A stretch of DNA of 32,678 nt from Candidatus Staskawiczbacteria bacterium RIFOXYD1_FULL_32_13. Its GTDB lineage: Bacteria > Patescibacteriota > Minisyncoccia > Minisyncoccales > Staskawiczbacteraceae. The stretch spans positions 1-32,678 of the forward strand of contig MHPU01000029.1 in the NCBI GenBank assembly GCA_001820485.1. Reading direction: 5' to 3'. Every line of letters starts with the position of its first letter. Positions within the stretch are counted from its first letter, which is position 1. The notes under the pieces were generated by a model. The model was not told the origin of the DNA and did not search any database. It was given only the letters and a program-made list of their open reading frames with translations. Shown here piece by piece: positions 1 through 32,678 of this stretch. A program made the position numbers and the translations under genes.

Positions 1-63
1 AAGGAATTGAACCCTCATCTATCCCTTAGGACGGGACTGTTCTATCCGTTGAACTACAGGAGC
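1..63 (-). tRNA. tRNA-Arg (anticodon CCT), 3' end cut by window edge
   Basis: Reverse complement GCTCCTG-TA-GTTC..GAAC-A-GTCCC-GTCCTAA-GGGAT-..-GAGGGTTCAATTCCTT folds as acceptor/D/anticodon/T arms; anticodon CCT. Confidence 0.85.
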
Positions 64-111
64 TTTTAATTCCTTTAATGTTATCAGAATTTGTTTTTAT
101 TCTCAATAACC

Positions 112-139
112 TTGACATATAAATTAAATTGTGTATAAT
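112..139 (+). promoter_or_regulatory. sigma70-type promoter of csrA
   Basis: TTGACA (112-117) N16 TATAAT (134-139). Confidence 0.75.
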
Positions 140-179
140 TAAAATAGTTTTTTTCCCCCCGTTCCGGTTTCTCTCACAA

Positions 180-205
180 GGATGGTGGAGTCCATCCAAG
201 GAGGT
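180..205 (+). promoter_or_regulatory. csrA leader hairpin with GGA in loop plus Shine-Dalgarno; candidate CsrA autoregulatory site
   Basis: GGATGG-TGGAGT-CCATCC hairpin (180-197) followed by AAGGAGGT (198-205) and ATG at 210. Confidence 0.55.
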
Positions 206-209
206 TATT

Positions 210-449
210 ATGACTCTCGTTCTTTCTCGGCATCGTGATGAAAGTATCATCATTGGTGACAACGTGGTTGTCACAATCGTGGACATCCGCGGGGACAAAG
301 TGCGCCTGGGAATTCAGGCACCAACGGACGTGCCCGTACACCGTCAAGAGGTGTACGACGCCATCAAACGCGAAAACGAAAAGGCGGCGCATCTGCAGTC
401 TGCGGACACTTGCGAAATCAAGGCGGTACACGTGCCTCGAACACGCTGA
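210..449 (+). CDS. csrA: carbon storage regulator CsrA
   Basis: MTLVLSRHRDESIIIGDNVVVTIVDIRGDKVRLGIQAPTDVPVHRQEVYDAI matches the CsrA family; start chosen at ATG 210 with strong SD rather than 129. Confidence 0.95.
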   Translation: MTLVLSRHRDESIIIGDNVVVTIVDIRGDKVRLGIQAPTDVPVHRQEVYDAIKRENEKAAHLQSADTCEIKAVHVPRTR

Positions 450-475
450 GATTGCCCTATTGCCCCGGGGCAATG

Positions 476-515
476 GTGCGGCTAGTTAGTAGTTATGACT
501 AGTCGCACTTTTTTA
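476..515 (+). terminator. Rho-independent terminator of csrA
   Basis: GTGCGGCTAGT...ACTAGTCGCAC followed by T-run; preceded by perfect palindrome ATTGCCCCGGGGCAAT (459-474). Confidence 0.85.
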
Positions 516-543
516 TTTACAAAAAATAATGTAATATCAAGAT

Positions 544-1407
544 ATGATTATAGATACACACTCTCATTTAAATTTTAAAGCTTATGATTCTGATAGAGAT
601 GAGGTTATAAAAAGAACTCAAGAAAATGAGATTATTTGTATTGATGTTGGAACAAAATATGAAACTTCAAAAAATGCAGTTGAGTTAGCAGAACAAAATG
701 AAAATATTTTTGCATCTATTGGCTTGCATCCAATTCATATAAAAACAGATTTGCTAAGGTTAAGGATGGATGAAAGCGAGGGAGGGTTTGAGCCTTTGGG
801 TGAAGAATTTGATAAATCAAAGTATTTAGAACTTGCAAAATCATCAAAAAAAATTGTTGCAGTGGGGGAGATCGGACTAGATTATTACTATAAACCAAAA
901 GGAACTGCTAAAAAAGAATTATTTAAACAAAAGCAAAAACAGGTTTTTATAGCTCAACTTGAAATGGCAGAAGAACTTAATTTACCAGTTATTGTGCATA
1001 CTCGCGTGGCTTTTGATGATACTTATAATATATTAAAATCACAAATCACAAATCACAAATCACAAAAACGGGGAGTAATTCATTGTTTTGTAGGCAATTG
1101 GCAAGAGGCACAAAAATATTTGGAGCTTGGGTTCTATTTAGGTATAAATGGTGTTTTGTATAAGCAAGATATCACAGAAACAATAATGAATTGCCCGCTT
1201 GATAGAATTTTAGTTGAAACTGATTGTCCATACTTAACTCCCTTGCCCGTCGAAGCCTTGGCAAAGGCGGGGCCAGATGGATATGTTAGAAATGAGCCGA
1301 TTTTTGTAAAACATATAATTCAAAAAATTGCAGATTTGAAAAACATAGGCTATGATCAAGTTGTAGAAATCACTACTCAAAACGCTAAAAAACTTTTTGG
1401 AATTTAA
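544..1407 (+). CDS. tatD: TatD family hydrolase/DNase
   Basis: MIIDTHSHLNF..., VGEIGLDYYY, VIVHTR, VIHCFVG, LVETDCPYLTP motifs. Confidence 0.92.
   Translation: MIIDTHSHLNFKAYDSDRDEVIKRTQENEIICIDVGTKYETSKNAVELAEQNENIFASIGLHPIHIKTDLLRLRMDESEGGFEPLGEEFDKSKYLELAKSSKKIVAVGEIGLDYYYKPKGTAKKELFKQKQKQVFIAQLEMAEELNLPVIVHTRVAFDDTYNILKSQITNHKSQKRGVIHCFVGNWQEAQKYLELGFYLGINGVLYKQDITETIMNCPLDRILVETDCPYLTPLPVEALAKAGPDGYVRNEPIFVKHIIQKIADLKNIGYDQVVEITTQNAKKLFGI
1037..1064 (+). repeat. 4x tandem heptamer AATCACA inside tatD
   Basis: Direct reading; encodes KSQITNHKSQ. Confidence 0.95.
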
Positions 1408-1422
1408 AGAAGGGAAATTCGT

Positions 1423-1638
1423 ATGGGAAAGTTACTTGTTGTTATTTGCATGATTGTTCTTTTCGCTTTTTGGATTTCAGGAGTTCTACTTCTTGATTGC
1501 GGAACTATTTTGATGACCATAGAAATACTGAGAATAAGTTTCTGTGTTGTGTTTGTGTTTTCAGTAATTATGATTATTCCAGCAAATTGGATCTTTATGA
1601 CTTATTTTTTCCGTAGAAGACGGAAAAGACAAGAATAA
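1423..1638 (+). CDS. small membrane protein (two predicted TM segments)
   Basis: 71 aa, hydrophobic, SD AGAAGGG upstream, terminator immediately downstream. Confidence 0.65.
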   Translation: MGKLLVVICMIVLFAFWISGVLLLDCGTILMTIEILRISFCVVFVFSVIMIIPANWIFMTYFFRRRRKRQE

Positions 1639-1643
1639 AGGTC

Positions 1644-1667
1644 GTGCCCTTTTATGGGCTTTTTTTG
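1644..1667 (+). terminator. Rho-independent terminator
   Basis: GCCC-TTTTAT-GGGC followed by TTTTTTT. Confidence 0.8.
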
Positions 1668-1698
1668 TAAAAATATTTTATTCGTGAATAATTAGTAG

Positions 1699-1734
1699 TG
1701 TATATTAATTATGCTATAGCATTGTTAATATACA
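1699..1734 (+). repeat. 36-bp near-perfect palindrome, family A, left copy
   Basis: TGTATATTAA-TT-ATGCTATAGCAT-TG-TTAATATACA; 10-bp perfect arms and 12-bp palindromic core; overlaps the predicted -35 region of the next gene. Confidence 0.93.
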
Positions 1735-1777
1735 TTAGTTATGTTTTATGATATAATAAAAAAATTAGATTTAAATT

Positions 1778-2356
1778 ATGTTAAGAAAAAATAATTTAGT
1801 AAATTTTAGAAGGGCACGTTCGGAAATTGTTGTAGATATTTTGAGTATATTAATTTTGACCGGCGTGATTATGATTGCAACTACCTCCCCTTATTTTATC
1901 GTTAATATTTTAAAAGGTTTTAAGCAACTTAAAAAGTATCCAGATAAAAAAGTTCGTAGTGCTTTTTACAATTTAAAAAAGCAAGGATTAATTGATTTTG
2001 AAAATAAGAAGGGGCAGATTTTTTTCTCTCTTACTGATGTTGGTAAGAAGAAAGCTAGTTGGATGAAAATAGATAATTTGGAGATTGAAAAACCAAAAAA
2101 ATGGGATAAAAAGTGGCGAATGGTAATGTTTGATATTGCTCAGGCGAAAAGACAAGAAAGGGAAGCTTTGCGTGGAAAATTAAAACAACTTGGATTTTTT
2201 CTTTTTCAAAAAAGTGTTTGGGTGATTCCATATAAATGCGACAAAGAAATTGAGATGCTTAAAAAGTTTTTTGGTCTTAAAGATTCTGAAATTAGATTAA
2301 TAACAATTGACAATATTGGCGAAGATGGGGAATTAAGAAAATTTTTTAAATTATAG
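1778..2356 (+). CDS. PaaX-like / Cas2-like domain protein (copy 1), N-terminal hydrophobic helix + wHTH + Cas2-like domain
   Basis: 192 aa; ...KKWDKKWRMVMFDIAQAKRQEREALRGKLKQLGFFLFQKSVWVIPY... resembles the Cas2-like domain of PaaX-family proteins; paralogue of 13693..14271. Confidence 0.8.
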   Translation: MLRKNNLVNFRRARSEIVVDILSILILTGVIMIATTSPYFIVNILKGFKQLKKYPDKKVRSAFYNLKKQGLIDFENKKGQIFFSLTDVGKKKASWMKIDNLEIEKPKKWDKKWRMVMFDIAQAKRQEREALRGKLKQLGFFLFQKSVWVIPYKCDKEIEMLKKFFGLKDSEIRLITIDNIGEDGELRKFFKL

Positions 2357-2392
2357 ATTTCAAATCGTATATATTTCTGTATTTAGTATTGG

Positions 2393-2428
2393 TGTATATT
2401 AATTGTGCTATGGCTGAGATAATATACA
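2393..2428 (+). repeat. 36-bp palindrome, family A, right copy
   Basis: TGTATATTAA-TT-GTGCTATGGCTG-AG-ATAATATACA, same length and orientation as the left copy. Confidence 0.92.
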
Positions 2429-2481
2429 TAAATAATTTAAAGAATTACAAATAATTATGTGGAAATATATGAGAAATGAAA

Positions 2482-2516
2482 CAAAAAAAGAACCACCGTG
2501 GCCGAAGCTGGTGGTT
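2482..2516 (-). terminator. Rho-independent terminator for minus-strand gene 2546..2965
   Basis: Minus strand AACCACCAGCTTCGGCCACGGTGGTT followed by CTTTTTTT. Confidence 0.8.
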
Positions 2517-2545
2517 TTGAGTTTTTTTTCTTTCTGTTTTCGAAA

Positions 2546-2965
2546 CTATTCTATTTTCCTATATTTATTGTAATGGAGTGGAGCCCTACTCCATTCGTCT
2601 AGCGTTTTTTCGTCTATGCCACGTAGAATTATCCATCGTGGATCTCTCTTAACGTACCCTGGTGTACTTGGGTCGAGTTCTTCGAGAACAGCGATACCCC
2701 TATTGTAGTCGCCAAAATAAAAACCATATTCCTTTCTATAAGTTAGTCCAAATTGTTCCTTGGTGATTTCTTGACAATTTACCAAGGTTACCATCATTTG
2801 ACAAAGTTCGTCAATTTGACGATGTTGTTTTTCTAGATGGTTTTTATTGGAATAGAAACTAATGAGCATTGAAAGGATTAACAAAAATACAATGGTCAAT
2901 AAACACCAATTTAATTTGATTAGGTTGGCGTTTAACTTCACTTGGAGGCTCTCAAAAGTATCCAT
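2546..2965 (-). CDS. hypothetical membrane-anchored protein
   Basis: 139 aa with one TM helix (WCLLTIVFLLILSMLISFY), SD AAAGGATC, own terminator. Confidence 0.75.
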   Translation of the reverse strand: MDTFESLQVKLNANLIKLNWCLLTIVFLLILSMLISFYSNKNHLEKQHRQIDELCQMMVTLVNCQEITKEQFGLTYRKEYGFYFGDYNRGIAVLEELDPSTPGYVKRDPRWIILRGIDEKTLDEWSRAPLHYNKYRKIE

Positions 2966-3105
2966 AGTTGATCCTTTTCCGTGAAAGTTTGAAGGTGGAT
3001 CTTGCTGATTTTGTACTATTTAAATGTTTGCATGTATTATAGAATAAGTCAAGGTTTACGACAGTCAATAACTTTGATAGAATAAAGAAATTATTTATAA
3101 CTGCT

Positions 3106-5625
3106 ATGAAAAAATATATTCCAAATAAAATAGAAAAAAAGTGGCAAAAGATCTGGGAGCAGAAAAAGATTTTTGAGGCAAAAAATCCTTCGACTCGCTC
3201 TGCTCGCTCAGGACAAAGTAAAAAACAGAAGTTTTTTACTTTGGTTGAGTTTCCTTATCCATCTGGAGATGGTTTACACGTAGGGCATTGCAGAAGTTAT
3301 ACAGGTTTAGATATTATTTCTCGTAAGAAAAGAATGGAGGGTAAAAATGTTTTGTTTCCAATTGGCTGGGATGCTTTTGGTTTGCCTACAGAAAATTATG
3401 CAATTAAAAAAGGCATTCATCCAAGTGTTGCTACAAAAAGAAACACCGACACATTTCGCAAGCAATTAAAAAGTTTGGGATTTTCTTTTGATTGGTCGCG
3501 TGAAGTAAATACCACAGACCCTGCTTACTATAAATGGACTCAATGGATTTTTTTGCAATTATTTAAAAATAATTTAGCTTACAAAGATAAAATTGCAATT
3601 AATTGGTGTTCTTCTTGCAAAATTGGCCTTGCTAATGAAGAAGTAGTTGCAGGAAATTGTGAAAGATGTGGCACAAAAGTTGAAAAAAAAGAAAAGGATC
3701 AATGGATGATTAAAATTACCAAGTATGCAGATAGATTGATTAAAGATTTGGATAATGTAAATTATTTGGAAAAAATAAAAATTCAGCAAAAAGAGTGGAT
3801 AGGGAAATCAGAAGGAATCAATATTGATTATAAAATTGAGGGACAAGCCTTTGCTGAAGCTTCGGCGGACAAGCAAAATAAAATCATTTCTGTTTTTACA
3901 ACAAGACCTGATACAAACTTTGGAGCTACTTTTTTGGTAGCAGGTCCAGATAGTAATTTTGTAAAAGAGAATTTAGAAACATTTCCAGAAAAAGAAAAAG
4001 TAAAGGAATATATAAAAGAAGCTTTGGCAAAAGCAGATATAGAAAGAACTGCCGAGGGTCGCAAAAAAACTGGAGTAGCTACTGGTTGGTATGCAATAAA
4101 TAATTTAAATAATAGAAAAATGCCAATTTATGTTGGTGATTTTGTGCTTGGGCAATTTGGTACTGGTTGCGTTGTTGGAGTTCCGGGACATGACTTAAGA
4201 GATTTTGAATTTGCAAAAGCAATGAACTTGGAAGTTATTAGGGTTGTTATTGGAAAAGATGGTGATACTTCAGAAATAACAGATGCAAAACAAGTACAAG
4301 AAGAAGTTGGCATAATGATAAATAGCGGATTTTTAGATGGCAAAGATATTCATGAAGCTACAAAATTGATAATGGATTATATAGAAGAAAAGGGCTGGGG
4401 TAAAAAAATAATAAATTATAAATTAAGAGATTGGGTATTTTCGCGCCAGCATTATTGGGGCGAGCCAATCCCTCTTATATATTGCAGTGATTGCGGGTGG
4501 GTGGCGGTACCAGAAAAAGACTTGCCAGTAGAACTTCCAAAAGTAAAAAAATATGAACCAACCGATAACGGAGAATCGCCACTTGCGGTAATTGAAAAAT
4601 GGGTAAATACAAAATGTCCAAAATGTGGCGGGCCTGCAAAAAGGGAAACTGATACAATGCCAAATTGGGCTGGTTCAAATTGGTATTTTTTGGCATATAC
4701 TTTTGCCAAAAATGGAAAATATAATTGGAATAATAAAGATATAGAAAGTTTTATGCCAGTTGATTGGTATAATGGTGGAATGGAGCACACCACTTTGCAT
4801 TTGCTTTATTCCAGATTTATTTTTAAATTCTTGTGGGATATTGGAGCAGTTCCAAAATCAATTGGAAGTGAGCCATATATGAAACGCACTTCCCACGGAA
4901 TGGTTTTAGGGGAAGGGGGAATTAAAATGTCAAAATCAAAAGGAAATGTAATTAATCCAGATACAGTGGTTAAAGATTTTGGAGCTGATACTTTGCGTAT
5001 TTACGAAATGTTTATGGGGCCATTTGATCAAGCAATTCCTTGGGATACAAAAGGAGTAATTGGATCACGTAGATTTTTGGAAAAAATATATAATTTAATT
5101 TCAAATTTCAAATTTCAAATTTCAAATTCAAAGGGTGTAATAAAATCTAAAATTGAAAATAGCGAACTAGATGCAGTTTTACACAAGACTATCAAAAAAG
5201 TGAGCGAGGATATTGAGTCAATGAGATTTAATACTGCAGTTTCTGCACTTATGATTTTGGTTAATGCGTTTTATGAATATCAAGAAAGTTTAACAAAAGA
5301 TAATGTAAAAAATCTTTTATTAATTCTTTCACCTTTTGCTCCACATTTAGCAGAAGAACTTTGGAGTGAAATGAAATTTAAGGGTTTGGCTTGCCAGCAA
5401 CCTTGGCCAAAATATGATGAAAAATTAATTACATCAGAAAAAGTTTTGTTGATAGTACAAATAAATGGTAAAGTAAGAGATAAAATAGAAGCTAGTTCTG
5501 GACTTTTGCAAACTGATGCTGAAAAACTTGTTAAAGAGTCAGAAAAATTAAAAGTGCACTTGGAAGGTAAACAGATTCGCAAAATAATTTATATAAAAGA
5601 TAAATTAATTAATATTGTAATATAA
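3106..5625 (+). CDS. leuS: leucyl-tRNA synthetase
   Basis: FPYPSGDGLHVGHCRSYTGLDI, GWDAFGLPTENYA, KMSKSKGNVINPD motifs. Confidence 0.97.
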   Translation: MKKYIPNKIEKKWQKIWEQKKIFEAKNPSTRSARSGQSKKQKFFTLVEFPYPSGDGLHVGHCRSYTGLDIISRKKRMEGKNVLFPIGWDAFGLPTENYAIKKGIHPSVATKRNTDTFRKQLKSLGFSFDWSREVNTTDPAYYKWTQWIFLQLFKNNLAYKDKIAINWCSSCKIGLANEEVVAGNCERCGTKVEKKEKDQWMIKITKYADRLIKDLDNVNYLEKIKIQQKEWIGKSEGINIDYKIEGQAFAEASADKQNKIISVFTTRPDTNFGATFLVAGPDSNFVKENLETFPEKEKVKEYIKEALAKADIERTAEGRKKTGVATGWYAINNLNNRKMPIYVGDFVLGQFGTGCVVGVPGHDLRDFEFAKAMNLEVIRVVIGKDGDTSEITDAKQVQEEVGIMINSGFLDGKDIHEATKLIMDYIEEKGWGKKIINYKLRDWVFSRQHYWGEPIPLIYCSDCGWVAVPEKDLPVELPKVKKYEPTDNGESPLAVIEKWVNTKCPKCGGPAKRETDTMPNWAGSNWYFLAYTFAKNGKYNWNNKDIESFMPVDWYNGGMEHTTLHLLYSRFIFKFLWDIGAVPKSIGSEPYMKRTSHGMVLGEGGIKMSKSKGNVINPDTVVKDFGADTLRIYEMFMGPFDQAIPWDTKGVIGSRRFLEKIYNLISNFKFQISNSKGVIKSKIENSELDAVLHKTIKKVSEDIESMRFNTAVSALMILVNAFYEYQESLTKDNVKNLLLILSPFAPHLAEELWSEMKFKGLACQQPWPKYDEKLITSEKVLLIVQINGKVRDKIEASSGLLQTDAEKLVKESEKLKVHLEGKQIRKIIYIKDKLINIVI
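3186..3213 (+). repeat. in-frame dispersed repeat (TCCTTCGACTCGCTC..GCTCAGGA family) in leuS
   Basis: Inverted-repeat-like element encoding PSTRSARSGQ; related to the reverse complement of 10067-10087. Confidence 0.8.
3841..3874 (+). repeat. in-frame dispersed repeat GGACAAGCCTTTGCTGAAGCTTCGGCGGACAAGC in leuS
   Basis: GGACAAGC flanks on both sides; encodes GQAFAEASADKQ, absent from the usual LeuRS consensus. Confidence 0.7.
5101..5128 (+). repeat. 4x tandem heptamer TCAAATT in leuS
   Basis: Direct reading; encodes SNFKFQISNS. Confidence 0.95.
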
Positions 5626-5631
5626 TAAACT

Positions 5632-5703
5632 GTCATTCCCGCAAAAGCGGGAATCCAGAGTACGAGTGTTTAACCCTGGATTCCCAATCAAGTTGGGAAT
5701 GAC
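5632..5703. repeat. 72-bp intergenic inverted-repeat element, copy 1
   Basis: GTCATTCCCGCAAAAGCGGGAATCCAG...CTGGATTCCCAATCAAGTTGGGAATGAC; second copy at 10486..10557. Confidence 0.92.
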
Positions 5704-5737
5704 GCGAAGGAAAAAACAAAAATTAAAGTAAAAATTT

Positions 5738-6352
5738 ATGAAACAGGAAAAATTATCAGGAGAAACAAAAGAGCTTTCACCTCAAGAGATAAGGGAATCT
5801 GTTTTAAGTTTGAAACAAGAATTAGAGTTGACAGATGAACAAGTTGAAAAATTTGTAAAGATACTCGCCTTGTGGCAATCCGTTGAGCCACCAAAAGGCA
5901 CGCGTGGTAAAAGTGGAGAAGAATTTTTTTCAAAGAAGTGGGAGGATTTTTTAAAGGGAACCGAAGAGAGGTTGAGAGAATTAGAAGAAGACAATAATTC
6001 TTCAGAAATTATATTAGAACTTAAGAACGGTACATTTAAATATGGCACAAATAATTTTTATATGGATTTTGATTCAGATGTGATGTTGAATGATGATGGT
6101 ATTCTTTCTTTGGGCAAGCTTGGACGTGGTAGTAAACCGGTTTATTTAAATTGCGAACATAACGGAGTATGGAGAGATGTTTGCAATGAAAGATTGAAAC
6201 AAGTAGTCCATTTGCTAAAAGTTGTTGATGATCGTTACCATCATGGTGGTGAGCCAGCATCAACGAATGATTCAGCACAAGAGGAAATGAAGGAAATTAT
6301 ATATGAACTTTATGAAAAATATAATATACCACCTTGGTTTTTAATGGGATAA
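5738..6352 (+). CDS. hypothetical protein
   Basis: 204-aa ORF with coding-like composition between a repeat and the next + strand gene. Confidence 0.7.
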   Translation: MKQEKLSGETKELSPQEIRESVLSLKQELELTDEQVEKFVKILALWQSVEPPKGTRGKSGEEFFSKKWEDFLKGTEERLRELEEDNNSSEIILELKNGTFKYGTNNFYMDFDSDVMLNDDGILSLGKLGRGSKPVYLNCEHNGVWRDVCNERLKQVVHLLKVVDDRYHHGGEPASTNDSAQEEMKEIIYELYEKYNIPPWFLMG

Positions 6353-6368
6353 TTTAAAAATAAAATTT

Positions 6369-7253
6369 ATGACAGGTGAATTTCGAGAAAACTTAGGGGA
6401 TAATGAGGTAGAAGTGGTACAAGCGCTGGTAGAAGGTGAGGATAAGCCTTTTAATATAACAGAATTTTTACAACAACCAAAAGATGATTATAGTGCATTA
6501 ATTAGGCAAAATGATGTGGAGTCTGATCTAGGACATTGGGAAGGAATGTTTTTATTCACTCAACGCGATGATCATTTAGCCGAAAATTTAAACGAAAAAA
6601 CGCCAGAAAGAAAAAAAGTATTTGATTTTGTGTCGGAAAGACTTTCAGAAAAAATGCTTGTAGATTTGGGTGCGGGTAGGGATCGAGGTCGTATACAAAA
6701 TATGGCACAGAGATTGGGCGCTAAAATATATATTGGGGTTGACAAATTTTTTCCTTATAAAGAACGTGAGGAAATTAATTCTGATCAGGATTTGTCTTAT
6801 GGAGAAAAGCAAGAGGATATGCAAGTCGCTACAATTAAGGGAGATATGTTGGATTTTCTTTCAAGACTTCCCGATAATTCTGTTTGTATTACCATGAACG
6901 GAATAGATATTGATATGGTTACTTCTGAGGCATATATAAATGCTCTTGTAAAAGAAATTATTAGAGTCCTTCATCCTAGTGGGATTGCATTTGGCACAGA
7001 TTCTACCGCCCTTAGAAATATCGCGCAGGCAATTTATCTTAAAGAGGAGCTAGAATATATGGAAAAATTACGCGAAGATGATCCAGAAAAATTTAAAAAA
7101 GAATCGTGGGAGAGCTCTTATCTAGCAACTAAAGAAGCATTGTCGAAAGCTAATCAGCAGATATTAACTGATCTTGACTGTGTAGAGTTTCCCGAAGTTT
7201 TTGGAAAAGGCAGTGCCGTTGAAACTGATTTTATTACAAAAATAAGAAAGTAA
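6369..7253 (+). CDS. class I SAM-dependent methyltransferase-like protein
   Basis: MLVDLGAGRDRGRIQNMAQRLGAKIYIGVDKF ... ATIKGDMLDFLSRLPDNSV ... EIIRVLHPSGIAFGT. Confidence 0.65.
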   Translation: MTGEFRENLGDNEVEVVQALVEGEDKPFNITEFLQQPKDDYSALIRQNDVESDLGHWEGMFLFTQRDDHLAENLNEKTPERKKVFDFVSERLSEKMLVDLGAGRDRGRIQNMAQRLGAKIYIGVDKFFPYKEREEINSDQDLSYGEKQEDMQVATIKGDMLDFLSRLPDNSVCITMNGIDIDMVTSEAYINALVKEIIRVLHPSGIAFGTDSTALRNIAQAIYLKEELEYMEKLREDDPEKFKKESWESSYLATKEALSKANQQILTDLDCVEFPEVFGKGSAVETDFITKIRK

Positions 7254-7298
7254 TTTACATAAAAGATAAATTAATAAATATTGTGGTATAATGCAAAT

Positions 7299-7541
7299 AT
7301 GACAAAAGTAATTTTAACGCCAAAAAAAGCAGAAGAAATTCAAAAAGAAATTTTCCAAAAAATGCCATTAGAAAAGAAAATAAAAATGATTTATGATTTT
7401 TTTAAATTTGTTAAAAAGGTAACTAACAGTAATTATCATTGTGATCCTAGACGTTTGAGTAAAAAAGATTTGGAGGAAATAGGTGGGAAATATTTTATTA
7501 GTAAAGAAGATCTGCCGAAAATAAAAAGTTGGAAATTTTAG
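7299..7541 (+). CDS. small hypothetical protein
   Basis: MTKVILTPKKAEEIQKEIFQKM...; ATG 7299 preferred over upstream start. Confidence 0.55.
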   Translation: MTKVILTPKKAEEIQKEIFQKMPLEKKIKMIYDFFKFVKKVTNSNYHCDPRRLSKKDLEEIGGKYFISKEDLPKIKSWKF

Positions 7542-7573
7542 AAAAATTAGTAAAGGAAACAAAAAATTAAAGT

Positions 7574-7612
7574 AAAAAAAGAGCCCCAGCGCGTTAAAAT
7601 GGTACTGGGGTA
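7574..7612 (-). terminator. Rho-independent terminator for 7659..7940
   Basis: Minus strand CCCCAG...CTGGGG followed by CTCTTTTTTT. Confidence 0.75.
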
Positions 7613-7658
7613 AGCCACGAATTTATCCGTGGCACATGGTACGACGGATGGATATTCG

Positions 7659-7940
7659 CTAGAGTTGTTCAAGCTCGCTTTGTGTGGCTTCAAGCGCACT
7701 TAAAACTCTAGAGCGGACATATTCGTCAGAAGTCGGATTGGAATCCTCAATGAACAAACTCCTGGTTCTTGGCAGTGGTTTCCCAAACCGTTTCTGGATT
7801 AGTTTTTCGAGTTTGGGTCCGCTATAACAGAGCCTGACACATTTTCCACCTATTCCTGATCCTCGCCAAGGATGCCAATCGATACTAAACCCTTCTGGTA
7901 ATTCATCGCGGAGCTTTTCAAGATTGCTATCGGAAAACAT
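7659..7940 (-). CDS. small hypothetical protein (GC-richer islet gene)
   Basis: 93 aa; SD CAGGAGAG before ATG; upstream minus-strand TTGACT-N17-TATTAT promoter; own terminator. Confidence 0.7.
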   Translation of the reverse strand: MFSDSNLEKLRDELPEGFSIDWHPWRGSGIGGKCVRLCYSGPKLEKLIQKRFGKPLPRTRSLFIEDSNPTSDEYVRSRVLSALEATQSELEQL

Positions 7941-8022
7941 CGTAACTCTCCTGTAAGAGGAAAATTTGTAACCATAAACGCATTTGGATAATATAATATT
8001 AATATTTAAAAGTCAATATTTT

Positions 8023-9720
8023 ATGGAAAACAAAAAATCAAATTTAAAATGTGAGGTTTTGATGGGAAATGAAGCAATTGTTCAGGGGGCTTTGGAAGCT
8101 GGGGTGGATTTTGTGACTATGTATCCGGGTTGCCCAAGCGCAGAAATTGGGGACGAGTTTGGAAAAATTGCCAAAGATTATGGGATTTATTATGAAATTT
8201 CTACAAATGAAAAAGTGGCTTTAGAATCTGCAGTGGGTGCTAGTTTTTCGGGATTGAAAAGCTTGGTAGCAATGAAAAATTTTGGAGTGAATGTATGCTC
8301 TGAAGTTTTATTACCTTTGCTATATACAGGCACAAAAGGAGCAATGGTAATTGTGGTTGGGGATGACCCTGGATGTTGGTCTTCTGCCCAAACAGAAGAA
8401 AATTCTAGAGCATTTTCTTTGATGGCTCATATTCCAACATTGGAACCAGCTGATGCTCAAGAGTGTAGAGATTTTGTAAAACTTGGTTTTGAAATTTCAG
8501 AAAAATTTAATATTCCTGTAATGGTAAGAACCACAATAAGAGTAGCTCATCAAAGAGCACCCGTATCATTTGAAATTCCAAATCACAAATCACAAATCAC
8601 AAATGGAAAGTTTGAGAAAAATTTTCATCAGTATGTAACTTTGCCTCCAAGAGTTTTGGAAATGAAAAAAGAGCTTTTAGAAAAAACAGAAAAAATTAGA
8701 GCATATTTGGAAAAAAGTAAAATTAATTTTGAAAATAAAAAATCAAAAAATAATAAGCTTGGTATTATTGTTTCTGGAATTTCTTATTTGCATACAATGC
8801 AGGTAGTTGAAGAAATGAATCTGAATTTATCAGTTTTAAAAATTTCATCTTTTTATCCTTTACCAAAAAAGAAAATTGCAGATTTTATTAAAAGATTTAA
8901 ACAAGTTTTAGTTATAGAAGAATTAGAACCATATTTAGAAAGAGAAATAAAAATAATTGCTAATGAAAATGGAATTAAAACCAAAATAATTGGTAAAGAA
9001 ATCTTACCAGAAATCGGCGAGCTTAATGTTGGACTAATTGAAAATGCAATCGCTAAAGTTTTAGGTTTGAAAATTAAGAAATTGGGAAATTCATTGAAAG
9101 AGATCCCTGCGGGGAGCAAGCTTGAAAATTTAAAATTGGAAATTCCGAGGCGAACACCTCGGTTATGTGATGGATGTCCTTATTGGTTTGCTTTGCCTGT
9201 AATTAAAAGATTGGCTCCAGAAAATGTAGTGTGGGGTGGGGATATTGGGTGCAATATGATGACAGGTTTAGCCCCACATAATATGCAAGATTATTTGTTC
9301 TGTATGGGTTCTTCTATAGGTATTGGGCATGGAGTTAGCAAAGCAACTGGTAAGAATAATAAAGCAATTACAATTATGGGAGATGGTACATTTTTTCATT
9401 CGGGAATGGTTGGTTTGATAAACGCGGTTTACAATAAATCAAATCCTTTGATGATTATTTTAGATAACAGAATTACAGCTATGACAGGTCACCAACAAAA
9501 CCCTGGAATGGGTTTAAATGGCATGTGGCAAAGTGCCCCAGAAATGAATATTGAAGAAATTGTAAAAGCTTTGGGAGTTAAAAATGTAAAAACTTTAGAT
9601 CAAGGAAATCATGGCGAATTAGAAGCTGTAATGAAAGAATTTTTAACAAAAGATGATGTGAGCGTGATTATTTGCAAACGCATCTGCGCCATTTTGGATC
9701 GCAGACAGAAAAAGAATTAA
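8023..9720 (+). CDS. iorA: indolepyruvate/2-oxoacid:ferredoxin oxidoreductase alpha subunit (TPP-dependent), no C-terminal ferredoxin domain
   Basis: GNEAIVQGALEAGVDFVTMYPGCPSAEI, LCDGCPYW, MGDGTFFHSGMVGLINAVYN...; ORF ends at VIICKRICAILDRRQKKN. Confidence 0.85.
   Translation: MENKKSNLKCEVLMGNEAIVQGALEAGVDFVTMYPGCPSAEIGDEFGKIAKDYGIYYEISTNEKVALESAVGASFSGLKSLVAMKNFGVNVCSEVLLPLLYTGTKGAMVIVVGDDPGCWSSAQTEENSRAFSLMAHIPTLEPADAQECRDFVKLGFEISEKFNIPVMVRTTIRVAHQRAPVSFEIPNHKSQITNGKFEKNFHQYVTLPPRVLEMKKELLEKTEKIRAYLEKSKINFENKKSKNNKLGIIVSGISYLHTMQVVEEMNLNLSVLKISSFYPLPKKKIADFIKRFKQVLVIEELEPYLEREIKIIANENGIKTKIIGKEILPEIGELNVGLIENAIAKVLGLKIKKLGNSLKEIPAGSKLENLKLEIPRRTPRLCDGCPYWFALPVIKRLAPENVVWGGDIGCNMMTGLAPHNMQDYLFCMGSSIGIGHGVSKATGKNNKAITIMGDGTFFHSGMVGLINAVYNKSNPLMIILDNRITAMTGHQQNPGMGLNGMWQSAPEMNIEEIVKALGVKNVKTLDQGNHGELEAVMKEFLTKDDVSVIICKRICAILDRRQKKN
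8581..8601 (+). repeat. 3x tandem heptamer AATCACA inside iorA
   Basis: Same heptamer as in tatD; encodes NHKSQIT. Confidence 0.95.
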
Positions 9721-9739
9721 TTTTTCAATTTTTAAATTT

Positions 9740-9856
9740 ATGTCTACAAAATATCCTAATGCAGGACCATTTGATACAAAGGATTTAATTATAGCAATAT
9801 TAATTATATTTGGAATTCCTTTATTATTAATTATTTGGTCAGCATTTTTAAGATAA
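9740..9856 (+). CDS. 38-aa single-TM small protein between iorA and iorB
   Basis: MSTKYPNAGPFDTKDLIIAILIIFGIPLLLIIWSAFLR*; below the size cut of the supplied ORF track. Confidence 0.5.
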   Translation: MSTKYPNAGPFDTKDLIIAILIIFGIPLLLIIWSAFLR

Positions 9857-9884
9857 AAATTTCTAAAATAAATATTCAAAAAAT

Positions 9885-10478
9885 ATGAAACAAAATTACA
9901 ATATATTAATAACAGGGGTTGGGGGGCAGGGGTTGGTAACTTTGGTGGATGTGCTTACTAAAGCTATTTTGGCTGATGGTAAAGATGTAAAAAGTTCAGA
10001 GCTTCATGGACTCAGCCAAAGAGGCGGAGCTGTGGCAGTGTATGTTAGCATGAGCATACATACTAACCCTGAGCGAAGTCGAAGGGTATACTCACCGTTG
10101 TTTAAAAAAGGTGATGCTGATTTAGTTTTGGGTTTAGATTTGCTTGAAGGTCTGCGTGCTTGTGATTTTGCAAACAAAGAAACCAAATTAATAATTAATG
10201 ATTATTTATTGCCATTTATTGGAGTGATGCCAAAAGAAGAAATTGAAAAAAAATTGCAAGAAATTGGAAAAAATAACTTATATTTTATTGAAGCTTCTAA
10301 AATTTGCAAAGAAAAAATGCAAAGAGAAATATTAGCTACAATGTATTTATTAGGCTATGCTGTATTTAATAAACATTTAGATATTAAACCAGAATCTGTA
10401 ATTAGTGCGATAAATAAGGCAATACCAGAGAAATATCGGAAGATGAACTTGCAGGCTTTCGAACTCGCGAGGTCCTAA
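9885..10478 (+). CDS. iorB: indolepyruvate/2-oxoacid:ferredoxin oxidoreductase beta/gamma subunit
   Basis: NILITGVGGQGLVTLVDVLTKAI...SSELHGLSQRGGAV...VYSPLFKKGDADLVLG. Confidence 0.88.
   Translation: MKQNYNILITGVGGQGLVTLVDVLTKAILADGKDVKSSELHGLSQRGGAVAVYVSMSIHTNPERSRRVYSPLFKKGDADLVLGLDLLEGLRACDFANKETKLIINDYLLPFIGVMPKEEIEKKLQEIGKNNLYFIEASKICKEKMQREILATMYLLGYAVFNKHLDIKPESVISAINKAIPEKYRKMNLQAFELARS
10066..10090 (+). repeat. in-frame dispersed repeat (ACCCTGAGCGAAGTCGAAGGGTAT) in iorB
   Basis: Reverse-complement relative of the leuS element at 3186; encodes NPERSRRVY. Confidence 0.8.
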
Positions 10479-10485
10479 CATTAGT

Positions 10486-10557
10486 GTTATTCCCGCAAAA
10501 GCGGGAATCCAGAGTGCGTGCACTTAATTCTGGATTCCCAATCAAGTTGGGAATGAC
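10486..10557. repeat. 72-bp intergenic inverted-repeat element, copy 2
   Basis: Same length and sequence architecture as 5632..5703; fills the iorB-nucleotidyltransferase gap. Confidence 0.92.
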
Positions 10558-10559
10558 AA

Positions 10560-11324
10560 ATGACTATGATAAAAAAAGTTGTTGTTTCAGCAGCGGGGCA
10601 GGGCACAAGAATGCTTGAGCTTTCAAAAGAAAAATCAAAGCATTTAATTTGTATAAATGATAAGCCATTTTTGGCGTATTTGATGGATAATATTTTACTT
10701 GCAGGATATACAGAAATTCTTTTGGTAGTGGGTTTTCACTCAGAACTAATGGGTGAGTTTAAAAATAATTATTTAAATTCTGTGGAAAAAATAGGAATAG
10801 ATAGAAATAAAATTAAAATAGAAATAATAAATCAGCATGAAATTTTGGGACCAAAAGATGTAGCTTATGGAACTGCCTGCCCCATAAAATGTGCAAAAGA
10901 TTTTATTGGCAATGAAAACTTTTTATCTTTGGCAGGTGACAATTTTTATTCCGTGGAAGATTTAAAGCTAATGAATATCGATGATAAATACAATTATGTT
11001 GCAGGTTGCCAAAACGAACATCCTGAAAGATTTGGAGTCCTTGTAAAAGACGGGGACGACTTTTTGGAAAAAATTATTGAAAAGCCAAAAGAATTTATAG
11101 GAAACTTAATTAATATAAGTTTTTATAAGTTTACTCCAGAAATTTTTGATGTGGTAAATAAAATTGAAAAATCTGTTAGAGGAGAGTATGAAATTACTGA
11201 TGCAGTTTCTCTTTCGGCTCGAGAAAAAAAAGTAAAAATTAAAAAAATTAATGACTTTTGGATGGACTTTGGTAGACCAGAAGATATTGAAAAAATGAAA
11301 GAAATTCTTAAAAAATGCAAATAA
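10560..11324 (+). CDS. sugar nucleotidyltransferase (NTP-transferase family)
   Basis: KKVVVSAAGQGTRMLELSKEKSKHLICINDKPFLAYLMDNI. Confidence 0.85.
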   Translation: MTMIKKVVVSAAGQGTRMLELSKEKSKHLICINDKPFLAYLMDNILLAGYTEILLVVGFHSELMGEFKNNYLNSVEKIGIDRNKIKIEIINQHEILGPKDVAYGTACPIKCAKDFIGNENFLSLAGDNFYSVEDLKLMNIDDKYNYVAGCQNEHPERFGVLVKDGDDFLEKIIEKPKEFIGNLINISFYKFTPEIFDVVNKIEKSVRGEYEITDAVSLSAREKKVKIKKINDFWMDFGRPEDIEKMKEILKKCK

Positions 11325-11932
11325 TAAAACCAACAAAACAAAATATTTCTATTGTAGTTGATGTGCTAAATAGATCTGGAATTGTAATTTGCCCAACTGA
11401 TACTGTTTATGGTTTTTTGGCATTAGCTGAAAATAAAAAAGCAGTAGATAAAATATTTAAAATAAAAAAAAGGTTAAAATCAAAAACTTTGCCTGTTTTT
11501 ATAAATAGTATAAAAATGGCAAAAGAACTGGCTGAAATTTTAGTAGAGCAAGAAAGGATTTTAAAAGATAAATGGCCTGGAAAATATACATTTATTTTGA
11601 AATTACGCGTGCCGTCATTGCGAGGAGCGAAAGCGACGAAGCAATCTCAGAGATTATCAAAACTTTGTATTGGTGGTGATGGGGTTGTGGCTTTGAGAAT
11701 TCCCAAGTATAAATTTCTAAATGATTTGCTAAAAATAATTGGCAAACCATTGGTTCAGACTTCAGTAAATATTTCTGGCAAGCCACCTATAAATAAAATT
11801 TCAGAAATTATTGAAGTTTTTGGTAAAAGTAAAAACATAGACATAATAATAGATGCCGGCATTCTGAAAAATCCCAAACAATCACGCATAATTGATTTGA
11901 CTGGCAAAAAAAAGAAAATAATAAGAAAATGA
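11315..11932 (+). CDS. tsaC: threonylcarbamoyl-AMP synthase (Sua5/YrdC/TsaC)
   Basis: GIVICPTDTVYGFLALAENKKAVDKIFKIKKR, PLVQTSVNISGKPP. Confidence 0.9.
   Translation: MQIIKPTKQNISIVVDVLNRSGIVICPTDTVYGFLALAENKKAVDKIFKIKKRLKSKTLPVFINSIKMAKELAEILVEQERILKDKWPGKYTFILKLRVPSLRGAKATKQSQRLSKLCIGGDGVVALRIPKYKFLNDLLKIIGKPLVQTSVNISGKPPINKISEIIEVFGKSKNIDIIIDAGILKNPKQSRIIDLTGKKKKIIRK
11613..11648 (+). repeat. in-frame dispersed repeat CGTCATTGCGAGGAGCGAAAGCGACGAAGCAATCTC in tsaC
   Basis: Recognisable CGTCATTGCGAGG...GAAGCAATCTC repeat; encodes PSLRGAKATKQSQ. Confidence 0.85.
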
Positions 11933-12333
11933 TTGATATAAATAATACAACAAAATCTGCTGTGGATAAAAAGTTATTCACAGGGCTTGCAAAAATAATT
12001 TTAAAAGGCGAAAATAAACAAATAGATTTGTCTGTTGCTTTTATTTCGCCAAAAGAAATAAAAAAGGTAAATAAAAAATATCGCAATAAAAATAAACCAA
12101 CAGATGTTTTAGCTTTTGAGAGGATTTTAAAAATTTCTAATTTAGCTGAAGTTGTAATTTGTTCTGAAGTTGCAAAAGAGAATGCAAAAAAATTTGGTAA
12201 TACTTTTAAAAAAGAATTGCTTAAAGTATTTATTCATGGCGTTTTACATGTTTGCGGATATGATCATGAAAAATCTAAGAGAGAAGCAAAAATAATGGAA
12301 GAAAAAGAAAATTTTTATTTATCAAAAATTTAA
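11929..12333 (+). CDS. ybeY: endoribonuclease YbeY
   Basis: NKPTDVLAFE and HGVLHVCGYDHEK zinc motif. Confidence 0.93.
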   Translation: MIDINNTTKSAVDKKLFTGLAKIILKGENKQIDLSVAFISPKEIKKVNKKYRNKNKPTDVLAFERILKISNLAEVVICSEVAKENAKKFGNTFKKELLKVFIHGVLHVCGYDHEKSKREAKIMEEKENFYLSKI

Positions 12334-12337
12334 AATT

Positions 12338-13579
12338 ATGGCAAAGGGTCATATTATTGCCGGATTAGATATCGGCACAAATACAATTAAACTTCTGGTA
12401 ATACAAAAAAGAAACAAAGAGTGGGAAGTTTTGTCATACCAAGAAATGCCATCTTTTGGTTTAAGAAAAGGTGCTGTTGTTGACGCAGGGGAAGTTTCTA
12501 AAAATATACAAACATTGTTATCTGAAACTGAAAAAAATTCTTCAAAAAAAATTACTTCTGTTTTTGTGAATATTGGTGGAAATCATATTTATATAACTCC
12601 ATCAGATGGAATTATTTCTGTATCAAGAGCTAATCAAATAATTTCGCAAGAAGATATTGATAGGGTTTTGCAAGCTACAAGAGCAATTAATATACCGCAA
12701 AATGAAGAAGTTTTAGATGTTTTTCCAAAAGAATTTATAATTGATGATCAAAAAGGTATAAAACAACCTTTGGGACTTCGAGGCATAAGACTAGAAGCGA
12801 AAGTTTTATTGTTATGTGTTTTTTCTCCATATTTTATTAATTTGACTCAAGCTGTTTTAAATTCCAAACTTCATATTGATGATATTGTGCCTTCGCCTTT
12901 GGCGGCTTCTGAAGCTGTTTTAACTCGAGAGCAAAAGGAACTGGGAGTAGCTTTAATTGATATTGGAGCCTCTACTACAAGTTTGGCTGTTTTTGAAGAA
13001 GGTAATTTATTGCATTTGGCTGTTTTCCCAATTGGATCAGCTAATATTACAAATGACATTGCTATTGGTTTAAAAACTGAAATATTTGTAGCTGAATCAA
13101 TTAAAAAACAATATGGATCTTGTATGTTAGTTAAACAAGATAAAGAAAAGAAAGATGAAAAAATTAATATTGAAAAAAAGAAAATAGAAATTATTGAAAA
13201 TTCATCAGTCGTAAGTTTTACTAGAAAAGATTTAGTAGATATTATTGAGCCAAGAGTTTCGGAAATTTTAGATTTAATTTTAAAAGAGTTAAAGAAAATT
13301 GGCAGGCAGGAATTGTTACCTTGTGGAATTGTTTTGACAGGTGGGGGAGCAAAAATTTCTAAAATAAAAGAATTAACAAAAGAGCAATTAAAGTTACCTG
13401 TGCAGATAGGAAAGATAAAAAACATTTTAGGGTTAGATGAAGATACAGCTTTAGCTACTGTAGCAGGTCTTGTTCTAAGTTCAGCAGTTATGGATGAGAC
13501 TGATAAAGAAGGTCTATCTGGGGTTTTGAAAGGATTTTGGTCTAAAATAAAAAAAATGCTTAAAGTTCTTGTCCCATAA
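12338..13579 (+). CDS. ftsA: cell division protein FtsA
   Basis: IIAGLDIGTNTIKLLV, GVALIDIGASTTSLAVFEEG, PCGIVLTGGGAKI actin-fold motifs. Confidence 0.93.
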   Translation: MAKGHIIAGLDIGTNTIKLLVIQKRNKEWEVLSYQEMPSFGLRKGAVVDAGEVSKNIQTLLSETEKNSSKKITSVFVNIGGNHIYITPSDGIISVSRANQIISQEDIDRVLQATRAINIPQNEEVLDVFPKEFIIDDQKGIKQPLGLRGIRLEAKVLLLCVFSPYFINLTQAVLNSKLHIDDIVPSPLAASEAVLTREQKELGVALIDIGASTTSLAVFEEGNLLHLAVFPIGSANITNDIAIGLKTEIFVAESIKKQYGSCMLVKQDKEKKDEKINIEKKKIEIIENSSVVSFTRKDLVDIIEPRVSEILDLILKELKKIGRQELLPCGIVLTGGGAKISKIKELTKEQLKLPVQIGKIKNILGLDEDTALATVAGLVLSSAVMDETDKEGLSGVLKGFWSKIKKMLKVLVP

Positions 13580-13608
13580 ATTCTTTTTCGAAATTTTTAA
13601 ATTATAAA

Positions 13609-13680
13609 TTTATCTAATAGGAATATTTAAATTTATACGACAATAAATAGCGGTCGCTTCCTATTGTCGTATTAGATAAA
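13609..13680 (+). repeat. outer inverted arms around left family B palindrome
   Basis: TTTATCTAATA (13609-13619) and TATTAGATAAA (13670-13680) are perfect reverse complements bracketing 13635..13672. Confidence 0.8.
13635..13672 (+). repeat. 38-bp palindrome, family B, left copy
   Basis: ATACGACAATA-AATAGCGGTCGCTTCC-TATTGTCGTAT; perfect 11-bp arms. Confidence 0.93.
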
Positions 13681-13692
13681 TATAAGATAAAC

Positions 13693-14271
13693 ATGAAAAG
13701 AAAAAACAATCAGATTTTTAGAAAATTTTCTGGGATATCAGGACTTGTTTTGATTGTGTTATTACTGACTGGTGCTGTTGTTATTTCAGCCACTTCTCCA
13801 TACTTTTTAGTCAATCTTTTTAAGAGTAAGTTTTTTAGAAGTTTTAAAAAATATCCACCAAAGAAAGTTTATGATACTTTTTATAGACTCAGAGAAAGAG
13901 GTTTTATAGATTTTTATTATAAAGGTAGTCAAATTTATTTTACGCTTACTGAAAAAGGAAAGAAAAAAGCTGGCTGGCTTAAAGTTGATGATTTAAAAAT
14001 TAATAAACCAAAAAAGTGGGATGGAAAATGGAGGATATTGTCTTTTGATATTGTGGAATTAAAAAGAAGTTATAGAGAGGCTTTAAGAGGAAAATTAATT
14101 GGCATGGGTTTTAAATTGTTTCAAAAAAGTGCATGGATCATTCCCTATGAGTGTAATAAAGAAATAAAAATTCTTAAAGATTTTTTTGGATTAAACGACA
14201 GAGAAGTAAAGCTTATTACTGCTGTTGATATTGGGGAAGACAAAGATTTGCATGATCATTTTGATTTATAA
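13693..14271 (+). CDS. PaaX-like / Cas2-like domain protein (copy 2)
   Basis: 192 aa; shares REALRGKL, LFQKS.W.IPY.C.KEI..LK.FFGL.D.E..LIT..(D/N)IGED with copy 1. Confidence 0.8.
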   Translation: MKRKNNQIFRKFSGISGLVLIVLLLTGAVVISATSPYFLVNLFKSKFFRSFKKYPPKKVYDTFYRLRERGFIDFYYKGSQIYFTLTEKGKKKAGWLKVDDLKINKPKKWDGKWRILSFDIVELKRSYREALRGKLIGMGFKLFQKSAWIIPYECNKEIKILKDFFGLNDREVKLITAVDIGEDKDLHDHFDL

Positions 14272-14318
14272 AAATATTTAAAATTGCTCTTCTATTTTTG
14301 TTAGTAATAAATATATAG

Positions 14319-14355
14319 TACGACATAATTTAGCGGTCGCTTCCTATTGTCGTAT
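14319..14355 (+). repeat. palindrome, family B, right copy
   Basis: TACGACATAATTTAGCGGTCGCTTCCTATTGTCGTAT; 25 bp (TAGCGGTCGCTTCCTATTGTCGTAT) identical to the left copy in direct orientation. Confidence 0.93.
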
Positions 14356-14470
14356 GGTTGTATTGGCGTTTGACGTATAGTTACTATATAATTTTTTAAT
14401 TTATTTTAAATATTTTTGGCAAAATAATTTTTTATAAAAAAAGCCCGATTTTTATCGACGCGGGCTGCGT

Positions 14471-14734
14471 CTATGAAGTTTGTGCATGCTGAGGAAATTT
14501 TTGTTCTTCAGCTCGCCAGTGAAACCAGCTACGCCCCGAACACCTTGGGCACTCGAATATGACTACATTTCTGTCGTCATACAGGATGTCGTAGCCCACT
14601 ACATAATTAAACACGCCCGGATTACAAAGGTCCCAGCCTTTCTCACTTCGATCTTCGCAGTAAGGACATCTCATGCCCTCGGCGTGCCGCATATCGTGGG
14701 TGTGCATCATTCCCCATTTTTGGAATTTTGCCAT
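14471..14734 (-). CDS. small zinc-ribbon-like protein (GC-richer islet gene)
   Basis: 87 aa with CPYC and CPRC motifs; SD AAAGGAG; upstream minus-strand TTGACA box. Confidence 0.75.
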   Translation of the reverse strand: MAKFQKWGMMHTHDMRHAEGMRCPYCEDRSEKGWDLCNPGVFNYVVGYDILYDDRNVVIFECPRCSGRSWFHWRAEEQKFPQHAQTS

Positions 14735-14869
14735 TTTTTGGCTCCTTTCTGGTTTTTAGTTTAGCATATTAAATATACTTATGTCAAGAGTTGAACTCTA
14801 TAACCACTTGAATTAGAATAGAGGAGAAGTTTTGAGGTAAGGTATAATAAATTAATTGTTATTAAAAAT

Positions 14870-15790
14870 ATGCAACCTGTAATAAAAGTAATTGGAGTTG
14901 GTGGGTCTGGTTCAAATACAATTTCCAGAATGAAAAAATTTAGCATTAAAGGTGTAGAGCTTATTGCTATAAATACAGATGCTCAAGCTTTGCATTTTTG
15001 CCAAGCTGATAAAAAGATTTTAATTGGTAAAAATATTACCAAAGGTCTTGGTGCTGGTATGGATGCAACTTTAGGGCAAAAGGCAGGAGAGGAAAATAAA
15101 GTAGAAATTGCAGAAGTGTTAAAAGGCTCTGATATGATTTTTATAACTTGTGGTCTTGGTGGAGGAACAGGAAGTGGCGCATCATTTGTTGTTGCTGAAA
15201 TTGCAAAAAATCTTGGTATTTTAAATGTGGCTGTTATGACAACGCCTTTTTCTTTTGAAGGAGCTTTGAGAAAGAAAGTTGCAGACCTTGCTTTAGAAAA
15301 TTTAAAAACAAAAGTAGATTCTTCTTTGGTTATTTCCAATGACAAGCTTCTGAAAGTAATTGATGAAAAGACAACTGTAACTTCGGCATTTTCAATGTGT
15401 GATGAAATATTAATGCAAGCAGTTTCTAGTATTACTGATTTAGTTTTATCTCCCGGAATAATAAGTATTGATTTTGCTTCAGTAAAATCAATTATACAAA
15501 ATTCAGGGAAAGCAATTTTAGGCCAAGGTATCGCAAAAGGAGAAAATAGAGCAGTAGAATCTGCAGAAAAAGCAATAACCTCACCTTTACTGGATGGTTC
15601 AATAAATGGAGCAAAAGGAGTATTATTTTGTGCATTTGGAAATGATATAAGTTTAAATGAAATTCAACAGGCAGCTAAAGTAATTACCAAAACAGCAGAC
15701 TCAAGAGCCAAAATAATTTTTGGAGCAGTAAAAGATGATAAGCTTGCAAAAGGTGAAATGAAAATAACAGTTATTGCCACAGATTTTTAA
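14870..15790 (+). CDS. ftsZ: cell division protein FtsZ, lacking C-terminal linker and tail
   Basis: KVIGVGGSGSNTISRMKK, GLGGGTGSGASFVVAEIAK tubulin signature; ends at KITVIATDF. Confidence 0.9.
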   Translation: MQPVIKVIGVGGSGSNTISRMKKFSIKGVELIAINTDAQALHFCQADKKILIGKNITKGLGAGMDATLGQKAGEENKVEIAEVLKGSDMIFITCGLGGGTGSGASFVVAEIAKNLGILNVAVMTTPFSFEGALRKKVADLALENLKTKVDSSLVISNDKLLKVIDEKTTVTSAFSMCDEILMQAVSSITDLVLSPGIISIDFASVKSIIQNSGKAILGQGIAKGENRAVESAEKAITSPLLDGSINGAKGVLFCAFGNDISLNEIQQAAKVITKTADSRAKIIFGAVKDDKLAKGEMKITVIATDF

Positions 15791-15851
15791 ACTACTAAGC
15801 TTGCAATTTAATTTTAGCTGATTTACAATAAAAGCAATTAATAAAGACAAC

Positions 15852-16202
15852 ATGACAAAAATAAAATCAAAAAAAGAAAAACCATTGACTCTTACGGACT
15901 TGGCAAATTATAACCAAGAAGTTTTATTTCCTTATTTGGATGAGAATTTTGTAACAAAAAAATATTTAGATGAAAAATTAGATGAGAAGCTAGATGAAAA
16001 ATTAGATGAGAAATTGGTGGCATTAACAAAATTAGATGATATAGTTGGTAAATTAGATAAATTGATCGCAGAAAAAGATGTTCAGAAATATCAGGATCAA
16101 AAACAAAAAACAATTTTGGAAATTCATAACAAATCATTAGACCGTGGAAAAATTCTCACACCAGAAGAATCAAGTCAAATTGCAAAAATGTCATTTTTCT
16201 AA
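15852..16202 (+). CDS. hypothetical protein with LDEK tandem repeats
   Basis: KYLDEKLDEKLDEKLDEKLVAL; coiled-coil-like. Confidence 0.6.
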   Translation: MTKIKSKKEKPLTLTDLANYNQEVLFPYLDENFVTKKYLDEKLDEKLDEKLDEKLVALTKLDDIVGKLDKLIAEKDVQKYQDQKQKTILEIHNKSLDRGKILTPEESSQIAKMSFF

Positions 16203-16249
16203 AAAGGTCGGAAAATCTCAAGAATTATTATTAAATTTTTAATATAGAT

Positions 16250-16561
16250 ATGTCAGAAGGAGAACCAAAGTCAAAAATTGAACAAATAAGTAATGCAATT
16301 AATTTTGGAGAACTAAAATTGTTTGCTGAAGATTTGGTGGAGGGTGAAGATTTTAATAGTGCTGAATGGAATGTGGAGGGAATAATAGATACTATTGGTG
16401 ATGTTGAAAAACACGTAGATGGAACATTTGATAGAAATGGAGAAACGCGACATGTAGATAAAAAAGATACAATAAAAATGACTATTGAGAGATTCCCAAA
16501 AGATGGAGTTTTGGGAGCGATAAGAAATAAACTAGTTGAATTATCGGGTATAGAAAATTAA
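16250..16561 (+). CDS. hypothetical protein
   Basis: 103-aa ORF followed by a terminator-like hairpin. Confidence 0.6.
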   Translation: MSEGEPKSKIEQISNAINFGELKLFAEDLVEGEDFNSAEWNVEGIIDTIGDVEKHVDGTFDRNGETRHVDKKDTIKMTIERFPKDGVLGAIRNKLVELSGIEN

Positions 16562-16574
16562 ATAAGAAAACAAG

Positions 16575-16599
16575 AACTGCAATTATATGTGCAGTTTTT
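16575..16599 (+). terminator. Rho-independent terminator
   Basis: AACTGCA-ATTATATG-TGCAGTTTTT. Confidence 0.7.
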
Positions 16600-16718
16600 G
16601 GTTGTTTGAAAGTTATTCACATTTACAACTTAAGATGTTGTTTTTTTGTTATTTTTTTTATGATATAATTAAATAATTTTTAATGTGCTAATTTAATAAT
16701 TAAATTTAATATTTAAAA

Positions 16719-18470
16719 ATGAAAGTTGAATTACAACAATTAAAGAAATTTCTTTTAGATGCAGGATTAGTTACAGAAAAGCAGTTTGAAAGGGAGCTCA
16801 TAAAGTGTCAAGAAAACAATCAAAAGATTGAAGATATTTTAGTTTTAGATGGTTTGGTTGCTCAAGATGAAATAACAAAACTCCAAGCTTATCTTTTAGG
16901 TATTCCATTTATAAATATTGAAAAAGAAACAATTCCTTTAGATGTTTTAAAAATTGTTCCAGAGCCCATTGCTAGAGCACATAATATAATTGCTTTTAGG
17001 CAAGATGGGGACAATCTTGAAGTAGCTATGGTTGATCCAGAAGATTTAAGAACAATTGATTTTATTAAAAAAACAAATCCTTCTTTAAAAATATTGCCAA
17101 GACTTACGACTAAAGATGGAATTAAAAAAGCACTTTATCAGTATCAGCAAACTTTGCAAGTTGAGTTTGGTGAAATTATAAGAAAAGAAGCAAATACAAT
17201 AAAACATATTAAAGAAGGTGAGGAAGTGGAAGAAAAAAAAGAATTAGAAAAAATTGCAGAGGAACTTCCTGTGATTACTGTTGTAGATACTCTTTTAAAA
17301 CATGCAATACTGCAAAAAGCATCTGATGTACATATTGAGCCATTAGAAAAAGAAGTTATCGTAAGATATAGAATTGATGGAATTTTGCATAATGTTATGA
17401 GTTTACCTATTACAACAGCTTCAGGGATTGTAGCTAGAATAAAAGTTTTGTCTAATTTAAAGCTTGATGAACATAGACTTCCACAAGATGGTAGATTTAA
17501 AATTGAAACAGAGGATTTTAAATATTCTATTCGTGTCTCAATACTGCCAGTTTTTAATGGAGAAAAAATAGTTATGAGAATGTTATCTGAAGGAACAAAA
17601 GCTTATACTCTTGAAGCTTTGGGGATAGACAGTAGAGCTTTAGAATTGTTGCATCATAATTTGAATAGGCCATCGGGAATGATTTTGATTACAGGGCCTA
17701 CAGGATCTGGAAAAACCACAACTCTTTATGCAATGATGGAGATTTTAAATACTCCAGATGTTAATATTTCAACAATTGAAGATCCAGTTGAATATAGAAT
17801 GCCAAGAGTAAATCAAACACAGGTAAATTCTAAAATTGGTTTAACTTTTTCTGCAGGGCTTCGATCCCTGGTTAGGCAAGACCCAGACATTATTATGGTT
17901 GGAGAAATTAGAGATAATGAAACAGCAGCTTTAGCAATAAATGCTGCTTTAACGGGTCACCAAGTTTTGTCTACTTTGCATACAACTGAAGCTGCGGGAG
18001 CCATACCAAGATTAATAGACATGAAGTGCGAACCATTTTTACTTTCATCTACTTTAAATGTAATTATAGCTCAAAGATTAGTTAGAAAATTCCATTCTGA
18101 TAAAGAAAAATATAATTTATCAGCTGATGAATTAAAGGATATGGAAAAATATTGTAAACTTGAAAGAGTTTTAGAGCTTTTAAAAGAAGAAAAAGCTATA
18201 AGTCCAAAAGCACAAATAAAAGATATAGAATTCTATAGAGCAAAACCTTCAAAAGATTGTGCCGATGGTTATTCTGGAAGAATTGGAATTTATGAGGTTT
18301 TATCAGTTACAGATTCTATCAAAGAAATGATTGTTAAAAAAGCCAATACAAAAGAAATTACAACTCAAGCTGTAAAAGAAGGAATGAGAACAATGATTGA
18401 AGATGGATTTGTTAAAGCAGCTAAAGGCTTAACTTCAATTGAAGAAGTTCTTCGCGTTATTACGGAATAA
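16719..18470 (+). CDS. pilB: type IV pilus assembly ATPase PilB/GspE
   Basis: GPTGSGKTTTLYAMM Walker A, STIEDPVEYRMPRVNQTQVN, RSLVRQDPDIIMVGEIRDNETA. Confidence 0.95.
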   Translation: MKVELQQLKKFLLDAGLVTEKQFERELIKCQENNQKIEDILVLDGLVAQDEITKLQAYLLGIPFINIEKETIPLDVLKIVPEPIARAHNIIAFRQDGDNLEVAMVDPEDLRTIDFIKKTNPSLKILPRLTTKDGIKKALYQYQQTLQVEFGEIIRKEANTIKHIKEGEEVEEKKELEKIAEELPVITVVDTLLKHAILQKASDVHIEPLEKEVIVRYRIDGILHNVMSLPITTASGIVARIKVLSNLKLDEHRLPQDGRFKIETEDFKYSIRVSILPVFNGEKIVMRMLSEGTKAYTLEALGIDSRALELLHHNLNRPSGMILITGPTGSGKTTTLYAMMEILNTPDVNISTIEDPVEYRMPRVNQTQVNSKIGLTFSAGLRSLVRQDPDIIMVGEIRDNETAALAINAALTGHQVLSTLHTTEAAGAIPRLIDMKCEPFLLSSTLNVIIAQRLVRKFHSDKEKYNLSADELKDMEKYCKLERVLELLKEEKAISPKAQIKDIEFYRAKPSKDCADGYSGRIGIYEVLSVTDSIKEMIVKKANTKEITTQAVKEGMRTMIEDGFVKAAKGLTSIEEVLRVITE

Positions 18471-18498
18471 TGTTTAAGAAAAGAATAATTTAAATATG

Positions 18499-18522
18499 TT
18501 TGGTTATCATGTGATAACCAAA
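18499..18522 (+). repeat. 24-bp hairpin between pilB and the Cys-rich gene
   Basis: TTTGGTTATCA-TG-TGATAACCAAA, perfect 11-bp arms. Confidence 0.9.
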
Positions 18523-18542
18523 AAGTATTTGTAATTTTTATT

Positions 18543-20261
18543 ATGAATTCAGAAACTAAAGTATGTCAAAATTGCAAAAAGGACTTTGTCATTGAGCCCG
18601 ATGATTTTGCATTTTATGAAAAAATCAAAGTCCCAGCCCCCACCTTTTGCTCAGAGTGTAGAATGATGCGTCGACTTTTATGGCGACAACATCGCACAGT
18701 TTATAAAAGACCCTGCATGATGTGCGGAATTGAAACATTTGGAATCTATCATCCGTCTGTAGAAATGAATATCTTTTGTTCAGAATGTTGGCGATCTGAT
18801 AAATGGGATTCGCGCGATTATGGAATTGAAGTAGATTTTTTAAGACCATTTTTGGATCAAATGTTTGAATTAAGAAAAAAAGTTCCTGCTGAATCTTCAT
18901 ACACGTTAAATTCTATAAATTGTAGGTATTGCATAGTCGTAATTGATAGTAAAGATTGTTATTTTTGTTTTGGTTCTATTAATTCTAAATCGTGTCTATA
19001 TTGTTTTGCGCCGTTTTTATCTTTTAATTGTATTGATTCTGATGTTGGAAGAAATATGGATAGTGCTTATGGATGTTATAATTCAAGCTCTATATTTCGA
19101 ACTCAATATGTTTATTTTTCTGAAGAGTGCATTAGTTCTAGCTTTCTTTTCAATTGCATTGGATGTTCGGATTGTTTTGGTTGTATAAATTTAAAAAGTA
19201 AAAAATATCATATTTTTAATGAGCCTTTTACACAAGAGGAATATAAGCAAAAAATTAAATATTGGGATATGGGTAGCTATGCGAAAGTGAAAGAAGCAGA
19301 GGAAAAATTTAATGAAATTTATTATGCTACTCCACATAAATATGCCCACATTATTAATTCTCCCGATTCTGTTGGCGATAATATTATTGGTGGCAAAAAT
19401 TGTAAGCAATGTTTTATGGCTTTGTTCGGCGTGGAAAATTGTAAATATATTTTGAGCTCTGGCCTTTTACTTCGTGATAGTCAAGATGTAAGTTTTGGTG
19501 GATCAAATTCGCAATTAATGTATGAAACATCTGGCACCGAAGAGTCAAAATCCATATTTTTTTCAAGAGGTGGAAAAGTTTGTAGCGATGTGCAATATTC
19601 TGAAAACTGCACCAATTCATCTAATCTTTTCGGTTGTTTTCAAATGAGAAATAGATCTTATTGTATTTTGAATAAGCAATATAAAAAGGAAGAGTACGAG
19701 GTTTTAGTTCCAAAAATTATTGAGCATATGAATAAGATGCCTTATATTTCTCCTCGAGGAATAGTGTATAAATATGGAGAATTTTTTCCGATAGAATTTT
19801 CACCTTGGAAGTACAACGAAGCATATGCTTTTGATTTTATTCCTCTTTCTAGAAAAGAAGCAGTTGATCAAGGGTTTGGTTGGCGAGAAGAAAAACAGAA
19901 AGGTTATGTTATAACTAAAAAAGTAAGTGAATTACCAGATCATATTAAAGATGTTTCAGATTCAATAACACAAGAGATAATAGAATGTGCTCATGCTGAA
20001 AGCGAGTGTGATGAATTATGTTCAAAAGCATTTCGTATTGTTTCAGATGAGCTTGAATATTATCGAAAAATGAATATTGCTTTGCCTAGACTTTGTCCTA
20101 ATTGTCGTTATAGTCAACGCAAAAGATTTAAGACAACACCAAAACTTTACCATAGAACTTGTATGAAATCTAGTTGTAAAAATGAATTTGAGACCGCCTA
20201 TAGTTATGATCGCAAAGAAATTATTTATTGTGATACGTGTTATAAGGTAGATTTTTTATGA
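18543..20261 (+). CDS. large cysteine-rich, zinc-binding-like protein
   Basis: N- and C-terminal CxxC clusters (CQNCKKDF, CSECRMMRR, CMMCG, CPNCR, CDTC) around a Cys-rich repetitive middle. Confidence 0.75.
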   Translation: MNSETKVCQNCKKDFVIEPDDFAFYEKIKVPAPTFCSECRMMRRLLWRQHRTVYKRPCMMCGIETFGIYHPSVEMNIFCSECWRSDKWDSRDYGIEVDFLRPFLDQMFELRKKVPAESSYTLNSINCRYCIVVIDSKDCYFCFGSINSKSCLYCFAPFLSFNCIDSDVGRNMDSAYGCYNSSSIFRTQYVYFSEECISSSFLFNCIGCSDCFGCINLKSKKYHIFNEPFTQEEYKQKIKYWDMGSYAKVKEAEEKFNEIYYATPHKYAHIINSPDSVGDNIIGGKNCKQCFMALFGVENCKYILSSGLLLRDSQDVSFGGSNSQLMYETSGTEESKSIFFSRGGKVCSDVQYSENCTNSSNLFGCFQMRNRSYCILNKQYKKEEYEVLVPKIIEHMNKMPYISPRGIVYKYGEFFPIEFSPWKYNEAYAFDFIPLSRKEAVDQGFGWREEKQKGYVITKKVSELPDHIKDVSDSITQEIIECAHAESECDELCSKAFRIVSDELEYYRKMNIALPRLCPNCRYSQRKRFKTTPKLYHRTCMKSSCKNEFETAYSYDRKEIIYCDTCYKVDFL

Positions 20262-20377
20262 TGAAAAATATAAAAATAAAAATAGAGAAATTAAAATATT
20301 TTTTTCCCATTATTTGTAAAATGGTTAAATTTAGAATAAAAGTTTGGTGGTATAAAAAATATGGTAATAAAAGATAA
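20261..20377 (+). CDS. 38-aa basic micro-ORF overlapping its neighbours
   Basis: MKNIKIKIEKLKYFFPIICKMVKFRIKVWWYKKYGNKR*; start shares the A of the upstream TGA stop (ATGATG). Confidence 0.25.
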   Translation: MKNIKIKIEKLKYFFPIICKMVKFRIKVWWYKKYGNKR

Positions 20378-21203
20378 AAAAGATAAAATAGCGATTTTTC
20401 AGGGGAATAAAATCCGTAGGATTTGGGATGATCAAAAAGAGATTTGGTATTTTTCTGTAATAGATATTATTTCTGCTTTGACAGATAGTGTAAATCCAAG
20501 AGATTATTGGTTTAGAATGAAAGAAAGAGTAAAAACTGAAGAGGGTGCTGAGTTGTCGACATTTTGTCGACAACTGAAATTACCTGCTTCTGACGGAAAA
20601 TATTATCTTACTGATGTTTCTGATACTCAAGGTATTTTAAGGATTATTCAATCAATTCCTTCGCCAAAAGCTGAGCCGTTCAAGCTTTGGTTAGCTAGAG
20701 TGGGTTATGAGCGGATTGAAGAAACCGAAGACCCTGAAAAAGCAATTCAAAGAGCTTTGAGAACATATTTGAAAAAAGGTTATTCTAAAGAATGGGTAGA
20801 TTTACGATTGAAAACTATTGAAATTAGGAAAGATTTAACCAATGAATGGCAGGAGCGAGGAGTAAAAACAAATGATGAATTTGCAGTATTAACTGATGAT
20901 ATTTCTTTTGCTTGGGCTGGATTGAAAACAAAAGATTACAAACATCACAAAGATTTAAAAAAAGAAAACTTGCGAGATAATATGACAAATTTAGAATTGG
21001 TTTTAAATATGTTGGCTGAAACAGCTACAATAGAAATTTCTAAAAAATTGGAGCCAAAAACATTCCCTGAAAATAGAAAAGTTGCTCGCGAGGGTGGGGG
21101 AATTGCAGGTACAGCTCGCAAACAGATTGAAGCAAAAACTGGCAAACCAGTAATTAGCAAATTAAATTTTAAGAAAGTTTTAGAACAAAAAAAGTTAAAA
21201 TAA
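20361..21203 (+). CDS. BRO/antirepressor-type DNA-binding protein
   Basis: WYFSVIDIISALTDSVNPRDYWFRMKERV...CRQLKLPASDGKYYLTDVSDTQGILRIIQSIPSPKAEPFKLWLARVG. Confidence 0.8.
   Translation: MVIKDKKDKIAIFQGNKIRRIWDDQKEIWYFSVIDIISALTDSVNPRDYWFRMKERVKTEEGAELSTFCRQLKLPASDGKYYLTDVSDTQGILRIIQSIPSPKAEPFKLWLARVGYERIEETEDPEKAIQRALRTYLKKGYSKEWVDLRLKTIEIRKDLTNEWQERGVKTNDEFAVLTDDISFAWAGLKTKDYKHHKDLKKENLRDNMTNLELVLNMLAETATIEISKKLEPKTFPENRKVAREGGGIAGTARKQIEAKTGKPVISKLNFKKVLEQKKLK
20552..20576 (+). repeat. perfect inverted repeat inside the BRO-type CDS
   Basis: AGTTGTCGACA-TTT-TGTCGACAACT. Confidence 0.93.
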
Positions 21204-21208
21204 ATATT

Positions 21209-22426
21209 ATGCCAAATTTTTTATATGTAGCAAAAAGTTTTGATAGTAAAACAGAGAAGGGTATTTTACCAGCAGAAGATGTTCATCAACTAGCACAAGA
21301 TTTAAAAAATCAGAACTTGATTTTAATTACAGCAGAAGAGGAAGGGAAAAAGAAAGGTTTAAACCTTATGAATTTATCTTTACCTTCTTTCGGGGTTTCT
21401 TTAAAAGAAAAAATAATGCTTGTTAGAAATCTTTGGATTATGATTTCTACGGGGCTATCAATTGTAAGAAGTTTTACGCTTTTAGCTAATCAGACAAAAA
21501 ATACCAAATTAAAAAAAGCTTTGATAAATATAAAAGAAGAGGTAAGTAAGGGAAATAGTTTTTCTGGGTCTTTAGCAAAATATCCAGATATTTTTTCAGA
21601 ACTTTTCTTAAGTATGGTAAAAGTTGGAGAAGAGTCAGGAACGCTTGAGGATGTTTTTAAAGTTTTAGCTTTGCAAATGGAAAAAGAATATACTTTAAAA
21701 TCAAAAGTTAAGGGGGCGATGATTTATCCTTTAATTATTTTGATGGTTATGCTTGGAATTGGAATTTTGATGCTTGTATTTGTATTTCCACAATTAACTG
21801 CATTTTTTGATTCTTTAAAAGCTGATTTACCAATTTATACAAAAATTATGATTTGGGGAGGGAATTTTATGATGGCTCAATGGTATGTTGTGCTTTTGGC
21901 AGGGTTAATATTAGCTGGAATTTTTTGGCAAGCTTTAAAAACAAAACAAGGCAAGTGGTTATTAAGTACATTTTTAATTAAGATGCCACTTATTTCTTCA
22001 ATGGTAAAAAAAAATAATTCAGCTATTTTGATTAGATCTTTGAGTTCGCTTAATGCTTCTGGCGTGCCCCTAGTTAGATCTTTGGAAATTATTTCTGGAG
22101 TAGTTGGTAATTTTTATTATAAAAAAGCTGTAGTTGAATCTATTGAAAGAATAAAAAAAGGAGAAAAATTATCATCTGCGTTAAAAGTGCATAAAGACAT
22201 ATTTCCTTTTGGAGCAATTGAAATTATTGAAGTTGGTGAAGAAACAGGTAAAAGCACAGTGATTTTAAAAAAGCTAGCAGAATTTTATGAAAATGAAGTA
22301 ATTGATATGGCAGAAAATATGTCAGCTATTATTGAACCAATTATGATTTTAATTTTAGGAATGGGTGTGGCAGTTTTTGCTTTTTCAGTGATAAGTCCAA
22401 TGTATTCAGTCTTAGGCAATATTTAA
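21209..22426 (+). CDS. pilC: type IV pilus/type II secretion inner-membrane protein PilC/GspF
   Basis: MIYPLIILMVMLGIGILMLVFVFPQL, GVPLVRSLEIISGVVGN, VGEETGKS. Confidence 0.93.
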   Translation: MPNFLYVAKSFDSKTEKGILPAEDVHQLAQDLKNQNLILITAEEEGKKKGLNLMNLSLPSFGVSLKEKIMLVRNLWIMISTGLSIVRSFTLLANQTKNTKLKKALINIKEEVSKGNSFSGSLAKYPDIFSELFLSMVKVGEESGTLEDVFKVLALQMEKEYTLKSKVKGAMIYPLIILMVMLGIGILMLVFVFPQLTAFFDSLKADLPIYTKIMIWGGNFMMAQWYVVLLAGLILAGIFWQALKTKQGKWLLSTFLIKMPLISSMVKKNNSAILIRSLSSLNASGVPLVRSLEIISGVVGNFYYKKAVVESIERIKKGEKLSSALKVHKDIFPFGAIEIIEVGEETGKSTVILKKLAEFYENEVIDMAENMSAIIEPIMILILGMGVAVFAFSVISPMYSVLGNI

Positions 22427-22430
22427 AATT

Positions 22431-22832
22431 ATGGATAAAAATAAGGATAAAAATTTTAATGAATGGAATGAACTAAAGAAAAAATTGCATATTCGTAATG
22501 AAGAAATTTTATTTCACGAGCGTGAAATTTGGTGGTGCTCTCTTGGAGTTAATGTTGGATTTGAAGAAGATGGTAAGAACAAATTATTTGAGAGACCTAT
22601 TTTAATAATAAAAAAGTTTAATAAATTTGTTCTTTGGGTTTTGCCTTTAACAAGATCTAATAAACCATGTGGATATTATTATAAAATAGCTCAGGGCAAT
22701 GAAGATGATTCGGTTATTATTCTTTCACAATTGCGTTTGATAAGTAGCAAAAGATTATTAAGAAAAATGAGAATGATTACAAAGCAAGAATTTGTTGAAA
22801 TTTTAGAAAAAGTTAAGAAATATTTACCATAA
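22431..22832 (+). CDS. PemK/MazF-like toxin-family protein
   Basis: REIWWCSLGVNVGFEEDGKNKLFERPILIIKKFNKFVLWVLPLT...VIILSQLRLISSKRLLRKM. Confidence 0.75.
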   Translation: MDKNKDKNFNEWNELKKKLHIRNEEILFHEREIWWCSLGVNVGFEEDGKNKLFERPILIIKKFNKFVLWVLPLTRSNKPCGYYYKIAQGNEDDSVIILSQLRLISSKRLLRKMRMITKQEFVEILEKVKKYLP

Positions 22833-22849
22833 TTTTTGTAAACAAATCG

Positions 22850-22921
22850 GCCCCCGCAAAGGGGCCTCGGAGGCCAAAGCCATTTATACTGTAATTATAT
22901 CAGATTAAAATCCTATGTCAA
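22850..22921 (-). ncRNA. putative short minus-strand transcript: consensus promoter followed at once by GC hairpins
   Basis: Minus strand TTGACA (22921-22916) N16 TATAAT (22899-22894), then GGCCTCCGAGGCC and GGCCCCTTTGCGGGGGCC hairpins. Confidence 0.4.
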
Positions 22922-23000
22922 TGGTGCGTAGTAAATTACTTAAAATTTAGAAATAAATTAATTGCACTTATTAGTTAATATAATTTGGTAAGTAAAAAAT

Positions 23001-24506
23001 ATGACAGAAAAAATGCCACAAGAAAAAAAACCAGAAACAGGGCTTGATAAAAATCTTAGAAAAAAGATACTTGATTTTTATGGTAAACTTTCAAAAGAAT
23101 CGGAATCGGATGAGCAAAAAGATTATTTGCTGATGAGTAATGAATTGGGATGTTTGGCTGATGATAGGGCAATTGAGGCTATGAAAAAAAGAAGAGGTGG
23201 CGAGAGCATAGCTCCAGATTTTGCTTTTGGGATGAGCGATTTGGTTGGTTCTATTGAAGAAAGAAAAAAAGTTTTGCAAAAAGAAAGCGAGGAGGCTAAA
23301 AAGACTATTTTGCATAAGGATATTGAAGATGCAGAAGAAATTCTTAGGCAGGCTTACAGTGAAGTTTTTCCTGACATAGATATCGATTTAAATGGAGAAA
23401 ATGTAACAGAAGTTTATTCATTAGTTGAGAGGCACATTGGTAAGAAAATAAAAGCTGGTAATCCACAAGATCTTTTAGCTAAAAAACCAGAAGAGTTATT
23501 GGCTCAAATAAAAAAACTTATTAGTTTTGTTTCAATTCGTTCTAAGGATGATGTTTGGAAATTTTTTGAAAAAAGGAGTAATAAAGCAGAGGAGGAGGCA
23601 GAAAGAAAAAAACTGGCAGGATTTTCAGAGGTAATTTTAAAATTAAAACTTTTAGAATATTATTTAGATAACAGAATAAAAGGACAAAATTTGGAAAATT
23701 TAAAATCAGAAACTGCAGATAAAGATGAAACAGATTTAGAGAAAGAAAGATTTGAAATGCTTTTAGATGAAGCCGATAAAAGAGGAAGACTCACAACATA
23801 TACTTCTGTGAGTCCAAGTTTCGGAATAGGACGTCATGTTAACTCGGGATTCCAAGGTTTTATGGATGCTAAACAAGAAAAACCAGAATCAATAAGCCAT
23901 GAACTGATAAACATTCATAAATATTTAACAAATGATGGTTTCCTGTTGGGGCATCAAGGACCCATGCAAGAAGCTGGGGTTAATATGGCAATATCAATTC
24001 ATCCTTTAGAAAAAACTGAAATTGTTACAGAAAAAGTTAAACTGATTAAAAAAAGTTTTTTTGGCGGAGAGAAAGAATTGTTTGTTGATGAAAAAAAAGA
24101 AATTACCAGGCCAATTATTGCCAGAGAACTTAATAATATACAAGAAGACATAGAACAAATGTATAGAATATGTTGTTTTATTACTGGCACTATCACAAAT
24201 GAAAATTCTTACATAAGTGATAATGGTAGAACAGGAAACATTTTAAAAGTCAATATTATTTTACCAGAGACCGTTGCTAAATCACTATTTGCCAAATTAC
24301 AGATAGACCCAATGCGGGTTTTAGATGTCTTAAGGAAAATGGACCCTGAAATGATGTTAGCTCAAGAAAGTTATGGAATGTGCCAAATTAAAAAAGCAAT
24401 GGTAATACCTGAAGGCGATATAGAAAATGCTTTTCCTAAAAAAGGGACTCAGACAAATGCGAGAATGGCAAATCCTGAATACATAAGAGAAATTCCTCAA
24501 AAATAA
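23001..24506 (+). CDS. hypothetical protein
   Basis: 501-aa ORF, no confidently recognised domain. Confidence 0.8.
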   Translation: MTEKMPQEKKPETGLDKNLRKKILDFYGKLSKESESDEQKDYLLMSNELGCLADDRAIEAMKKRRGGESIAPDFAFGMSDLVGSIEERKKVLQKESEEAKKTILHKDIEDAEEILRQAYSEVFPDIDIDLNGENVTEVYSLVERHIGKKIKAGNPQDLLAKKPEELLAQIKKLISFVSIRSKDDVWKFFEKRSNKAEEEAERKKLAGFSEVILKLKLLEYYLDNRIKGQNLENLKSETADKDETDLEKERFEMLLDEADKRGRLTTYTSVSPSFGIGRHVNSGFQGFMDAKQEKPESISHELINIHKYLTNDGFLLGHQGPMQEAGVNMAISIHPLEKTEIVTEKVKLIKKSFFGGEKELFVDEKKEITRPIIARELNNIQEDIEQMYRICCFITGTITNENSYISDNGRTGNILKVNIILPETVAKSLFAKLQIDPMRVLDVLRKMDPEMMLAQESYGMCQIKKAMVIPEGDIENAFPKKGTQTNARMANPEYIREIPQK

Positions 24507-24548
24507 TTAAATAATAAACTCAAAATAAATAATGAGTTTATAGAATAA

Positions 24549-24875
24549 ATGGTAAATTATTTGCAAAATTTGGGCAACTCAATTGGTGATGCAATAGTTA
24601 TCACTGGGGTTTTGACAGATAAAGAGGGGACATCTTCTGAATATCAATATATTTCAGATAAATTTGGTAAAAGAGATGTTGATTGGAAATTAAAAACTCA
24701 ATCTCTTTTAAAAGAAAACGGAAAACATTTTGACAAAATTGACATTACTTTAAATAGTGGAGAAGAAAAAACTTTTTATTTTGATGTAGAAAGTTTTTGG
24801 GATAAAGAATCTGGCAAACAGAATAAATCAGTTCAAACTTTATGGCAGAAAATTTTAAACATATTTAAATCTTAA
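24549..24875 (+). CDS. hypothetical protein
   Basis: 108-aa ORF directly upstream of the pseudopilin genes. Confidence 0.65.
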   Translation: MVNYLQNLGNSIGDAIVITGVLTDKEGTSSEYQYISDKFGKRDVDWKLKTQSLLKENGKHFDKIDITLNSGEEKTFYFDVESFWDKESGKQNKSVQTLWQKILNIFKS

Positions 24876-24879
24876 TAAT

Positions 24880-27800
24880 TTGAATTCAATCAATAAATCG
24901 CAATTGGGATTTACTTTAATGGAGGTTGTGGTGAGTATTGGGATTTTAGCTATTTTAGTTGGCGTGATTTTTAGTATTTATACTTTGATAATAAATCAAG
25001 TTGCACTTTATCGAGATAAGACAACTGTTTCTTACCTTGCTGGCCAATATATGGAGATTGCCAGAAACTTGCCATATTCAGAAGTTGGAACAATACAAGG
25101 GAATCCAAGTGGCAATTTAGCAGATTTGCCCAATGCTTTAATGTTAAATTTTGGTGGAAATGATTATCAAGTTTATTATGCAGTAAGCTATATTGACGAT
25201 CCAGCTGATGGTACAATTTTACTGGGTACAGATTCAACCCCAACAGATTATAAACAAATTAAACTTTATATAAAAAATGTTGCGACAAATACAGTAAGTA
25301 ATTTTTTAACCAATGTCTCTCCAAAAGGTTTAGAAGGTTTGCTTAGTGGGGGAGCATTAAATATTCTTGTTATGAATGCTATTGGAGAGCCAATTTCTGG
25401 AGCTACAATTCATATTACAAATACACAAACTATTCCAACTTATAATATAACGAGAACAAGTGATGCTAATGGAAATTGGATAGAAGTTGGTTTGCCAGGA
25501 AGCGTGAATAGTTATCATATTGAAGTTTCGAAAAATGGATATTCTTCCGATGAGACATATCCAATTACAATTTCAAATCTAAATCCTGTAAAACCAGATT
25601 CTACAATTTTAGTTGGTCAAATTACTCAAATTAGTTTTTCAATTGATTTATTAAGCAATTTAGATATTGTTGCATTAAATCAGTCTTGTCAAGGAATGCC
25701 TGGGGTTGAGGTTGGAGTAAGGGGTGCAAAATTAATTGGTATTTCTCCAGATATTTATAAATTTGATGATACTTACCATTCAAATAATTCTGGGCATATT
25801 TCTTTTCCAGATATTGAATGGGATACTTATACTCCAACAGTGGTAAGCACTAATCGTATGATTTATGGAAGTTTCCCAATACAACAAATTTCTCTATTTC
25901 CTAATACTAGTCAGGATTTTACTTTAATAGTTGGGCCATCAACACCTTATAGTCTTTTGGTAATTATAAAAGATTCTTCAATTGGTAATGCAGTAGAAGG
26001 AGTTAGTGTAAATTTACAATCAACTATTGCAGGTTATGATGCAACAAAAATAACTGGAGGTAGTATTTGGTCACAGCAAAGTTGGCAAGGTGGTTCTGGT
26101 CAGGTTATATTTTCAGATATTACAAAATATTTTGAAGATAATGGTGGAATAAGTGTAAATGAAATTCCTTCAGGGGTAAGATTAGTAAAGGTAGGGGATG
26201 ATTATGTAAATTATGGAACATTAACTTCTTCTACTTTTGATACAGGTACAGAAGAAACTGTTTATACAACTTTAACATGGCAACCAACCTCGCAAGATCC
26301 AGATGCTATTTTAAAATTTCAGGTTGCTACTAATAATGACAATGAAACTTGGAATTTTACAGGGCCAGATGGCACGGAAAGTTCTTATTATGAAGTTCCG
26401 GGAACAAGTATAAATTCAGCAAATAATGAGAATAGGTATGTAAGATACAAAGCATTTTTATCAACATCAGATGTAAGTAAAACTCCTGTTTTAACTAGTA
26501 TTAATGTGAATTATATTTCTGGTTGTTATACTCCTGGCCAGGTTATTTTTACTGGTCTTATTTCCGCAAAGGATTATGTCATTAGATCATCAATGGCAGG
26601 TTATATGACTCAAACAATTATAGAAAATAATATTGAAGGTTATGCTGTTTCTAATATTTCATTTGTTGCTGGGATTAATCCTCTAACAAATACTGCTCCA
26701 TCAACACCATCAAGTCTCAGAGATGACTCTTCTGTTTTGACACCAACTGTTGCTGGAAACAATGTAACTTTTAGCGCAAATGCTACAGATAATGAAGGAG
26801 ATAAATATTATTTAGCTATTTGTAGAACAAATACTGTTACCTCGCATCCAAATTCTGTTCCAACTTGTGATGGGGGTTCTTGGTGCGTATCTGTATTAAC
26901 TAATTCTGGATATCAAGCAACCTGTAATTATGAAACTTCAAATTCTGATGCAGGAAGTCATATTTGGTATGCTTTTGCTTGTGATTATGATGATTCTTCT
27001 ATTTGCTCTTCTGTTTCTCAGGGAACAGGAAATAATGGTTCGCCCTTTTATGTAGTTCCAAATTGGCTCTTAGGCTGGAACTATAGAAATAAAATTACGA
27101 TTTCACACTCCAATTTAACTTCTAATATTTCAAATTTTCCTTTATATGTAAAAATTGCTGAAACTAGTGGAGCATCAACTAATATAGGAGCTAATGCTTT
27201 ATCTAATGGACATGATATAAGATTTACTTTGGCAGACAAAATAACAACAATACCTTTTGAAAGAGAGAGTTTTTCTATAGTTAGTAATAATCTTATTGCT
27301 GATTTTTGGGTGAAAGTTCCTGAAATCTCAAGTTTGCAAGACACAGATATTTATATTTATTATGGAAAATCAGATGCAATAGATACAGAAGATACTGCTA
27401 ATGTTTGGGATGAAAATTATAAAGGGGTATGGCATTTAAGAGAATTGGGATCTGGATCTGCTGGAGATTATAAAGACAGTACATCGTTTGCTTCAAATAG
27501 TATAAATACTTCTAGTCAACCTTCGCAGGTAGTAGGAAAAATTGGAAAAGCTCAAAGTTTTGATGGAACAGAAAAAATTAATACAGACGCAATAGCGCAT
27601 AATATTTTAGCAGGTAATTTTACTTTTGAGGCTTGGGCAAATCCTACAACTTTAAACGGAAATACTTATCGTTGTTTTATGACAAATGAATCTGAATCGC
27701 CAAAATTTTGCACAAAAGGTTCAAATTTATTGGGATATTTTACATCTGATTTGAATTCTGAAGCAACATTATTAACAAATTTATGGCAACATATTGTTTT

Positions 27801-28089
27801 TAATAGAAGTGGAACTAATACTTTAAATTTTTACAAAAATGGGATAGTAACTTCATCTAGTCCAACAAGTAGCGGCACTTTGGGAAGCTCTGAAATTATG
27901 ACAATTGGACAAAATGGAAATAATTCTAACTCATTTGAAGGGATAATTGATGAAGTTCGTTTATCCAATATCGCAAGATCAGCTAATTGGGTAAAATTTG
28001 AATATTGTAATATGACAAGCACTGTGTCTGGAACTTGTACTGGAAATAATGAAATAATTTTTGCTAATCAAGAAATTTATGAAGAATAA
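24880..28089 (+). CDS. giant type IV pseudopilin with carboxypeptidase-regulatory-like, DUF2341-like and LamG-like domains
   Basis: TTG start; prepilin motif QLG^FTLMEVVVSIGILAILVGVIFSIYTLI; C-terminal GWNYRNKITISHS... and FTFEAWANPTTL...GIIDEVRLSNIARS. Confidence 0.82.
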   Translation: MNSINKSQLGFTLMEVVVSIGILAILVGVIFSIYTLIINQVALYRDKTTVSYLAGQYMEIARNLPYSEVGTIQGNPSGNLADLPNALMLNFGGNDYQVYYAVSYIDDPADGTILLGTDSTPTDYKQIKLYIKNVATNTVSNFLTNVSPKGLEGLLSGGALNILVMNAIGEPISGATIHITNTQTIPTYNITRTSDANGNWIEVGLPGSVNSYHIEVSKNGYSSDETYPITISNLNPVKPDSTILVGQITQISFSIDLLSNLDIVALNQSCQGMPGVEVGVRGAKLIGISPDIYKFDDTYHSNNSGHISFPDIEWDTYTPTVVSTNRMIYGSFPIQQISLFPNTSQDFTLIVGPSTPYSLLVIIKDSSIGNAVEGVSVNLQSTIAGYDATKITGGSIWSQQSWQGGSGQVIFSDITKYFEDNGGISVNEIPSGVRLVKVGDDYVNYGTLTSSTFDTGTEETVYTTLTWQPTSQDPDAILKFQVATNNDNETWNFTGPDGTESSYYEVPGTSINSANNENRYVRYKAFLSTSDVSKTPVLTSINVNYISGCYTPGQVIFTGLISAKDYVIRSSMAGYMTQTIIENNIEGYAVSNISFVAGINPLTNTAPSTPSSLRDDSSVLTPTVAGNNVTFSANATDNEGDKYYLAICRTNTVTSHPNSVPTCDGGSWCVSVLTNSGYQATCNYETSNSDAGSHIWYAFACDYDDSSICSSVSQGTGNNGSPFYVVPNWLLGWNYRNKITISHSNLTSNISNFPLYVKIAETSGASTNIGANALSNGHDIRFTLADKITTIPFERESFSIVSNNLIADFWVKVPEISSLQDTDIYIYYGKSDAIDTEDTANVWDENYKGVWHLRELGSGSAGDYKDSTSFASNSINTSSQPSQVVGKIGKAQSFDGTEKINTDAIAHNILAGNFTFEAWANPTTLNGNTYRCFMTNESESPKFCTKGSNLLGYFTSDLNSEATLLTNLWQHIVFNRSGTNTLNFYKNGIVTSSSPTSSGTLGSSEIMTIGQNGNNSNSFEGIIDEVRLSNIARSANWVKFEYCNMTSTVSGTCTGNNEIIFANQEIYEE

Positions 28090-28687
28090 AGGTTTTACAA
28101 TTATTGAATTGATGGTTGTTATTGCTGTAATATCAATTTTAATGATTTTAGTTGCTAATTTATTAGTAAGTGTTTTATCTGGCTCAAACCAACAATTTTT
28201 AGCAATGACAAATGTTGATCAGGCAGTTTCTGTTTCTACAAAATTTACCAATGATTTAAGGAATGCCACAAATGGAGTTGATGGATCTTTTCCATTATAT
28301 ATAGCAGATGTAAATCAAATAATTTTTTATTCAAATTCTAGTGGAGCTTTAAATGCCAATAGAATCCGTTATTATCTTTCTGGAACAACTTTATATAGAG
28401 GGGTTGTAACACCAACAGGAAGTCCTTTAACTTATAATTTAGCATCAGAAGTTGTAAAACCAGTTCAAACTGATATAGCAAATGGTGCAAATTCCATTTT
28501 TACTTATTTTGACGGAGATTATGCAGGCACAGGTAGTGCTTTGGTCCAGCCTGTAAACATAAATAACATAAAGTATATAAAAATGAATTTAATAATTTTA
28601 AAAAAATCACAAGCAAATAGTACTGATACATTTTCAGTATCTGCAGGAGGGGTTATAAGAAATTTAAAAACTAACCTTGGAAATTAA
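28079..28687 (+). CDS. type IV pseudopilin
   Basis: ATG 28079: MKNKGFTIIELMVVIAVISILMILVANLLVSVLSG; overlaps the end of the upstream gene. Confidence 0.85.
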   Translation: MKNKGFTIIELMVVIAVISILMILVANLLVSVLSGSNQQFLAMTNVDQAVSVSTKFTNDLRNATNGVDGSFPLYIADVNQIIFYSNSSGALNANRIRYYLSGTTLYRGVVTPTGSPLTYNLASEVVKPVQTDIANGANSIFTYFDGDYAGTGSALVQPVNINNIKYIKMNLIILKKSQANSTDTFSVSAGGVIRNLKTNLGN

Positions 28688-28789
28688 AACAAATATAGAT
28701 TTTAATTAGTATATCATTTGCTACAATTTTGTAATTTGCAGTTATTTATTTAAATTGATAGAAATAAAAATTTGTTGTAATATAAGAGG

Positions 28790-28945
28790 TCTCGTGTTAC
28801 GGAGACCTATTGTGAGGGGGGGGGAAGAGAAAAAAGAAAAAGAGGGGGAAAAATGAAAGAGCGAATTAGATTCACTTTCCTTGATCAAAAATGATCAATG
28901 AAAGCTTATCTAACTTTAGTATAGCAGAATAAGAACCTGTGTCAA
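28790..28945. other. possible bidirectional RNA/leader locus (GC hairpin, G9 tract, micro-ORF, opposing promoters)
   Basis: AGGTCTC-..-GAGACCT hairpin; GAGGGGG-N5-ATG AAA GAG CGA ATT AGA TTC ACT TTC CTT GAT CAA AAA TGA; minus-strand TTGACA (28945-28940) N16 TATACT (28923-28918). Confidence 0.35.
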
Positions 28946-28956
28946 TAGCTTATGCA

Positions 28957-28965
28957 TGTGGATAA
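28957..28965 (-). promoter_or_regulatory. DnaA-box consensus TTATCCACA
   Basis: Plus strand TGTGGATAA. Confidence 0.5.
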
Positions 28966-29020
28966 CTTTTGGGTATTGATTTGTTTGTAAAAATATTTAT
29001 AGACAATAAACCTATAGATT

Positions 29021-29072
29021 AAAAACCTATATTAATATTTATGCGTACGCATATTTATTACCATAGGTTTTT
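29021..29072. repeat. 52-bp imperfect palindrome
   Basis: AAAAACCTAT..TATGCGTACGCATA..ATAGGTTTTT; halves match except at about 5 positions. Confidence 0.9.
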
Positions 29073-29086
29073 TTATTTTGATTGTG

Positions 29087-29122
29087 TGTATATTAACAAT
29101 GCTATGGCTGAATTAATATATA
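29087..29122 (+). repeat. orphan family A palindrome
   Basis: TGTATATTAA-CA-ATGCTATGGCTG-AA-TTAATATATA; same 10-2-12-2-10 layout as 1699 and 2393. Confidence 0.92.
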
Positions 29123-29173
29123 TATTTTTGTGTCGTTATTTATTATTGTGGTTGCAGGAAAGGAAATTTTGAG

Positions 29174-29182
29174 TTATCCACA
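29174..29182 (+). promoter_or_regulatory. DnaA-box consensus TTATCCACA
   Basis: Direct reading, upstream of lexA. Confidence 0.5.
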
Positions 29183-29193
29183 GTTTTTGAGCC

Positions 29194-29221
29194 TTGACTG
29201 GACTATTTGGTCGGGTATAAT
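29194..29221 (+). promoter_or_regulatory. lexA promoter
   Basis: TTGACT (29194-29199) N16 TATAAT (29216-29221), ATG at 29228. Confidence 0.7.
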
Positions 29222-29227
29222 TAAATA

Positions 29228-29878
29228 ATGAAAAATATGATAACGCAAAGGCAAAAACAATTATTACAGATTATTTATGATTATATTAAGGACACTGGTT
29301 ACCCTCCTACTTTTGAAGAAATGCGAGAAAGTTTAGGCGTGGTTTCAAATCAATCTATAATTGATCTTTTGGCAAAATTAGAAAAACAGAAATTTATTAA
29401 GAAAAGTGAGGCATCTGCCAGGGGCCTTGCAATTTTGCCATTGGGTAACAAAATTTTAGGTCAAATGCCCTTAATTCCATTTTTGGGTAACACTACAGCA
29501 GGTTTACCAATGGAAGCGATGGAAATAACTGGCGAGTGGAAACAAATTTCATCGGAAATTAAAGAATTTAAAAATAATGTTTTCATTTTAAAAGTTTTTG
29601 GTGATTCAATGATAAATGCTGGCATAGAAAATGAAGATATGGTTTTAGTTCAAGAACAAAAAGAATTTATTTCAGGGGATATAGTTTTTGCAAAAATAGA
29701 AGATGGCTCAACAATAAAAAGATTTGTTAAAACATCTGCCTCAAAAAGCAAATTTCCTTGTGTTTACTTAAAACCTGAAAATCCAAAATATAAAAATATA
29801 ATATTCACAGAAAATATGGAGCTTAAAGGAAAAGTAATTTCAATATTAAAAAATGGCTATTGGATGCCAATAAAATAA
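29228..29878 (+). CDS. lexA: LexA repressor
   Basis: TQRQKQLLQIIYDYIKDTGYPPTFEEMRESLGV; TTAG cleavage site, GDSM Ser and STIKR Lys of the S24 peptidase domain. Confidence 0.93.
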   Translation: MKNMITQRQKQLLQIIYDYIKDTGYPPTFEEMRESLGVVSNQSIIDLLAKLEKQKFIKKSEASARGLAILPLGNKILGQMPLIPFLGNTTAGLPMEAMEITGEWKQISSEIKEFKNNVFILKVFGDSMINAGIENEDMVLVQEQKEFISGDIVFAKIEDGSTIKRFVKTSASKSKFPCVYLKPENPKYKNIIFTENMELKGKVISILKNGYWMPIK

Positions 29879-29894
29879 TTAGTATAATAAGATT

Positions 29895-31166
29895 ATGGAA
29901 ACAGAAATTATAAATTTATTTAAAAATTGTAAAATTGATTATTCTTGGTCCTTTTCTGATAAAACCAGAAAGGATACTGCTTATATTACACATGGTTTTC
30001 ATCGTTATCCTGCAAAGTTTATCCCTCAAATAGTTTCTCGTCTCACAGAAAAATATACGAAAGTAGGTGATTTTATCGTAGATCCATTTGGGGGTTGTGG
30101 TACGACAATTGTTGAGTCAAAAGTTATGGGCAGACCATCAATTGCAGTTGATATCAATCCCGTTGCTACCTTAATAACAAAAGCAAAAGCTACTCCAATA
30201 AATCCTATAAAAATTGAAAAAGAATTTATAAATCTAAAATATAAATTAGATAATTATAGTGATAATACAAAAGTAATTGTTCCAACTCACGAGAGAATTG
30301 ATTATTGGTTTAAAACAGAAGAAAAAAGAAAATTAGCCTTTATTCTTTTTGAAATAATAAAAATTAAGGATCAAGACATTCAAGATTTTTTCTTTTGTGG
30401 ATTTTCAAATATTTTGAAAAATTGCTCAATATGGTTACAAAAAAGCAATAAGCCAACTAGAGATTTTGAGAAAAAATCAGCAGATCCAATTAAATTATTT
30501 TATAGACAAATAAAGATGATGTTAAGAGGCAATGAACAAATTTTTAATTTATTATCAGAAAAAGGTTATTTAAAAACTCCAAGTAAGGTTGTCTGTACTG
30601 ATGCTAGAAAAATTCCAACAAAAGATAATAGTGTCAATTTGATTGTTACTTCTCCGCCATACGTGACTTCTTATGAATATGCTGATTTACATCAGCTTAC
30701 TGCTTTGTGGCTTGAATATACAAAAGACTTAAGTGATTTTAGAAAAAGATTTATTGGGACTTCTTATAATAATAAAAAGAATTTAGTTTTAAACAGTATT
30801 CTTGCAGAAAAAATAAGGAGTGATTTGTTAGATATTGATAAAAAAACTGCTGAAGAAGTCTCAACATATTTTAGTGAAATGAATCAGGTTTTTGTTGAAA
30901 TGAAAAGAATACTAAAAAAAGGAGGGAAAACTTGTATCGTTGTTGGCAATACAAGTTTAAAAGGAGTAAAAATTTTAAATGCAGAAGTTTTTGCAGAACA
31001 ATTAAAAAATTTGGGTTTAAAAATTGTTGATATTATTAAAAGAGAAATTCCATCAAAAAATTTGCCATCTGTTAGAGATAAAGAAACTGGAAAATTCGCT
31101 AAAATAAGCGATAAAAATAAAGTTTCAGCTTATCCAACAGAGTATATTCTAATAATGGAAAAATAA
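29895..31166 (+). CDS. DNA methyltransferase (N4/N6 type), M1 of R-M system
   Basis: FIVDPFGGCGTTIVESK (motif I) and IVTSPPYVTSYEY (motif IV). Confidence 0.85.
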   Translation: METEIINLFKNCKIDYSWSFSDKTRKDTAYITHGFHRYPAKFIPQIVSRLTEKYTKVGDFIVDPFGGCGTTIVESKVMGRPSIAVDINPVATLITKAKATPINPIKIEKEFINLKYKLDNYSDNTKVIVPTHERIDYWFKTEEKRKLAFILFEIIKIKDQDIQDFFFCGFSNILKNCSIWLQKSNKPTRDFEKKSADPIKLFYRQIKMMLRGNEQIFNLLSEKGYLKTPSKVVCTDARKIPTKDNSVNLIVTSPPYVTSYEYADLHQLTALWLEYTKDLSDFRKRFIGTSYNNKKNLVLNSILAEKIRSDLLDIDKKTAEEVSTYFSEMNQVFVEMKRILKKGGKTCIVVGNTSLKGVKILNAEVFAEQLKNLGLKIVDIIKREIPSKNLPSVRDKETGKFAKISDKNKVSAYPTEYILIMEK

Positions 31167-31170
31167 AAAT

Positions 31171-31845
31171 ATGAATTTAGATAAAATTAAAAAAATTTAT
31201 TTAGCGAAAAAAGATAAAGAATTAGATCATAATTTTATCAAAAGTATTTTTGATGAAATTAAAAAGGAGTATAAAGAAGAGAAAATTATTGAGGGCAAAG
31301 ATGCAAATCAATCATGGAATTCTTGGAGTGGGAAGGCATTACAAGAATTGATTAAATTTATCGTCGAGGATTATGTTTCGACCTTAAATTACCCAATTGG
31401 AATAACTGATGATACAAAATTAAGAAATAAAAAATTATCGCCAGAATTAGATAAAGTCAGAAGGAATATAGAAATATTTTATGATTCGTACTCAATTATA
31501 CCAGATGCGGATATAGTAATTTATGATAAGTCTAATTATAAAATTATTGCAGTATTATCTTGTAAGGCAAGTTTGAGGGAAAGGGTTGCACAGGCAGCAT
31601 ATTGGAAATTAAAATTTCAATACAACGATACAACAAAAGATATTTTGTATTATCTTTTGTCTACAGATAATGATGGAGATTTTTTAGAGATTGGGGAAAA
31701 CATAAGTAGAGATAGGGTTATTGTAGAATATGGAGAAATTGATAGAGCGTACATTTTTCGTGATATTCCAGAAAGCGATAAAGTTAAAAATTTTTCAAAG
31801 ATTTTTGATGACCTTAAAGTTTTATTTGGAAAATGGTTTAAATAA
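31171..31845 (+). CDS. type II restriction endonuclease, possibly BsaWI-like
   Basis: IIPDADIVIYDKSNYKIIAVLSCKASLRERVAQAAYWKLKF is PD-(D/E)xK-like; lies between two methyltransferases. Confidence 0.7.
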   Translation: MNLDKIKKIYLAKKDKELDHNFIKSIFDEIKKEYKEEKIIEGKDANQSWNSWSGKALQELIKFIVEDYVSTLNYPIGITDDTKLRNKKLSPELDKVRRNIEIFYDSYSIIPDADIVIYDKSNYKIIAVLSCKASLRERVAQAAYWKLKFQYNDTTKDILYYLLSTDNDGDFLEIGENISRDRVIVEYGEIDRAYIFRDIPESDKVKNFSKIFDDLKVLFGKWFK

Positions 31846-31851
31846 AAATCT

Positions 31852-32541
31852 ATGGCTAAGGATTTAATAATTGAATCAACAACACTTTGGGATTTTCCGA
31901 CACAAAACTATAGTGACAAGCCACACGGAAGCAATAAATATAATGGAGTTACGCCAGCTTCTGTGATTTGGAATTTATTGCAGAGATATACGAGAGAGGG
32001 CGATTTAGTCGTTGATCCAATGTGTGGAAGTGGAACAACTATTGATGTAGCAAAAGAGTTAAACAGAAAAGTAATTGGCTATGATTTGAACATTATTCGC
32101 CCAGATATTATAAAAAATGATTCTCGAAAAATTCCACTTGATAATAATTTAGTGGATTTTGTTTTTATTGATTCGCCATATTCTGATAATATAAATTATT
32201 CTGAAAATAAGGAATGTATTGGAAAAATTTCTTGCGAGAAAAAGGATTTTTACGATGAATTAGAAAAAACCGCTAGCGAAATTCACAGAATTTTAAAACC
32301 CGGAAAAGTAATGGGTTGGGTTATTGCTGATCAATGGATTAAACGAAAATTTACGCCAACTGGATTTATGATGTGGCAAAGATTAGAAAAATATTTTGAA
32401 CCAATTGATATTATTTGCTTAACTAGACATAATCAAACATCAAACACTGGGATTTGGCATAGTAGAGCAAGACAATATAATTTTTATTTGAGGGGCTTTA
32501 AATATCTCTTTATAATGAAAAAACCAAATTTAATAAAATAG
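31852..32541 (+). CDS. DNA methyltransferase, M2 of R-M system
   Basis: LVVDPMCGSGTTIDVAKEL and VFIDSPYSDNINYSE motifs. Confidence 0.85.
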   Translation: MAKDLIIESTTLWDFPTQNYSDKPHGSNKYNGVTPASVIWNLLQRYTREGDLVVDPMCGSGTTIDVAKELNRKVIGYDLNIIRPDIIKNDSRKIPLDNNLVDFVFIDSPYSDNINYSENKECIGKISCEKKDFYDELEKTASEIHRILKPGKVMGWVIADQWIKRKFTPTGFMMWQRLEKYFEPIDIICLTRHNQTSNTGIWHSRARQYNFYLRGFKYLFIMKKPNLIK

Positions 32542-32546
32542 TTAAT

Positions 32547-32678
32547 ATGGGAATTTTTGTAAAAAATAAAAAATATTCTTTTGATGATATAGTAGAGATT
32601 TGTGATAAAAATGGTTTGACAACTGTTGATTGTTTGAAAGATGAAAATATGGTTAGTGTTGAAGAATATGAGGATGGA
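32547..32678 (+). CDS. hypothetical protein, truncated by window end
   Basis: MGIFVKNKKYSFDDIVEICDKNGLTTVDCLKDENMVSVEEYEDG... open to window edge. Confidence 0.5.
   Translation, partial: MGIFVKNKKYSFDDIVEICDKNGLTTVDCLKDENMVSVEEYEDG

Follow-up and report, generated by a model that had tools for sequence, protein, structure and literature searches.

A palindrome-flanked PaaX/Cas2-like gene between ftsA and ftsZ: a candidate mobile repeat of Patescibacteria with its own helper gene

The interval between ftsA and ftsZ in Candidatus Staskawiczbacteria bacterium RIFOXYD1_FULL_32_13 holds a one-gene unit bounded by palindromes, which we read, with a probability of roughly 0.65, as a REP/RAYT-like mobile element of Patescibacteria whose PaaX/Cas2-like protein would be the cognate specificity factor and most likely the mobilising nuclease. 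The genome (G000; 1.03 Mb in 44 contigs) is represented here by contig C29, whose 32,678 nucleotides form the whole stretch analysed and are referred to as the window. Together, the gene-plus-palindrome units and the lone palindromes described below appear to make up a type of mobile repeat, not described before, that comes with its own helper gene. Genome comparison, on our reading, establishes the linkage of gene and palindrome, their coevolution, the dispersal of palindromes in gene-bearing genomes alone, in-frame copies with empty orthologs, and near-identical units at unrelated loci bounded by the palindromes.

The unit occupies positions 13635-14355 and consists of a 38-bp palindrome, a gene for 192 amino acids and a second 38-bp palindrome. 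Its upstream neighbor is ftsA (12338..13579, forward strand; Pfam FtsA E 8e-32) and its downstream neighbor is ftsZ (14870..15790, forward strand; Pfam Tubulin/FtsZ_C), so that Pfam bears out the flanking genes, and the positions at which they end and start, that had been named from the sequence alone. The left palindrome (13635..13672) belongs to subfamily A, with arms ATACGACAATA/TATTGTCGTAT and core AGCGGTCGCT, and is recovered by a covariance model (CM) at E 0.0027 with a DNA hairpin z of -4.6; the right palindrome (14318..14355) also matches the CM and has a hairpin z of -1.8. Both contain the 25-bp core TAGCGGTCGCTTCCTATTGTCGTAT, for which 0 matches are expected in shuffled sequence even with 3 mismatches, and the gene between them (13693..14271, forward strand; Pfam PF20803 E 7e-18) lies where the sequence-only reading had put a 192-aa gene between palindromes with an identical core. 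The right palindrome is chimeric, its left arm resembling the ATGACATAA variant and its right arm the TATTGTCGTAT variant, and its ortholog in the congener G001 has ATGACATAA on both arms. Chimeric palindromes such as this one and L280 on contig C40 of G000 combine arms from two subfamily variants, as if swapped at the common core. Nested outer arms that had been reported around the two palindromes (TTTATCTAATA/TATTAGATAAA and ATATATAGTA/TACTATATAA) are present in the window but have not kept their inverted arrangement in the G001 and G002 orthologs of the unit, and because they are not conserved there we give them no weight at this locus. A small cysteine-rich, zinc-ribbon-like open reading frame (14471..14734, reverse strand) shares the interval; G002 has a homologous-looking ORF and G001 a different one.

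In 26 of the 30 family genomes that have ftsA within reach of ftsZ, the spacing of the two genes is 4-140 bp; one of the 26 is the congener G003 (8 bp, with no unit between). This makes the insertion a derived trait of a three-species clade, G000/G001/G002. These three of the four congeners carry the unit in an interval of about 1.2-1.3 kb (1290 bp in the window), which upholds the earlier view of a discrete unit put into a normally adjacent gene pair. The interval also holds the ORF at 14471-14734, and therefore the gain was larger than the ~720-bp unit; the comparison across relatives that had been proposed as a check does reveal presence and absence, but it yields no clean empty site for the unit, since other DNA was gained too. 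No target-site duplication or precise empty site for the whole unit was found among these genomes, which are one per species and at least about 20% diverged at ftsA-ftsZ. Within the clade, the unit gene has been passed on vertically since the insertion, and purifying selection acts on it about as on ftsZ (dN/dS about 0.07-0.11 versus about 0.08-0.10). The picture of a vertical resident without empty sites, named beforehand as the outcome that would speak against insertion, is thus confined to the three species, with empty sites just outside them. Elsewhere in the family, the 758-bp ftsA-ftsZ interval of G024 (L197) contains a tRNA-Ile (gat) and two lone palindromes of two subfamilies but no unit gene. 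Most family genomes also encode a second, divergent FtsZ (in G000, contig C4, 28656-29552), about 35% identical to the short 306-aa FtsZ of the window.

The 192-aa protein is predicted to be a minimal PaaX, made up of a winged helix and a Cas2-like ferredoxin domain. In the AlphaFold2 model (pLDDT 86.6), the winged helix (residues about 14-85) is joined by a linker helix (87-99) to a Cas2-like domain (about 107-182) of beta-alpha-beta-beta-alpha-beta order, and the best solved match by both profile and fold (Foldseek against the PDB) is E. coli W PaaX, 8a39 (E 1e-7). PF20803 is matched by 69/69 homologs, 33 of which also show a weak Cas2 match. The label "Cas2-like" that the protein had first been given is therefore apt for one domain but too narrow for the whole protein, which is closest to PaaX. 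PF09827, the Cas2 profile, has no match to the window protein and gives its paralog at 1778-2356 21.0 bits against a cut-off of 23.8, while the NCBIfam cas2 model is narrowly passed by the paralog (26.7 versus 24.5) and not by the window protein. The C-terminal PaaX domain is absent, and TIGR02277, the full-length PaaX equivalog, scores 35.7 bits against a cut-off of 264.55. Columns invariant among the homologs are G89, K107, K108, W109, D110, K112, W113 and D119, the last placed at the end of beta-1, the position of the metal-binding Asp in Cas2 proteins. A HUH motif was sought among the conserved columns of the homologs and none was found; the fold is that of PaaX. The hydrophobic start of the protein had raised the possibility of an N-terminal transmembrane helix, which we rejected as the AlphaFold2 model makes this segment helix 1 of the winged helix.

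Palindromes accompany this gene far beyond the window. In a set of 154 distinct genes, almost all of them patescibacterial, 84% have an upstream flank similar to the downstream one (local score of at least 18), versus 4% of 306 control ORFs drawn from the same loci, and strong palindromes (score of at least 14) stand on both sides of 34% of the genes versus 0.7% of control ORFs. A Sporosarcina PaaX-like gene from the same scan (L152) has no flanking palindromes, and one palindrome-flanked unit lies outside Patescibacteria by its label (L145, Micavibrio sp. MAG DYDB01000001.1), through misbinning or horizontal transfer. The palindrome center reads RC-NNNN-GY, with C at -3 in 109/111, G at +3 in 111/111 and a purine/pyrimidine pair at +-4. 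Variation in the 17 pairs of the arms is nearly unconstrained apart from compensation between the two sides: 458 two-sided changes are seen versus 166 in shuffles, and 89% of cells are paired versus 32-43% when the arms are slid; the sequences were picked for palindromy, which biases the paired fraction upward, and the more informative result is the variety of compensated pair types. Palindrome similarity tracks protein similarity (Mantel r 0.35, 0/2000 permutations), a coevolution that would follow if each protein were specific for its own palindrome. The two palindromes of a unit are oriented variously (54 direct, 25 inverted, 27 ties), which is uninformative because they are near-symmetric. 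At the dnaE-rnhB site (L057 and L168, compared with L011), related units occur in two genera with compensated palindrome changes; in G000 no unit occupies that position, yet lone palindromes are found across rnhB from it.

A second unit in the window lies between tatD and leuS and comprises a left palindrome of subfamily B (1698..1735; core TGCTATAGCA; CM match), a gene (1778..2356, forward strand; Pfam PF20803 E 7e-21) and a right palindrome (2392..2429). The two window genes are 57% identical and have palindrome pairs of different families, as the sequence-only reading had it. This unit is missing from G002 and from G003, where tatD and leuS are adjacent. The gene is present in 10 copies in G000 and in 6, 5 and 1 copies in the remaining three genomes of the genus; 22/22 adjoin at least one palindrome, with clear pairs in most. 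Copy number ranges from 0 to 12 per genome within the family, and 89 of 287 genomes of the phylum, about a third of the sampled Patescibacteria, encode the gene. A search of viral contigs returned no relatives.

Gene-less palindromes are dispersed in the same genomes. When the CM was run on 36 family genomes with both strands counted, it gave up to 52 matches per genome, and the number of palindromes followed the number of genes (Spearman 0.87, p 1e-11), a correlation to which gene-flanking copies add and beyond which many genomes still hold clearly more sites than flanks. The ten genomes that lack the gene have 0, 0, 0, 0, 1, 1, 4, 0, 0 and 0 matches; the exceptions are G005 and G028, with genes but no CM match, and G022, with 4 matches and no gene. 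Lone sites in G000 are roughly as many as gene-flanking ones. Of 42 lone palindromes, 24 most resemble a unit of the genome in which they lie, versus 2.8 expected. One in the window (29028..29065; core TGCGTACGCA; CM match) is closest to the flanks of another G000 unit, and a second, weak and subfamily B-like, follows at 29086..29123 (CM E 2.9). These two thus stand side by side, from two subfamilies, between pilin-like and LexA-like genes.

Several lone palindromes sit in-frame within conserved genes. The uvrC gene of G012 contains one that is 38/38 identical to that of a resident unit, and G000 uvrC has an independent in-frame palindrome of another subfamily in the same linker. These two insertions (L249, L279), from two subfamilies and two genera, occupy the linker between the UVR motif and the RNase H domain. 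Further in-frame copies are found in a miaB-like gene of G000, in mnmA of G004, and in holB and argS of G012. G012, G014 and G015 all have the holB insert of about 12-13 codons, G023 has what looks like a decayed version of it, and G011 and G017 lack it; several relatives have mnmA without the palindrome, and others have unrelated in-frame repeats at the same loop. Such copies are accounted for by mobile palindromes and not by operators or gene-regulatory dyads.

Whole units have apparently moved as well. Near-identical units occur at unrelated loci of different genomes (L173/L186 at 87% and L181/L182 at 85% protein identity), identities that compare with about 63-77% to the window FtsZ across the genera of the family. 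In both pairs, the DNA similarity continues through the right palindrome and ends at its outer edge, and on the left side the palindromes match while the sequence beyond does not. Other unit pairs share flanks and several orthologs are syntenic, so the units seem to combine long vertical residence with occasional movement. This mobility, of units and of palindromes, is supported by sequence comparison and not by observed transposition. As to target sites, the symmetry of 10/42 lone palindromes reaches at least 4 bp past +-22 into copy-specific flank; 0.7 would be expected, and none of 5000 shuffles gave more than 5. Their outer arms include some that resemble terminators or other hairpin repeats. 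The extended symmetry would reflect either a preference for inverted repeats as targets or copying of the flank during insertion. The suggestion of hairpin-forming target sites, first made for the ftsA-ftsZ unit, thus stands in its general form and is not supported for the outer arms at that locus.

If the palindromes move by means of this protein, the minimal mobile sequence would be the ~38-44-bp palindrome with its RC-NNNN-GY center. The winged helix, as a dimer, would recognise the arms of the cognate palindrome, and the Cas2-like domain, with invariant D119 after beta-1, would make its cut in the extruded hairpin or close to it. What is released, either the palindrome or the whole palindrome-gene-palindrome unit, would then be joined to a new location, with inverted repeats preferred. 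Palindromes without a gene would be moved in trans and would persist between genes or, where they are in-frame, in the loops and linkers of proteins. We infer cutting and joining by this protein because it is the sole gene of the unit, has a conserved Asp and is a gene on which the palindrome load depends; the form acted on would be DNA rather than RNA. The further proposal of a new transposase class, in which a PaaX/Cas2-fold nuclease moves 38-bp near-perfect palindromes into hairpin-forming sites and in-frame into essential proteins, shaping intergenic DNA and proteins across Patescibacteria, has in our estimate an even chance of being right.

Some of the evidence counts against a mobile element. 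Purifying selection and frequent vertical inheritance are compatible with a host function too, a transcription repressor is the nearest match among solved structures, and the nuclease role is a prediction. A PaaX-like autorepressor, with the palindromes as operators and the dispersed copies as its regulon, would account for the domain architecture and closest structure, for left palindromes that lie about 17-110 bp upstream of the start codon, and for perfect dyads that suit a dimeric winged-helix protein. We consider it unlikely, since a matched second palindrome lies just past the stop codon and sometimes overlaps it, several lone copies are within coding sequences, and just 2/42 lone copies fall between divergent genes, with 5 between convergent ones; nor is perfect symmetry of up to 38-58 bp, extending into copy-specific flank, operator-like, and near-identical units at unrelated loci also weigh against a regulon. 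Some Cas2 proteins are RNases, and the predicted RNA hairpins of the palindromes are stable, so the palindromes might instead be transcript hairpins for processing or termination on which the Cas2-like domain acts as an RNase. A G-T wobble excess over A-C mismatches, taken as a sign of a single-stranded or RNA form, favored this in raw counts (185 versus 131) and was rejected once related palindromes were counted once (31 versus 23 clusters, p 0.34). Most bases of the loop are self-complementary, which suits a site in double-stranded DNA, and RNA processing leaves dispersal and in-frame insertion unexplained; this RNA-level account seems very improbable to us.

It is a minor possibility that the palindromes are moved by another enzyme, such as a host HUH transposase, and that the PaaX/Cas2-like protein travels with them as a repressor or protector, binding to these same sequences. 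Its catalysis is predicted, PaaX relatives are repressors, and HUH RAYTs are the presumed movers of REP-like repeats in other bacteria (PMC2817692); against this, the unit holds this one gene only, the palindrome load follows gene copy number and is near zero without the gene, and palindrome sequence coevolves with protein subfamily. A plain accessory gene, passed on vertically and flanked by chance by AT-rich inverted repeats, would agree with the purifying selection and with the synteny of several orthologs, but it can hardly be right when the flank controls and covariation exclude chance palindromes and when the patchy distribution and empty sites are unlike a core resident.

The mobile-element reading has its closest parallel in RAYT systems, where a gene is flanked by palindromes, gene-less copies are dispersed, mutations are complementary, and gene and palindrome coevolve (PMC2817692). 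The Patescibacteria units resemble them in the small gene between two palindromes, in gene-less copies dispersed in the same genome, in palindromy kept by complementary mutations and in coevolution of gene and palindrome. They differ from REP-RAYT systems (RAYT/TnpA_REP, REPtron, REPIN) in that the protein is PaaX/Cas2-like and not a Y1 HUH transposase, the palindromes are longer and more perfect, there are many paralogs per genome, and the sites number up to about 25 per genome where REPs often exceed 100. No unpaired GTAG/GGAG or CGTC tag was found at the palindrome foot, and the flanks of lone copies differ; because there is neither an HUH enzyme nor a GTAG/CGTC tag, we do not file the unit as a RAYT. 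GTAG/CGTC-tagged REPs are 20-40-bp palindromes that sometimes lie in repair or replication genes, and the CGTC REPs have no known transposase (PMC3733652). The palindromes described here share the short length and the occasional placement inside repair and replication genes, but they have no tag, do have a dedicated, non-HUH gene and belong to Patescibacteria. Rickettsia palindromic elements (RPE) are palindromic repeats that lie in-frame in conserved genes of small genomes (PMC10969869). In-frame insertion in conserved genes with orthologs lacking it (HolB, MnmA, UvrC, ArgRS, MiaB-like) is the likeness; the Rickettsia families are about 150 bp versus 38-58 bp in Patescibacteria (palindrome about 38-44 bp), the hosts are others, and a candidate cognate gene exists here.

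E. coli W PaaX (8a39) shares the winged helix and the central Cas2-like PaaX_M domain and is the best structural and profile match. It differs in length (about 300 aa versus 192) and in having the C-terminal PaaX domain; residues aligned to FD119I are not conserved in it, and the Patescibacteria gene is palindrome-flanked, with ftsA and ftsZ as neighbors and no phenylacetate genes nearby. With CRISPR adaptation the protein shares a Cas2-like ferredoxin domain with a conserved Asp after beta-1, but the one-gene unit contains neither Cas1 nor a CRISPR array, and it is unlike a casposon in that the Cas1 integrase is absent and the only gene between the palindromes is PaaX-like. Like an autonomous insertion sequence, it occurs at unrelated loci with homology ending at the unit ends (L173/L186, L181/L182).

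In the literature we found no description of Cas2 or PaaX proteins with mobile palindromes or in Patescibacteria, and novelty is provisional, as subscription papers and preprints lay mostly outside the search. To our knowledge, REP-like palindromes with a dedicated gene have been described only with HUH enzymes, and we know of no identified mover for Rickettsia-type in-frame palindromic elements. If our interpretation is correct, the association of a Cas2-fold protein with mobile palindromes would bring transposition together with PaaX regulators and with folds like those of CRISPR adaptation, and tiny reduced genomes would have a home-grown mobile element that edits essential proteins. Such a system would hinge on a single small gene, open to direct test.

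These genomes contain other dispersed repeats as well. Families in the window lie at 5631-5703, 10485-10558, 5092-5131 (within leuS) and 11612-11650 (within the ORF 11315-11932; SLRGAKATKQSQ), with many matches in G001. This suggests that several in-frame repeat families coexist in these genomes, some of the other repeats being in-frame within coding genes. The MnmA loop TGHYAR...KDQ(T/S)YF (L287-L307) is a hot spot, with different in-frame repeat insertions in different genomes.
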